This document shows, piece by piece, positions 1-64,000 of a DNA stretch of 64,000 nucleotides. The stretch is from assembly GCA_903919145.1 (NCBI GenBank), contig CAIXGW010000016.1:49367-113366 (forward strand), read 5' to 3'. The translations under genes were made by a program, and so were the position numbers. The stretch is from an uncultured Myxococcales bacterium (GTDB taxonomy: Bacteria > Myxococcota_A > UBA9042). Each line of letters starts with the position of its first letter. Position 1 is the first letter of the stretch. A model generated the notes under the pieces. It had not been told where the DNA came from. It made no database searches and saw nothing but the letters and a program-made list of their open reading frames with translations.

Positions 1-1289
1 GCCAGGCACTGGGCGATCAGCTTGGCCAGGTCGGGATCCACGCCGGGGGCCAGCGACTCGACTTTGGGCGGCGGCGCGTTCTGGTGCAGGTCCCCAAGCT
101 CTTGGGCGGTGCTGGCTTTGAACGGCACCTTCTTGGTCAAGCAGACGTACAGAATGATGCCAAGGGCATAGATGTCGGTGCGTGCGTCGCCCCGCTGGCC
201 CAGCCACTGCTCTGGCGCCATGTAGGTGGGCGTGCCGCGGCCCGCTGAAGTGACCTCCCACGGCACGTTGGCTACCGGCTGCATCGGCTCGTCTGGGCTT
301 GTCTGTGTCTCGTCTACGGCGGTGGCGATGCCAAAATCCATGATCACGGCGCGGCGATGATCTTTGACCAGCATGATGTTGGCTGGCTTCAGATCGCGGT
401 GCACCACACCTGCGCGGTGGGCTGCGCGCAGCCCTTTGCACAGCGGCACGGCGATCTCGCGCAGCTGGTCAGACGTCAGCGGCTCGCCGCGCTTTAGGCG
501 ATCGACCAACGTCTCGCCCTCCAAGAATTCCATGGTCAGGTAGTGGACACCCCCCGCCTCGCCCAGGTCGTAGGTGCGCGCCACCCCGGGGTGATTGATG
601 GCGTGGGCAATAGCCACCTCGCGGCGGAACCGCTCCAGGTCTTCTTCGGTGATGCTGTGGCGGTCGGCAAACAGGGTCTTGAGCGCGACCTTGCGGCGCA
701 GCAGCATGTCTTCACACAGCCACACCGCCCCCATGCCCCCTTCGCCTAGCTTTTGCAGCATGCGATAGCGACCGTTGAGCGGGCGACCAGAGCTCCAGTC
801 AATAGCGCGGATGGCTCCCGGGCGGGCGCGATGGGCCCTGCCCGCAGGCGGCGGCGCCGGTGGCGGAGTGGTGTGCCCGGCCACGTGGGCGCTCTGGGCT
901 TGCAGCGCTGGCGCGGCCGCTTGCGCCGGTCCTGGAGGCCGAGCCGCGGAGGGCTGAGCGGGACCATGCGCGGGCGTCCGCACGGGCGCTGGCTGCGGCT
1001 CTGGCGGTGCGGGCGGCTGGGCCACCGCAGCGGCAGCCAGTGGCGCCGGCGAAACCCGCTGGACTGGCTGTACCGGCTGTACCGGCTGTACCGGCTGTAC
1101 CGGCTGGGCGGGCTGGGGCCCAGGTGGGGGGCGCCGGCCGTGGGTTGGCAGCGTTGGACCGTCAGAATTGGCAGGGCGCGCCAGGGGATTGCGCGGCGGC
1201 GGTCGCCCACCGGGGGGCGGCGGCGCGGCTGGCGGCGGGCTGCCTGGGCGACGCAGTGGCTCTGGACGCGGGGGGTCGTCGCGGCTCAC
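1..1289 (-). CDS. Serine/threonine protein kinase, partial (runs off the left edge)
   Basis: Reverse-strand translation reads GRYRMLQKLGEGGMGAV...HRDLKPANIML...DFGIA...GTPTYMAPEQW...DIYALG; Pro-rich N-terminus; likely GTG start at 1289. Open-ended, so missing from the ORF track. Confidence 0.88.
   Translation of the reverse strand, partial: MSRDDPPRPEPLRRPGSPPPAAPPPPGGRPPPRNPLARPANSDGPTLPTHGRRPPPGPQPAQPVQPVQPVQPVQPVQRVSPAPLAAAAVAQPPAPPEPQPAPVRTPAHGPAQPSAARPPGPAQAAAPALQAQSAHVAGHTTPPPAPPPAGRAHRARPGAIRAIDWSSGRPLNGRYRMLQKLGEGGMGAVWLCEDMLLRRKVALKTLFADRHSITEEDLERFRREVAIAHAINHPGVARTYDLGEAGGVHYLTMEFLEGETLVDRLKRGEPLTSDQLREIAVPLCKGLRAAHRAGVVHRDLKPANIMLVKDHRRAVIMDFGIATAVDETQTSPDEPMQPVANVPWEVTSAGRGTPTYMAPEQWLGQRGDARTDIYALGIILYVCLTKKVPFKASTAQELGDLHQNAPPPKVESLAPGVDPDLAKLIAQCL
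1066..1110. repeat. 9-bp in-frame tandem repeat GGCTGTACC (4 perfect copies plus 1 degenerate)
   Basis: ggctgtaccggctgtaccggctgtaccggctgtaccggctgggcg; encodes a (PVQ)n linker in the kinase N-terminus. Confidence 0.9.
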
Positions 1290-1292
1290 GGC

Positions 1293-3131
1293 TCAAATCT
1301 CCTGCGCCGCGGCTTGGTCGGCTCTTGCAAGTGCCCGGCGGAAGCGGCGGCTGGGCGCCAGCAGCACGGCCAACACGACCATGGCTGCCACCTGCCCGGC
1401 ACCCAGGATCAACCACAGGCGCATCAACAGGGCCTCCAGCGCACCGCTGGTCACGTCCACGCCGACCACATAGGGCGCTTTGGTGCGGCCAGAGGGCACA
1501 GGGGCATAGCCGGACATCACGACATGGAACTTGTCTTGGGCAAAATTGTCGTCGGTGTTGGGCGTGCCGCTCAGCCACACCTGCGATGCGCGCGGAAAGC
1601 GCGTGGTGTCAAAGAGGGTGCCGGGCGGCTCCGCCGATTCTTCGCTCTCAGGCTCGATCTTGCCGTTGTCATTCAGGTCGCGATCGAGGTCATAGACGTA
1701 GGGCCAATTGGTGGTCCCCGCTACCGGGCGCAGCACGTAAAAGTAGGTCCCGTCAGGGTTGGCCGTTTGGATCTTGCTGATCTTGGACCGGATCCTCTGC
1801 CACGCCGGCTTGCCTACGTCTGCAGGAGTCACGACGGCATCCAGATCCGCCGGGTCCAAGGCATCGGCGGTGATGACCGCCAGCCGTCGCAGAGAGGGTT
1901 TCAGCTCTCTGAGCAGCGCCGAGGCCACCAGCTGGTACAGGGCAAAGCCAATGACAAACATGCCAATCGCCGACGCCGCGATCCCCAAGGACAGCTGCAG
2001 GGCGTAGGCCTTGCGGCGCGCCGTTCTCTCCAGCCGCTCCAGCACTTCATCCATGTCGCGTGGCCTGGCGTCGGGGGCCTTGGCCAAGCAGTCGCGGATC
2101 AGCTTGGCCAGGTCGGGATCCACGTCCTTGGCTACCTTGGCGACGTCCGGCACGGGCGCGGACTTGTGCATTTCGGCCATTTCATCTGTTGTCTCGGCAG
2201 AGTAGGGCGCCTCGCCCGTCAGGCACACGTAGAGGATGACGCCAAGGGCGTAGATGTCGGTCCGCGGGTCACCGGTGTTCTGGTTCCACTGCTCTGGCGC
2301 CATATACACAGGGGTGCCCAGGCCTGCCGAGGTAACATCCCAATTTGCAGGAACTTTGCCATCTGGGCGGCGAGTGTGGGCAGAAGTAATCCCGTCGCGC
2401 AGATCATGGAAGGAGGCGGCGATGCCAAAGTCCATGATCGACACTTTGCGGTCATCTCCCGTCAGCATGATGTTGGCGGGCTTCAGATCGCGGTGCACCA
2501 CGCCGGCCTTGTGGGCAGCCCGCAAGCCGCGGCACAGGGCCACAGCCAGCTCGCGCACTTCCTTGGAAGACATCACCGGACCGTCTTTGATCCGCTGCAT
2601 CAGGGTCTGCCCGCGCAGGTACTCCATGGTGATGTAGTGCACGCCGCCCATTTCGCCCAAGTCGTACGTTCTGGCGATGGCCGGGTGGCTGACGGCGTGG
2701 GCCAGAGCCACTTCCTTGCGAAATCGCTCGATGTCGTCGGGTTCAAACAGGTCTTCGTCCCACAGGGCCTTGACCGCGACCTTGCGGCGCAGCAGCAGAT
2801 CATCGGCCAAATAGACCGTGCCCATGCCGCCTTCGCCCAGCTTGTCGATCATCCGGTAGCGCCCAGAGAGGGGCTTGCCGGCGGTCCATTCCAGCCGCGA
2901 CACGTGGTGCTGCACTGCCGGCTTGGCCGGGGCCGCCCGGTAGGCGTTTTGGCCGCCCGGTCCAGGGGGCATGATCGAGCCCGGACGCCCCGCCGGCGGT
3001 ACCACATCCATCGCCACGGTCGGCATAAAGTCTGCAGCTGGCTTGGCTGCTGGCATGGGCGGAGACGTCATGCGCCGCGCAGGCAGCGTCGCGTGGGGCT
3101 CGTGGTCTGGATGGTTGGTGCCGTTGGACAT
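1293..3131 (-). CDS. Serine/threonine protein kinase with C-terminal TM/sensor-like domain
   Basis: GRYRMIDKLGEGGMGTVYLADDLLLRRKVAVKAL...HRDLKPANIMLTGDD...DFGIA...APEQW; TM segments after the kinase domain; start taken at MSNGTNHPDHEPH. Confidence 0.92.
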   Translation of the reverse strand: MSNGTNHPDHEPHATLPARRMTSPPMPAAKPAADFMPTVAMDVVPPAGRPGSIMPPGPGGQNAYRAAPAKPAVQHHVSRLEWTAGKPLSGRYRMIDKLGEGGMGTVYLADDLLLRRKVAVKALWDEDLFEPDDIERFRKEVALAHAVSHPAIARTYDLGEMGGVHYITMEYLRGQTLMQRIKDGPVMSSKEVRELAVALCRGLRAAHKAGVVHRDLKPANIMLTGDDRKVSIMDFGIAASFHDLRDGITSAHTRRPDGKVPANWDVTSAGLGTPVYMAPEQWNQNTGDPRTDIYALGVILYVCLTGEAPYSAETTDEMAEMHKSAPVPDVAKVAKDVDPDLAKLIRDCLAKAPDARPRDMDEVLERLERTARRKAYALQLSLGIAASAIGMFVIGFALYQLVASALLRELKPSLRRLAVITADALDPADLDAVVTPADVGKPAWQRIRSKISKIQTANPDGTYFYVLRPVAGTTNWPYVYDLDRDLNDNGKIEPESEESAEPPGTLFDTTRFPRASQVWLSGTPNTDDNFAQDKFHVVMSGYAPVPSGRTKAPYVVGVDVTSGALEALLMRLWLILGAGQVAAMVVLAVLLAPSRRFRRALARADQAAAQEI

Positions 3132-3267
3132 CGCCTCCGCTCGCAGGCCAAACCTAATGAGGCCAAGGGTAGACTGCGGTGCTAGCTGCCCATCCGTCAA
3201 GATGCCTCTGCCTTGCGACGCAAAGTTGCCCCTTGCAGATAGCCGCCGGTCCGCTACGCTAGGGGGC

Positions 3268-4413
3268 ATGAGTGACCTACACGCCATCGCCAATGCCAAT
3301 GATCTGAAACACGCGCTGCAGTCCGGGCAACTGGAACGCTGCGAAATTGGTCCAGTCGACCTGCCGCCCATGGAGGCGCCCGCCGTCCGGGTCAACCACG
3401 TGCGCATGACGGGGACCAAGCTGGTTGGGCTGCACTGCGCCGGCTGGTCGGCCAATCGCTGGCAGGCCCGCGGGGTGCTGTTGCGCGGCAGCCGGCTGGA
3501 GAAGGCAGAGCTGCACCACTGCGACCTGTCCAATTGCCACGGCCAAGAATTGCACTGGCCGGCCAGCAAGTTGTTTGACACTCGGTTTGTAGAGACCCCC
3601 TTGACCAATGCCAATCTTGGCCGGTCAGTGCTGGTCGGCTGCGAATTTGCCCAGTCGGACCTGAACCATGCCAACCTGACGGAGTCGCTGCTGCTTGGCT
3701 GCCGATTCACCGATGCCCGCCAGGGCGGCGCCGTGCTGGACAACATCAACCTGTCTGGCGCAGTGCTGTGCAATGTCGACCTGCGCGGTGCCAACTTGTT
3801 CCGCGCCAGTTTTGCCAATGCCGTGCTGGTGGGCGTGGATCTGCGCGAAGCCAACCTCACCGGGGTCAGCTTCCGCAACGCCGTCATCGTCGACGTCAAG
3901 ACGGATCGCGCCGACCTCAGCGGCACCACCCATCAGGAATTCACCAGCGCCGGCTCGTCGATGATGGAGGCGTTTGAGCGCCTCCGCCACCTCAGCCCTG
4001 ACGTCACCGCCATGATCGCTGCGGCCCTGCTGCTGCGGTCCCCTGGAGCCACCGCCGCGCCAACGGCAGGCAGCAGTTCGGGCCAGAGCAGTGGCGACCC
4101 GCTGGCATCGCTGCTGCGCCTGAACTTTGCCGCCATGGTTCGCGAGCTGCAGGGCCGCGGCGGACCGCAGGAGCTCGGCCAGCTGCGCGTCGAGGGCGAC
4201 CATGTGTTTGCCCGCTCCGTCAGCGGCGAGGAGGTGCGTCTGACGTCGTCTGCCGCCGCCCCGCCACGAGTGGCACCGCAGATGCGCGCCGTCGATCCTC
4301 CTGGGTCTGGCGCTGGTTCAGGCTCGTCGGCCGCCCGCAGCGCCCCGCCGCCCGCCGCGTCGCCGGCTCCGCCTGCCGCAGGTGGACGCTTCTCAGGCCT
4401 TGAGATCGATTGA
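3268..4413 (+). CDS. Pentapeptide-repeat-like protein
   Basis: A(D/N)LxxA-type repeats: TNANLGRSVLVGCEFAQSDLNHANLTESLLLGCRF...DLRGANLFRASFANAVLVGVDLREANLTGVSF. Confidence 0.85.
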   Translation: MSDLHAIANANDLKHALQSGQLERCEIGPVDLPPMEAPAVRVNHVRMTGTKLVGLHCAGWSANRWQARGVLLRGSRLEKAELHHCDLSNCHGQELHWPASKLFDTRFVETPLTNANLGRSVLVGCEFAQSDLNHANLTESLLLGCRFTDARQGGAVLDNINLSGAVLCNVDLRGANLFRASFANAVLVGVDLREANLTGVSFRNAVIVDVKTDRADLSGTTHQEFTSAGSSMMEAFERLRHLSPDVTAMIAAALLLRSPGATAAPTAGSSSGQSSGDPLASLLRLNFAAMVRELQGRGGPQELGQLRVEGDHVFARSVSGEEVRLTSSAAAPPRVAPQMRAVDPPGSGAGSGSSAARSAPPPAASPAPPAAGGRFSGLEID

Positions 4414-4784
4414 TGAAGGGCTGGCGCCTGCTGCTTGGGGTAGCGGGCTTGGGGCTGCTGCCCATGCTTGGCGGTGGGGCGGACGCGCTGGCGGCGGCCC
4501 CAGTCGTTCAGGTGCAGGTCAGCCGCGCTAGTCCGTGCGACCAAGATACCATTGCAGGAATGCTGAAGTCTGCCCAAGGCCGCATCCGCCGCTGCGTCGA
4601 TGGCGCGCCGGGCAGCTGGAGCGCCAAAGTACAGCTGACGCAGAGCCAGCCCGCGGCCGCAAGGCAGGTCCATTCGACCTTTGAGCCGCGCCAGCAGCGC
4701 TGCCTGATGGCCCGCGTGGTGCGGCCCCTGCGGGCCACGGGCGCCAAACAGTGCTTGCCGCAGCTGAAGATTGTGGTCGACTAG
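4410..4784 (+). CDS. Hypothetical secreted protein
   Basis: ATGA overlap with the upstream gene; N-terminal hydrophobic signal-like segment MKGWRLLLGVAGLGLLPMLGGGADALA. Confidence 0.65.
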   Translation: MMKGWRLLLGVAGLGLLPMLGGGADALAAAPVVQVQVSRASPCDQDTIAGMLKSAQGRIRRCVDGAPGSWSAKVQLTQSQPAAARQVHSTFEPRQQRCLMARVVRPLRATGAKQCLPQLKIVVD

Positions 4785-4830
4785 CGCTGGCGGTCGCAGC
4801 ACCTGCTCGCGCAACAGACAAGGGGGGCTC

Positions 4831-6078
4831 ATGACCATCGGTCGGTCGGGTGATCAAGACTACAGGTGTCGCCGGTGGTTGGCGGTGTGGGCCCTGGGCG
4901 CTCTGGTGGCGACCGGCTGTGCTACGGAAGCCGCGGAGCCAGCCAAGCCCGCGGCCAAGCTGTTGATCAGCGGCACCTTTACCATTGACGTCGAGGGGGC
5001 TGTCCAGACAGTCAGCTATGCCGACGTGCTGGCAGAGGTCCACGCCGTTCACAAGACAGCCGCCGATGCCAAGAGCTACGCCTGCATTGCCCAGCTTGAC
5101 GTGGCCATGGAGAAGCCAGATGGCTCATGCCGGCTGGAATTGAGTTTCGCGCCCAGCTCAGAAGGGTTGCGGGTAACCGGCGGTCAGTTCCACGTGGTTC
5201 GCGGCATCACGGCCGGTGGCGCCGTGGTCAAGACGGTGCCCTGCGGCAGCGGCTGGCCAGAAGCTTCGACCAAGCCTTTGGTCTATTCCGTGCTGGAAGG
5301 GCAGGGCGGCATCAACCTGGACCCGTTGCCGCCGGGCAAAGGTCAGCTGGCCGTGGCGCGCTTGAGCGACTTGAACTTGAGCTTGACCGGCAAGGCCTTG
5401 TTCAAGAAAGGCTTTGCCACCAAGATTGCCGTGGACCTCTCGGCCATCAAGCTCAAGGGCGAGCTGGACAGTACTGGCGACCCCAAGGCCAGCTGCGGCG
5501 CTGCCACCTTTCCGACCGGCGTCAGCTACTGTGCCAAAGCCGGAGCACCGCCAGAGGGCAGCACGCCAGGCACGGCACTGCGCCGCACCGTCAAGCTGCT
5601 GACTTGCCAGGGAGAGGAGCCGTTTGACCTGGGCGAGCTGTGCGGCAACGAAGCGATCTGGGTCATCGACTGGCGCGACTGGAGCGGCTCCAAGCTGCTG
5701 ACGCAGATTCCCCAAGTGCTGGATCTGCTGCCCAAACGTCAGATCGGCATCGCGGTAGTTGTGGCTGAGGGCAAGACCAAGATCGTCGACAAGGACCCGG
5801 CTACAGGTGCCACCACGGCCGACGGCCCGGCGCCCACAGCTGCAGAATGTCAGGAGATCGCCAAGCAGGCGGGGTTGCCGCCGTCAGTCATCCTGCTGTT
5901 CGACAAAGACAAGCAGTTGATCATGCAAGACAAAGAGCTGGTATCGGCAGCGTTTGTGCCGCGGATGCTGTTTGCCAAGCCAGACGGCAAGATTGTCTCT
6001 GTGCTGCCAGGTCAAGACGGCACGGCGCCCACCAATGACCAGATCGTCGCGGCTATCAAAGCGATTACGGGGCCCTGA
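4831..6078 (+). CDS. Hypothetical lipoprotein
   Basis: Lipobox-like WLAVWALGALVATGCATEAAEPAKPAAK; full-length ORF. Confidence 0.75.
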   Translation: MTIGRSGDQDYRCRRWLAVWALGALVATGCATEAAEPAKPAAKLLISGTFTIDVEGAVQTVSYADVLAEVHAVHKTAADAKSYACIAQLDVAMEKPDGSCRLELSFAPSSEGLRVTGGQFHVVRGITAGGAVVKTVPCGSGWPEASTKPLVYSVLEGQGGINLDPLPPGKGQLAVARLSDLNLSLTGKALFKKGFATKIAVDLSAIKLKGELDSTGDPKASCGAATFPTGVSYCAKAGAPPEGSTPGTALRRTVKLLTCQGEEPFDLGELCGNEAIWVIDWRDWSGSKLLTQIPQVLDLLPKRQIGIAVVVAEGKTKIVDKDPATGATTADGPAPTAAECQEIAKQAGLPPSVILLFDKDKQLIMQDKELVSAAFVPRMLFAKPDGKIVSVLPGQDGTAPTNDQIVAAIKAITGP

Positions 6079-7450
6079 CCCCGGGGGCAGCGGCGGGGGT
6101 CGGCGCCGCCGCGGGCTCTACGGCCTCGTCATCCGGTGGCGTGGCGGGCCTTGCCGGCGCGACTGGAGTGCCCTTGGCCGAGCGCACATCGTCCAGACTC
6201 AGGCCAAGCTCTGCGGCGCGGCGTTCGCGAACTTCTTCAAGCTTAGACAGGCGCTTGGCAAGGGCAGCCAGCTCGGCAGGGGTGGCCTTGCCTTCCTGCT
6301 GGGCCAGCTCGACGGCGGCAGCGTCCAGGTCGCCGGTCTCCAACAGCAGCTCGGCCAGGCGCAGACTGCCCCCCACCATCGACGGCAGGGCGCGCACCCC
6401 GGGGCGCAGCTTGGGCGCTGCAAGGCTGAGCGGGGCCACCAGGGCGACCTTGCCGCGGAAGCGCGGCAGAGGCTCGACCACCACGATGCCGCGGGCATCG
6501 GTGCCGAGCCAGCGCATCCCGTCTGGGGCCACGCTGGCGTCTTGCCACGGCTGGTCACCGCGCACCAGCTCCACGCTGTCTGGCAGGGTCCACTCGGCCC
6601 AGCCCTTGGCGTCGTCGCTGCGAAAGGTTCTCATGCCCAAGCGGAATTTGCAGGCACGGCTGGGGGGGCGCGGGTAGTACACAGCTACGCCGGCGCTGTC
6701 TCGCATCCAGTCGATGGCAAACGTACCGGCGGGCAAGGCGGTACGGCTGATCTGGCCGCTGGCCGCACCAAAACGGCCTTCTCCTTGCAGAATCGGGCCA
6801 ATCACCGACGCCTTGATGCGGGTGTTGGGAGAAATCGCCCCCAGCCGCGGGGTGCGGCGGTCCTCTGGCCAGCCCGGGCGGGCCTCCATGCGCGTCTGTG
6901 CGCCTGGCTCCAGGCCTTTGCGCAGGGCCACTCGCCGCGGCGCCGTCCAATTCAGGCAGCCTTTGCCCGCAGCCGCGGCCCGGGCAATCACGACCTGCAG
7001 GGCCAGCTGATCGGCGGGACCCAGGCCCACAGCGTCGACCACGGCCTCGCCTGCGGCCAGCGGCGCCGTACCGACCAGCACGGTCTTGCCGCCATCGGGG
7101 TCGACCGCCCAGGCTTCGCCGCCAGCGGTGACGGCATAGACCCAGGCACCGTCTGGAGAAAATGCCAGCGCGGCAATGCCTTTCTTCTCCAGCAGCCGGC
7201 GCCGCTCCAGCGTCAAAGCGTTGGTGATGAGCAGCTTTGAGCCGTCGCTGCTGGCGATCTCTACCCGGTAGGGCGCCGACTGCATCAGCCGCGCCGCCAG
7301 CTGGGCGCGGCCTTCGGCGGCCTTGGCCGGGACGTCCGCCAGTGCCACCGCCGGCCCCAGCCAGGCACTGGTCAGCACCAGCCAGGTCAGGAAACGGCCT
7401 GACACAATTGGCAAACTGGCGGCATTGCGTGGGCAGGCGGGCAGGGACAT
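6065..7450 (-). CDS. Hypothetical secreted protein, beta-propeller/WD-like content
   Basis: Signal peptide region MSLPACPRN...LTWLVLTSAWLGPAVALA; ALAFSPDGAWVYAVTAGGEAWAVDPDGG motif. Confidence 0.7.
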   Translation of the reverse strand: MSLPACPRNAASLPIVSGRFLTWLVLTSAWLGPAVALADVPAKAAEGRAQLAARLMQSAPYRVEIASSDGSKLLITNALTLERRRLLEKKGIAALAFSPDGAWVYAVTAGGEAWAVDPDGGKTVLVGTAPLAAGEAVVDAVGLGPADQLALQVVIARAAAAGKGCLNWTAPRRVALRKGLEPGAQTRMEARPGWPEDRRTPRLGAISPNTRIKASVIGPILQGEGRFGAASGQISRTALPAGTFAIDWMRDSAGVAVYYPRPPSRACKFRLGMRTFRSDDAKGWAEWTLPDSVELVRGDQPWQDASVAPDGMRWLGTDARGIVVVEPLPRFRGKVALVAPLSLAAPKLRPGVRALPSMVGGSLRLAELLLETGDLDAAAVELAQQEGKATPAELAALAKRLSKLEEVRERRAAELGLSLDDVRSAKGTPVAPARPATPPDDEAVEPAAAPTPAAAPGVRAP

Positions 7451-7681
7451 CGCTGGCTCCGGCGGAATCTGCTGGCCATTGTAGCCCAGACCCCGCCAGA
7501 CCGCGCGCAAATCGCCGGTCCAGCGCAAGGTCCGCGGCGAGCACCTATCGAACGAAGGGGGGGCGGGGCCTTGCCGCTCAACTAGACCAGCAACCTTGGC
7601 CAGGCTTTTCAGCCATCCACCCGCCAGCCAACTGGTCACTGTCCAACAGGTCCGTGGGGCACACAGGCAGACGCGCCGGGC

Positions 7682-10600
7682 CTACTTGGACTTCCACGGT
7701 GGGTCATAGCCAGGCTGCGGCTGCGGCGTTGGCTGCATCTGCGGTTGGTAGTTGGGCGCGCCCAGCAGATCGGGCTCATCGGTGCTGCGCACGGCGTAGG
7801 CCCAGGAGATCCAGGCCCAGGAAGACAGCAACTTGGAAGAAAAAGCGTCGACTGTCAGCCCCGGTGAGTAGACCCGCCACAGCCGCACGTACGCCGTCCC
7901 CTGTGGCAGCGGCGAGCTGGCGCCCATCGCCGCAAAGTCGGGCAGCTGGACCGCCATCACGGTGCCTTTGACAAACAATTCCCAGCGGGTCTGGTAGCTG
8001 TAGTCGGCGATGCGCACGATGTTCAGGGTCGGGTCCAGGCCTGGCTCGGCGGTCCAGGTGACTTGCTGCGCGCCGCCCGGGCCGGAGATCGGCTGCCCAG
8101 GCACCGGCAGCAGCAAGTTGGGGTATTCCAAGTAGGGCCCGATGACCAGCACCGGCTGGCCGGCGGCGATGCGCCCGCCGTCAAAAGTGGGCAACCACCC
8201 GCGCAGGTCCACCCGCAGATCGCTGGCTGACAGGTCCTGGACTTCGCCGCTGGGGTGGATGCGCAGCCACGTGCCTTGACCACCCACGGCCTCGATCGGC
8301 AATCCGGCGCCTGAGCCGCGCACCGACCACAGCGGCTGGGTGATCCCGGTGGCAATGACTTTCCATTTGGCGCCATTCCAATGGGCCAGGTAGCCGCGGT
8401 CGCCGGCGACCCATACGTCGCTGTCGCTGGTGCCCCAGACCGAGCGCAGCGTCAGCCAAGTAGGGCTGGCCATTGCGCTGAAAACCATCGACTCCGCGGG
8501 GGTGATCTGCTCTGGCAGGGGGGCCGCCAGCTGCAGCGATCCGCTGACCACCGCGCCCTGGTCGCCAACCATCCACAGGGATCCCTGCGGGCTGTGCCAC
8601 AGAGCCTGAATCTGCTTGGCCGGCGGCAGCGGATCCCACTTGTTTTTGGGCGGCGCCGCCTCTGGCCACGGACCTGGATAGCCGGCCCAGTAAGCGCCGT
8701 TCCAGTGCATCAGCTGGCTCTGGTCATCCACGAGCCAGGCGTCCTGGGCGGTGCGGCCGGCGATGGCCACCACGTCTCTAGGGGCCTGTTGCGGCCAGCC
8801 TTGCCAGCCCAGGCCGGTCTTGCGCAGCAGCAGGCCGTCTTGACCGCCGATCCAGCCGTCGCCCTTGCCGTCGGGCGCCAGCCACACGGCGCGCAGGTCC
8901 GCGGCTGTCGGGCTCGGCTGGGGCGTAAAGTTGCCGCCGGTCCAGTGCAGGATGGTGCCGCGGTCGCCCACGGCTACCCGCAATTCGCCTGCACTATCCA
9001 GACTTGCCAGCGAACCCAGCGGTGCTCCAGAGGCGGCAGCCTTGGTGGCCCCGGGCGCCAGCCAGGCCATGCGATCCAGCCCGCGCGGGTCAATGTGCGT
9101 CGCCTGACTGGTGGTATTGGGCGAGGCACCGTAGGCCTGCGACAGGCCGCCGTACAATTCGTAGCGCAGGTCGCTGTTTTCGCCGCTCCACAGGCTTGGC
9201 GCCGGCTGCCGGTCAAAGACCAGGGTGTCGGTCTGGGCGTAAGTCGTTACCTGGCCGGTGGGGATATAACCTTCTGAACCCAGGCTAATTCCCGCCGTCA
9301 TTTGCCGCAGACCGGTGGCCTGAGCCCCCATGGGAATGCGGTCCATCCGCACCCGCATGGTGCGGTCCAGCGGCACCTGGATCTGCACCACCGCGCCGTC
9401 TTGCTGCTGGCCGGGGATCGAGAACAGCCGCCGCACCAGCCCCATCGCCAGCGGCACAAACTCGCCAGATATCTTGTCCACATAGCCGGATCGACAGAGG
9501 ATGGCGGTGTCACCGGGCGTCACCCTTACCGTGAATTTGCCCTTGCTGTCGGCCACGCCGTTGTTGGGGGATTGCGGCGGATAGCCAAAGATCGAGCCGC
9601 TGGACCCCTCGCAGCGCACTTGGGGCGTGCCGATGCGCGGCGTGCAGCGAAATTGTACCTTGGCAATGTCGGGGCCGACGGCGCGGCACTCGTAGCCGGG
9701 CTGGCAGTCACTGGCAGCCGTACACGGAAAAAGGCAATACTTTTGGGCAGTATTGGGCGGGACGGCAGCAGCCAGCGCCCCGGTGACCAGCGGCGGAGCG
9801 ACCTCCTGGCAGACCGTGCCAGCCAGACAGTCCAGCGGGGTGCTGCAGGGCTTGCACTGGCTGGCTACGGCCGGCTCGTTCTTGCAGCTGCCCATCGGAA
9901 AGACCGTGTATTTATCGGCATCTACCACGGTGCCGGTGACGTAGCTCGGCAGCGGTGGCGGGTCGCCGGTGCCGCCGCCGCTGCCACTACCCGAGGCGGC
10001 CGGCGGAAATTCCTGAAGGCGGACCGTGATGTTCTCTACATTGACGGCGACCACCGACGCTGCCGACCAGCCCGCCTTGGTTGCGTGGACATGCAGAGGC
10101 CCCGCCAGCCCCGGGGCAGAGATCGTGACCTGGCCATTGGCGTCGGTCAGGCCCTGCAGCTCGGTCTGGGGGTCGCTGCCAAGCACCACCAGCGCGCCGG
10201 GCACAGGGCCGATCTTGCCCTTCTTGAGCACCGTCACATTGACGGCACCGTCGATGGCGTCACCCCAGGTGCCGTTGTCTGCTGAGATCGGGTCAAAATA
10301 GACAAAAGCCTTGGGCAGCGAGCGCTGTTCGCCGCTGTGCAGTTGTGCCAGAAGGGTGGCCGCTCCTGGCTTTCCCGGCGGGGTCCGCAGGCGGATGGCG
10401 CCGTCGTGCAACACCTGAAACACCTTGACGGGGGCGTCGCCCAGCCACAGTGACTTGACCTTGCCAAGGCCGCCGCCGACCAGGGTCACCCAGGTGCCGC
10501 CAGCCTTGGCGCCCTTGCCGGGCAGCAGCCCCCACAAGCTGACGTCCGTAGGCAGATACTGCACCCCAGCGACCAGCGTGGCCTGGCTGCCGTCGGCGAA

Positions 10601-12217
10601 CCGCACGGTCACATCTGCCGGTCCCACCGAGCCGGCGGGGGCAAGGCCCTGGACCGTCAGCTCTGCGCCAGCAGAAACACTTGCGGTAGAAAGAACTTGC
10701 GAAGCCTGAAGCGCGCCGATCCGCAGCTGGGTGGCTTGGCCGTGGCCCTGAGTCCCCACCAGGTTCACTTGCACCAGCGGCCCGCCCAGCGGCGGCAGGG
10801 TCGCCGGGGTCACCGATTGGATCTGCGGCTGCGGCGCCAGATAGGTAAAACCCTTTGGCTTTGACAGGGTCGCGATGCCCAGCTGCACCTCAACGTCCAC
10901 CGCCAGCGGCAGCGCGGACCAGCTGACGGCTGGCACCGGTGGCACCACCACAAAGGTGGCCCCAAGGCCCTGACCGGCTGGACCCGGCAGCGCTTGCAGG
11001 ACCTTGACGGCCTGACCACCTAAGCGCACCACTGCGTTTTGGGCCATGGCGGCAGAAATCGGCCCAGAAACCGCCACGGCAACGCTGGCCAGCGCATTGA
11101 CTGGCAGGGCGTTTGGGGCCACGCCAAGCAGGTCAGCTCCTTGCTGCCCGTGGACGTAGTGGAACGCGCTCTGCAGCTCGGCGGAACCGTCCTGGTTGGT
11201 GTAGCGGACGTCCCAGCTGCCTTGGCTCGCCACCGTCGGCGCGTTGACCACCAGCTGGCTACCGCCACCGCTGCTGCCAACGATCTGGGCGGCCAGAGTC
11301 GTCTTGCCCTGCAGCCACTGCACCACGGCGCCGCTGCCAGAAAGGCCGGTGCCGGTCAGCAGCACCTGCGGCCCCGTGCCAATGCCGGCAGTCGCAGGAG
11401 AAACCATGGTAAGGGTAGGCGCTTGGCGGTAGGTAAAGCCCTTCTTGAGCAGCCCTTGGCCATCGGCGTCGACGGCGGTGACGTTGGCCGGACCCGGGCC
11501 ATGGGCCGGAGCCAGCACCATGGCAGTGTGCTCGTCTACCACCACCGCCTGCAGCGCTTGGCGGATGCCAAAGAAGAAGCGCGTCTGCGGGCCAAAGCCG
11601 CTGCCGGTCACGGTCACAGGGGTGCCACCGGCGCTGGGCCCATAGGTCGGTTGAACGGAAGTGACTGTAATGTCTGCTGTGTAGCGATACGCGTCGGGCA
11701 GGACCAGCTCCGGCCGGCCGGTGGCCACAACGGTCACATCGACCAGCCCGGGCGAACGCGGTGGCGCGGTGACTTGCACCGTTTGGTCGTCCAGCAATTG
11801 CAGATCCAGGCCGGGCGACTCGCCAAAGACCACCTGAATTGTGTCCTGCAGATCGAGCCCGCTCAGGGTCACCAGGTTCATCCCCAAAGAGGGCCCCTCG
11901 GCCGGCTCCAGCGACGACACCGTAGGGGCTTTGGGCTGCCAGGGAGCCTGCAGATCGCTCTTGGAGTTGCCATCGGCGGCTGAGCCAGAGGTCGCATCGC
12001 CCGGCAATTCTGCGGAGGTGTCGCCAGCGGAGCTTGAACCGTCCAGAGCTTGCGCCGATGGTGCTGAGGCGTCGTCTTGGCAACCGCATGCCAAGCTCAA
12101 GCCCAGGACGAGCAAGGCCAGCCACGCCAGCCTGCCGATCAATGGCACGCAGGCGCGCCGTGGCGCCGCGCGCTGGAGCCACAGGCTGCACCGGAGCTGC
12201 TGGGTTCGATCCGTCAC
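7682..12217 (-). CDS. Large IPT/TIG-domain lipoprotein with Cys-rich and propeller-like repeats
   Basis: Lipobox LALLVLGLSLACGCQDD; repeated IPT/TIG signatures (VTSVQPTYGPSAGGTPVTVTGSGFG; LTMVSPATAGIGTGPQVLLTGTGL); CKPCSTPLDCLAGTVC and SVWGTSDSDVWVAGDRGYLAHWNGAKW motifs. GTG start at 12217 inferred. Confidence 0.82.
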   Translation of the reverse strand: MTDRTQQLRCSLWLQRAAPRRACVPLIGRLAWLALLVLGLSLACGCQDDASAPSAQALDGSSSAGDTSAELPGDATSGSAADGNSKSDLQAPWQPKAPTVSSLEPAEGPSLGMNLVTLSGLDLQDTIQVVFGESPGLDLQLLDDQTVQVTAPPRSPGLVDVTVVATGRPELVLPDAYRYTADITVTSVQPTYGPSAGGTPVTVTGSGFGPQTRFFFGIRQALQAVVVDEHTAMVLAPAHGPGPANVTAVDADGQGLLKKGFTYRQAPTLTMVSPATAGIGTGPQVLLTGTGLSGSGAVVQWLQGKTTLAAQIVGSSGGGSQLVVNAPTVASQGSWDVRYTNQDGSAELQSAFHYVHGQQGADLLGVAPNALPVNALASVAVAVSGPISAAMAQNAVVRLGGQAVKVLQALPGPAGQGLGATFVVVPPVPAVSWSALPLAVDVEVQLGIATLSKPKGFTYLAPQPQIQSVTPATLPPLGGPLVQVNLVGTQGHGQATQLRIGALQASQVLSTASVSAGAELTVQGLAPAGSVGPADVTVRFADGSQATLVAGVQYLPTDVSLWGLLPGKGAKAGGTWVTLVGGGLGKVKSLWLGDAPVKVFQVLHDGAIRLRTPPGKPGAATLLAQLHSGEQRSLPKAFVYFDPISADNGTWGDAIDGAVNVTVLKKGKIGPVPGALVVLGSDPQTELQGLTDANGQVTISAPGLAGPLHVHATKAGWSAASVVAVNVENITVRLQEFPPAASGSGSGGGTGDPPPLPSYVTGTVVDADKYTVFPMGSCKNEPAVASQCKPCSTPLDCLAGTVCQEVAPPLVTGALAAAVPPNTAQKYCLFPCTAASDCQPGYECRAVGPDIAKVQFRCTPRIGTPQVRCEGSSGSIFGYPPQSPNNGVADSKGKFTVRVTPGDTAILCRSGYVDKISGEFVPLAMGLVRRLFSIPGQQQDGAVVQIQVPLDRTMRVRMDRIPMGAQATGLRQMTAGISLGSEGYIPTGQVTTYAQTDTLVFDRQPAPSLWSGENSDLRYELYGGLSQAYGASPNTTSQATHIDPRGLDRMAWLAPGATKAAASGAPLGSLASLDSAGELRVAVGDRGTILHWTGGNFTPQPSPTAADLRAVWLAPDGKGDGWIGGQDGLLLRKTGLGWQGWPQQAPRDVVAIAGRTAQDAWLVDDQSQLMHWNGAYWAGYPGPWPEAAPPKNKWDPLPPAKQIQALWHSPQGSLWMVGDQGAVVSGSLQLAAPLPEQITPAESMVFSAMASPTWLTLRSVWGTSDSDVWVAGDRGYLAHWNGAKWKVIATGITQPLWSVRGSGAGLPIEAVGGQGTWLRIHPSGEVQDLSASDLRVDLRGWLPTFDGGRIAAGQPVLVIGPYLEYPNLLLPVPGQPISGPGGAQQVTWTAEPGLDPTLNIVRIADYSYQTRWELFVKGTVMAVQLPDFAAMGASSPLPQGTAYVRLWRVYSPGLTVDAFSSKLLSSWAWISWAYAVRSTDEPDLLGAPNYQPQMQPTPQPQPGYDPPWKSK

Positions 12218-12417
12218 AACGCCATCCCACACAGGTCGCCTCTGGCCACCCCACCGCGATTTAGAGTAGCAGAGCCTGCGAGCCGCGCTACGGTCCAGCG
12301 CAGAGTTCATGATCCAGCGTAGAAAAGTCGCTGCTGCTGGCCAGTTGACTTGCATCGCTGTGGCAGCGGCGCGATCCTGCGGCACCGCTGGCCAGCCCGC
12401 CGGCCCACAGGTTCACC

Positions 12418-13515
12418 GTGACACACCCCCGCGAACTGCCCTCTGCATCCGTTCAGCTGTTGCCGCCCCTGACGAGCTTGTCTGCCACCGCCGGCTGTGC
12501 CGCCAAGATCGCCCAGGTAGACCTGCGCGCGGCGCTTGGGTTCTTGCCAAAGCGCAGCGACCTGCGGGTGCTGGTGGGCCTGGAAACCGGCGACGACGCC
12601 GCGGTCATCGAGCTGACGCCGGAAATCGCACTGGTAGAGACCGTGGATATCTTTACGCCCATCGTCGATGACCCCTTTGACTTCGGCCGGATCGCTGCCG
12701 CCAACGCCTTGAGCGACATCTACGCGATGGGAGCCAAGCCGCTGTCAGCGCTGTCTTTTGTGGCCTGGCCGATGGCGGACTTGGGGCCAGAAGGACTGGG
12801 GCAGATCCTGCAAGGCGCGCAGAGCGTTTGCGACGAGGCGGGCATCGTGCTGGCGGGTGGCCACTCGATCGTCGACAAAGAGCCAAAATTTGGCCTGTTT
12901 GTCACTGGGACGGTGCATCCGCAGCGGATCGTCCGCAACGACGGCGCCCAGGCAGGCGACGTGCTGGTGCTTACCAAGCCCATTGGCACCGGAATCCTAA
13001 CGACCGCCCGCAAGCGCGGCCTGATTGGCGACGCCGACCTGGCAGAAGCCGTGACCAACATGACCACCCTCAACGCCGCGGCCGCCGAGGCGATGATCGA
13101 GGTGGGCGTCCATGCCTGCACCGACGTCACCGGCTTTGGCTTGCTGGGCCATCTGGCCAATGTGCTGCGGGCCTCCAGCGTTCGCCTGCAAGAGAGCCTG
13201 GGGGCGCGCATCGATTTTGACGCAGTGCCGCTGCTGGCGAAGGTGCGCGATCTCACCGAGGCAGGGGTTTGCCCCGGCGGGACCAAGCGCAACCTGGCCT
13301 ACGCGGCCCCAGACGTGAAGTTCTCTAAGGACTTCAGCGAGGCCGATCAGCTGCTACTGGCGGACGCCCAGACTTCTGGCGGGCTGCTGATCTGCGTCTC
13401 GGCGACCAAGCTGGACAAGTTGCTGGTGGCGCTGTCTCGCCGCGACGTGCCGGTGCGCGCCGTGATTGGCCAGGTGGTGGCGGCCGATATTCCTGGATTT
13501 ATAGCGGTTGTTTAG
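12418..13515 (+). CDS. selD: Selenide, water dikinase (selenophosphate synthetase)
   Basis: LTSLSATAGCAAKI (Cys active site), GDDAAVIELTPEIALVETVDIFTPIVDDPFDFGRIAAANALSDIYAMGAKPLSAL, LAGGHSIVDKEPKFGLFVTGTVHP, TDVTGFGLLGHL, DAQTSGGLL. Confidence 0.93.
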   Translation: MTHPRELPSASVQLLPPLTSLSATAGCAAKIAQVDLRAALGFLPKRSDLRVLVGLETGDDAAVIELTPEIALVETVDIFTPIVDDPFDFGRIAAANALSDIYAMGAKPLSALSFVAWPMADLGPEGLGQILQGAQSVCDEAGIVLAGGHSIVDKEPKFGLFVTGTVHPQRIVRNDGAQAGDVLVLTKPIGTGILTTARKRGLIGDADLAEAVTNMTTLNAAAAEAMIEVGVHACTDVTGFGLLGHLANVLRASSVRLQESLGARIDFDAVPLLAKVRDLTEAGVCPGGTKRNLAYAAPDVKFSKDFSEADQLLLADAQTSGGLLICVSATKLDKLLVALSRRDVPVRAVIGQVVAADIPGFIAVV

Positions 13516-13814
13516 GGCCAGCCAAGCGTACCGCCGCTGCAGCCGCTGGCGCCCGAGCAGGGCCCTGCGGTGAGCCTTGCTGGCGCCCGTGGGTGCGTGC
13601 TTGTCTAGATAAGCCAATGACATTCCTAAGAGCGACTGCAAGCCCTGGGGCGAAAAGTCGGCAGATTGCGCGCCGCGCCACCGGGCAGGGGCGGCGGCAG
13701 GATCTTGCGGGCCTTCGCCTTGGGCGTCGCCGCCGACCCTGTTGACCTATGACGCACTGCGTTGTAGCGTGGTCTGGCCCGCGAGTCGTCGGTCGCGGTG
13801 CTGGCGAGGACGCA

Positions 13815-15245
13815 ATGGCAACGCGCAAGAAAGCTTCTGCTGAAGGCAACTTGGACCTGGGGACGGCCCCCGCTGCGGCGACTGGTGCCGCAAGCCCTGA
13901 GGCACCGCCTGCCCCGGTGGCAGCCGCCGTGGCTGCCAAGGCTGCGCCTAGCCCCACAGTCATCATCGCCCCGGCGCGCGAGCGCATTGCCATCGTCTCG
14001 ACGCTGCGAACGCCGTTTTCGCGTTCCTGGAGCGATCTCAACGATGTCGACCCGGTCGAGCTATCGACCCAGGTCGCCCGCGAGCTGCTGTTCCGCCTAG
14101 AGCTGCCCTACCAAAAGGTCGATCAGGTGGTGTGGGGTACGGTGATCGCCGTGCCGCGCAGCCCCAACATCGCCCGCGAAGTCGCCTTGAATCTGGGCAT
14201 GTACCATGCGCACGGCGTGACCGTGTCGCGGGCCTGCGCCAGCGGCTTTCAGTCGATCGCTTCTGGCGCAGAGATGATCTGGGCAGGGGTGGCCGACGTC
14301 GTGCTGTGCGGCGGCGTCGATGTAACCAGCCATGCGCCGGTGACCTACAAGAAAGCCGTGGTAGACAAGCTTCTGGAACTGCAGAAAGCCAAGGGCATTG
14401 ACCTGCTCAAGAAGCTCCGCGGTCTGAACCCGCTGGATTTGCTGCCTTCGCCGCCGGCGCTGACCGAGCGGTACACCGGCAAGACCATGGGCGAGCACGC
14501 CGAAGAAATGGCCCAAAACTTTGGGATCAGCCGCGCCGCCCAAGAAGAATTGGCGATGCAGTCGCACCAGAAGGCCTATGCCGCGGTGCAGACAGGGCTG
14601 CTGGCGCAAGAAGTGATGACCGTGCAGACCCCCAAAGGTCCGATCAGCGCCGACAACCTGATCCGCGGCGACATGGACGCGGCCAAGCTGGCCAAGCTCA
14701 AGCCAGTTTTTGACCGCCGCAACGGCACCATCACTGCGGCGACCAGCTCGGCCCTGACTGACGGCGCCGGGGCCTGCCTCATCGCCCGCGAGTCGCGCGC
14801 CAAGGAGCTAGGCCTGCCGATCCTGGGCTACCTGCGCAGCTATGCGTTTGCCGGCCAGGATCCCAGAGAGAACATGCTGCTTGGCAACGTCTACTCGATG
14901 CCGCTTGCGATGGATCGCGCTGGCGTGGGTCTGGCCCAGCTGGACTTCATTGAAATCCACGAGGCCTTTGCCGCCCAGGTGCTCAGCAACCTCAAGATGC
15001 TCAAGGACCGCGAGTTCTTCCGCAGCAAGCTCGGTCGCGACCAAGCGCTGGGCGAGGTCGATCCGGCTCGCCTCAACGTCCGCGGCGGTTCGCTGGCCTA
15101 CGGTCACCCGTTTGCCGCGACGGGCATTCGCATCATCGGGTCCATGCTCCACACCCTGCGCCACAACGGCAAGTCGCTGGGCTTGGGCACGGCCTGTGCG
15201 GCTGGCGGCATGGGCGCAGCCATGGTTGTGGAAGTCGAAGGATAG
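13815..15245 (+). CDS. fadI: Acetyl-CoA C-acyltransferase (thiolase)
   Basis: Thiolase hallmarks: SRACASGFQSIASGAEMIWAGVADVVLCGGVDVTS, IEIHEAFAAQVLSNLKML, NVRGGSLAYGHPFAATGIRI, GTACAAGGMGAAMVVE. Adjacent to a fadJ-like gene. Confidence 0.92.
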   Translation: MATRKKASAEGNLDLGTAPAAATGAASPEAPPAPVAAAVAAKAAPSPTVIIAPARERIAIVSTLRTPFSRSWSDLNDVDPVELSTQVARELLFRLELPYQKVDQVVWGTVIAVPRSPNIAREVALNLGMYHAHGVTVSRACASGFQSIASGAEMIWAGVADVVLCGGVDVTSHAPVTYKKAVVDKLLELQKAKGIDLLKKLRGLNPLDLLPSPPALTERYTGKTMGEHAEEMAQNFGISRAAQEELAMQSHQKAYAAVQTGLLAQEVMTVQTPKGPISADNLIRGDMDAAKLAKLKPVFDRRNGTITAATSSALTDGAGACLIARESRAKELGLPILGYLRSYAFAGQDPRENMLLGNVYSMPLAMDRAGVGLAQLDFIEIHEAFAAQVLSNLKMLKDREFFRSKLGRDQALGEVDPARLNVRGGSLAYGHPFAATGIRIIGSMLHTLRHNGKSLGLGTACAAGGMGAAMVVEVEG

Positions 15246-15275
15246 CCTGGTCTTTTTCGATAAAGGGAGTCTGAC

Positions 15276-17432
15276 ATGACTACGCAAACCCAAGCGATTC
15301 GCCTGGAAGGCCCAGACGCCGACGGCATCGCCACCCTATGGATCGACTGCCCGGGCAAGAAGGTGAACACCCTGTCCGTGTCGCTATTGCCCGACTTCGA
15401 GAAGGCTTTTGCGGCGGTGCAGGCCAATTCGGCTATCCGCGGCTTGGTCCTGGCCTCGGGCAAAGAGAGCGGCTTCATTGCTGGAGCCGACATCGACGAC
15501 CTGGGCCAGGTGCGCACCGCTTCTGACGGCGAGAAGATCAGCCGCGAAGGCCAAGCGGCTCTTGGCAAGCTGGCTGACCTCAAGCTGCCCACGGTGGCCG
15601 CCATCCACGGCGAGGCGCTGGGCGGAGGCCTGGAGCTGGCTCTGGCGTGCAAGGCGCGTGTGTGCACGACCCACAAGAAGACCAAGCTGGGTCTGCCCGA
15701 AGTGATGCTGGGTCTGCTGCCGGGCGCCGGCGGCACAGTGCGGCTGCCCAAGCTGGTGGGGCTGACAGCCTCCTTGGACATGATGCTGACCGGCAAGACG
15801 ATTCGCGGCGAGAAGGCCCTGAAGATGGGCCTGGTCGACCGCTGCGTGCCGGCTCCGCAGCTGATGGACGCGGCCCGCGGTCTGTGTCGCGACATGGTGC
15901 ACGGCAAGGTCGAGCCCAAGGCCAAGCACGGCGTCAAGGAAGAGGTCCAGTCTTTCTTGCTGGAGCGCAATCCGCTGGGCAAGATGATGGTGCTGAGCGA
16001 GGCCAAGAAGAAGGTTCTCAAGCAGACCAAGGGCATGTACCCGGCGCCCCTCAAGATTTTGGAGGTCCTGCACAAGGGCACCCTGGAAGCGGAAGCCCGG
16101 GCGTTTGGCGAGTTGCTGATGACCCCAGAGTCGGCTGGCCTGCGCCACCTGTTTGCGGCGATCTCCCACCTCAAGAAGGACGACGGGCCGGGCACGGCGG
16201 GCATCACCGGCCGCAAGGTGGCCCGCGTGGGCATGTTGGGCGCGGGTTTGATGGGCGCTGGAATTGCGACCGTCTTGGCCGACAACGGCGTGGAGGTCCG
16301 GCTGAAGGACCGCGAGCACACCGCCATTGGCCGGGCCCTGGACTACGCCCGCAAGGTGTACGGCAAGGCCAAAAAGAAGAAGGTCTACCCGCAGGCCGGC
16401 GTGGACGAGCGGATGGCGCGCATCTCTGGCGGCACCGACTGGGCGGGCATTGGCCAGGCCGACGTGCTGATCGAGGCGGTCTTTGAGGACCTGGGGCTCA
16501 AGCAGCGCCTGCTGGCCGAGTTTGAGGACGTCACCAAGCTCGGCGGGATCTTTGCCAGCAACACCAGCGCCTTGCCGATCACCGAGATTGCGGCCAAGGC
16601 GGCCCGGCCAGAGAACGTCATTGGCATGCACTTCTTCTCGCCCGTAGAGAAGATGCCGTTGGTCGAGGTCATCGTCACCGATCAGACTTCGCCCCAGGTG
16701 ACCAAGACCACTGTCGATATCGCCCGCAAGATGGGCAAGAACGTGATCGTGGTCAAGGATTGCGCGGGGTTCTACACCACGCGGGCCCTGGTCCCCTACA
16801 TGTCAGAGGCGATCTTCCTGGCGCTGGACGGCTACAAGCTGGAAGACATCGATGAGGCGGCCACCCGGGTCGGCTTTCCGGTGGGACCGATCACGCTGTC
16901 CGACGAAGTGGGCATCGACGTGGGGGTCAAGGTCCTTAAGGAAATGAAGCACTACTACGGCGAGCGCATGCAGCTGCCGCCGGACGTGTCGGCGGCCCTG
17001 ATGGAAGAAGGGCGCCTGGGCCGCAAGAACAACAAGGGCTTCTACCTGTACAAAGACGGCAAGTCGCTCAATGACGACAAGGGCCACAAGCAGATCGACG
17101 AGACGGTCTACCGCCACTTCCCGGGCGGCAAAGGCACCAAGCAGCCCGATTGGCGCGAGATGGCTGACCGCCTGATTCTCGGCTTGGTCAATGAAGCGGC
17201 TTTGTGCTTGCAGGAAGGGATCTTGCGCGACGCCTATGCCGGCGACCTGGGCGCTGTGATGGGCATTGGCTTTCCGCCGTTTGAGGGCGGGCCGTTCCGC
17301 TTTGTCGACCGCTTTGGGGCTCGCAGCACGGTCGACAAGATGCGCGGCCTGGAAGCCAAGTACGGCAAGCGCTTTGCCCCGTGCAAGCTGCTGGTAGAGA
17401 TGGCGGAGAGCGACGGCAAATTTTACCCCTAG
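15276..17432 (+). CDS. fadJ: Fatty-acid oxidation multifunctional protein (enoyl-CoA hydratase / 3-hydroxyacyl-CoA dehydrogenase)
   Basis: Hydratase part GGGLELALACKARVCTTHKKTKLGLPEVMLGLLPGAGGTVRLPKLVG; dehydrogenase part VARVGMLGAGLMGAGIATVLADNGVEVRLKD; NVIGMHFFSPVEKMPLVEVI. Confidence 0.95.
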   Translation: MTTQTQAIRLEGPDADGIATLWIDCPGKKVNTLSVSLLPDFEKAFAAVQANSAIRGLVLASGKESGFIAGADIDDLGQVRTASDGEKISREGQAALGKLADLKLPTVAAIHGEALGGGLELALACKARVCTTHKKTKLGLPEVMLGLLPGAGGTVRLPKLVGLTASLDMMLTGKTIRGEKALKMGLVDRCVPAPQLMDAARGLCRDMVHGKVEPKAKHGVKEEVQSFLLERNPLGKMMVLSEAKKKVLKQTKGMYPAPLKILEVLHKGTLEAEARAFGELLMTPESAGLRHLFAAISHLKKDDGPGTAGITGRKVARVGMLGAGLMGAGIATVLADNGVEVRLKDREHTAIGRALDYARKVYGKAKKKKVYPQAGVDERMARISGGTDWAGIGQADVLIEAVFEDLGLKQRLLAEFEDVTKLGGIFASNTSALPITEIAAKAARPENVIGMHFFSPVEKMPLVEVIVTDQTSPQVTKTTVDIARKMGKNVIVVKDCAGFYTTRALVPYMSEAIFLALDGYKLEDIDEAATRVGFPVGPITLSDEVGIDVGVKVLKEMKHYYGERMQLPPDVSAALMEEGRLGRKNNKGFYLYKDGKSLNDDKGHKQIDETVYRHFPGGKGTKQPDWREMADRLILGLVNEAALCLQEGILRDAYAGDLGAVMGIGFPPFEGGPFRFVDRFGARSTVDKMRGLEAKYGKRFAPCKLLVEMAESDGKFYP

Positions 17433-17751
17433 CCCGCAAGCCTACATTTCTTGAACTAATGACCGAAAGCCCAATGGTATTGAGTGATTGGGTGTAAGTT
17501 GGCCGTAGGATGCCCCAAGGGCCCAGCCGGATTGCCTTAGCATTGCAGCAGCTTTGCCGCCCCTGGACCCACCAGCGGGCAGGGGGCAACCGCGCAGCCT
17601 CTTGTCCGCCACGGTGGGCAAACTCTACAGTCGGGGTGACCCCAGCGATTGGGGCCGCGCCTTGGAGGACCCCGACATGCTGTCCAGAGCCCCCCTCAAG
17701 CGTCTTGGCTACCGCAGGGCTGCGCACCCGGTCCGCCCAGCCGTGCTGACC

Positions 17752-19263
17752 ATGAGGCTGCTGGCGATGCTGGCGCTGGTCTTTGCCGTGGGTTGCGCGC
17801 CCGAAGCCGGCAACGCGCCGACCGAAGCCGATGGCAAGGCGTTGGCCAAGCTCGTCCAAGACGTCGAGACCGTGCACAAGCTGATTCTTGCCAACCCACC
17901 ACCCAACAAGAAGAAGTCAGAGGGCGACCTGACCGCCGACCAGCGCTCTAAGCTGCTGTCGCTGTGGGGGCCGCACGTCGACCACGATCTGGCGTTGGCT
18001 TCGTACCAAGAGCGCTTCTTGGATACCTGGCGCGGCGCTGGCGAATTTGACGATCAGACCCGCGCGCTCTCGGTGGGGGTGGCGGCGCTGGCGGTGCGGG
18101 TGTCGAGCAACCTGGACTTTCTGGAGATCGGCCTGCGCAGCGAGGCAGCTGAAGCGGCGATGGAAGATGCTTCGCCAGAGTACGGCTTGATGAGCGGCCA
18201 CTTTCACCGGATTCTGATCGACACCGCCAAGCCCCACACCCAGCTCAAGCTTCAGCTCGCGCTGGAGGCGCTGCGGCGGCGCCTGACAGAATTTCGCAGC
18301 AAGAAGCGCCCCAAAGACGCGCCGTTTGTGGTCGTGTCTGACAAGGGGCTGCTGCTGGCCGAGGATGTCGAGCGCCGCTACAACTCGGTGGCGCCGCGGC
18401 TCATGGCGCGGGCCATGGGCAAGGTCACCGGCGGCCAGCTACAGACCTTGAGCGGAGCCCTGGTGACCAACATCGCCCTGTGGCTGGGCGACACCCGGCT
18501 GCGCGGGGCCCGCAAGAGCCTGATTTCCGCAGAGCAGGTCGAGTGGCTGGCCACCCAGGCCCAGCCGGGCGACGTCATTGTAGAGCGCCGCAACTGGTAT
18601 CTCTCTAACCTTGGCTTGCCTGGATTCTGGCCCCACGCGGAGCTCTACATCGGCACGCCCGCCGAGATGGCCGCCGCGCTAGACAAAGACCCAGACGTGA
18701 TCAAGGTTTTTGGCGCCGCCGGCCTCACCGGATGGCTGCAGGCCAAAGCGCCGGACACGTGGGCCCACTACAGCGAGCTGGCAGCCGACGGCAAGCCGCA
18801 CCGGATTCTTGAAGCGATCAGCGACGGTGTGCTGTTCTCTAGCCTCAACGAGGCCGCCCAGGCCGACTACGTGGGGGTGCTGCGGCCGCGCCTGAGCAAC
18901 CTCGACCGCGCGCAGGCGATCGCCAAGGCTTTTGACCAGATCGGCAAGCCCTACGACTTTGATTTCGACTTCTTGACGCTGGACCTGCTGGTGTGCAGCG
19001 AAGTTGTGTACCAGGCGTACCTGCCGGAGAAAGCCAAACAGACCGGGCTGTTGCTGCCGCTGACCGAAGTGATGGGCCGCAAGACCCTGCCGCCCAATGA
19101 CATCATTCGCACTTTTGACCAGCAGTACGGTACAGCGCAACAGCAGTTTGATTTTGTGGCATTTCTTGATGGGCGCGAGGCGACGCGCTCGGCAATCCTT
19201 GGCTCGGAGGCGGATCTGCGCGCTTCGTGGCGGCGGCCCAAGTGGGACCTGTCGCAGCAGTAG
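17752..19263 (+). CDS. Lipoprotein with YiiX/YaeF-like permuted papain-fold domain
   Basis: Lipobox LAMLALVFAVGCAPEAG; QPGDVIVERRNWYLSNLGLPGFWPHAELYIG and LLVCSEVVYQAYL match the order of motifs in permuted NlpC/P60 (YiiX-like) proteins. Confidence 0.75.
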   Translation: MRLLAMLALVFAVGCAPEAGNAPTEADGKALAKLVQDVETVHKLILANPPPNKKKSEGDLTADQRSKLLSLWGPHVDHDLALASYQERFLDTWRGAGEFDDQTRALSVGVAALAVRVSSNLDFLEIGLRSEAAEAAMEDASPEYGLMSGHFHRILIDTAKPHTQLKLQLALEALRRRLTEFRSKKRPKDAPFVVVSDKGLLLAEDVERRYNSVAPRLMARAMGKVTGGQLQTLSGALVTNIALWLGDTRLRGARKSLISAEQVEWLATQAQPGDVIVERRNWYLSNLGLPGFWPHAELYIGTPAEMAAALDKDPDVIKVFGAAGLTGWLQAKAPDTWAHYSELAADGKPHRILEAISDGVLFSSLNEAAQADYVGVLRPRLSNLDRAQAIAKAFDQIGKPYDFDFDFLTLDLLVCSEVVYQAYLPEKAKQTGLLLPLTEVMGRKTLPPNDIIRTFDQQYGTAQQQFDFVAFLDGREATRSAILGSEADLRASWRRPKWDLSQQ

Positions 19264-19296
19264 CCGCCCCCCTTCCCAGACTTTCTTGAGGCATCT

Positions 19297-20067
19297 ATGA
19301 AAACCCACCGCCGGCGATCGGCCACGTGGCCCGCCTCCGCCCTGGTCGCCGTGCTCTTGGGCCTGACCACCGCCGCGACGTCCGGTTGCAGCGTGGCGAC
19401 GCTGGGTGCGGCGCGACCCGTCGACATGGGCAGCCATCAAGTGGTGATCGCCCCGTCGATGGTGCGGATTGCCCGAGGCGGTAGCCCGTATATCGGCCCG
19501 CAGCTGGAAATCGGCGAGCGCTACGGCGTGTCCAAGAAGGCTGACATTGGCGTCAGGCTGTGGCTGCCGATGCCTGGCTACGTGGTCGATTCGCGCATAG
19601 CGCTGCGCCGCTCGGCCGATCCCAATTCTGGCTTGGACATTGCGCTGCAGCCGGGCACTTCTTACCTGTACGTGCCCGGCGGCGATGCCAATTCGTCGCC
19701 CCTGCACATCGCCACCCTGGCGCTGCCGGTGTTGTTTGGCCTGAATTTTGGCGGCGGTCGACAGCTGGTGCTGGGGGCAAAACTGCTCGACATTCTTGCA
19801 GTCGACACGGTCAACGGCGCCGAGCCAGCCAACATCCTTAGCGCCGCGGCCACGGTGGGCCTGGTCTGGCCGATCACCGACAGCTTCTCTGTGGCGCCAG
19901 AATTGGGCGTGGGCGCGGCGCTTCTGGGTTCGCTGGCCGGCTACGGCAGCGACCTAGGCGTCTCTGGGACCACGGTGCAGTTCTCCTTGGGGCTTTTGCT
20001 GGGCGGCAAGGCCCCGGCGCCGATGAAGTGCGTTGCGCTGCCCGTCGACTCCACCCCTCAGGACTGA
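19297..20067 (+). CDS. Hypothetical outer-membrane/lipoprotein
   Basis: Signal/lipobox VLLGLTTAATSGCSVATLG; beta-rich Gly/hydrophobic pattern. Confidence 0.7.
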   Translation: MKTHRRRSATWPASALVAVLLGLTTAATSGCSVATLGAARPVDMGSHQVVIAPSMVRIARGGSPYIGPQLEIGERYGVSKKADIGVRLWLPMPGYVVDSRIALRRSADPNSGLDIALQPGTSYLYVPGGDANSSPLHIATLALPVLFGLNFGGGRQLVLGAKLLDILAVDTVNGAEPANILSAAATVGLVWPITDSFSVAPELGVGAALLGSLAGYGSDLGVSGTTVQFSLGLLLGGKAPAPMKCVALPVDSTPQD

Positions 20068-20214
20068 GTCGCGGCGGACCCCTAGGCCCCTAGACCGGCA
20101 GAAATTCTGCGCAACCTTGGGGTTGCCGTCAGGAGGGGTGCATCCTCGGCCAGGGTTCGCTATTCTCTGGCGACCGCGCGAGCCAGCGCGAGCACCAGTT
20201 GAACCACGGCCACC

Positions 20215-20949
20215 ATGCTCCACGCCCGCCACGAACATAGCCCGAGCGCCGCCTACGGCCGACCAGTGCACATGTGGACCTATGGCCATGCCGGCCGCCC
20301 AGTGCTGGCTTTTCCCACCGCCGGTGGCTATGCCCACGAGTGGGAGCACCACGGCGTGGTCAAGACGCTGGCCGACTGGATTGAAGCGGGGCGCATCCGC
20401 CTGTACTGCCCAGAGACCAACGCCGCGGCCGTGTGGATCCATCCCGGCACCGATCTGGCGGACCGCATGGCCCGTCACCAAGCCTATGAGCAGTTTATCT
20501 CTCAGGAATTAGTGCCGCGCATCTGGGCTGAGAGCGGCCGGCGAGACATTGCCGTCATCGGCGCCAGCGTTGGAGCTATGTATGCCGTCAACGCCGGTTT
20601 GAAGCACCCCGAGCTTTTCAGCCACGCGATTGGCCTGTCGGGGCGCTACCGCGCCAACTACTTCACCGGTGGCTCGCGCGACGAAGGAGTCTACTTCAGC
20701 GACCCCAGTGCCTACGTGTGGAACCTGGGCGGCGATCACCTGGCCCGGGTGCGCCACCACGCCAAGATCACGCTGGTGTGCGGCCAGGGCGCCCACGAGG
20801 GCACCTGCCTGGCAGAGACGCGCCATCTGGCCAGTGGCCTGAGCAGTGCCGGCGTGCCCACGTGGCTTGACCTGTGGGGCCAGGACGTCTCGCACGACTG
20901 GAAGTGGTGGCGTCGGCAAATCCGATATCATATCGGGATGTTGCTTTAG
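20215..20949 (+). CDS. Alpha/beta-hydrolase esterase-family protein
   Basis: VLAFPTAGGYAHEWEHHG, nucleophile-elbow-like VIGASVGAMYA, C-terminal His DVSHDWKWW. Confidence 0.8.
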   Translation: MLHARHEHSPSAAYGRPVHMWTYGHAGRPVLAFPTAGGYAHEWEHHGVVKTLADWIEAGRIRLYCPETNAAAVWIHPGTDLADRMARHQAYEQFISQELVPRIWAESGRRDIAVIGASVGAMYAVNAGLKHPELFSHAIGLSGRYRANYFTGGSRDEGVYFSDPSAYVWNLGGDHLARVRHHAKITLVCGQGAHEGTCLAETRHLASGLSSAGVPTWLDLWGQDVSHDWKWWRRQIRYHIGMLL

Positions 20950-21062
20950 GTTCCCCCCGTCAAGAAAAAGTGCAAGAAAATCTTTGGCCGCTGCGCTTGG
21001 CGCAGATCCAAGGCCCCCGCCGCGCGTCCAAGTCGGTGGACTTTGGCGTTGCGAGGTGGCCA

Positions 21063-22022
21063 ATGCAGACGAAAACTTTTGCTTCTTCTTTGATTCTATT
21101 AGTCTTTGCTGGTTTGGGTGTGGGGTTTCCCACTCAGGCAGCAGCCAGTGCGGCTACCGGCTCGTATTCGGTAGAAGTGGTCGACCAGTGGGGTGGCCGC
21201 TTGCCGACGTGGTGGCACGGCGGTCGCACCTGGGTGATGGGCGAACAAGGTCAGCGCTACCGGATTCGCGTGCGCAATCGCAGCCCGCAGCGGGTGGAAG
21301 CTGTCATCTCTGTGGATGGCCGCGACGCGATCGACGGCAAGGCCGCCCACACCAGCAAGCCCGGGTACATTGTGCCGCCGTGGGGCGAGGTGGCCGTCGA
21401 TGGCTTCCGCGTGTCGATGCGCGACGTGGCGACCTTTCGCTTCTCTTCGGTAGAGGACTCTTATGCCGCCCAGATGGGCAACGACCGCAACGTCGGCGTG
21501 ATTGGTGTGGCGGTGTTCAGCGAGCGGCGCTACGTGGAACCCCAGCCAGTGCGCCGGCCATGGGAGGAGCGGCCAGGGTGCGGCAGCTGCGACCGCGACC
21601 AGGGCCGCGCCGGCCCGACCCGCCAAGGAGAAAGCAAGGCGGGCGGCGGCGCTGCTCCGCAGGGCAGCGCGGACTCGGCCAAGGCCGAAGCAGCCCCGCG
21701 CAGCCAGGGCGGGGCTTCCAAGCGCGCGATGGCTGACAGTGAGGCCGGCGAACGTCCTGGCCTTGGCACCCAGTTTGGCGAGCGCCGCGAATCACGGGTC
21801 CAACAAGTCGATTTTCTAAGGCGCCACCCCAGCCAGCCCGATGCCGTGCTGTCGATCCGCTACAACGACGCGCCAGGCCTCATCGCCGCCGGTGTGCCGA
21901 TCCGTCCGCCGCGCCCGACCCCGCTGCAGCGCGAGCACTGGCGCCGCGACCACGCCCGGCCCTTTGAGGACCAGCCCAATGCTTTTGCCTCTCCGCCCGC
22001 CGGTTGGGACGGCGACTGGTAG
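21063..22022 (+). CDS. Hypothetical secreted protein
   Basis: Signal peptide MQTKTFASSLILLVFAGLGVGFPTQAAAS; conserved-looking N-terminal domain and disordered Ala/Gly-rich middle. Confidence 0.7.
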   Translation: MQTKTFASSLILLVFAGLGVGFPTQAAASAATGSYSVEVVDQWGGRLPTWWHGGRTWVMGEQGQRYRIRVRNRSPQRVEAVISVDGRDAIDGKAAHTSKPGYIVPPWGEVAVDGFRVSMRDVATFRFSSVEDSYAAQMGNDRNVGVIGVAVFSERRYVEPQPVRRPWEERPGCGSCDRDQGRAGPTRQGESKAGGGAAPQGSADSAKAEAAPRSQGGASKRAMADSEAGERPGLGTQFGERRESRVQQVDFLRRHPSQPDAVLSIRYNDAPGLIAAGVPIRPPRPTPLQREHWRRDHARPFEDQPNAFASPPAGWDGDW

Positions 22023-22091
22023 CGCCGCGGCCAGCCGTGTCGGATTCTTCGGACGGCGTGTCTAGGTTCGGCGAAATTGCTAGAAATCCAT

Positions 22092-22113
22092 GACAAGTAT
22101 AGCTATTTATGTC
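22092..22113. promoter_or_regulatory. Imperfect 22-bp palindrome, candidate upstream activator site
   Basis: GACA-agt-ATAGCTAT-tta-TGTC; 16 of 22 positions symmetric; about 100 bp upstream of the -24/-12 element. Confidence 0.4.
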
Positions 22114-22208
22114 TGATGGGCGCCGGCGTCGGGATTTGGCGAAGCGACATTAAGACAGCTCCAGCAGCAAGCTATCTGCAACCCTCTGAAAACTATAAGT
22201 AGTCAAGT

Positions 22209-22224
22209 TGGCACGGCCCTTGCT
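22209..22224 (+). promoter_or_regulatory. Sigma-54 (-24/-12) promoter
   Basis: TTGGCACGGCCCTTGCT matches the consensus TGGCACG-N4-TTGCW; faces the 22383 ORF. Confidence 0.75.
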
Positions 22225-22382
22225 ATACCTATAGTCAGGACGCGATGGCAAGCGCCCAGCCCACCGAGACAGCGGATGCGACCCGCGCAAGAGGTGGAAG
22301 TTAGGCCGCAATGCCGCGTTCTTGCCTCATACCAGCTTTCCTGTCTAGCCGCTTGGCTAGCCCCAACTGACCGGAGGACCCT

Positions 22383-22733
22383 ATGTCGACTTCTCGCAAC
22401 CACATCGCCCTGCTTCCCACCTACATCGGCGCTGGCCTTGGCATGCTGGCCTTCTTGCTGGTTGGCGCGGTTCCCGGAGTGCTCTACGGCGGTTACATGG
22501 GCCTGGTGATGACCGAGGCCTTGTTTGGCCACGTAGATGAGGTGTCGATGCTGGCGCGAAGCGTGACCGGCGGCGGCATGATCCTGGGCCTGCTCTCTTC
22601 GATGTTCCTGTTCTTGGTCAGCGGTGCCTTCGCCGGCACGCTGGTCGGCCTGCCGTTTGCCCGGTTGCTGCACGGAGCCAGCGCTTCGGCGGCGGTGCCA
22701 AGCCCGGTGGCCGCAGAGACCCCCAGTCGCTGA
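22383..22733 (+). CDS. Small membrane protein (two or more predicted TM segments)
   Basis: MSTSRNHIALLPTYIGAGLGMLAFLLVGAVPGVLYGGYMGLVM...GGGMILGLLSSMFLFLVSGAFAGTLVGLPFA; downstream of the sigma-54 promoter. Confidence 0.75.
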   Translation: MSTSRNHIALLPTYIGAGLGMLAFLLVGAVPGVLYGGYMGLVMTEALFGHVDEVSMLARSVTGGGMILGLLSSMFLFLVSGAFAGTLVGLPFARLLHGASASAAVPSPVAAETPSR

Positions 22734-22820
22734 GGCAGCCCTGTCTGACAATCCCGACAACGCCCTGTCGGGGTTTCCAGACATCCAGGGCAAGTTGATG
22801 AAAGTTAGCGGTTCGTCCTT

Positions 22821-22865
22821 GTCGCCCAATCCCGACACCCGGGGTTGGGCGACTTCCTTTTTGTT
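22821..22865 (+). terminator. Rho-independent terminator
   Basis: GTCGCCCAATCCC-gacaccc-GGGGTTGGGCGAC (about 13-bp stem, one G-T pair) followed by ttcctttttgtt. Confidence 0.75.
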
Positions 22866-23002
22866 CCCCAGCGGGTCCAAGGCTCTCTGCGCACGGCCGC
22901 GACTCTCCACGTGCTCGGGCCGCCTGTGCCGCGATTGCCGGTAGACTGTAGCAAAAGCAATGGGTTGCCGATTTGTGATGGTTTGGTCACAGAGCGAGCG
23001 CC

Positions 23003-23019
23003 TTGGCACGGATCTTCCA
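23003..23019 (+). promoter_or_regulatory. Weak sigma-54-like promoter upstream of the cytochrome operon
   Basis: TTGGCACGGATCTTCCA: perfect -24 box, but the -12 box has TTCC instead of TTGC. Confidence 0.4.
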
Positions 23020-23089
23020 AGGCATTGGGGCGGTGCAGGGGGGAGTCTATCCCCAGACCTGACCGACGAGGCCGCCCAGGAGGATAGCG

Positions 23090-24949
23090 ATGAACACCCC
23101 CGACCCACCGACCTTGCCGCCTACGGCGAGACCAAGACGCTACCTGCAGTGCGCACAGACTGCCCTGCTGGCGCTGCTGTGGCTGTTGAGCGCCGCGCCC
23201 GCCGTTGCTGCGCCCCAAGACGCTGACGATCCCAAGTGGTGCCGAGCCTGCCACCAGGAGCCAGAGCTGTCGGCCAAGTCCTTCCGCCAGAGTGCTCACG
23301 CCAAGCAGACCTGCCGTGACTGCCACACTGGCTTTCAGTTCAATCCCCACGAGCCCGTACAGGTGGCCAAGGGCAAGGACATCGACGCTCTCAAAGAGCT
23401 GGGCTTTGGCCAACCGGTGGCGCTGGCTTCTTGCATCAGCTGCCATGACGACTCGACGGCGGCGGCGGGCACTTTTGACCACGCCAAGCCGCGGCAAGGG
23501 GCCAAGCCGCTGACCGCCAAGCAGGCCAAAGACCAGGGCATCCCCTATTGCTTTGACTGCCACGGCCCGGTTCACGAGATCGCCCTGGCCAAGGACCAGC
23601 CGCCCGTGGAGCGCCGGCGGGCCATGAACAAGCGCTGCGGCAATTGCCACGGCGACGCCAAGAAGATGGAGCCATTTCAGCGCAGCTCGCTGATGGTCAA
23701 GGAATACGGGCACACCATGCACGCCCGCAAGCTGGAGCTGGGATCAGACGACGCGCCTGGCTGCATGGACTGCCATCCGGCGCACCAAAAGGCGCGGGCC
23801 AAGGCAGAACAAGCGGGTAGCGCCTGCGCGCAGTGCCACAAGGGTGTTGCCAAGGAATTCAGCGTACTGGCCAACCACAAGCCGGTGGACCGCGACTCGC
23901 GGCCGGTCAGCTTCTGGACCCAAAAGTTCTTTGCCTGGTTGACGTTCTTGACGATCCTGGCCCTGTCTCTGCACGTGCTGCTCGATCTGCTGGGCGTGAT
24001 TCGCCGCTCTTGGTTCAAGCAAGAGGACCCGCACCACGCCGCCAAGCTGGCCGAAGTGCCTCTGCCGGCACTGGCAGCGGTGAGCGGCGGCCGGGTCGAG
24101 CCCGCCGGCACGGTGCTGCGCTTTGACCTATGGCAGCGCATTGCCCACGGCGTGATGGCGCTGTCCTTCACTACCTTGGTGTTGACGGGCTGGCCTCTGT
24201 CGGCGGCCGGAATTGGCGCGTCGCGCTCGCTGGTTGGCGCCTTTGGTGGGCTTGAGCAGGTGGCTTGGCTGCACCGGGTCGCTGCGGTGGGCTTGGTCCT
24301 GGCCTGCGTCATTCACCTGATCTATCTGGTGGCTTTGGTGGCCAAGGGCAAGCTGCGCTTCTCCATGTTGCCCAAGCCCAAGGACATCAAGGACCTGGTG
24401 GCCAACCTGGCGTGGTTTGTCGGCCTGCGCAAGCAGCGCCCGGCGTACGACCGCTTCTCTTACTTTGAGAAGTTTGACTACTGGGCGGTGTTTTGGGGCT
24501 GCGTCATCATGATTGGCTCTGGAGCCGTGCGCTGGTTCCCCGACACCGTGCTCAAGGTCGCGCCGACGTGGGTCTACGAGGTCGCCTTCCTGGCCCACAC
24601 CGACGAAGCGCTGCTGGCGGCCCTGGCGATCTTTGTGTGGCACTTCTACAACGTCCACCTGCGCCCGGCGGTGTTCCCGATGTCGTGGGTGTTCCTGACG
24701 GGGCGCATGACCTTGGAAGAGCACGCAGAGGAGCACGGCGCCGAGTTTGAAGCGTGGCAGGCTGCCGCCAAGGCGCGCGCCAACGCCGCGGCCGCCCCGG
24801 CGCCAGCAGCGGAGCCCGTTGCCGCCGTTTCAACTGCCGGCCAGCCCGCAGTGCCAGCGGCGGTGGAGCCAGCGGTGCCCGCCAACGCCAAAGCAGATCA
24901 GCCGGCCACGCCGAATCCGCCGACGGCCAAAGACGGCGAGGGGAGGTAG
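23090..24949 (+). CDS. Heptaheme cytochrome c fused to a membrane cytochrome b domain (CbcL-like quinone oxidoreductase architecture)
   Basis: Signal peptide; 7 CXXCH motifs (CRACH, CRDCH, CISCH, CFDCH, CGNCH, CMDCH, CAQCH) followed by multiple TMs with conserved His (RIAHGVMALSF, WLHRVAAVGLVLACVIHLIYL). Confidence 0.85.
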   Translation: MNTPDPPTLPPTARPRRYLQCAQTALLALLWLLSAAPAVAAPQDADDPKWCRACHQEPELSAKSFRQSAHAKQTCRDCHTGFQFNPHEPVQVAKGKDIDALKELGFGQPVALASCISCHDDSTAAAGTFDHAKPRQGAKPLTAKQAKDQGIPYCFDCHGPVHEIALAKDQPPVERRRAMNKRCGNCHGDAKKMEPFQRSSLMVKEYGHTMHARKLELGSDDAPGCMDCHPAHQKARAKAEQAGSACAQCHKGVAKEFSVLANHKPVDRDSRPVSFWTQKFFAWLTFLTILALSLHVLLDLLGVIRRSWFKQEDPHHAAKLAEVPLPALAAVSGGRVEPAGTVLRFDLWQRIAHGVMALSFTTLVLTGWPLSAAGIGASRSLVGAFGGLEQVAWLHRVAAVGLVLACVIHLIYLVALVAKGKLRFSMLPKPKDIKDLVANLAWFVGLRKQRPAYDRFSYFEKFDYWAVFWGCVIMIGSGAVRWFPDTVLKVAPTWVYEVAFLAHTDEALLAALAIFVWHFYNVHLRPAVFPMSWVFLTGRMTLEEHAEEHGAEFEAWQAAAKARANAAAAPAPAAEPVAAVSTAGQPAVPAAVEPAVPANAKADQPATPNPPTAKDGEGR

Positions 24950-24952
24950 CTC

Positions 24953-25603
24953 ATGCAACCCAAGACGGCAAAGGCCTGGCTGATGGTGGTGGTAGGTGGC
25001 TTTGCGGTCCTAGCGGTGCGCGGCAACACGGTGTTGGGCGGCGAGGCGCCGGCCGTCGACCCCGCAGCCGCTGCCTCCGAAGAGTCCGCCAAAGGCGGCG
25101 CAGCCGGGGTCAAGCCCGCCGCAGCGGCGGCCGCGGACCCAGCCGAGGTGGCGCGCGCCGCCAAGATGGAGAAGGTCAAGAAGCTGGGGTGTTTTCAGTG
25201 CCACAACTTTGAGCACTACCTCAACGGTCGGCCCAAGCCGGCCAAGCCTCCCGGTGGCCCGGCAGGGCTTGCGCCGCCGGACGGCGCCTGTGGCGGCCCC
25301 GGGCACGAGTGCAAGGCGGCGCCGCCCAGCGCGGTCGCCGCTGTAGCGGCGGCAGGGACCGTAGCGGCGGACAAAGAAGAGGACAAGGACGAGCCAGAAG
25401 CGCAAGCCCAAGACAAGGAAGAGGAGAAGGAAGAGGCAGAGGCCGAAGAAGAGGAAGAGGAAGAGGATAGTCCCCCCGATCCCAAAGATTTTGCCCACGG
25501 ACCGCATGAGCAAGAGGGGATTGGCCACTGTCACCAGTGCCACGCGATCGAGGGGCATTTTCAGGTGAAGGTCCGCATGCAAGCATGCGCGGAGTGCCAC
25601 TGA
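24953..25603 (+). CDS. Triheme c-type cytochrome with acidic low-complexity linker
   Basis: N-terminal hydrophobic segment; CFQCH, CHQCH, CAECH; EEEKEEAEAEEEEEEED linker; the last residues are CAECH*. Confidence 0.75.
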   Translation: MQPKTAKAWLMVVVGGFAVLAVRGNTVLGGEAPAVDPAAAASEESAKGGAAGVKPAAAAAADPAEVARAAKMEKVKKLGCFQCHNFEHYLNGRPKPAKPPGGPAGLAPPDGACGGPGHECKAAPPSAVAAVAAAGTVAADKEEDKDEPEAQAQDKEEEKEEAEAEEEEEEEDSPPDPKDFAHGPHEQEGIGHCHQCHAIEGHFQVKVRMQACAECH

Positions 25604-25701
25604 CCCTTGGCGGGCCAAGGCGCAAGCGGACCAGGGCAGACAACCCGTTTTGAGATCAGTGGCTCTAGCCACCAGCGCACGGCGGGGGAGGCAGCGGGAC
25701 C

Positions 25702-26637
25702 ATGAATGCCAATGAGCCGCTGCTGCCCTGGCCCTTGCACACCCGTGTGGCGCAGTTGCTGGTTTTTGGCCTGGTGCCGGCGCTGTTGCTCATGGCTTTT
25801 GTCAGCTGGCAGCACGTGGCGAATTATGTAGAGAGCGACCCCGGTTACTGCGCCCAGTGCCATGCCAGCCGCGATCAATACGTGGTGTGGGACCAGGATG
25901 CCCACCACCGGGTCGCTTGCCAAAAGTGCCATCAGCAGACGCTGCAAGAGGCGGCCGCCATGTTGCAGGCCTATGTCAAAGGCGGAGGCGTTGCGCGCAG
26001 TGGCAAGAAGAAACTCATCCATTCTGGGTGGGTAGAGGACCGGGCCTGCCTGGGTTGCCACGGACCCACGGCCAGCAGCAGGGTGTCGATGGCCAACTCG
26101 CCCGCCCACCTGGTCCACCTGGAGCTGCCCAGGGTAGACTGCCTAACCTGCCACTCTCGCGGCATTCACCGCCGCAGCGAGCCCGAGACGTCTTGCCAGA
26201 AATGCCACGACGAGAAGGCCGGCAAGGGCTGCGCAGGAGACGGAAAGTGCACGGCCTGCCATACTTTTGTTGGCCCTGCGGACTCCTTGCTGCCTTCGCG
26301 GGCCACCTGCGAGGGCTGCCATCAGGTCTCTGGGGTTGGCAAGAGCACCCACGCCAAGGATCCGCACATGGGCAACCTGGACTGCTCGGTCTGCCATCGC
26401 CCCCACGCTCCAAGTGGACCCAAGGTGGTAGCTTGCCTTTCCTGCCATGCCGGCAAAAGCAGCAGCTGTTTTCACGGGGTGGCCGGCCGATCGACCTGCA
26501 TCGACTGCCACAAGCCACACTTGTGGGACGCCAGCGCCGTAGAGTGCCGCAGCTGCCACAGCGGTCCTCACGTGGTCGCCGCTGGGCCTGACTGCCGCCA
26601 GTGCCACGGCGTGCGGCCCCAAGAGAGGGCGCCGTGA
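25702..26637 (+). CDS. Dodecaheme cytochrome c with NapC/NrfH-like N-terminal anchor
   Basis: One N-terminal TM (LLVFGLVPALLLMAFVSW) and 12 CXXCH motifs in 311 aa. Confidence 0.87.
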   Translation: MNANEPLLPWPLHTRVAQLLVFGLVPALLLMAFVSWQHVANYVESDPGYCAQCHASRDQYVVWDQDAHHRVACQKCHQQTLQEAAAMLQAYVKGGGVARSGKKKLIHSGWVEDRACLGCHGPTASSRVSMANSPAHLVHLELPRVDCLTCHSRGIHRRSEPETSCQKCHDEKAGKGCAGDGKCTACHTFVGPADSLLPSRATCEGCHQVSGVGKSTHAKDPHMGNLDCSVCHRPHAPSGPKVVACLSCHAGKSSSCFHGVAGRSTCIDCHKPHLWDASAVECRSCHSGPHVVAAGPDCRQCHGVRPQERAP

Positions 26638-28658
26638 GATTCTGGCTGCCACCGCGTCTACCAGAGCTGAGCCTGCGCACCAAGCTGCTGGTGCTGATCT
26701 CCAGCGTGACGTGCCTGATCCTCAGCGGTCAGACGCTGTTTTGGCTGTCGAGCGAGGTGACCTCGATTGACCGGCGGATCGTCGCCCAAGGCGTCATTCA
26801 GGCTCAGGGCGTCGCCACCGGCATTGCCGACCGTCTGGGCGCGACCGACGGCGCCCGGCTGGCCCAGATGCTGCAGCGCGTGGCCAAGGTCATTGACGTG
26901 GTCAGTCTAGAAATCTATGACGCGCAGGGATTCTTGCTGGCGCGCGCGGGGGCAGGCAGTGGCACTCCCGTCAAGATTACCCCGCTTGGCGTGTTTGAGC
27001 GGCCGCGCCCAGGCCCAGGGCTGGCTGGTTTGCTGGGCGGCAAAGTGGTCTATGCGGTGCAGGCGCCGATTGTCCGCGATGCAGCGGTGATTGGCCACGT
27101 CGCCCTGACCTACCGGTCCAGCGAAATCGCCGACAAGTCAGCCCGCCTCATCGCCGTGGCCCTGACCATGGCCGGGCTGTGGCTGGTCATTGGCGCAGGC
27201 CTGAGCACCTTCTATGTCCGCAGGATCACCAAGCCGCTGGCAGTGTTGACCGACGCCGCACTCAGGATTGCCGATGGCAAGGTCGAGTCCGTGCAGCTGG
27301 GCAAGGCGATCGGTGGCGATGAGATCGCGGTGTTGCATGGGGCATTTGCTAAACTTGTTGATGACTTGCGGGCGCAGATGCAGCAGAACAAGCAGCTGCT
27401 GGAGGTCCAGCGCCAGCTCAACGCCAGACTGCGCGAGCGGGTCGATGACATGAGCGACGACCTGCGGGCGCGGGTGGCGCACCTTCACGCGGTCATTGGC
27501 GGTCTGCAAGAAGGCGTCATTACCTGCGACCTGGAAGGCGATGTGCTGGACTACAACCCGGCGGCGACCCGCCATCTGGTGGGGCTGGCGCGGCTGGCGG
27601 CCGGCATGACGGTGGCCGAAATCACCGGTGTGGCCAGTGAGTTGGCACCGACGGTGCGAGAGGTTCTGGCCAGCGGCCGGCCGCGGCAATTAGAGTGGAC
27701 CGTGGCCAGCCAGGTGGGCCCGTGGGGCGCGGAGACGGCGGTCGACCGCAACTCAGTGGCTGGCGAGCGGACCATTGCCTTTACCGTGGCGCCGATTGCC
27801 CATGGCACCGCTGCTCCGGTGGGGGCCGTGGTGACGCTGCGCGACATGACCATAGCCCGCCTGGCCGAAGCCCGTCTGCGCCGCCACGACCGGTTGATTT
27901 CGCTGGGGACTATTGCCGCGGGGCTGGCCCATGAACTGGGCAATTGCATGCACGCCATCAACGGCTTTGCCACGCTGCTGTACCGCGACACGCCGGCCGA
28001 CGATCCGCGGCGCAAAGACGTCGCCACCATTCGCGACGAGAACCAGCGGGCCATTGACCTGCTAGAGCGCTTCTTGCAGTTCGCGCGGCCGCGGCGGGTG
28101 GCGGTCCGCAATGAGCCGGTGGCGGATCTGCTGAGCGAGACCCTGTCGCTGTGCGCCTACAAGCTGCGCAAGGCCAAGATCGAGGTCACCCAGCACCTGG
28201 ACGAACGCGCCGACACCGTGCGCTGCGACGGCCCGCTGCTGGTGCAGGTGCTGGTCAATCTGGTGCTCAATGCCTCAGACGCCATGGAGGGGCTGGAGGT
28301 CAGGCAGTTGCGGCTGCACGCCCGCCTGGTAGAGGGCGACAAAGTGGCGATCGAAGTGGCCGACAGCGGCGCCGGCATCGCCAAAGAGCACCTGGAGCGG
28401 ATCTTTGACCCGTTCTTTACCACCAAGGAGGCGACCGGCACGGGGCTAGGCCTGTCGATTGCCCATCAGATCGTCGATGCTCACCATGGCACCCTGACAG
28501 TCCACAGCTCGCCGGGCGCGGGTGCGACCTTTGTGGTCACCTTGCCAAGGAGCGCTGCCGCCGAAGGCGCTCTGGCAGAATCCAGTGCCGCAACCGACCA
28601 TCCGCCCAAGGCCGCAACGCCATTGGCTGCCGACCAGCACTGTGAGGTAGGGGCATGA
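26634..28658 (+). CDS. Membrane sensor histidine kinase (HAMP, PAS-like, HisKA, HATPase_c)
   Basis: SLGTIAAGLAHELGNCMHAINGFATLL (H-box), VLVNLVLNASDAMEG (N-box), DSGAGIAKEHLERIFDPFFTTKEATGTGLGLSI. Likely GTG start overlapping the upstream stop. Confidence 0.93.
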   Translation: MRFWLPPRLPELSLRTKLLVLISSVTCLILSGQTLFWLSSEVTSIDRRIVAQGVIQAQGVATGIADRLGATDGARLAQMLQRVAKVIDVVSLEIYDAQGFLLARAGAGSGTPVKITPLGVFERPRPGPGLAGLLGGKVVYAVQAPIVRDAAVIGHVALTYRSSEIADKSARLIAVALTMAGLWLVIGAGLSTFYVRRITKPLAVLTDAALRIADGKVESVQLGKAIGGDEIAVLHGAFAKLVDDLRAQMQQNKQLLEVQRQLNARLRERVDDMSDDLRARVAHLHAVIGGLQEGVITCDLEGDVLDYNPAATRHLVGLARLAAGMTVAEITGVASELAPTVREVLASGRPRQLEWTVASQVGPWGAETAVDRNSVAGERTIAFTVAPIAHGTAAPVGAVVTLRDMTIARLAEARLRRHDRLISLGTIAAGLAHELGNCMHAINGFATLLYRDTPADDPRRKDVATIRDENQRAIDLLERFLQFARPRRVAVRNEPVADLLSETLSLCAYKLRKAKIEVTQHLDERADTVRCDGPLLVQVLVNLVLNASDAMEGLEVRQLRLHARLVEGDKVAIEVADSGAGIAKEHLERIFDPFFTTKEATGTGLGLSIAHQIVDAHHGTLTVHSSPGAGATFVVTLPRSAAAEGALAESSAATDHPPKAATPLAADQHCEVGA

Positions 28659-30034
28659 AGAAGCCAGTCGTATTGTTCATTGACGACCAGCAGTCGGCCC
28701 GCGACCTGTTCATCCGCCTGCTGGACCCAGCGCGCTATCAGCCGGTGGTGGCCCCCGGAGTCAAGGCGGCAGAGGACTACCTGCGCACCGGTCCAGCCGA
28801 TGTGGTGGTCACCGACCTGCGCATGCCCGATGTCGACGGGCTGGAGGGCTTGGAGCGGCTGCACGCCATCGACGCAGACCTGCCCGTAGTGCTTATCACC
28901 GCTTTTGGCACGGTAGAGACCGCCGTGGAGGCCATGAAGCGCGGGGCCTTTGACTACCTGCGCAAGCCTTTTGACCCCGGCGAGCTGGAGATCGTCATTG
29001 ACCGGGCCCTGCAGCACCGTCAGCTTTTGCAGGAAAACAAACACCTGCGCTCCCAGGTAGCGCGCAACTCTACCTCGGCCGCCATCGTCTGCGATGCCCC
29101 GGCGATGTTGCCGGTCATTCGGCTGATTTCGCGGGTGGCCGGTTCAGATGCGTCGGTGCTCATGCTCGGCGAAAGCGGCACCGGCAAAGACGTGTTTGCC
29201 CAGCAGATCCGCAAGCTCAGCCACCGCGCGGCGGCGCCGTTTGTGTCGATCAACTGCAGTGCGATTCCCGAGCATCTGCTAGAGAGCGAGCTGTTTGGTC
29301 ACGAAAAGGGCGCGTTTTCAGGGGCCAATACCGCGCGAGACGGCTTCTTTGCCGAGGCAGACGGCGGCACGCTATTTCTGGACGAAATCGGCGACATGAG
29401 CCTGGCGCTGCAGCCCAAGCTGCTTAGGGTGCTGCAAAACGGCGAGTACTACCGCGTTGGCAGTCGGCGCCTGGCCAAGACCGATGTGCGGCTGGTCTCT
29501 GCCTCCAACCAGGCCATGGAGGACCTGGTCGAGCGCGGTCAGTTCCGCCGCGACTTGTACTACCGCATCAACACCGTGCGCATCGATCTGCCACCGCTGC
29601 GCCAGCGCATGGAGGATCTGCCCAAGCTGGCCGAGCTGTTTTTGGCCAAGGCCCGCGAGCGCGATCCCGGGCTGCCATCGCGGTGGTCGGCCGCGGCGCT
29701 GCAGGCGTTGATGGCTTACCACTGGCCTGGCAATGTCAGAGAGTTGCAGCACATGGTCCAGCGGGCCGCGCTGGTGACCGATGGAGACGTGATCCAGCCA
29801 GAAGCCTTGCCCGAGGCGCTGCAGCATAGCCCGGCCGCAAAAGGCCTGCACGTGGCCGAGGATCTGCCCTTCAAGGAAGCCAAGAAATCCTTTGAGCACT
29901 CCTATTTCAGTAGGCTCCTGGACCGCAGCGGCCACAACGTGCAGCGCGCGGCAGACGCAGCCGGCCTGCACCGCAGCACTCTGTATGAGAAACTGGCCGC
30001 GCTGGGCATTGCCACCGAGGGCGAGAGCAGCTGA
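28655..30034 (+). CDS. Sigma-54-dependent response regulator, NtrC family
   Basis: Receiver domain ([12 protein letters not shown]), GESGTGKD Walker [16 protein letters not shown] (GAFTGA-type loop, here GAFSGA), C-terminal Fis-type HTH. Confidence 0.95.
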
Positions 30035-30094
30035 TTTTGCCAGCGGCCCGCGCCGCGACCTTGACTGTGCCGCCGGCCGCCGCAGAATCGGCAG

Positions 30095-31447
30095 ATGAAG
30101 TTGCTCCTTGCCGATCCCCCAGAGATGTTCCTGCAAGGGCAGGGCGCTACCCGTCAGGTGCAGCCGCTGGGCTTGGCCTACGTGGGGGCGGCGGTGGCCG
30201 ACCTTGCGCAAGTGCGCTTCTTGCTTCCAGATACCCGCGCCTATCTCGGCAGCGACCCGTGGCAGGAACTGGCCGACGCCATCGCGGCCGAGCGCCCCGA
30301 CGTCCTGGGACTGACCGCGGTGACCGCCAACTACGCCGCGGCGGCCCGGCTGGCCGAGGTGGCGCGCCAGGTCCGGCCCGGCCTGCTGGTGGTCCTGGGC
30401 GGGGTGCACGCTTCGACCGAGCCCGAGGCGGCGCTGCGCGGGGCCCCGGCCGTGGACCTGGTCGTTCGCGGCGAGGGCGAGCAGACCCTGCGCGAGATCC
30501 TGATGGCTTGGCAGCAGCAAGGCCTGCGCCGCCCCCAGTGGGCCGACATTCCCGGGGTGTGGTACCGCGACGGCGACCAGGTGCGCGCCGCCTTGCCGCG
30601 GCCGCCCAGCGCCGACCTGGACGCCTTGCCGCTGCCACTGCGCGAAGGATTGGTGTGGCAAGCCGATGTCCAGCCGGCGTTCTACCAAGCGCTGATTACC
30701 CTGCGGGGCTGCCCGTACCAGTGCATCTACTGCGCGGTGCCCTCCCTTGACAGTGCCCGGACCCGCTACCGCTCTGCCGCCAACGTGATGGCAGAGGTCG
30801 ATCAGCTGCGAGACCGCTATGGCGCCAACTACCTTTTCTTTCACGATAGCGTCTTTACCCTGCACCGCCGCAGGACTCTGGAGCTGGCGGAGCTGCTGGC
30901 TCAGGCGCCCCGACCCACGCCATTTTGCATCCAGACGCGCGCCGACCGTTTGGACCAGCAGGTGTTGGACGCCTTGGTCAAAGCCGGGCTGCACCAGGTG
31001 TTTTTTGGCATCGAGTCGGGGGACCCCTACTCCCTAGAGCAGATCCGCAAGGCCATGCCGCTGGCCGTGATTCGCGACGCCGTCCACCGGGTTCAGCAGG
31101 CCGGCGTGCGCTGCAGCGGCTTCTTCATGATTGGCTGGCCGTGGGACAACGAGGCGAGCATCGCCCGATCCTTGGACTTTGCCGAGACGCTGCCCCTGGA
31201 CGCCATCAGCCTGTTCTCTGCCACGCCGCTGCCGGGCACCGAGCTGTGGCGCCTCAGTCAAAACCGCGCGGTGCCAAGCTCGGTGGACTTCCGCCAGCCC
31301 CAGGTCAACGTGACCAGCATGGCCGATGGCGTCTATGCCCAGGTCTTTGCCGCGGCCAGTCAACGCGTTGAGCAGTTCAACCAGCGGCAAATGGCGCTGC
31401 GCTGGACGGCGCCGACCTGGCAAACCCTGCACCAGCAGCCAGGGTAG
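30095..31447 (+). CDS. B12-binding-domain radical SAM protein
   Basis: N-terminal B12-binding-like region (QPLGLAYVGAAVAD...VVLGGVHAS), CPYQCIYC (CxxxCxxC), FFGIESGD. Confidence 0.92.
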   Translation: MKLLLADPPEMFLQGQGATRQVQPLGLAYVGAAVADLAQVRFLLPDTRAYLGSDPWQELADAIAAERPDVLGLTAVTANYAAAARLAEVARQVRPGLLVVLGGVHASTEPEAALRGAPAVDLVVRGEGEQTLREILMAWQQQGLRRPQWADIPGVWYRDGDQVRAALPRPPSADLDALPLPLREGLVWQADVQPAFYQALITLRGCPYQCIYCAVPSLDSARTRYRSAANVMAEVDQLRDRYGANYLFFHDSVFTLHRRRTLELAELLAQAPRPTPFCIQTRADRLDQQVLDALVKAGLHQVFFGIESGDPYSLEQIRKAMPLAVIRDAVHRVQQAGVRCSGFFMIGWPWDNEASIARSLDFAETLPLDAISLFSATPLPGTELWRLSQNRAVPSSVDFRQPQVNVTSMADGVYAQVFAAASQRVEQFNQRQMALRWTAPTWQTLHQQPG

Positions 31448-31479
31448 GTGCCTGCGGTTCCAAGGCGGGCCTTCTCTTG

Positions 31480-31703
31480 GAGGGTGTTTGCGTTTCAACC
31501 CGGCTGCTGAAGCAGCGGGCTATCATGACGCCGTCTGCCTCCGCAGACGGCCAGACCGGGCCGCCCGTGAAGACGGGCGGCGCGATGATAGCCCGCCAAT
31601 TCATTGGCCGGGCGAATTCTTGGCAAGCCACAGAGCTCGCAATTGCTGGTAAATCTCGAGTCCGCGCCCGCCGACGGCACGGAGGTCTTATGTAAACACC
31701 CTC
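31480..31703. mobile_element. MITE-like palindromic element with 10-bp terminal inverted repeats
   Basis: GAGGGTGTTT (31480-31489) and AAACACCCTC (31694-31703); internal 12-bp arms GCGGGCTATCAT/ATGATAGCCCGC enclosing two 9-bp hairpins; no ORF. Confidence 0.5.
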
Positions 31704-32795
31704 TTACGCACGGTCGCCAAAGGGCAAGATCAATTGCCTAGAGTGCTTGGGCTCTTTGACTTCTGGGCCCAGGCCGCTGGCCGACACCCCCAGCAGGCGG
31801 ATGGGGCGACGGCCGACTTCGGTGGAGGTCCTGAGCAGCTCCAGCGCAGCGGCCACCAGCTGGGGCGAGTCGTCGGTGGCGGCGGCAAAAGTCCGGCTGC
31901 GGGTGATCGAGGTAAAGTCGGCGTACTTGACCTTGAGGGTCAGCGTCCTCGCCGGCTTGCCCAGGCGGCGCAGGTCGGCCGCCACCTCGTCGGCCAGGTC
32001 AGCGGCCAAGCGCCCCAGCGCCGCAGCGTCGGTGGAGTCGTGGGCCAAAGTTGTCTCAGAGCCAACGCTTTTTCGCTCATGGTGGCTGCACACCGGGCGG
32101 TCATCGCGGCCGTGCGCCAGCTCGACCAGGAAATGGGCAAAGGAGCCGACAATGGCCTCTACATCGCTGAGCGGCGCCGCGCGCAGGTCGGCGGTGGTGT
32201 GAAACCCCGCGGCAGTCAAACGCTTGGCAGTCACTGGCCCGACCCCCCACAGCCTGTCAATGCTCAAGCGTGCCACAAACTCGCCGACCCGGTGCGGCGG
32301 CACGACCACCAGGCCGTTGGGCTTGTGGAGGTCGCTGGCCACCTTGGCAATGAACTTGTTGGGGCCGACTCCGGCCGAGGCGGTCAGCTGCAGCTCGCTG
32401 CGGATTCGCTCTTTGAGGTGCATGGCAATGCGGGTGGCCGAGGCCTCGCCCAGCAGGTTCTCGGTCACGTCGAGGTAGGCCTCGTCTAGAGACAAGGGCT
32501 CCACCAGCGGCGTAGCCGACAGGAAGATCGCTCTGATCTGCCTGCTGATGTCCGCATAGTGGCCGATGCGCGGCGTCAGAAACACCGCCTGGGGGCACAG
32601 CCGCTGGGCCTTGGCGCAGCTCATCGCCGAGCGCACGCCGTACTGCCGCGCCAGGTACGAAGCCGAGCACACCACCGCTCGGCTGGCCGGATCACCACCG
32701 ACAATCAGCGGAACATCGCGCAATTCCGGGCGATCGCGCTGCTCTACCGAGGCGTAGTAGGCGTCCATGTCGATGTGGATGATCTTGCGCTGCAT
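31704..32795 (-). CDS. dinB: DNA polymerase IV (Y family)
   Basis: MQRKIIHIDMDAYYASVEQRDRPEL, SLDEAYLDVTENL, SAGVGPNKFIAKVASDLHKPNGL, LWGVGPVTAKRL. Confidence 0.95.
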   Translation of the reverse strand: MQRKIIHIDMDAYYASVEQRDRPELRDVPLIVGGDPASRAVVCSASYLARQYGVRSAMSCAKAQRLCPQAVFLTPRIGHYADISRQIRAIFLSATPLVEPLSLDEAYLDVTENLLGEASATRIAMHLKERIRSELQLTASAGVGPNKFIAKVASDLHKPNGLVVVPPHRVGEFVARLSIDRLWGVGPVTAKRLTAAGFHTTADLRAAPLSDVEAIVGSFAHFLVELAHGRDDRPVCSHHERKSVGSETTLAHDSTDAAALGRLAADLADEVAADLRRLGKPARTLTLKVKYADFTSITRSRTFAAATDDSPQLVAAALELLRTSTEVGRRPIRLLGVSASGLGPEVKEPKHSRQLILPFGDRA

Positions 32796-32854
32796 CGTTG
32801 GATTCGCACCGCGGCTGCGGGCAGCCCAAGCGTACCGGTTTGGGGTTCAGGGCA

Positions 32855-33063
32855 CTAGGAGCCTGTCGGGATAATCCCCGCCAGGCTCCGTGCCAGTTTG
32901 CGTCTTTTCAGTCGGGCAAGAAATATTGGAAGTGAATTCCAATATTTCGCCCGCCTGGGCGCTCGCAAGACGATCGCCCTAGGACCCTGTCGGATGCTGC
33001 AGCTGATTCAATAGTTTTAACGAGTTATCCGTAGGCGACGGCATTACTCCGACAGGCTCCTAG
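32855..33063. mobile_element. Composite MITE-like element (three copies of a 15-16-bp terminal repeat)
   Basis: CTAGGAGCCTGTCGG (32855-32869) and its perfect inverse CCGACAGGCTCCTAG (33049-33063); second direct copy CTAGGACCCTGTCGGA at 32979-32994; AT-rich internal hairpin 32920-32948. Confidence 0.55.
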
Positions 33064-33200
33064 CCTATAGGGCGGTCACGCGCCTGGGCTATGGGCCAGA
33101 GCCATGCTGCGCTGCAGCCGGGCGCCCTGCAGGCCCCAAACCTCTGACAGCCGCGGATCGCGCCTTGACCGCTGGCGAGCCCCTGGGCCTTTCTGCAGGG

Positions 33201-34091
33201 TCAGTCCACGCAACCCGGTCGGTCGGTCTCTGGGCAGCGAAACCTGACGTGCAGGTGGTCCGCATGGCCGGCAGCGTGGCGAATCAGGCCCTGGGGTGTC
33301 GACTTGGCGGCCGGGTACTGAAAGATGGGCTCCAGCTGCCGCTCGCTGTAGCCGTGGTCCAGCAGATCCTGGTAGAGCACCGCCTGCAGGTCATAGTCCA
33401 TGAACACAAAGCCCAACCGGCCGCTCGCCAGCCAGGCATCCAGCAGGGTCCACAGCCGCTCGGTGTCCAGCGTGCTGGCGTCTGTCGGCAGAAACTGGCG
33501 GGCGCCGCGGTCCGTGCGCGGATAGCCCAGGTCGACGTCGCGGCCGCTCTGGTGCGACTTGTGGGGCGGGTAGAAGCCGCCTTCTGGCTTGGAGATGGCG
33601 CCAATGACCAGCGGCGGACTGCCGGGAAACTGCTCGGCCATCTGCGCCGCGCCCCACTGCAGCAGCGCCACGGTCTCATCGGTGCCGTAGCCGTTCTTGT
33701 TGGTCGAGACGTAGCCCGGCCCGGCAGCGGCGATCCGGCACGGCGACTCCAGAGAGCCAGAGGTCACGCCGCCCACAGACAGAGAAGGACCGTCGCGCTC
33801 GCCCTGGTTGGCGCAGCGCGGTGCCGGCAGCGCCAACAGGAGCTCTTTTTGCCCCGCCTGCCCGCCTGCTGCCCGCGGCCGGATCCGCCCCTGGATGACT
33901 TCTACCGCGCTGTCGACCACGCCGTCATCCAGCTCAGGCTGGTTGGCAAATTCCATGCGGTCAAAGCCCGGCTCGCGCCTGGGAGTACTGCAGCCGTGAC
34001 ACCCCAGGGCCATAGCAACGGAGCATAAACTCAAAAGAAGCTTGAATGCCCCAGGCTGCTGGGCCCCCAAAGCGCTAGGTAGCTGCGTCAT
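33201..34091 (-). CDS. Penicillin-insensitive murein endopeptidase (M74/MepA-like) lipoprotein
   Basis: SHQSGRDVDLGYPR and HAAGHADHLHVRFRC metal-site motifs; lipobox-like LGCHGCSTP. Confidence 0.85.
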   Translation of the reverse strand: MTQLPSALGAQQPGAFKLLLSLCSVAMALGCHGCSTPRREPGFDRMEFANQPELDDGVVDSAVEVIQGRIRPRAAGGQAGQKELLLALPAPRCANQGERDGPSLSVGGVTSGSLESPCRIAAAGPGYVSTNKNGYGTDETVALLQWGAAQMAEQFPGSPPLVIGAISKPEGGFYPPHKSHQSGRDVDLGYPRTDRGARQFLPTDASTLDTERLWTLLDAWLASGRLGFVFMDYDLQAVLYQDLLDHGYSERQLEPIFQYPAAKSTPQGLIRHAAGHADHLHVRFRCPETDRPGCVD

Positions 34092-34986
34092 TGGCCAGCT
34101 TGGCGTTGCGGTGGGTCACCGTTACCCGCCCCAGGCTGAGGCTGCGCAGGTGAACGGCTATGGCCTCGGCCAGGGCGACCGATCGGTGCTGGCCGCCGGT
34201 GCAGCCAATCGCGACCGTCACCAGCGCGCGCCCCTCGTTGGCGTGGAGGGGTAGGGTGAAATCAAGTAGTTGCGTCATGTGCATCAGCGCTTCTTGGCCG
34301 CCGCGCTGCCACACAAACTCGGCGACCGCCCCATCGACGCCAGAGAGAGCGGCCAGCTCTGGCACAAAGTAGGGATTGGCCAGGTAGCGCACGTCGAACA
34401 CGTAGTCGGCATCCCGCGGCATGCCGTGCTTAAAGCCAAAGCTCTCAATCGCCACTTGCAGCCGCAGCTCGCTGGACAGCTCTACATCAAACAAGCGCTG
34501 CACGTGTCGCTTGAGCTGATGGATGTTCATGTCAGAGGTGTCAATGACCAGGGTGGTCCGCTCTCGCACTTCCAGCATGACCGCGCGTTCTTGGCGGATG
34601 GCCTCGGTAATCGTGCCGGCCTGCCAGATTGGGTGCTTGCGGCGGGTCTCGGCAAAGCGCCGGACCAGCACATCGTCGGCACAGTCCAGAAACAAGAAGG
34701 TCGGCAGAACTCCCTTGGCGGCCAGGTGCTCCACAGCTTGGTTCAGGTCGCCCAGCAGCTGGCCGGCGCGGATGTCGATGCCCACTGCCACCGGCGTCGA
34801 GGTCAGCCGCTCGTGCAGCGTGTCCACCAGGGTAGGCAGCAGCACCGCCGGCAGGTTGTCTACGCAGTAGTAGCCCAGATCCTCTAAGGCGCGCAGACAG
34901 GTAGAGCGCCCAGAGCCGCTGATGCCCGTGACCACCAACACCCGCGAGACGCTTTCTTCGCCGCTAGTCTGTAGAGCACCCGTCAT
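34075..34986 (-). CDS. rapZ: RNase adapter protein RapZ (YvcJ/YhbJ family)
   Basis: VVTGISGSGRSTCLRALEDLGYYCVDNLP; FLDCADDVLVRRFAETRRKHP; SFGFKHGMPRDADYVFDVRYLANP; IGCTGGQHRSVALAE. Confidence 0.96.
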   Translation of the reverse strand: MTGALQTSGEESVSRVLVVTGISGSGRSTCLRALEDLGYYCVDNLPAVLLPTLVDTLHERLTSTPVAVGIDIRAGQLLGDLNQAVEHLAAKGVLPTFLFLDCADDVLVRRFAETRRKHPIWQAGTITEAIRQERAVMLEVRERTTLVIDTSDMNIHQLKRHVQRLFDVELSSELRLQVAIESFGFKHGMPRDADYVFDVRYLANPYFVPELAALSGVDGAVAEFVWQRGGQEALMHMTQLLDFTLPLHANEGRALVTVAIGCTGGQHRSVALAEAIAVHLRSLSLGRVTVTHRNAKLANDAAT

Positions 34987-35009
34987 GGCCGCCCGTCGAT
35001 CGGGCAAGG

Positions 35010-36806
35010 CTAGTAGGCCTTGCGCCGCTTGGAAGAGGATTCGATCCCCAGTTGCTCTCTGTATTTGGCTACGGTGCGTCGCGCGATGTCCATTGGCGAG
35101 GTCGGCCGCAAACCTTCTACCTGGCTCTCTGTGCACTGCAAGCGCGCCAACATTCTGCCGCGGTCCCAGCTGCCCTGCAATATTTCTGCGATTTCCTGAT
35201 CGGACAGCGGTGAAGCCGGCTTCTCTCGCTCCAGCAGCTTCTTGATGGCCTGGCGCACCGCACTGGCAGCCATGTCTTCGCCGCCTTGGGCGACAATTCG
35301 CGAGCCAAAGAAGTACTTCAGCTCATAGATGCCCTGGGGAGTGTGGACGTACTTGTTGGTGGTGACGCGCGACACCGTGGACTCGTGCAGGCCCACGTCC
35401 TCCGCCACTTCGCGCAGGACCAGCGGGCGCAGCTTGTCTACCCCTTGGTCCAGAAATGGCCGCTGAAACCGCATGATCGACTCGGTCACGCGCTGTATCG
35501 TCGACTGCCGCTGGTGGATCGAGCGGATCATCCAGGTGGCGGCGCGCAGCTTCTCTTGCAGGTATTCGCGAGCCTTGTCGCGCTGTTGGTCGCGACCGCT
35601 GGGCGGGGTGCTGCTGTCTTTGTGGCCATTGGTCTCGCGCTGAGCGTGGACTTCGGCGTGGCTGCCCGGCTCTTCTCCGGCCAGCGCGGCCTGGTAGTAG
35701 CCGGCGACCCGCAGCTTGGGCAGGCCATCTTCGTTGAGCGTGACCAAGTAGTCGTCTCCGACCTTGGTCACAAACACGTCTGGGGTGATGTAGCGCGCCG
35801 TCTCGCCGGTGAAACGGCGCCCTGGCCGCGGCTCCAGGGTGGCCAGCGTGTGGACCAACCTCTCCAGTTCTTCTGCCGTGCAGCGCAGATCCTTGCGAAT
35901 GGCCGCGTAGTCGCGCGACTCAATGCGCGGCAGGTGCTGGTCGATCAGCCGGTGCAACAACGGCTCTTCTGGGTAGCGCTGCTCGGCCTGCAGCGCCAGG
36001 CACTCTCGCAGGTCGCGGCTGCCGATGCCCACGGGATCCAGCGACTTGACCAGGTCCAGCGCCTGGATGACCTCTTCTTCTGAGGCCCGGCAGCGCAGCG
36101 CAATGTCTCGCAGGCTGTTGGCGGCGTAGACCTCTGTCTCAAAGCCTTTGGCCTCAGCCAGTTCTTGCCACTGCTGCATTTCCTGGTCGGTCATCCAGGT
36201 CAGGACCAAGCCCGCGCCCACCTCTCTGGCCTCGTTGCCCTGGGCCTGGGCTTGGCGCAACAGCGAGCGCCGCAGCGCGTCATTGCCGCCGCGCACGTCC
36301 AGGCGGCTGGGGCGGAAGTAGCCGTCGTCGTCCAGGTTGCCAATGATGTCTTCGGCGATCCGCAGCAAAACGATGTCAAAATCCTGAGTCGCCAGCTGCT
36401 CTTCCAGGTGCTCGCGCAGGGTCGATCCGCGGGTCAGCGTCTGGGCCAGCCCCGGGCGTTCTTCGTCGGTGTCGCGGTAGGAGCCTGCGCCTTCGGTGGG
36501 CGAGCGCGCCAGGTCGGTGAAGTAGTTCTGCCAGTCGATCTCGACCCGCTCGCTAGCCTGGGCGGGCGTCTCAAAATCTGTGGTGCTTCCTTCGCCTTGC
36601 GTGATGGGGCTGGGCGTGTCGCCGGGGCCGATGTCGGCCATTGGCACTTCTTCTAGCATGGGATTTTCTGACAGCGCCTCGCCGATGCTGTCCATCAGCT
36701 CTGCCCGAGACAATTGCAGCAGCCGAATCGCCTGTTGCAGCGACTGGGTCATGACCAGCCGCTGCTCCAGCCCCATCTTGACTTGCAGGCTCTGTCTGAA
36801 ATCCAT
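35010..36806 (-). CDS. rpoN: RNA polymerase sigma-54 factor
   Basis: N-terminal Q-rich QRLVMTQSLQQAIRLLQLSRAEL; C-terminal RpoN box ARRTVAKYREQL; genomic pairing with rapZ. Confidence 0.96.
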   Translation of the reverse strand: MDFRQSLQVKMGLEQRLVMTQSLQQAIRLLQLSRAELMDSIGEALSENPMLEEVPMADIGPGDTPSPITQGEGSTTDFETPAQASERVEIDWQNYFTDLARSPTEGAGSYRDTDEERPGLAQTLTRGSTLREHLEEQLATQDFDIVLLRIAEDIIGNLDDDGYFRPSRLDVRGGNDALRRSLLRQAQAQGNEAREVGAGLVLTWMTDQEMQQWQELAEAKGFETEVYAANSLRDIALRCRASEEEVIQALDLVKSLDPVGIGSRDLRECLALQAEQRYPEEPLLHRLIDQHLPRIESRDYAAIRKDLRCTAEELERLVHTLATLEPRPGRRFTGETARYITPDVFVTKVGDDYLVTLNEDGLPKLRVAGYYQAALAGEEPGSHAEVHAQRETNGHKDSSTPPSGRDQQRDKAREYLQEKLRAATWMIRSIHQRQSTIQRVTESIMRFQRPFLDQGVDKLRPLVLREVAEDVGLHESTVSRVTTNKYVHTPQGIYELKYFFGSRIVAQGGEDMAASAVRQAIKKLLEREKPASPLSDQEIAEILQGSWDRGRMLARLQCTESQVEGLRPTSPMDIARRTVAKYREQLGIESSSKRRKAY

Positions 36807-37169
36807 GCGCAGTGGTCTTGGGGGTAGAGCCCCTGAAGCAATAGGTTATAGAATCGGCAGTTGACTGGGTCGGGCTTTCCCAAATCGCTGTCCGCTGCCG
36901 GCCCGTGAGCCAGTGTAGCCCGCTCGCTCATGCCTGTACATGGAACAACGACCACCGGTCCGCAACTTTCTAGCAAACTTCGTGCCAGATTTGTCACAGC
37001 GGCCAAAATGATTGACAGACCAGCGGCAACCCCTTGACAGCGGCGGCCCGCGACCTTGAATGTCCGGCTCGGCGGTGCAAGCCGCGACCCCTTGCCCGCA
37101 GTCTCTCGCCCGCGGATCCTCTGCTGGAACGCCACATTTCCCGCCCTATTGCCCTGGGAGTTCATCGGA

Positions 37170-38225
37170 ATGTCCAAGCGCGACTACTATGAAGTGCTAG
37201 GTGTGGCCCGCGATGCGGGAGATGCCGATATCAAGAAGGCCTTTCGCCAGAGCGCGCTCAAGAACCATCCCGATCGCAATCCCGGCGACAAGGAAGCGGA
37301 AGAACGCTTCAAAGAGGCGGCGGAGGCCTACGACGTCCTATCGGACGCCGACAAGCGCAGCCGCTTTGATCGCTTTGGCCACCAGGGCATGGGGGGAGCC
37401 GGCGGCGCCTCCAACTACGCCAATATGGACGATTTGTTCAGTCATTTTGGCGACATCTTTGGCGACATCTTTGGCGGCAGAGGCCAGGGCCGCAGCCGGC
37501 CCCAGCGCGGCGCCGATCTGCGCTACGATCTGGCGATCAGCCTGGAAGAAGCGGTGCAGGGCGTGCGCAAAGAGATCGCTCTGCCGCGCGTCGACCCCTG
37601 CGAGGTGTGCCGCGGCAGCGGCGCCAAGCCGGGCACCAGCCCTGATGAATGTGCGCAGTGCCGCGGCCGCGGCCAGGTCAGCACCCGCCAGGGCCCGTTC
37701 ATGTTCTCTGTCTCCTGCCCCGGCTGCGGCGGCCAGGGTCGCACGCTCAAGGCCGCCAACCGCTGCACCGGCTGCGGCGGCACCGGTCAGACCCGCAGCG
37801 AGCGCAAGGTGGGGGTGCGCATCCCGCCCGGTGTCGACACCGGCACCCGCCTGCGCATTTCGGGCGAGGGCGAGAAAGGCGCCTCCGGCCAGCCGTCGGG
37901 CGATCTGTACGTGGTGGTGCAGGTAGAGCCGCACCACTCATTCCAGCGCCATGAAGACGACCTACACTGCGAGATCGCCATTGACGTAGTTCGCGCCGTG
38001 CTGGGCGGGCTTGTAGATGTGCCGCTTGTCGATGGGACCATTGAAAAGGTCAAGCTTCCCGCAGGCATCCAGCCCGGCGAGCAGGTCCGCATTCGCGGCA
38101 AGGGCGTGCCCCACCTCTCTGGCGGCGGTCGCGGCGACCAGTTTGCCCACGTCAAGCTGGTGGTGCCGCGCAAGCTGACGCCGGAGCAGCACGAGCTGTT
38201 TGAGCGCCTGGCCGCCCTGGGCTAG
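37170..38225 (+). CDS. dnaJ: Chaperone protein DnaJ
   Basis: [40 protein letters not shown]; four CxxCxG-type zinc motifs. Confidence 0.95.
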
Positions 38226-38445
38226 CAGCCAGTGCCAATTGACTTGAAGCCGCTAAGCTCTTACACTTCCGCGCCCGCTGCGGCGGCACACCGGGCTTGT
38301 CCAGGTCCGGCCCCGCACAAGCTGACGCCGTCCGGCTCAGCAGGCGCAGCACCCCACGGCGCAACGGCGCGAGACCTTGTCTGGACCTCGCCGCGCTTAT
38401 CCGCGTCGCACCTCGGCCGCCGAGCCGAGCAGAAGGATACGATTC

Positions 38446-39045
38446 ATGGATACCGTGCAAGTCAATGCCCGCCCGCGCTTTCTCTCTGGTTCCGATGTGG
38501 CGAAGAAGGTGCGCCGCGCCGGTTATCTGCCAGCGGTGATGTACGGCCAGGGCTTCGGCAACAAAATCGTCGCCGTTGAGCCCCAGAGCGTCAAGAAGGG
38601 TCTGCAGGGCCCCTACGGTCGCAATGCGATGTTTGACATCACCTTGGAGGGGGAGACCCACCTCGCGATCGCCAAGGAAGTGCAACTGCACCCCTTGACC
38701 CGCACGCTGGTGCACGTCGACCTGATGGTCGTCAAGCCGGACACCCGCATGGTCGTCACCGTTCCGGTCGTGCTGAGCGGTCGTTCTGTGGGCCAGAAAG
38801 CCGGTGGTCGCCTGGAGCAGACCACCCGCTACGTCAAGCTGGCTTGCACCCCCGTGTCGCTGCCCAAGCTGATCGAGATCGATCTGACTCCGTTCGAAAA
38901 CGGCACGCTGATGACCATTGAGACGCTGCCGCTGCCGGCCGACGTCACTCCGGTGTTCAAGCGCTCGTTCAAGATCTTTGAGATCATCGCTCCGAAGGTC
39001 GAAGACAAGCCGGTCGAAGAGGTCAAGCCCAAGGGCAAGAAGTAG
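38446..39045 (+). CDS. rplY: 50S ribosomal protein L25/Ctc
   Basis: N-terminal L25 domain (VRRAGYLPAVMYGQG) with C-terminal TL5/CTC extension; followed by pth. Confidence 0.92.
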   Translation: MDTVQVNARPRFLSGSDVAKKVRRAGYLPAVMYGQGFGNKIVAVEPQSVKKGLQGPYGRNAMFDITLEGETHLAIAKEVQLHPLTRTLVHVDLMVVKPDTRMVVTVPVVLSGRSVGQKAGGRLEQTTRYVKLACTPVSLPKLIEIDLTPFENGTLMTIETLPLPADVTPVFKRSFKIFEIIAPKVEDKPVEEVKPKGKK

Positions 39046-39068
39046 CCAGCTAAGGACGTCGACTGACG

Positions 39069-39803
39069 ATGGCAGCGGCATCTTCAGCGGGGCCCCCTCG
39101 CACGCCACCTGACGCATCTGCAGCCGCGGGTGCGATCAGGGCAGTGGTGGGTCTTGGCAATCCGGGCAAACAGTACGCCCTGACCCGCCACAACGTCGGG
39201 TTTATGGCGGTAGAGCGCCTGGCCGAGGGCCTGGGCGCCAGTTGGTCCGCCAAGTTCAACGGTTTGATGGCCCGAGCCCGCCTCGGTGACCGCGAGCTGA
39301 CGCTGCTGGAGCCCCAGCAGTTCATGAACCTGAGCGGACATGCCACCCAAGCCATGGCGCAGTTCTACGGGATCAAACCCGCAGAGATCCTGGTGGTGCA
39401 TGATGATCTGGACCTGGCCTTTGGGCGGATCCAGCTCAAGGTCGGCGGCGGGCATGGCGGGCACAACGGCCTGCGCTCGCTGCAAGCCCAGCTTGGCGAC
39501 GCCGGATTTGCCCGGTTGCGCATTGGCATCGGGCGACCAGATGGCGCCAAAGGCGGCGAAGAGGCAGTGTCCAACTGGGTGCTGTCGCCCTTCTCACCCG
39601 CCGAGCGGGCCGAGCTGGCCGACGTGCTGGCGCGCGCGCTGGTCGCCGTGCAAGACGCCGTGAACCTGGGGCCGCGCCCGGCCATGAACCTGCACAATGC
39701 GGTGGCCAAGCCGGCGCCCACAGGCAAGGCAGGAGACGGCAGGGCGGATGCAGGCAAGGTCGCAGACGGCAAGCCCGTCTCGGCTGAGAAGAAGCCGGGC
39801 TAA
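39069..39803 (+). CDS. pth: Peptidyl-tRNA hydrolase
   Basis: VVGLGNPGKQYALTRHNVGFMAVERLA; VVHDDLDLAFGRIQLKVGGGHGGHNGLRSL. Confidence 0.96.
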   Translation: MAAASSAGPPRTPPDASAAAGAIRAVVGLGNPGKQYALTRHNVGFMAVERLAEGLGASWSAKFNGLMARARLGDRELTLLEPQQFMNLSGHATQAMAQFYGIKPAEILVVHDDLDLAFGRIQLKVGGGHGGHNGLRSLQAQLGDAGFARLRIGIGRPDGAKGGEEAVSNWVLSPFSPAERAELADVLARALVAVQDAVNLGPRPAMNLHNAVAKPAPTGKAGDGRADAGKVADGKPVSAEKKPG

Positions 39804-40003
39804 GGTACGCAGGCGCCTAGAAGGCCTGCACAGAGCGCGGTGGGTGCGGTGCTTCGGCAGCGTGTCCTCCAGCGGCAGAAGGCAGATGGACTGCTGACTG
39901 CCCCTTGCTCGCCACGACTCCACCGGCTGAAAGGCCAGGGGAGCCCCGAGCGGGCGAAAGCACCTGGGATTGACCCAAGTGCCTATCCGAGAGGAGTAGC
40001 GAA

Positions 40004-40459
40004 ATGCTCGTCAGACTGTACGAGACGCTGTTCATCACTCGAGTGGACGCGGAAGCAGAGGCGGTGGAGAAGCTCCACCAGCGACTGCTGAAAGCCCTCG
40101 AGACGATCGGCGGTGTTGAGATCAAGCTGGCCGATTGGGGCAAGCGCAAGCTGGCCTACGAAATCGCCAAGAACAAGAAAGGCAACTACTGGTACTTTGG
40201 GTACATTGCCAACCCACAGTTCGTCAAAGAGTTGGAGCGTCAGCTGCGCATCAGCAACGACGTCATCCGCTACCAGACGGTCTGTCTGTCCAATCTCGCC
40301 CAGCTCTCAGATTTCGATCTGGAGAACGAGAAGAAGCGCGTGGAGGGTCTGACCCCCGAGCGCGAAGAGGACGAAGAGGACCAGTACCTTCGCCGTGCCG
40401 AGGAGCGCAAGTTGCGCCGCCTGGACGATGAAGATGACGACATGGACGAGGAGGTCTGA
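40004..40459 (+). CDS. rpsF: 30S ribosomal protein S6
   Basis: [21 protein letters not shown]...[50 protein letters not shown]; syntenic with rpsR-rplI. Confidence 0.95.
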
Positions 40460-40713
40460 TGAAGCCCGCTGAAGGAGCTACGCGTCAGCGCCGCTTTGGC
40501 CGTCGGAAGGTTTGCCCTTTCTGCGCCGACAAGACGCTATACATTGATTACAAGACCCCGAGCATGTTGAAGCGCTTCATCTCTGAGCGCGGCAAGATCG
40601 TGCCCCGGCGCATCTCTGGCGTTTGCGCCATGCACCAGCGCCAGCTGTGCACGGAGATCAAGCGGGCGCGCATCATGGCTTTCATGCCGTACTCCAGCGC
40701 CACCGCTGACTAA
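40459..40713 (+). CDS. rpsR: 30S ribosomal protein S18
   Basis: [50 protein letters not shown]. Confidence 0.96.
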
Positions 40714-40724
40714 GGGAGGGAGCC

Positions 40725-41168
40725 ATGAAAGTCATCCTGCGCGAAAACGTGCCGAACGTCGGCAAGATCGGCGACGTTCTTGAGGTGGCGGACGGCTTTG
40801 GCCGCAACTACCTCCTGCCGCGCAACTTGGCCATGCTGGCCAACGAGCGCAACGTCAAGGAAATGGACCACAACAAGCGGATCGCCGCTTCGCGTATGGC
40901 CAAATCCAAGGCCAAGGCCGAAGAGGACAGCAAGCAGCTGTCTGGCGTTCGCATCTCGGTGTCCAAGCATGCTGGCGAAGAAGGCAAGCTGTTTGGCTCG
41001 GTGACGGTGCGTGAAGTGGCAGATCTGTTGGCCGAAAAGGGCTTCATGATCGATCGCCGCGACATCACCCTGCCAGAGAACATCCGCACGCTCGGCGAGT
41101 ACGCTTTCACCGTCAAGTTGCACCACGACGTCGTGGCCAAGCTGACTCTGGAAGTCGTCGCCGGCTAA
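40725..41168 (+). CDS. rplI: 50S ribosomal protein L9
   Basis: MKVILRENVPNVGKIGDVLEVADGFGRNYLLPRNLAMLA. Confidence 0.96.
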   Translation: MKVILRENVPNVGKIGDVLEVADGFGRNYLLPRNLAMLANERNVKEMDHNKRIAASRMAKSKAKAEEDSKQLSGVRISVSKHAGEEGKLFGSVTVREVADLLAEKGFMIDRRDITLPENIRTLGEYAFTVKLHHDVVAKLTLEVVAG

Positions 41169-41188
41169 GGCGATCAGGTTTTACCTGG

Positions 41189-41238
41189 CAACGGCCGGGG
41201 TTGCTCTGCAAAGAGTGTCCCCGGCCGTTGGCGTTTTT
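41189..41238 (+). terminator. Rho-independent terminator after rplI
   Basis: CAACGGCCGGGG ... CCCCGGCCGTTG (12-bp perfect stem) followed by gcgttttt. Confidence 0.88.
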
Positions 41239-41340
41239 GGCAGGGGCTGGCGGCCCTAAGGGTCGGTGGCCAATGGTCCTGCGCGCAATTCCAGCCAAGA
41301 TCCCCAGGTGGCTGGCGTCGGCAGGATCGGCTCCAGCCCG

Positions 41341-42123
41341 CTAGGGCTCGGCGCCAGGCCCGCTGGCCAAAGCCAGGGCATAGCGCTCGCGTAGCGCGTC
41401 GGCCACGACCCGCGCATCCTCGTCTTCGCTGATGCTGAGGGGAGCCAGGGCATCAATGACCGCGACGCCGCGCTTGGGCACAAACTGCCCCTGCGGCCAC
41501 AGGGCAAAGTGGTTGTGCAGGACCATCGGTTGAATCGGCACCTTGGCCATGGCGGCCAGGTGAAAGGCCCCCAGCTTGAAGCGCCCAAGCGCGCCGTCGG
41601 CCGAGCGGGTCCCCTCGGGAGCGATCAGCAGCTGCAGCTGTTCCGCGTGCATGCGCGCCGCGGCGTGCTGCAGGGACTCGTAGGCGTGCTCGCGGTTGCC
41701 GCGCTCTAGGAACACCGAGCCCAGCGAGGCACAGCCAATGCCAAGCAGCGGGATCTTGCGCATTTCTTTCTTGACGACCAGGACGCCGCCTTCTGGCAGC
41801 AGAGCCGCCCCGGTCAGGACGTCCAGCGTCGAGCTGTGGTTGAACGTCAGGACCCGCGGAGTCCGCTGGGCCAGCACCTGCTGGGCGCGGGCAGTAAACT
41901 GCACCTCGATGCCGGCGATGCGGGCCATGGTGCGCCCCCACATCCGCACCAGCTGCGGACCGCCCACCGTGCGCCGCTTGGGGCCCATGACCGAGCACGC
42001 GACCACAATCCCGGGGATGAAGGCAGAGGTAAACGCCCAGCCCGCAGCCTGGCGCGCCCAAGCCGTGGCAGAGAAGGCAGAGATGCTGGGATCGGCAGGT
42101 GGGCGAGAGGAAGAAGCCATCAT
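41341..42123 (-). CDS. 1-acyl-sn-glycerol-3-phosphate acyltransferase family protein
   Basis: NHSSTLDVL (HX4D-type motif) and APEGTRSADGALGRFKLGAFHLA. Confidence 0.88.
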   Translation of the reverse strand: MMASSSRPPADPSISAFSATAWARQAAGWAFTSAFIPGIVVACSVMGPKRRTVGGPQLVRMWGRTMARIAGIEVQFTARAQQVLAQRTPRVLTFNHSSTLDVLTGAALLPEGGVLVVKKEMRKIPLLGIGCASLGSVFLERGNREHAYESLQHAAARMHAEQLQLLIAPEGTRSADGALGRFKLGAFHLAAMAKVPIQPMVLHNHFALWPQGQFVPKRGVAVIDALAPLSISEDEDARVVADALRERYALALASGPGAEP

Positions 42124-42162
42124 GGCAACCATCTTGGATCTCTGTGGCGCGGCTGTCTAGAG

Positions 42163-43860
42163 CTATTGCGGTCGCACCCGGCGCACTGCAGCCAGCAGCT
42201 TGGCAATCCGCAGCTGGTCCAGCGGCGGCAAAGACGGCAGGTCGCGCTCGATCATGGCCAATTCAAGGGTCATGGCCGCGCGGGTGCGCCGCAGCAGCTC
42301 GCGGGGGTAGGAGTCATCTGGCAGCAAGCGGGCGTTGGCGCGCGAGTCGGTGTCGATGCCATACCAGGCCCCTGCTTCGCGGCGGATCCGCTCGGCCGGC
42401 GGAGCGACTTCGCCCAGGGCGGCGCGGCGGATGAGCGACAGATCCTCTGTTCTGCCAAGGGCGTCAGCTACCTGAGCCGTGTCATTGAGCACCCGGGTCA
42501 GGGCTTCTCTGGCGGACATGGCGTGCATCGAAGACGGGATCCAGCGGATCTGGGCGTTCAAGCCGCCATATAGGACGGCCTGCTCGTTGCTCTTGGCGGC
42601 CTGCAGCTCAAGCTCGCCGTACTCCAGCTCGTCGATCTGCGCCGGGTTCTCTGCCAGCCAGACAAACAACACATCCAAGAAGCTGTGGACAGCCTTCATC
42701 CACTCGTACGGCGTTTGGTAGTCGCCTCCAGGGCTGTCTACGGCGAACGCTGGCGGCGTCTCTAGGGTGCGCACTTCGACCCGGTTGCGAGGCGCCCGCA
42801 CGTAGCGCTCTAGCAGGTCTTGGCGCCATCGCTCCATCTTCTGCCAGGCTGGGTCGCCGCGCAGGGGGTTTTCTTGATAGTGGGGGCCGTGTTGGAAGCA
42901 GGCGAACAGCAGGGCTTTGGCCCGCGCCTCGCCCTCCGCATCGCCCAGGTCCAGCCCGGCATCGGCGCACAGCTCGGCAAAACTGGGCCCCGGGGCGACG
43001 CGGCCCGGCTGGGCCCGCACCGCCAGCCAGATGTCGCGACCAGAAAGAAGGGTGCCTGACTCGGCAAACTGCCTCATGGTGCGGCGGAACTGCACTGGGT
43101 CGTGGTACAGCCCAGACACGTCCATCAGGGTGCGGCCCGGCCACACGTGGCCTAACCGGGCGGAATCCCAAGGCGTGATGCTGGTGCCGTACACCGGAGC
43201 CGGCCGCTCAAACCCGGCGCCAAAGAACAGCGGCGAAGACGCCGACAGGGCGATCGACAGCGCACCGGCCACCAGGCGCATTCTGCCGGTCATCTCAATG
43301 ATTTTGCGCGAGATATCGGCTTCACCGACGTCGCCAATCCACGGCGCCGACAGGTTGAAGTGGTCGCCAGCCGCAGCGCCTACTTTGTCGCCGTGCACGC
43401 CGATCTGGTACTGGTAGTAGAAGCGCTTGAACGGATCGGTGTCGCGGGTTGCGTCGTCTTGGGTGATCCACGGCGGTCGCCACGCAGCGCCATGCAGCAA
43501 CTGAGCGCGGTGGCCGTGCTTGGCGTTCAGGTCCTGCAGCGCCGAGTCAATGAGGATGGCCATCAGCCGCTGCGCCGCAGCCGTAGACACCGGCGCGCGC
43601 AGAGGTGCCGGGTTGGCCTCGACGATGGTCTCTGGCACGTCTGGCACGACTTCTTCAGCCAGCTCAGCCACATCGCCGCCATGTCCGCGCAGCCACCGCC
43701 GAATGGCGCTGGTGGGCTGCTGGCCGGCCAGGGTGTGCAGCACTTCAAAAGTCTGCGAGTCGATGACAATGCCTTCGGTCTCGGGGCCCAGGTGAGGGGC
43801 GCCGGTCTCGATGGCGGTGCGGATCGCGTCGAGGCGCCGGGATGTGATTCGCTCAGGCAC
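42163..43860 (-). CDS. Glutamate-cysteine ligase (GCS2)-like protein, tentative
   Basis: IALSASSPLFFGAGFERPAPVYGTSITPWDSARLGHVWPGR resembles the ALSASSPF..G...Y.S.R core of GCS2-type ligases; GTG start overlaps the upstream aminotransferase stop. Confidence 0.5.
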   Translation of the reverse strand: MPERITSRRLDAIRTAIETGAPHLGPETEGIVIDSQTFEVLHTLAGQQPTSAIRRWLRGHGGDVAELAEEVVPDVPETIVEANPAPLRAPVSTAAAQRLMAILIDSALQDLNAKHGHRAQLLHGAAWRPPWITQDDATRDTDPFKRFYYQYQIGVHGDKVGAAAGDHFNLSAPWIGDVGEADISRKIIEMTGRMRLVAGALSIALSASSPLFFGAGFERPAPVYGTSITPWDSARLGHVWPGRTLMDVSGLYHDPVQFRRTMRQFAESGTLLSGRDIWLAVRAQPGRVAPGPSFAELCADAGLDLGDAEGEARAKALLFACFQHGPHYQENPLRGDPAWQKMERWRQDLLERYVRAPRNRVEVRTLETPPAFAVDSPGGDYQTPYEWMKAVHSFLDVLFVWLAENPAQIDELEYGELELQAAKSNEQAVLYGGLNAQIRWIPSSMHAMSAREALTRVLNDTAQVADALGRTEDLSLIRRAALGEVAPPAERIRREAGAWYGIDTDSRANARLLPDDSYPRELLRRTRAAMTLELAMIERDLPSLPPLDQLRIAKLLAAVRRVRPQ

Positions 43861-45277
43861 GCGCTTGCTCCAGCAATTGTTCAAGGATGGCGCCGACCCG
43901 CTCGACATCGGCCAGGGTCACTGCCGCCGTCAGTCGCACCAGCACGGTCGCCTCGGGCGCAGGAGAGAACATGCCACCCGGCGCCCCCACCAAGCCGTAG
44001 CGGGCCACCAGCGCAGAGATCACAGCCTTGGCATCGGTCAGCGGCTGGCCGCCTGGGTCCTTGAGCAGGCTGTTGCCCTGGCCGTCTACAAGGGCGGCGG
44101 TGCCGTAGAAGGAGCCGCCGATCGACAGGGGAATGCCCAGCCGGTCGCAGACCGCGCGCATAGCGTCGCGCGCATCGCGCAGGGCCACGTAGCGCGGTCC
44201 CATGGCGGCGTGCAGGCCACCGGGAAAGGTGTGCAGCGCCGCCGCCACCAGCGCCTCTTGCGGCCGCGGATAGAGGTTGGTGGTCTTGAGCCGCTCGCTG
44301 GCGTGGTGTATCAGCGTCTTGGCCGGGCCATCGTGGCCCGCCGGGGCGCACCAAATCAGCGAAGCGGTCTTGTTTTGCGAGCTGGAGACCTTGGTCTCGC
44401 CCACCAAAATGCCCAGGTATCCCAGCACCTCCGGCGCCAGCTTGGCCTCGAGCTCGGCCATTGGCACGCACGCCGCGTGGCCGCGCGGGTCCAGCGGCGA
44501 GTAGAACGCGTCGATCAGCATGGGCACCTGGGCCGCTGCCGCCACCTCGGCCATGCGCGCCAATTCTTCTGCGCTAAGGCCGATACCGCTGGGATTGCTG
44601 GGGACTACGGGTACCACGCCAATGACCGACCGGCCCACTTCGGCGGCAAAAGCCAGCGCCGAGCGCAGCCCCTCGCAGCTGCCCGCCAAGCCGTGGCCCG
44701 GCACCGCCGGCATGTGGATGAGCTCCAGGTCCAGGTCGGCCGCCAGCGGCTGATAGCCCGACCAGGCCAGCGGATCCAAGACAATGGCATAGGGGGCCGG
44801 CAGCTTCTGCAGCTTGGCAGCGGCGATCATGCCGCGAAAGGCGCAGTCGAGTGCGGCGCGGCCAGACACGGTGTGCACCGCCAGCGTCCGCCCTGCGATT
44901 CCCCAGCTCTGGGCCAAGATGTTCAGAACCGATAGATACTGCTGCTGATAGTTGCCGGGATAGCCATAGGCGCCCCCCGTCACGCGCCGCAGCTCGCTGG
45001 CGCCCTCGGCCACCAGCCGGTCGCGGGTCTGCTCGATCCAGGCGCCCAGATCGGCGTGAAGAGGCTGGCCGACGTCGTCGATGTCACCGGCCGACTGATC
45101 GATGACCGGCAAGCCAGCGGCGCGGCGGTCGCGGGCCAGCTTCTTGAGGTCGGGCAGCGTCGGCAGGCCGGGAACAGCAACAGAAATGAGCGGTTCGCGC
45201 AAGCCGACCGCGCCGGCGACAAAGCGCTCCATGGCGGCGGCGCTTGGAGAGAGGGATGGGATCACGGTGAACTCCAT
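43853..45277 (-). CDS. PLP-dependent aminotransferase (class I/II-like)
   Basis: VPVVPSNPSGIGLSAEELARM, MLIDAFYSPL, GETKVSSSQNKTASLIWC (putative PLP lysine region). Confidence 0.8.
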   Translation of the reverse strand: MEFTVIPSLSPSAAAMERFVAGAVGLREPLISVAVPGLPTLPDLKKLARDRRAAGLPVIDQSAGDIDDVGQPLHADLGAWIEQTRDRLVAEGASELRRVTGGAYGYPGNYQQQYLSVLNILAQSWGIAGRTLAVHTVSGRAALDCAFRGMIAAAKLQKLPAPYAIVLDPLAWSGYQPLAADLDLELIHMPAVPGHGLAGSCEGLRSALAFAAEVGRSVIGVVPVVPSNPSGIGLSAEELARMAEVAAAAQVPMLIDAFYSPLDPRGHAACVPMAELEAKLAPEVLGYLGILVGETKVSSSQNKTASLIWCAPAGHDGPAKTLIHHASERLKTTNLYPRPQEALVAAALHTFPGGLHAAMGPRYVALRDARDAMRAVCDRLGIPLSIGGSFYGTAALVDGQGNSLLKDPGGQPLTDAKAVISALVARYGLVGAPGGMFSPAPEATVLVRLTAAVTLADVERVGAILEQLLEQARA

Positions 45278-45433
45278 GGGCAGGGCTGCGCGATTGGCCC
45301 GGCGGCGCTCGGTGTACCAAGCCCGCGGCGGTCGCGCAAGCTGTGTCCGCTTTGGTGCCAGCGGGTTGCGATTCCGCGGGCGGCCGGGGCAAGAATCGGT
45401 CCACCGGAGCTGAGGTGAGAAGAAGGTGTGCGC

Positions 45434-47272
45434 CTACTTGCAGATCGGCGCCACCGTGATGCTGGACCCGGGCGTGCAGGTCTGGTCCTTGCAGTCCTTG
45501 TACTGGGTCCAGTCGCCATAACTAGTTATTGACCCTGCGCATTTCGAAGGCTCGGTGCCGGTGCAGCCGCCGCTGAAGACGTCGCGCTTCATCACCAGGC
45601 TGCCCTCGCACTTGTACTCGGCGCCGCTCTTGAGGCCGCCGCAGGTGGCGCCCTTTTCTTTAAGGGTGTTGGTCGGGATGTCGCAGCAGATGCCGGCGGT
45701 GCAGCAGCCCGCCACGGCCTTGAGCTCGCACTTGCCCGTGACCGTGTTGCAGGCTTTCTCTTCGCAAATGCCCGGCACGGCGGGATCGGCGTCGCAGTCG
45801 GCATTGGTCACGCAGCATCCGGGCTTCTGGGTGCCGCTGCACACGCCCGCCGCATCGCACTTGGGCAGGTTGAAGCAGCCGCCAAGGTTGCAGGCTGAGC
45901 CGGCGGCCTTCTGGGTCCACGCGCTGGGCGTCTTGGTGTCGCACACAAAACAGCCGCCGCTGCCGGGCTGCGAGGCGCCGCTGGCGATGCACTTGCCGTC
46001 AATCAGGCACTTGCCGGCCGCCGCCGTCCAGCCGCTTTTGTTCTTGGCGGGATCGCAGGTTTGGCAGGCGTTGGTCGGGTCGGCTTGGCCGGTCGAGTAG
46101 CAGGTGCCGTCAATGAGGCACTTGCCGGCCGCCGCGGTCCAGCCGCTCTTGTTCTTGGTGGGGTCGCAGATCTGGCACGAGTTGGTGGGGTCGACGGCGT
46201 TGGCGGCGATGCAGGCCCCGTCAATCGCACAAAACCCGGTCTTGCCGGACCAGCCGGTGGGGTTGGCGACCGGGTCGCAGATCTCGCAGCTGCTGGCGGG
46301 GTTGATGTCGCCGGACTTGTGACACACGTCGCCGATCAGGCAGCTGCCGGTCTTGACCGACCAGGCGCTGGTGGACTTGGTGGTGTCGCACACCGCGCAC
46401 GCCGCACCGTCTTTGGCCGTGCCGCTGGCCACGCAGACGCCCTGGATGGCGCACTTGCCCGTCTTGGCGGTCCAGGCGGTCTGCGACTTGGCCGGGTCGC
46501 AGGTCGAGCAGCCGCCCGAGTCGGGCTGTTCGTCGCCGGCTTTGAAGCAGGCTCCATCGACCAGGCACTGTACGGCCTTGGTCTTGTTGACGCACTTGCC
46601 GTCGGCCTTGCTGCAGTAGTCGTCGGTACAGGCAATGCCGTCGTCGCAGTTCATGGGCTGCAGCGTGCAGGTACCTGACAGGCACTTGGGGGTGTTGCAG
46701 GCGTCTCCGCCGCTGCACTCGCTGTCGGCCATGCAGCAGGACTTCAAGGGCTGCTGAAAACAGATGCCCTGGGCCTTGTTGCACGAGTCCTGGGTGCAGT
46801 CATTGCTGTCGTCGCAGTCCTTGTCGCTGCCGCAGGTGCAGACGGCCGCAAAGTCGTCACAGCAAGAGCCCTCGCTCTGGCATAGCACCGAGCAGTGGCA
46901 AGCATTCTCTTCCAGGTAGATGCCGCAGTGCCCTTGGCAAGAGGTGATGGGCGCCGTGGTCTCTGGGCCAATGTCCTGGGCATCGCTGCCGGTAGCGCCA
47001 TCTTCCAGGTCGCTAGGCGCCACATCACTGCCGGACTGTTCGTCGCCGGCAAGGCCATCTGGGTCGGCCGTGTCTGGCAGGCGCGCGCTGTCTTCGCCGC
47101 CGCTGGAGTCGGGCACGGGAAAGCCGTTCTCGCTGTCGAGCTCCGTCTTGGTTTCTGGCAGGTTGTAGCTGGGCTCTTTCTTGGGCTCTTCGCTGGCACA
47201 GCCGATCGCCAAGGCCGCGGCCACCGCGAACTGCACTGCCAAGCGGACCTTTTGACTGCACCCGACCATCAA
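45434..47272 (-). CDS. Cys-rich repeat lipoprotein
   Basis: Lipobox-like AVAAALAIGCASEEPKK; about 6-7 tandem repeats of the form CxxCDPxKxxSGWTAAxGKCLIDGxCxxxGxxDPxNxC. Confidence 0.85.
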   Translation of the reverse strand: MMVGCSQKVRLAVQFAVAAALAIGCASEEPKKEPSYNLPETKTELDSENGFPVPDSSGGEDSARLPDTADPDGLAGDEQSGSDVAPSDLEDGATGSDAQDIGPETTAPITSCQGHCGIYLEENACHCSVLCQSEGSCCDDFAAVCTCGSDKDCDDSNDCTQDSCNKAQGICFQQPLKSCCMADSECSGGDACNTPKCLSGTCTLQPMNCDDGIACTDDYCSKADGKCVNKTKAVQCLVDGACFKAGDEQPDSGGCSTCDPAKSQTAWTAKTGKCAIQGVCVASGTAKDGAACAVCDTTKSTSAWSVKTGSCLIGDVCHKSGDINPASSCEICDPVANPTGWSGKTGFCAIDGACIAANAVDPTNSCQICDPTKNKSGWTAAAGKCLIDGTCYSTGQADPTNACQTCDPAKNKSGWTAAAGKCLIDGKCIASGASQPGSGGCFVCDTKTPSAWTQKAAGSACNLGGCFNLPKCDAAGVCSGTQKPGCCVTNADCDADPAVPGICEEKACNTVTGKCELKAVAGCCTAGICCDIPTNTLKEKGATCGGLKSGAEYKCEGSLVMKRDVFSGGCTGTEPSKCAGSITSYGDWTQYKDCKDQTCTPGSSITVAPICK

Positions 47273-47367
47273 GACCTCGCGACGGCGGTCGCCATCAGCG
47301 CCCAGGCTCAGGGCAAAGGTGACCCTCGGCTCGGTCAGTATATCGCCGCTCTTTCAGCCGCGCGAAT

Positions 47368-47739
47368 TCACCGGCCCCAATCAGCAGCGGATTGCGGCGG
47401 GACGCGGGCGTCGCTGGGCGGGGCGGCCTCTTCATCGCCGTCGTCTCCGCCGATATTGGCCGTAGATGGTGCGGGATCCGGCGGCGGCGCTTCTTCAGTA
47501 GCGGCCGGCTTGGCGGGCTCTTCTGCCGACGGCGCGGCTGCGGCAGGCGTCGCATCGCCCCCGGAAGAGGGCGCGGGAGCTTCGGCGCACGGTACGTCTG
47601 GCCGCGACAATTCCTCAGGCGCCGACGCCGGCTTCAGCTGGGCTGCCGGGCCACAGCCAAGCTGCAAGGCCGCCATTGTCAACGCTGTCGCCACGGCCAA
47701 GGCGATTCGCAAGCGTGCTGACTCTGACCGATGCTGCAC
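47368..47739 (-). CDS. Small putative lipoprotein
   Basis: VQHRSESARLRIALAVATALTMAALQLGCGPAAQLK lipobox; Ala/Pro/Glu-rich; GTG start inferred. Confidence 0.5.
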   Translation of the reverse strand: MQHRSESARLRIALAVATALTMAALQLGCGPAAQLKPASAPEELSRPDVPCAEAPAPSSGGDATPAAAAPSAEEPAKPAATEEAPPPDPAPSTANIGGDDGDEEAAPPSDARVPPQSAADWGR

Positions 47740-47822
47740 AGGTGCCTCCACAAGCGTGCGCCAAGGGTGCGACCGCAGGCCCGGCTTGTCAAACACGGCA
47801 GTCTGCCGCAACCTTCCCCACC

Positions 47823-48998
47823 ATGACCAACCTTCCTCTGCTTTTGTTGCGCCATGCCCACCTGTACGACCCGGTTGACCGCGGCGTAGTGGACTTACTG
47901 ATTGCCGGCTCACAAGTGGCTGCTGTGGGAGCTGGTTTGGGGCCGGCGCCAGCGGGTTGGCCCTGCGAGACCCTGGATCTGCAAGGGGCGGCGGTGGCGC
48001 CGGGGCTGATAGATTGCCATGTGCATTTTGCCGGTGGCGGCGGCGAGGCGGGCGCCCAGACGCGGGTGCCGCCGGTGCAGCTGACCCACCTGACCCTGGC
48101 GGGCGTCACCAGCGCGATTGGCCTGCTTGGCACCGATGGATCGACACGCACCATTGCGGAATTGCTGGCGTGTGCCCGTACCCTGGCCTTTCACGGCCTG
48201 TCTACCTGGTGCTACACCGGCTCCTATGAGCTGCCGCTGGTGACCCTGACCGGCTCGGTGCGCGGCGATCTGGTGCACAACGATCGCCTGGTGGCCGTGG
48301 GCGAGCTGGCCGTGTCAGACCACCGCAGCTCGCAGCCGACCTATGACGAATTGCTGCGGGTGGCCGCGGATTGCCACGTCAGCGGCATGATGACCGGCAA
48401 GGCCGGCCTGCTGCACCTGCACCTGGGGGACGGCAAGCGCGGCCTGGAGCTGCTGCGGCGGGCCTTGACCGAAACAGAGCTTCCCGCCAGGACTTTTCAC
48501 CCAACCCATGTCAACCGTCAGCGCTGGCTGTGGCAAGAGGCCAAGGCGCTGGCCCGCGACCACGGCTGCACCGTGGACGTCACGGCCTTTGAGGCAGACG
48601 CTGACTCCCTAGATGTGGTTGAAGCAATTGAGGATTGGCTCGACAGTGGCCTTGACCCGGCGCGCCTGACCGCCAGCAGCGACGGCGGCGGCTGCTTGCC
48701 GGTGTTTGATCGCGACGGCGTGTTGCTGCACATGGACGTGGGCCGCTCGATGGGCCTGTCTGACGCGCTGGTCGAACTGCTTAGCCGCGGCCGGACCCTA
48801 TCAGAGGTGCTGCCGTTCTTTACCAGCAATGTGGCGCGGTTGTTTCGCCTGCGCGGCAAAGGCAGCTTGAGCGCGGGCGCCGATGCCGACCTGCAGGTGC
48901 TGGATGCCAGCGGCCGACCGACCGACGTGCTGGCCGGCGGGCGCTGGTTGGTGCGCCATCGCCAGCCGGTGGTGCGCGGCCTGTTTGAGCCGGGGTGA
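47823..48998 (+). CDS. iadA: Beta-aspartyl (isoaspartyl) dipeptidase
   Basis: APGLIDCHVHFAGGGGEAG, GVTSAIGLLGTDGSTRT, YTGSYELPLVTLTGSVRGDL, GELAVSDHRSSQPTYDELLRVA. Confidence 0.9.
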   Translation: MTNLPLLLLRHAHLYDPVDRGVVDLLIAGSQVAAVGAGLGPAPAGWPCETLDLQGAAVAPGLIDCHVHFAGGGGEAGAQTRVPPVQLTHLTLAGVTSAIGLLGTDGSTRTIAELLACARTLAFHGLSTWCYTGSYELPLVTLTGSVRGDLVHNDRLVAVGELAVSDHRSSQPTYDELLRVAADCHVSGMMTGKAGLLHLHLGDGKRGLELLRRALTETELPARTFHPTHVNRQRWLWQEAKALARDHGCTVDVTAFEADADSLDVVEAIEDWLDSGLDPARLTASSDGGGCLPVFDRDGVLLHMDVGRSMGLSDALVELLSRGRTLSEVLPFFTSNVARLFRLRGKGSLSAGADADLQVLDASGRPTDVLAGGRWLVRHRQPVVRGLFEPG

Positions 48999-49011
48999 CC
49001 CTGGGATAAGC

Positions 49012-49623
49012 CTAGGCGGCCCATGAACAAATTGGGCATGCCGCTGGGTCGTGGCCCCGCGCCGGGCACTGGCCGCGGCCAAAGTAGATGATCTGCAGGT
49101 GCAGCTTGTTCCAGTGTTCTTTGGGAAACAGGCGCTTGCAGTCGCGCTCGGTCTGCTCTACCGACTTGCCAGAGGTCAGCCCCCAGCGGGTGGCCAGCCG
49201 GTGAATGTGGGTATCCACCGGAAATGACGGCACGCCAAAGGCTTGCGCCATCACCACCTGGGCAGTCTTGTGGCCCACGCCAGGCAGGGCTTCTAGGGCG
49301 TCCAGGTCCGCTGGCACCTCGCCGCCGTGGCGTTGCAGCAGCAGCTCTGATAGTCCCTTGATAGCCTTGGATTTTTGTGGAGACAGCCCGCACGGCCGGA
49401 TGATGGCGCGGATCGCCTCTTCAGACTGTTTGGCCATTTGCTGAGGGGTCCGAGCCAGGGTGAACAGGGCCGGCGTGACGGTGTTGACCCGCACGTCGGT
49501 GCACTGGGCGCTCAGCAGCACCGCGATAAGCAGGGTGTAGGCATCGCTGTGGTCCAGCGGTACGGGCGGGGCAGGGTAGAGCGAATCAAGAATAGCCATG
49601 ATCCGCTGGCATTTTTCTGCCAT
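49012..49623 (-). CDS. nth: Endonuclease III
   Basis: LLIAVLLSAQCTDVRVN, LPGVGHKTAQVVMAQAFGVPSFPVDTHIHRLATRWGL; C-terminal Fe-S cysteines. Confidence 0.95.
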   Translation of the reverse strand: MAEKCQRIMAILDSLYPAPPVPLDHSDAYTLLIAVLLSAQCTDVRVNTVTPALFTLARTPQQMAKQSEEAIRAIIRPCGLSPQKSKAIKGLSELLLQRHGGEVPADLDALEALPGVGHKTAQVVMAQAFGVPSFPVDTHIHRLATRWGLTSGKSVEQTERDCKRLFPKEHWNKLHLQIIYFGRGQCPARGHDPAACPICSWAA

Positions 49624-49673
49624 GGCAGCGTCGCTCGGCGGCTGCGTTGCCGCGGGTCCTGCCGCCGCCGCGG

Positions 49674-50582
49674 CTACCACTGCCACAGAAAGTCCACGGT
49701 AGGCCACACCTCATGGCTGCGAACCCTCTCGACCTTGGCGTAGCCGTCGCTGCCTTTGGACTCTTCTCGCTGGTGGCGGTCGCTGTTCCAGTAGATGGCG
49801 CCCAGGGTCAGGCGGGTGTGGGTGCTGGTGCGCAAGTCGGCGCCCAGGTAGGCACTGGCGACCACCGGAGAGGTGTCGTCTTCCAGCGGCCGGCCCAGCA
49901 GATAGGCGCCCAGCTCGCCGCGCAGCCGCAGGAAATCGGCCACCGCGTGGTCGTAGGCGACGCGAACCTGGCTGCGCGACTGGCCCAATTCTGGATTCAG
50001 CTGCGTCTCTACCGGAGCCCAGGCGTGCAGCGGCCGCGCCGCGTCGCCCACCAACGGCAGGGCTCCCGCGGTCTGGGCGCGCAGCGTCAGGGTGCCGCGC
50101 TCTTGGCCCGCCGCATCGACAAAGCCCTTGGAGATCAGCAATCCTAGCTTGCCCGCCAGCAGCCAGCCCGGCCGCTCGCAGCTGCCGCTGCGCTGGGGAT
50201 CGTCGCCGACCACCTTGCAGGAAGGCACCAGATCGCCAGCCAGACCCAAGGGCTTGGCCAGCCGCCAGGCACCGGTGGGCAGAGACAGGCCGGTCTCCAG
50301 GGTCCAGCGCCACTCTCCGGGCTTCTCTGCCACTTTGAGCGGCGTGCGCAGCGTGACGTGGGGCGCCACCAGCATCACCAGCGGGTTGACCTCGAATTCG
50401 CCGGCCCAGGTGCCCACCCGCAGGGGATTGAACACGCCAATGGCAAAGCTGCCGCGCGGCAAGACGTCGGCTGTCTCGCGGGCTGGCAGCAATTCAGCAC
50501 GGGCCACAGCTGGCGACAGCACAGCGGCAGCCACAGCAGTCAGCGCCAGCGCGGCTGCCCGGATTGCATGGCAATAGCGCAT
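49674..50582 (-). CDS. Hypothetical outer-membrane protein
   Basis: Signal peptide AALALTAVAAAVLSPAVARA; ends in aromatic DFLWQW; ATGA-type overlap with the upstream gene. Confidence 0.7.
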   Translation of the reverse strand: MRYCHAIRAAALALTAVAAAVLSPAVARAELLPARETADVLPRGSFAIGVFNPLRVGTWAGEFEVNPLVMLVAPHVTLRTPLKVAEKPGEWRWTLETGLSLPTGAWRLAKPLGLAGDLVPSCKVVGDDPQRSGSCERPGWLLAGKLGLLISKGFVDAAGQERGTLTLRAQTAGALPLVGDAARPLHAWAPVETQLNPELGQSRSQVRVAYDHAVADFLRLRGELGAYLLGRPLEDDTSPVVASAYLGADLRTSTHTRLTLGAIYWNSDRHQREESKGSDGYAKVERVRSHEVWPTVDFLWQW

Positions 50583-51784
50583 CACTTCACCTCCCACAGG
50601 CCAGTGACCGGCGCATGGTCAGACAGGCGCAGGTAGTCCTGGGTCAGCACCGGGCCCAGGCCGTTGGCGCCGCCAAGTTTTTGGCCCTTCTGCTGGGCGA
50701 CGTCGGCCGAGCCAGCCACCCAGCTGGTGCCTTTGCTGACAAACAGGTAGTCCAAGGTGCGATTCCAGAAGCCGGCTTCGCCCTTGTCGTTCTTTTCGTC
50801 TGGGCCCAGAACGGTGTGGGTGTAGTAGCGCTTCTGCTCCAGCTCGCTGCCGCCGTACTGAGACAGGTCAATGAAGGGCACCATGTCGTCATAGAACGGC
50901 TTCATCACCGCTGGGGTGTAGGGCGGCTGGACAAAGTCAGAGCTGCACACGGCCTTCTCGCGCTCGTCCATAAAGCCCACCACCTTGGCAGCGCTGGGTG
51001 GCAGCTCGTTGAAGTCGCCGCCGACGACCACCGGCAGGGTCTCTTTGAGCGCCAGGTCGTGAATCTGCTTGATTTGCTTCTGCTTGGTGCCGTCGTTGTC
51101 ATAGGCTTCGGTGTGGACCACCATGGCCACGACCCGCGATCCGCTGCGGACCTCGATCTCGGCCCGGCCAATGGCGCGCTTGATGTAGAACATCGCCGTC
51201 AAGCCGTCCTGATCGGTTCTGTCGACCTGGCGGATGCGCTCTGCCTTGGTGATGGGGTACTTAGAGAAGATGGCGTTGCCCAAGTTGATGCGGCCCACGC
51301 CCTCTGACGCCACATACTGGCTGTCCCACGTCTCGTAGTAGGCGGCGTAGTTGAGGTCGGTGTTCTCTAGGATGCCGCGCACCATGTCAAAGTAGGCGCT
51401 GCGCCGCGAATTGACCTCGATCTCTTCGGTCATCAGCACGTCGGGGTTCAGCTCATCAATGGCGGCGTAAAGCTTGGCCATGTTGGCGTCGACCTCGGCC
51501 TTGCTCATCTGCACCCGATCGCCCCAGCAATCGAACCAGAACGGGATCCGCGCGGCGCCATACTTGACGTTCCAGGCGACCACCCGCAGCTGGGCCGGCT
51601 GGGGCTGAACCTTGGGCGGCACCAGCGTCGACCTCTTGAAAATCAGCACCTCTTGCCGATCAAAATCCTGTGGATCAGCAAAGGGTTCACACCCCAGCTG
51701 CCCCACGGCCAGGCTCAAGGCCACCAGCAGCAGCGCGGCCCGGCGGGCGATGCTTTTCCTTGGGCTTGTTGTCGGCGTGGTCAT
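50582..51784 (-). CDS. Endonuclease/exonuclease/phosphatase-family lipoprotein
   Basis: RVVAWNVKYG, PVVVGGDFNELPP, LRLSDHAPVTGLWEV; lipobox VGQLGCEPF. Confidence 0.85.
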   Translation of the reverse strand: MTTPTTSPRKSIARRAALLLVALSLAVGQLGCEPFADPQDFDRQEVLIFKRSTLVPPKVQPQPAQLRVVAWNVKYGAARIPFWFDCWGDRVQMSKAEVDANMAKLYAAIDELNPDVLMTEEIEVNSRRSAYFDMVRGILENTDLNYAAYYETWDSQYVASEGVGRINLGNAIFSKYPITKAERIRQVDRTDQDGLTAMFYIKRAIGRAEIEVRSGSRVVAMVVHTEAYDNDGTKQKQIKQIHDLALKETLPVVVGGDFNELPPSAAKVVGFMDEREKAVCSSDFVQPPYTPAVMKPFYDDMVPFIDLSQYGGSELEQKRYYTHTVLGPDEKNDKGEAGFWNRTLDYLFVSKGTSWVAGSADVAQQKGQKLGGANGLGPVLTQDYLRLSDHAPVTGLWEVK

Positions 51785-51832
51785 CCGCGTCGTCCTTTGG
51801 GTTGCCCCCGGCGTTTCCATCTGTGCCCCCGG

Positions 51833-52384
51833 TCAGCGATTGCGTTTGATGTTGGCCAGTTCTTCGCGCATCTCGCGGTTGGCATCGGCGACGCGCTGCA
51901 GTTGCTCAGAGTGCTCTGCAAAGCGCTCGCGAGCGTCCTGCAGCGCATCCTGCAACCGATCGGCCGCGTGGTCCAGCAGCACACCGCGAATCGCATCCAG
52001 GCGCTGCAGGGCCTCGGCCAGCGACTCGTCGGTCCGGGTCACGGACGCCGTCAGGTGGTCGCGCTGGGCGCTGCCCTCGCTGGTCCGAGCCTGCTCTACC
52101 CCAAGGCCCAGGCGCACTTCTACCAGATCGGCAATGCTGTCGACCAGGGCATCCACATCGGTCAGCACGCTAGAGGCGATCGGCAGCTGCGACCCTTGCA
52201 GGACCTGGGTGATCTGCTGGCGCTCGCGCAGCGCGGTGGCCATCGCCGGGTGCTGCCAGCCCAGCTTGCGCCAGCGCCACGCCCCGGGGCTGCGCCGCAG
52301 CGACTGAACCATCCGCCAGACGGCCCAGACCACCAGGCCAAGCAGAAAGGCGCGTATTCCCAGGCTGAAGATCCGGCTCAGCAC
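51833..52384 (-). CDS. Membrane-anchored coiled-coil protein, unknown function
   Basis: N-terminal TM (IRAFLLGLVVWAVWRMV) and heptad-rich helix LQDALQDARERFAEHSEQLQRVADANREMREELANI. Confidence 0.65.
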   Translation of the reverse strand: MLSRIFSLGIRAFLLGLVVWAVWRMVQSLRRSPGAWRWRKLGWQHPAMATALRERQQITQVLQGSQLPIASSVLTDVDALVDSIADLVEVRLGLGVEQARTSEGSAQRDHLTASVTRTDESLAEALQRLDAIRGVLLDHAADRLQDALQDARERFAEHSEQLQRVADANREMREELANIKRNR

Positions 52385-52390
52385 GAAGCG

Positions 52391-53557
52391 CTACTCCCCC
52401 AAGAAAAAGCGCCGCCAGGCAGACATCGAGCCAAATTCATGGAGGAACCGCGGGTCAGAAGAGTTGAGCTCAATGGCCCCCAGCTTGAAGTTGCGCGTGG
52501 CCTCGATGGCTGAGAAGGTCTTGCCGGCGCGACTGGCAAGCGCATCGGCCTCCAATTTCTTGCCCAGCGCTTCAGCCTCTGCTTCGGCGCGCTCTCCTTG
52601 GGCCAGCAGCTTCTCATACTCCGCGTCGGCCTCAGAGCGGCGCGTCTTGTCAAACTCCACCGCCTTGGCCTTGACCTCGGCAATGGTGATCTCGATTTCC
52701 TTGCGCTTTTCTTCGATCTGCTTGTTCCAGGTCTCGCGCTCTAGGGCGACGTCTTTGTCGATGCCCTTCTGCACGGTGTCCGTCTCTTGCTTGGCCTTGG
52801 ATTCCTGCTGCTTGGCCGTGTCGAGCTCGGCCTGTACGGCAAACAGCTGCTTGGCCTGCAGCTGCGCCTCATAGGGCGGGTCAAACTGGATGGCGCGGAT
52901 GACCACCCCCGACTCGACGACCCGGATGTGGTACTGCCGCAGCTGCTTGTTGAGCGGCTTGATGGCCGACTTGGCGACTTTTTCGCGCTCGGCGGGAATC
53001 TGCACGGTCTCATTGGACAGCTGCGCCAAGTGTTCGCGCAGAAAACCTTCTGACACGGCCTGGACTTTGCTGTGGTAGCTGTCGGCAAAGCCCTCTCTGA
53101 CGATCAGGTGCGCCTCGCCCGGCACGATCTGGTAGATGACGGCGATGTCGACGTGAACGACGTTGTTCTCTCTGGTTCGCAGATCCAGCGTGTTGGTGCC
53201 GGTGAATTCGACATAGTGCAGGCTGCGCTTGAGCCGGTACCAGCTGTGCAGCAGCGGCAGGCCAATGTGGTGGCCCTGCTCAAAGTCGTCGTCTTCGATG
53301 CCCGAGCTCAGCGAGCGGCGCACGCCGATCTCGTCGGGTTCGATGTAGGTGCTGCACATCGACGGCGCCACCCAGGCGCAAATCGTCAGCAAGCTCAGCG
53401 TCTGCAGGTTGATCCAGCGCTTCCAGCCAGGGGCGGCTGGCTGCGTGTCTGGCTCCTGCGCCGTGGCCGCTTCGGGCCCGGGCTTGCGCCGCGGAGGCGG
53501 GGGAGGAGGAGGTGGCGCTGCGCCTTCCGTGGGATCGCCGTCGACTTCGCTGCTCAT
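52391..53557 (-). CDS. SPFH/Band 7 domain protein
   Basis: TM followed by IEPDEIGVRRS...NNVVHVDIAVIYQI, then a long Glu/Lys-rich coiled coil. Confidence 0.82.
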   Translation of the reverse strand: MSSEVDGDPTEGAAPPPPPPPPRRKPGPEAATAQEPDTQPAAPGWKRWINLQTLSLLTICAWVAPSMCSTYIEPDEIGVRRSLSSGIEDDDFEQGHHIGLPLLHSWYRLKRSLHYVEFTGTNTLDLRTRENNVVHVDIAVIYQIVPGEAHLIVREGFADSYHSKVQAVSEGFLREHLAQLSNETVQIPAEREKVAKSAIKPLNKQLRQYHIRVVESGVVIRAIQFDPPYEAQLQAKQLFAVQAELDTAKQQESKAKQETDTVQKGIDKDVALERETWNKQIEEKRKEIEITIAEVKAKAVEFDKTRRSEADAEYEKLLAQGERAEAEAEALGKKLEADALASRAGKTFSAIEATRNFKLGAIELNSSDPRFLHEFGSMSAWRRFFLGE

Positions 53558-54687
53558 GGCTTGAGCTCCCCAGCCGCCTCAAGGTGGCGCACGTTTAGCG
53601 TCGAAGGCACGGGCCGCGCATAGGGAACGGCCGTCACGTTTTGCAACTGCGGAAAGACGTTTTTGGCGATCTCCAAGTTGAGCACGTCTGGCCCGGCGGC
53701 GCCCACCGCGTTGATCTTGGCGGCCAGGCCGCGCGCCCGCTCTTTGGCTGCCTCGGCCGCTGCCACAGAGCGATTGGTCTTTTCGGCAAAGATCGCCTTG
53801 GCCTCGGCAATCCGCCCAATGGCGTAGGTCTCTGCCGAGCGCTGCACGCTGACCAGTTCATTGAGGGCCTGCTGCTGCTTGGCCGCCAGATCCGCGGCCA
53901 GGGTCTGGAACTCAGCGGACTTCTGCTCGCGAATCTCTTGGATTTTTCGCTCTTTCTCTTTGACCAGCCGCTCGCGCTGTTTGGCGTTGACCTGCACCGC
54001 CTGCTCTGCGGTCTGCCGCTCTTTGATGGCGGCCTCTACGGCCACGTCAAAGCTGGGCTTGGGCGTCAGAATCTGGCTGACCTCAATGCCGGTGGGCTTG
54101 AGGCGCTGGTTCAGGGTGGTCTTGGAGAGGGTGGTGGCCTTGGAATAGCTCGACGGGTCAGCCGCCTGCAAGAAGCTGTAGCGGCCAAACTCGTCTCGCA
54201 GTACTTCGCGAGCATGGGTCAGCATGGCCTCTTGCTTGTAGGCGTCGCCGCGGCCGTGGGTCTCTATGATCACGTCGGCTTTGGTGGCATCCAGCTGGTA
54301 GTGAATCTCCAGCTTGCCAAACCAGAAGTTGGATCCGTCACTGGCCCGCACCGTCAAGCGCCGCACATGCGAGGCGTCCCTGTCTTGATCGCCTTGCATG
54401 ATAAGGACTTGTGGCCGGATATCCAGCGTCTCTACCCGCTGAAACCACGGCACGTAGCTCACCGTGCCCTGCTCAGCGATGACCCGGCGCTCTGGCCCAA
54501 ACAGGGCGATGCCGGTGGTGTTGTAGATGACGGCCACTTCGCCGGGCTCAATTTCAGTCAAGCCGGCCCCACCGCTGCCAAGGGTATAGGCGGCGAGGAT
54601 CAAGGCGACGCCGGGCAGGATCCAGCGGGTCGGTCGCAACCGGCTGGCAAAGCCTTGGGCGCGCTGCGGTAGGGGGGAACTAGACAT
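53554..54687 (-). CDS. SPFH/Band 7 domain protein
   Basis: TEIEPGEVAVIYNTTGIALFGPERRVIAEQGTVSYVPWFQRVETLDIRPQ; coiled-coil C-terminus; 4-bp overlap with the next gene. Confidence 0.85.
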   Translation of the reverse strand: MSSSPLPQRAQGFASRLRPTRWILPGVALILAAYTLGSGGAGLTEIEPGEVAVIYNTTGIALFGPERRVIAEQGTVSYVPWFQRVETLDIRPQVLIMQGDQDRDASHVRRLTVRASDGSNFWFGKLEIHYQLDATKADVIIETHGRGDAYKQEAMLTHAREVLRDEFGRYSFLQAADPSSYSKATTLSKTTLNQRLKPTGIEVSQILTPKPSFDVAVEAAIKERQTAEQAVQVNAKQRERLVKEKERKIQEIREQKSAEFQTLAADLAAKQQQALNELVSVQRSAETYAIGRIAEAKAIFAEKTNRSVAAAEAAKERARGLAAKINAVGAAGPDVLNLEIAKNVFPQLQNVTAVPYARPVPSTLNVRHLEAAGELKP

Positions 54688-54841
54688 GAGTCACCTCAGC
54701 TCCGTTCTATCGCACGGATCCGCCCGGCATAAAAGGGCGGGCTGCAATGGTATGGAAGAGTTGAGGAGTTTGGCGGCTTGCCCTGGGTCGCGGCCGGCGG
54801 CGAAAGAGCAGGAACAGCCAAGGCGTTGCTTGCGGTACCCC

Positions 54842-55402
54842 TCAGGGGGCGTCGGACTCTGCTGCACCAGCCCACAGAGCGGCCACCTCCAGGTGACTCA
54901 TGTTCTGCTCGGCCGGCTGGGTACACAGGTAGCGGGCGCACTCAATGGGCCGGGCCTGGTAGATCTTGCAGCCGTGGCCATCGTAGAAAACACAGACACC
55001 GCGCAGAGTTCTATACAAGGCATCGACGCGGGTGCCCGGCTGCCAGGCCGGCTTGCCAAAGCGATCCAGCTTGACCGGTGCAAACACCTCTACACGTTTC
55101 TCCTCAAATTCGATCCCATCAATGACCAAGAACTTCCTTACAAACTCATCGGGCTGCATGCCAAGCGCTTGCGCCGATTGCTCTAATTCCCCGGGGCCGT
55201 ACCAGCCAGGGCTGGACTTGCAGCACAGCCCGCGGCGGATGCAGCCCAGAGAGGGGTCGGGGTGCTCGTCTGGCTCTTCGGCAGACCAGTAGGGGTTGTC
55301 GCCGCTCTCTGGCCCCGGTGCGTCTTCCGCGGGGCGGCTAGCTGGCTGCTCGCGGCCAAAGATCTTGAGGCGCTGTACTGGCTTGGGGTCGGTCATCGGC
55401 AT
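54842..55402 (-). CDS. YkgJ-family cysteine cluster protein
   Basis: CIRRGLCCKSSPGWYGPGEL...CVFYDGHGCKIYQARPIECARYLC. Confidence 0.85.
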   Translation of the reverse strand: MPMTDPKPVQRLKIFGREQPASRPAEDAPGPESGDNPYWSAEEPDEHPDPSLGCIRRGLCCKSSPGWYGPGELEQSAQALGMQPDEFVRKFLVIDGIEFEEKRVEVFAPVKLDRFGKPAWQPGTRVDALYRTLRGVCVFYDGHGCKIYQARPIECARYLCTQPAEQNMSHLEVAALWAGAAESDAP

Positions 55403-55542
55403 TCCTACTGCGGCTGTCGGGCGCGCGGGTGGCAACGCTAGCACAGATCCGCCGAGCGTATCTGCCCTTTGCTGCTTGCCCGCCCCTCTTGAGCGACCTA
55501 CCGTTCTGCCAGTCGCCCTCCCCAGGCGCCCAGAATTGCCCA

Positions 55543-56148
55543 ATGAACCATCCGAAAATCGCTACCTTTGCCTCACTTTTTCCCGCCCTTGCTCTCTCCG
55601 GTTGCGCCGAAGACGAGCCCTCTCAGTCTACCGCCACGCTGTACCTGATGGACGCACCGCCGCCCGGCGTCACTTCAGTGATCGTCCACGTCGCCAGCAT
55701 CCAGGTTCACGTCGATGACAAGACCAAGACCACCTCGGACGACGCGGCCGACACCAAAAAAGACGGCGACGGCAAGTGGAAGACCCTGCTGGTCAACAAG
55801 CCCGTTGACCTGGTGCTGGCCCAGACTGAGACGGCGGCCGTCAAGCTGGGCGAGCTGCCCCTGCCCGACGGCAAGATCACCCAGATCCGCCTCATGCTCG
55901 ATAGCACCCAGAAGAACACCGCCAAAGTCGGAGACAAGACCTGCGACCTGGACCTCAGCAAGGTCAAGGATGGCCTGAGGATCAATCATTCGTTCAAGGC
56001 GCTGGATGTAGGCACTGGCAAGCAGCACCAAGCCTGGGTCGACTTCAAGCTCGACGAGGCGATGGAGGCCACCAAGGACTGCTACGCCCTCAAGCCGGTG
56101 CTAAAGCTCAAGAAGTTCAAGACGGGCGGCACGGAAGTTGGGCTGTAG
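55543..56148 (+). CDS. DUF4382-like lipoprotein
   Basis: Lipobox LALSGCAEDEP; LYLMDAPPPGVTSVIVHVASIQVHVDD. Confidence 0.75.
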   Translation: MNHPKIATFASLFPALALSGCAEDEPSQSTATLYLMDAPPPGVTSVIVHVASIQVHVDDKTKTTSDDAADTKKDGDGKWKTLLVNKPVDLVLAQTETAAVKLGELPLPDGKITQIRLMLDSTQKNTAKVGDKTCDLDLSKVKDGLRINHSFKALDVGTGKQHQAWVDFKLDEAMEATKDCYALKPVLKLKKFKTGGTEVGL

Positions 56149-56154
56149 TCGCGC

Positions 56155-57552
56155 CTAGACTTTTCTTTCAGCCCGCAAGACGTTGGGGCTGTGGAAGATC
56201 GTGGCGTCGCCGGCCCGTTCGGTCAGCTTGCCGTTGCGCCACAGGCCGATCCTCTCCATCCACGCCTCAAACTCGGGCGCGGGACGCAAGCCGTGGATCT
56301 CTCGCAGCTGGGCATTGTTGTGAAATGACGTGGTGTTGTAGTTCAGCATCACGTCGTCGCCCAGCGGAATGCCCATCAGGAAATTGACGCCGGCCGAGGC
56401 CAGCAGCATCTCCAGGCACTCCTGGTCGTCCTGGTCGCTCTCGGCGTGGTTGGTGTAGCAGACGTCGGTGCCCATCGACACCCCCATCAGCTTGCCCATG
56501 AAGTGATCTTCCAGGCCGGCGCGGGCGATCTGCTTGCCGTTCTGTAGGTATTCTGGGCCAATGAAGCCGACCACGCTGTTGACCAAGAACGGATGGTAGC
56601 GGCGGGCAAACCCATAGGTGCGCGCCTCCATGGTGGTCTGGTCGGTGTCGTAGTGGGCATTGGCCGAAAGCGCCGTTCCTTGCCCGGTCTCAAAGTACAT
56701 GACGTCAGGCCCTTCGGCGCTGCCCTCGCGGCGGGTCAGGTCGTAGGCTTCATCGATCATCGCCACAGAGATGCCAAAGTTGCGGTTGGCTTTTTCGGTG
56801 CCGGCCAGCGACTGAAAGCACAGGTCCACGGGGGCTTTGTGCTTGCGGATGGCGTCCATCTGGATGGTCACGTGGGCCAGCACGCACACCTGGGTCGGGA
56901 TGCGGTGCTGGCGGGTCAGGTCTTTGACGGCGTGCAGGATCGCCGCGGTGTTGTCCGTCGACTCGGTGGCCGGGTTGATGCCAATGACCGCGTCGCCGTT
57001 GCCATAGCTCAGGCCGTCTCGCACCGCTGCCAAGATGCCCTCTACCACGTCGACCGGGTGATTGGGCTGCAGCCGCGACGAGATCCGCCCCTCCAGGCCA
57101 ATGGTGTTGTTGCAGCGCCGGACCACGCGGATCTTTTTGCCGGCAACCACCAGGTCCATGGCCGACATCAGCTTGGCAGTCGCCGCCACCATCTCTGGCG
57201 TCAGGCCCTTGGAGATGGCGGCAATATCCTCAGCATTGGTGCGGCGATCCAGCAACCACTCGCGCAGCTGCCCCGGCGTCCAGCTGTGGATCTTCTTGTA
57301 CGCCCGCTGGTCCAAGCCGTCGACGATGAGGCGGGTAATCTCGTCGGTCTCATAGGGGACCGAAGGATTCTCAAAGAAATGGCGCAATTCCACGTCGGCG
57401 ATGACGCGCTTGGCGGCGACGCGCTGGCTGGTGGACTCGGCGGCCAGGCCCGCGGCGCGATCGCCGGACTTCTCTTCGCTGGCGCGGTTGAGCGCGTCTT
57501 TAAGGCTGCGAAAAGTGAAGGTCTGGCCGTGCAGTTGGGTGCTCAGCTTCAT
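56155..57552 (-). CDS. eutB: Ethanolamine ammonia-lyase large subunit
   Basis: RLQPNHPVDVVEGILAAVRDGLSYGNGDAVIGINPATES, FNxGISVAMIDEAYDL-like, YFETGQGTALSANAHYDTDQTTMEARTYGFARRY, MGVSMGTDVCYTNHAESDQDD. Confidence 0.95.
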   Translation of the reverse strand: MKLSTQLHGQTFTFRSLKDALNRASEEKSGDRAAGLAAESTSQRVAAKRVIADVELRHFFENPSVPYETDEITRLIVDGLDQRAYKKIHSWTPGQLREWLLDRRTNAEDIAAISKGLTPEMVAATAKLMSAMDLVVAGKKIRVVRRCNNTIGLEGRISSRLQPNHPVDVVEGILAAVRDGLSYGNGDAVIGINPATESTDNTAAILHAVKDLTRQHRIPTQVCVLAHVTIQMDAIRKHKAPVDLCFQSLAGTEKANRNFGISVAMIDEAYDLTRREGSAEGPDVMYFETGQGTALSANAHYDTDQTTMEARTYGFARRYHPFLVNSVVGFIGPEYLQNGKQIARAGLEDHFMGKLMGVSMGTDVCYTNHAESDQDDQECLEMLLASAGVNFLMGIPLGDDVMLNYNTTSFHNNAQLREIHGLRPAPEFEAWMERIGLWRNGKLTERAGDATIFHSPNVLRAERKV

Positions 57553-57555
57553 GGT

Positions 57556-58032
57556 CTAGGGGTCCTCCCTGGAGGCACACACGCTCAGACCGGTCGAGAA
57601 CACGCCAGATAGGCCGCTCACACAGTACGGCTGGTTCGGGTTGATCGCTTGGCAGTAGGCGCTGATGCCCGTGGTATTGTCATTCTTGCAGTAGACTGCG
57701 CACTCCTTACCTGCGCCCTTGGCCGCGGCGATGCAGGTGAAGCTGAGGCCCTTGTCATTGCCGTTGTCATTGCTGCACTGCGAGGTGGCGCCGCCGCAAG
57801 AGCACTGCTTGGTGCACACGCCGACCGTCGAAGACAAGCCCTGCTGCATGGCCGTCTTGACGCAGGTGCCGTACTTGCACTGCGCGGCGCTGGTGCAGGC
57901 GATGCCGGGCAGCAACCCGGTGGCGTTGGAAATGACTGGTGCCGGGTAGGGGCACACACCCTGCTCGGTCGTGGTGGTGTCGACGCAGCCGCCAAGCGCA
58001 CCCAGGGCCAAAAACACTGCCAGCCATCTCAT
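57556..58032 (-). CDS. Small Cys-rich lipoprotein
   Basis: Lipobox LALGALGGCVDTTTTEQGVCPYP; multiple Cys. Confidence 0.72.
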   Translation of the reverse strand: MRWLAVFLALGALGGCVDTTTTEQGVCPYPAPVISNATGLLPGIACTSAAQCKYGTCVKTAMQQGLSSTVGVCTKQCSCGGATSQCSNDNGNDKGLSFTCIAAAKGAGKECAVYCKNDNTTGISAYCQAINPNQPYCVSGLSGVFSTGLSVCASREDP

Positions 58033-58070
58033 CGGAGCCTCCAAAGCGCGGCGATTGCGGCGGCGGGCGA

Positions 58071-58967
58071 TCATCCGCCCACTTCGCGCAACGCTGCGTC
58101 TCGCAACTGATAGTAGGTCTTTAGAACCTTGCGCACGTAGTCATCTGTGGCCGCAAACGGGGTGGCGTCGCGGCTCAGCACCCGCATCGAGCCGGCGTGG
58201 TAGGCCGACAGGACCTTGACCAGATCGCCTTCAAACTTGTTGGCCAAGACCCGCAGAAAGCGCGTGCCGCCCATGATGTTTTGCGCCGGATCGTTGATGT
58301 CCTCTACGCCCAGCGCCGCAGCGGTGGCCGGCAGCAGCTGCATCAAGCCCACGGCGCCTTTGTGCGAGACCACCAGCGGATTGGCGCCGCTCTCTACCTG
58401 CATGACTGCCCGAATCAGCTGGGCCGGCAAGCGGTAGCGCGCCGCCGCCAGGCCGATCTCGACGGCAAAGGGCCCGTCATCTGGCAGGCCGGCGCTGGGT
58501 CCGGCGCCTGCTCCGGCTTCTTCGCGCGGCGGAGCTGGCGTTGGGCTGCGCTTGCCCCAGGCGTCGCGGCGCACCGGTGCGCTGCCCGGCGCGGGCGCAT
58601 AGGCAGCCGGAGCCGACGGGGCCGCGGGCGCGGTGTAGCCGCCGCTGGTCAACACGACGCTGCCGCCGCCGCCACCGCCGCCGCCACCGCGCCATGAGCA
58701 GCCAGGGGGATCGGCATAGGAGACTTCGCAGCGCTTGGCCACCCAGCTATCTGAACGCCGCCCCGCCCGAAAATGTTTGAGGTTGACCGAGCGCAGGACC
58801 TTGGCGCCGGTCTCGTCGCGGTCGCCGAGATCGCAATTGAAGATGACCTCTGAGCACGCGGCGTGGGCAGGCCAGGCGACCGCCATGCCCACCACAGCCA
58901 CCAGCCCTGCGCCGAGGCCGCGCAAGTAGGTGCGCACGCTGACGATGGTCGCTGGCAGCTGGATCAT
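58071..58967 (-). CDS. Lytic transglycosylase (SLT domain) with poly-Gly linker
   Basis: LIRAVMQVESGANPLVVSHKGAVGLMQLLPATAAALGVEDINDPAQNIMGGTRFLR; signal peptide; GGGGGGGGG. Confidence 0.92.
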   Translation of the reverse strand: MIQLPATIVSVRTYLRGLGAGLVAVVGMAVAWPAHAACSEVIFNCDLGDRDETGAKVLRSVNLKHFRAGRRSDSWVAKRCEVSYADPPGCSWRGGGGGGGGGSVVLTSGGYTAPAAPSAPAAYAPAPGSAPVRRDAWGKRSPTPAPPREEAGAGAGPSAGLPDDGPFAVEIGLAAARYRLPAQLIRAVMQVESGANPLVVSHKGAVGLMQLLPATAAALGVEDINDPAQNIMGGTRFLRVLANKFEGDLVKVLSAYHAGSMRVLSRDATPFAATDDYVRKVLKTYYQLRDAALREVGG

Positions 58968-59145
58968 GGGCAACCTGGGCAAAAGGAGAATAGGAACCCT
59001 GCGCACCACAACCCCCCAGTATGCCAGATTCTGCCCGCTTGGCCAGAATGGCCGCAGCCCATCGCGGCGCTGCGGTTTTCGCCCTGCTGCCAACGTGCTA
59101 TGAAGCCTTCCGCCCCGCGCATCCCCCGCCTGGAGGCCCTATCCC

Positions 59146-60792
59146 GTGTCCGACTCACCCGCCCCGCCCCAAGTCGCCTTGGTCGGTTTTGGCCCTTGGG
59201 GCCGCAACATCGCCCGCGTCCTTCATCAACTCGGCGCCCTGGCAGGGGTTTGCGACCCCGACCCGGCGGCCCGCGTCTCGGCCCAAGCCGCCTATCCCGC
59301 CCTGCCTGTGTGGTCCAGCGCCGACGAAGTGCCCGCCGCGCTGGCGGTGGCGATCGCGTCGCCAGCGGCCCTGCACGCCCAGCAGGCGCAGTGGTTCTTG
59401 CGGCGCGGCCAGCACGTCTTTGTAGAGAAGCCGATTGCCCTGCAGGTCGACGACTGTGCGCCGCTGCTGGAATTGGCCAAGCACCACAAGCTAGTGCTGA
59501 TGGTCGGCCATCTGCTGCACCACCATCCCGCCGTCATTGCGCTGGACCAGCTGGTGCAGCAAGGGGTCCTGGGGCGCCTACAGTACCTGTACTCCAACCG
59601 CCTGAATTTGGGCAGGTTTCGCCGCGAAGAGAACTCGCTGTGGTCCTTTGCTCCCCATGATATCGCGGTGATGTTGCGGTTGGTGGGCGCCTCGCCCCAG
59701 CGCGTCACGGCCACCGGCGGCTACTTCTTGCATGCCCACATCGCTGATACCACCATGACTACGCTAACTTGGGACCAGGGGGTTCAGGCGCACATCCACG
59801 TGTCGTGGCTGCATCCCTTCAAGGAGCAGCGCCTGGTGGTGGTGGGCCAAGAGGCCATGGCCGTCTTTGACGATCAGCAGCCGTGGCCCAACAAGTTGAC
59901 GCTGTTTCGCCACGGCGTGGACTGGCGAGACGGGGTGCCGTCGCCGCGCCGCGCCGAGCCCGAAGCCGTTCCGCTGCCCCAGCTGGAGCCGCTGCGCCAA
60001 GAGATGCTGGCTTTTTTGCAGGCCATTGCCGACCCGACCGCGCCGATCATCGCCGACGGCGCCGAAGCGACCCGGGTGCTGCGGGTGCTGGACGCCGCCG
60101 AGCGTTCTCTGCGCCAGGCTGGGGTGCCGGTCGACCTGGCCGCCGTGGAGCCGCCGCAGCTGGACCGTCCGATTGGCGAGATTGCAGGGGATTGGCAGAG
60201 CCGCGGCGTGACGGTGCACCCCAGCGCCCAAGTGGGGCAGGGCGCGCAGCTGGGCCAGGGCACCCGGGTCTGGCACTTCTCTCATGTCATGGACGGCGCC
60301 GTGGTGGGCCGCGACTGCGTGCTGGGCCAGAACAGCTTTGTGCAAAGCGGAGCCGTGCTGGGAGACAGGGTGCGCCTGCAGAACAACGTCTCTGTCTACG
60401 CCGGAGTGGTGCTGGCCGATGACGTCTTCTGCGGTCCTTCTTGCGTGTTTACCAACGTGGTTCGCCCGCGGGCCCACGTCAGCCGCAAGCAGGAATTTGC
60501 CGCCACTCCGATCGGCCAGGGCGCTACCTTGGGCGCCAATGCGACCATTGTCTGCGGCAACCGCATTGGCAGCTACGCGTTTGTGGCTGCCGGCGCCGTG
60601 GTTACCCGCGACGTTCCCGATCACGGCTTGGTGGCCGGCAATCCCGCCCGGCTGCGTGGCTGGGTCTGCAGCTGCGGCGAGAAATTGGCTTTGGCGCTGG
60701 CCCCGGTAGAAGGCGCCGCCGCGGTGTGCCAGCGCTGCAAGCTGGTGTGGCAGTGGGACGGCCAGAGCGTCTTGGAGGCAAAGCAGCCATGA
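59146..60792 (+). CDS. Gfo/Idh/MocA oxidoreductase fused to a hexapeptide (left-handed beta-helix) acetyltransferase
   Basis: [36 protein letters not shown]-terminal [42 protein letters not shown] hexapeptide repeats and [15 protein letters not shown] Zn-ribbon-like end. Confidence 0.9.
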
Positions 60793-61934
60793 GCGAAATT
60801 CCACCGGTTCCGTTCTTTGATATGGCCCGCGTCTTGGCTCCGCTGCGCGGCGAGCTGCACGCGGCCCTGGACCGCTGTCTGCAGCACGGCACGTTTGTCT
60901 TGGGGCCAGAAGTCGTTGGCTTTGAAAGCAAACTCTCAGCCTGGCTGCGGATTCCCCATGCTGTTGGTGTATCTAGCGGCACCGACGCCCTGCTGGCCAC
61001 GTTCTTGGCCCTGCAGCTGGAAGGCGGTGACTGGACGCCGCTGCGGGCCGGCGACGAGGTGCTGACCACGCCGTTTTCCTTTATCTCGTCAGCTACCTCG
61101 GTGCTGAGAGCTGGACTGCGGCCGGTGTTTGCCGATCTGGCGCCCGGCACTTTTCACCCGGGCTTGCAGGAGCTGCAGCGAGCCGTCACCCCTCGCACCA
61201 AGGCGGTTCTGGTCGTTCACCTCTTTGGCGAGCCGCTGGACATTGCGCCGATTGCCGAGTGGTGCCGCGCCAACGGCCTGCTGCTGGTAGAAGACTGCGC
61301 GCAGGCGATTGGCGCCGTTCAGCCCGACGGCCGCTCGGTGGGAGGCGCGGGAATCGCCGGCTGCTTCTCGTTCTTTCCGGCCAAGAACCTGGGGGCGCTG
61401 GGAGACGGCGGCGCGGTGGTCACCCGCCACGAAGGGCTTGCCGCCAAAGTCAAAGAGACGCGCCAACACGGCCAGGCGGTGCGCTACCAGTTTGAGCACC
61501 TGGGCGGCAATTTTCGCTTGGATGCCCTACAGGCGGCCTTTCTTTCTACGCTTTTGCCGCACCTGGATGGCTTCTTGGCCCAGCGGCGCCACCGCGCCAG
61601 GCGCTACTTGCAGGCGTTTGGGCCGCTTGCCCAGGTGCGGCCCGACCAGCTGCGGCTGCCGCCTGATCGGCCGGGCCACGCCTGGAACCAGTTTGTGGTG
61701 CGCAGTGACGATCGCAGCCACCTGCGTCAGGTCCTGCAGCAGGCGGGGGTGGCGACGCAGATTTACTATCCATCGGCCTTGCACCAGCAAGGGGCGCTAC
61801 AGGCCGCCGACCCGCCGGTCAGCCTGCCCTTTGCCGAGCAAGCCTGCCGCACGGTGCTGGCGCTGCCGGTGGCGCCGGGAATGACCGATGCCGAGCAAGA
61901 TCGCGTGATTTCAGCAGTTCTGCGGGCCTGGTAG
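60789..61934 (+). CDS. DegT/DnrJ/EryC1/StrS-family sugar aminotransferase
   Basis: [75 protein letters not shown]. Confidence 0.95.
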
Positions 61935-62188
61935 AGCTCTCTGCCAGAAAGCCTTGCGAAATTCTGAATTCACAGGGGATCTCTAGAGTTGGGCCGGAGA
62001 CACCCCACAGCGCGGGACCGTTGTGGGTGGCAGGCTCCGCTGGGGGCGAGCCTGTCGACCCGCTGGTGCATCGCTGCTGAAGCCGCAGAGGCCTTGGCGG
62101 AATAGTCGCCCGGAGCCCAGGGTTCAACTCGCGCCGCAGGCCCATTTCGGCTACACTGCGCGCCCCGCCACAGGAGGCACCTATCGCC

Positions 62189-62857
62189 ATGCTCCATTCT
62201 CAGCCGACGGTCCTGCACGACGACGACGACCCAGACGATCCCGACGCTCCGCCGCCGCCCCCGGCAGAAGCTCCTAAAAAAGATGGCGAATCCCGCACGG
62301 ACCTGACCGAGCGCATGCTCAAAGCGCGGCTGGTGGTGCTGTCTGGCCCCGTGGACGACAAGCTGGCTGCCCGGGTGATCCACGAATTGCTGGTGCTGGA
62401 AGCCGATGACGCGACCAAGCCGATCACGATGTACCTCAATAGCCCCGGCGGCAGCGTGACGTCTGGCTTTGCGATCTACGACATGATGCGCTTTGTCCGC
62501 CCGCGGGTGGTGGTGGTCTGCGTGGGGCTGACGGCCTCGATTGGCACCATCATCCTGCTCGGCGCGGCCAAAGAAGATCGCTTGGCTCTGCCCAACACCC
62601 GGCTGCTCATTCACCAGCCGCTGATTGCCGGCAATGTCTATGGCCCGGCCAGCGACCTGGAAATTACTGCCAACGAAATCCTCAAGACCCGCGGCAAGAT
62701 CAACCAGCTGCTGGCGGCGGAGACCGGGCAGCCGCTGGTGCGCATTGAAGCCGACACCCAGCGCGACTACTGGCTGACGGCCCAGGAAGCGATGGACTAC
62801 GGCTTGGTCTCGCGCCTGGTGACCCAGCGCTCTGAGCTGGACGGTCTGACGGCTTGA
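62189..62857 (+). CDS. clpP: ClpP-family serine protease (paralogue with acidic/proline N-terminal extension)
   Basis: YLNSPGGSVTSGFAIYDMMRFV, GLTASIGTIILLGAAKEDRLALPNTRLLIHQP, EADTQRDYWLTAQEAMDYGLV. Confidence 0.9.
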   Translation: MLHSQPTVLHDDDDPDDPDAPPPPPAEAPKKDGESRTDLTERMLKARLVVLSGPVDDKLAARVIHELLVLEADDATKPITMYLNSPGGSVTSGFAIYDMMRFVRPRVVVVCVGLTASIGTIILLGAAKEDRLALPNTRLLIHQPLIAGNVYGPASDLEITANEILKTRGKINQLLAAETGQPLVRIEADTQRDYWLTAQEAMDYGLVSRLVTQRSELDGLTA

Positions 62858-63019
62858 TTCGCCGCCGCCACGGCGCAGGCGAGTGCACCCTGCGACTCGC
62901 CGCGCCGATGGTGGTGCCGCAGCCGGCCGCACCTGCGGCAAGCTGGGCCTTTCTGCAGGCGCGCAATTCTGAAGAATGGCGAAGAGGATGCGGGCGACCC
63001 AAGGGGCCATGGGCTAGCG

Positions 63020-63095
63020 GCACTGTGAACACTGGCACTGTCAACGCGGCACTGTGACCACTGGCACCGTAAGAGCACTGTAGACGCGGCGCTGT
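63020..63095. repeat. Degenerate short repeat cluster, core GCACTGT (6 copies, about 11-15 bp apart)
   Basis: GCACTGTgaacactgGCACTGTcaacgcgGCACTGTgaccactgGCACCGTaagaGCACTGTagacgcgGCGCTGTg. Confidence 0.6.
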
Positions 63096-63153
63096 GAAAC
63101 TCGGGACTTGCCAACGCAGTGGCGCCCCTGGGCTTTGCCAGGAGCCGCGACCC

Positions 63154-63345
63154 TCACATGTCGATAATCATCACACCGTCGTAGTCTTCTTCGCGGCGGC
63201 GGTCGGCGTCGGCATCGCGGTCCCAGCTTGGCGGCCGTTGCAGGGGCATCCGGCTGGGCGGCTCAAGATGAGGCTGCTGGCGACTACCGCGCCGCTGCTC
63301 TTCTTCTCTGCGCTTGATCTGCTCGATGATGAAGGCGTCCAGCAT
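63154..63345 (-). CDS. Small hypothetical protein
   Basis: MLDAFIIEQIKRREEEQRR...REEDYDGVMIIDM; compact ordered ends with charged middle. Confidence 0.6.
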   Translation of the reverse strand: MLDAFIIEQIKRREEEQRRGSRQQPHLEPPSRMPLQRPPSWDRDADADRRREEDYDGVMIIDM

Positions 63346-63450
63346 GGCACCCTCCCTTGGGGCGGCCGGTGTAGGTCCGGCTCTTTACAAGCTAGCATTC
63401 GGTCAAGGGTCCCGCAAATTCACCGTGCAAGAAGTGCGCTCTGCCGATCC

Positions 63451-64000
63451 CTAGGGGGTTTTGGCCGGCGGCACCGCCGGGTCGGGCGGTGGCATCTGCG
63501 CAATAAAAGCTTCAAGATCAGGGTGGTAACGGTCCTCTAGGCCGCTGGCCAGGTGCAGAGCCAAGCATGACGGAAATGTCAGGGGGGGGCTATCCGCGCC
63601 GCCAGCGCTTGGCCAAAACCCGCCGACCAGGGCGCGCACCGGCGCAGCATCGCCTTCTCGGTGGTAGAGCGGGCACACACGGCTGTGCAGGCCGGCCTTG
63701 GCCAGGGCCTGAACTAGCCTCTCTCGGTCAGCCCACGGAAAGACCCAGGCGCTGATGGCGGTGGGCGCCATGGCCTGAGCGGCGCGCTGGGCAAAGACGG
63801 TCAACGGCGCCGAGCTCTCTACGTGGGCCAGGCGCCGCTCTTCCAGGGCAGGGGCAACACCGGTGCCTGGCACGCGAAATGGCGGATTGCACAGCACCGC
63901 GTCGACCTGCGGCGGCGGCTCTGGCCACGCGGCGGCGAGGTCGAACTGCCAGACCCTGGCCCGCTGGGCCAAGCCGTTCAGGTGTACGTTGCGCAGCGCC
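63451..64000 (-). CDS. N6-adenine-type methyltransferase (TrmN6/RsmC-like), partial at right edge
   Basis: VDAVLCNPPFRVPGTG (NPPF motif IV); frame continues to the window edge (ALRNVHLNGLAQRARVWQFDLA). Confidence 0.8.
   Translation of the reverse strand, partial: ALRNVHLNGLAQRARVWQFDLAAAWPEPPPQVDAVLCNPPFRVPGTGVAPALEERRLAHVESSAPLTVFAQRAAQAMAPTAISAWVFPWADRERLVQALAKAGLHSRVCPLYHREGDAAPVRALVGGFWPSAGGADSPPLTFPSCLALHLASGLEDRYHPDLEAFIAQMPPPDPAVPPAKTP

Follow-up and report, generated by a model that had tools for sequence, protein, structure and literature searches.

Known MITEs are 70–300 bp long, contain no ORF, have terminal inverted repeats and short direct duplications, and are intergenic and dispersed, with deletion variants; those of IS families include Chunjie of Geobacter uraniireducens (235 bp) and QMITE2 of Coxiella burnetii (PMC10969869). 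REPs, and their inverted pairs in REPINs, are short structured dispersed repeats with covarying stems, found with RAYT genes (PMC3116915, PMC3733652, PMC6006769). Nesting of repeats has precedent: BOX, RUP and SPRITE repeats insert into one another (PMC10969869), and REP dimers lie inside longer palindromes in Anabaena variabilis GTAG-15 and H. neapolitanus CGTC-1, in a passage that traces the outer palindrome to no named IS (PMC3733652).

Here we describe a 224-bp palindromic block adjoining dinB in an uncultured Myxococcales bacterium, within an analysed stretch of 64,000 nucleotides (the window). The block is very probably a non-autonomous MITE with IS5-family ends, carrying a captured REP-like pair. 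It shares the properties of known MITEs listed above, and differs from Chunjie and QMITE2 (PMC10969869) in its IS5-family ends, its TTA target and the REP-like pair inside. Its inner units share with REPs and REPINs a short, structured and dispersed character, inverted pairing, covarying stems, and a position flanking RAYT-like and IS200-like genes (PMC3116915, PMC3733652, PMC6006769); unlike them, each unit has two stem-loops, and the pair is embedded in a DDE-type MITE. As in GTAG-15 and CGTC-1, so far as the passage on these goes (PMC3733652), a REP pair is nested within another repeated palindrome. All of these kinds (MITE, IS5 element, REP and REPIN) are already known, and so is the nesting of REP dimers in other palindromes (PMC3733652); in open-access papers we found no report of an IS5-type MITE with a REP pair inside.

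Results

The features of the locus are as follows (window coordinates).

30095–31447, plus strand: convergent neighbour, B12-binding radical SAM protein
31477–31479: left target flank TTG (TTA at the same place in sister copies L011, L012 and L015)
31480–31703: whole MITE copy, 224 bp, a left-arm deletion derivative of a family of about 281–286 bp, from comparison with own-genome copies
31480–31495, plus strand: left terminal inverted repeat GAGGGTGTTT (31480–31489) plus GCGTTT, from comparison with L011–L016
31499–31551, minus strand: left REP-like unit, 53 nt (outer stem 31499–31519, inner stem 31530–31551); covariance model R1, 77.0 bits
31552–31559: 8-bp spacer between the two inverted units
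31560–31612, plus strand: right REP-like unit, 53 nt (inner stem 31560–31581 with GAAG loop; ATAG foot; outer stem 31592–31612 with TTCA loop); covariance model R1, 78.9 bits, and pair counts
31613–31693, plus strand: MITE right arm, conserved across aligned copies, without a conserved ORF
31694–31703, minus strand: right terminal inverted repeat AAACACCCTC (family end TTATGTAAACACCCTC)
31704–31706, minus strand: TTA target copy, which is the dinB TAA stop codon
31704–32795, minus strand: dinB, DNA polymerase IV, 363-aa ORF; NCBIfam NF002677, 417 bits

The terminal repeats, the 12-bp arms (GCGGGCTATCAT at 31515–31526, ATGATAGCCCGC at 31585–31596), both 9-bp hairpins (loops ctcc and gaag) and the dinB stop at 31704–31706 are all present where a first-pass annotation of the sequence had placed them. 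A 10-bp terminal repeat is by itself weak evidence, since perfect 10-bp inverted pairs with a span of 150–350 bp occur 69 times in the 64-kb window. The block stands above chance by its folding energy, which is far under that of shuffles (RNA z −8.1, DNA z −6.2; 0/200 shuffles as low), and, decisively, by its repetition elsewhere in the genome. A separate palindrome, GGAGCCTG...CAGGCTCC, lies upstream of dinB at 32858–32889.

A BLAST search of the bacterium's own genome (G000; 7.0 Mb, 404 contigs) with positions 31460–31720 gave a best match elsewhere of E = 1.5e-99. Near-whole elements were matched on contigs C350 and C351 (97%), C208, C150, C49 and C105 (84–86%) and C12 (78%), and parts of the element on C185, C26, C300 and C44. 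Including the window copy, 12 places match well beyond the REP unit. The matches on C350, C351, C185 and C26 run out at contig borders within the repeat and are probably halves of about two copies; as several matches are such contig-end halves, the total is about ten loci rather than 12. Full copies start GAGGGTGTTTACGTTTGAAC, end TTATGTAAACACCCTC and measure 281–286 bp. Pairwise identity between the copies compared is 73–99%, and this divergence of 1–27% indicates that the spread took place over time. Family members contain no transposase and no conserved ORF. The mobile, MITE-like palindromic unit proposed in the first-pass annotation is thus supported by the dispersal of about ten copies that share their ends, and a single-copy sequence is excluded. 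Both the 224-bp and the 281-bp element are absent from the relatives searched, and only the REP-like core is common to them. Scanning the genome collection with that core returned four stretches, from two MAGs whose titles read Myxococcales and Deltaproteobacteria. In the bacterium's own genome, C374:14912–14994 matches the right arm at 78% and may be another decayed copy.

Compared with its sisters, the window copy lacks approximately 60 bp adjoining the left terminal repeat, between GAGGGTGTTTGCG and TTTCAACCC, and keeps both ends of the element. TTT is common to both break points, as in short-homology deletion.

Two sister copies (L011 and L012) have TTA at both flanks, and the flanks of the remaining copies are mostly TTA, TAA, CTA, TAC or TTG. 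At the window copy the flanks are TTG and TTA, an imperfect duplication; the left TTG is probably a mutated version of the TTA duplication. On the plus strand the dinB stop codon TAA reads TTA, exactly at 31704–31706, and the element adjoins dinB because its TTA target is the complement of this stop. The TTA target therefore explains the contact with the stop codon, which the first-pass annotation had recorded as a position. Three more copies touch ORF stop codons (L015, 107 aa; L014, 286 aa; L018, 306 aa). In a GC-rich genome, TTA and CTA are expected to lie mostly at stops and to be rare outside them; if so, this would account simply for the contact of such elements with stop codons. As the target TTA is retained on insertion, dinB is intact. 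The DinB C-terminal QLILPF is preserved, at a position that we take to correspond to the Pol IV clamp-binding motif, and it matches the QLPLPW with which two genus orthologues end (RQLPLPW). The dinB orthologues of the genus sit in a different neighbourhood from the window dinB, and no empty site was seen among them.

The end pattern TAGAGGGTGTTTRCRTNNGA (≤3 mismatches) was found at 30 places in the bacterium's own genome, against 6 for the reversed pattern used as a control. Nine of these are ends of a second, IS5-type element, which has in common with the MITE the ends GAGGGTGTTTACAT (14 bp) and the TTA target; the sequence common to both amounts to only about 14–17 bp per end. Five of the nine (C132, C179, C221, C359 and C384) start GAGGGTGTTTACATTCGACC, the longest fragment entering an ORF that starts MSSPQPESEVG...KRAPGGGRKPSFD, of which KRAPGGGRKPSFD matches KRAPGGGRRPKFD in the N-terminus of an IS5 transposase in the genome G003. 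The other four (C29, C148, C178 and C246) start GAGGGTGTTTACATACAACC and encode a transposase C-terminus on the other strand (NF033580, E = 4e-6; as a fragment, below the whole-protein cut-off). The protein of this right-end fragment is 75% identical to a nearly complete 406-aa IS5-type transposase in G003. All nine ends stop at contig ends, as expected of a multi-copy IS uncrossed by the assembler; the middle of the IS is unassembled, and so the transposase is seen in this genome only as end fragments. An intact relative is present in the genome G019 (L126:789–2055): it is 1267 bp long, has the same ends and TTA at both flanks, and encodes a 389-aa transposase (DUF4096 + DDE_Tnp_1). A longer IS sharing these terminal repeats, for which the first-pass annotation had suggested a search, is thus represented both in the bacterium's own genome and in G019. 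Relative to the IS5-family IS (NF033580; DUF4096 + DDE_Tnp_1), the MITE has the same ends and target, lacks a transposase gene, and differs in its inner sequence. Given that its ends are common to an IS5-family IS with a transposase, movement of the MITE by an IS5-family transposase is the best reading.

The centre of the palindrome consists of two inverted 53-nt units belonging to a separate REP-like family, a level of organization beyond the first-pass annotation. Each unit comprises a 9-bp stem with a GNAG loop, a linker ending ATGATAG, and a second stem with a TTCA loop, the latter formed of 3 + 5 pairs around one bulged base. Among 44 distinct units, 95.6% of stem cells are paired, and 12 of the 17 stem pairs have changes on both sides; the units were picked partly for pairable arms, which inflates the percentage paired and favours structure, while the variety of pair types stands. 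Double-change cells number 97, against 20.7 expected by shuffling, and the covariation score is 0.405, against 0.130 for shuffled units; the signal is destroyed when the pairing partner is slid. Compensatory changes, whose absence together with a single copy had been named as refuting the first-pass proposal, are therefore present. A covariance model of the unit gives 58 matches at E ≤ 0.01 in the bacterium's own genome; about 55 units besides the pair described here are dispersed there. The foot of the second stem is a nearly invariant ATAG, which resembles but is not the GT[AG]G canonical for the 5′ stem foot of REPs (PMC6006769, PMC3733652); the units are therefore named REP-like rather than REP.

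Within this genome, the inverted pair with 8-bp spacing was seen nowhere but in the 280-bp element. The tree of the units is weakly resolved; in it, the left units of the MITE form one group and the right units small separate groups. The solo units compared fall apart from the MITE units, and none is of the MITE left type. The separate grouping of the MITE units would fit a single capture and later spread as cargo.

Several other arrangements of such units were observed. A second inverted-pair family in the same genome (L146 and L147, on C386 and C50) has similar stems, no ATAG foot, and two copies. In the relative G009, a pair of inverted units of the same kind underlies an element of approximately 150 bp; this element has five copies (L139, L140, L143, L144 and L145) and a sharp right border, and no IS5-type ends were seen on it. 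Four REP-like units in one orientation (at 3469, 3737, 10061 and 12196) occur in L026 (G000:C190:1–14749) beside a YhcG-type nuclease, an McrBC component, an AbiEii protein and an AAA ATPase, in what looks like a defence island. Integron attC sites were considered because the units recur at intervals in short contigs, and were dropped because tyrosine-transposase genes have such units on both sides, inverted relative to each other.

Discussion

The most likely course of events is that the DDE transposase of the IS5-family element in the same genome recognises the MITE ends and moves the MITE in trans. Insertion would be into TTA (or TNA) targets, with 3 bp duplicated. The window copy would have inserted at the TTA that is the dinB stop on the other strand, presumably with duplication at that site, and would afterwards have been shortened in its left arm by about 60 bp. 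The inverted REP-like pair was most likely captured by the MITE a single time and has probably been a passenger since. The nested build, a REP-like pair within a MITE, is the mildly unusual part; the element itself is real and essentially an ordinary genomic parasite, apparently without host function.

At two loci the units accompany tyrosine-transposase genes. On C267 (L022), units at 660–712 (minus) and 1147–1199 (plus) surround an ORF at 732–1136 encoding a 134-aa IS200-like transposase (Y1_Tnp, 65 bits), which is closer to IS200 than to RAYT (54.2 vs 15.4 bits). On C300, units flank a RAYT-like gene (REP_Tyr_transpos NF047646, 75.2 bits; cut-off 80). At both loci the flanking units are inverted relative to each other in the way seen in the MITE, and the other Y1_Tnp loci of this genome have no units. 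The C300 region (L018, 1–1130) holds the RAYT-like gene between long inverted repeats, tandem REP-like units and a MITE right half, which ends at the stop codon of the 306-aa ORF.

It is conceivable, if unlikely, that the element is doubly mobile, with a DDE transposase acting on double-stranded DNA at the outer ends and a tyrosine (HUH) transposase acting on single-stranded hairpins of the inner pair. If so, two unrelated transposition systems would share one vehicle, and the inner unit would represent a REP class not yet described, with two stems and ATAG at the foot.

That the block is primarily a REPIN, in which the inverted REP pair is the mobile single-stranded unit of a RAYT/IS200-like tyrosine transposase and the outer repeats are incidental, seems distinctly improbable. 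The units flanking the C267 and C300 genes, and the recurrence in G009 of inverted pairs without IS5-type ends, are in its favour; however, besides the restriction of the 8-bp-spaced pair to the 280-bp element and the separate grouping of the MITE units described above, conservation runs through both arms up to the IS5-type ends. Very improbable, in our judgement, is a decayed larger transposon in which a RAYT gene formerly lay between IS5-type ends. The C300 gene, flanked by REP units and with the MITE right half and end just beyond, would fit such an ancestor, but its left flank has no MITE left arm within the contig, and recombination between REP units explains this tandem-duplicated mosaic equally well.

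The first-pass annotation had offered a bidirectional terminator or a structured RNA as alternatives to a mobile unit. Whereas the mobile unit is upheld, these are at most possible side effects: no classical terminator (a stem followed by a T-run) is present within the palindrome on either strand, no promoter was found in it, and an Rfam search matched no family to the element, its sole hit (mir-16, E 0.095) lying outside the element and being due to chance. An influence of the element on the 3′ ends of both convergent mRNAs is possible. An RNA role as the reason for the element, in which it would terminate transcription from both sides or stabilise the 3′ ends of the dinB and radical SAM mRNAs, is suggested by the location between convergent genes, the strong fold and the proposal that REPs act at mRNA 3′ ends (PMC3733652), but is very improbable given the missing terminator, the searched genus members that have dinB yet no element match beyond the REP core, and the unrelated genes beside the sister copies.

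With the IS5-type MITE as the preferred reading, an odd palindrome beside a DNA-repair gene falls into a familiar class of elements, and a partner enzyme and a target can be proposed for it. The presence of the pair inside it suggests that DDE-type MITEs can disperse REP-like repeats as cargo, alongside the RAYT route.
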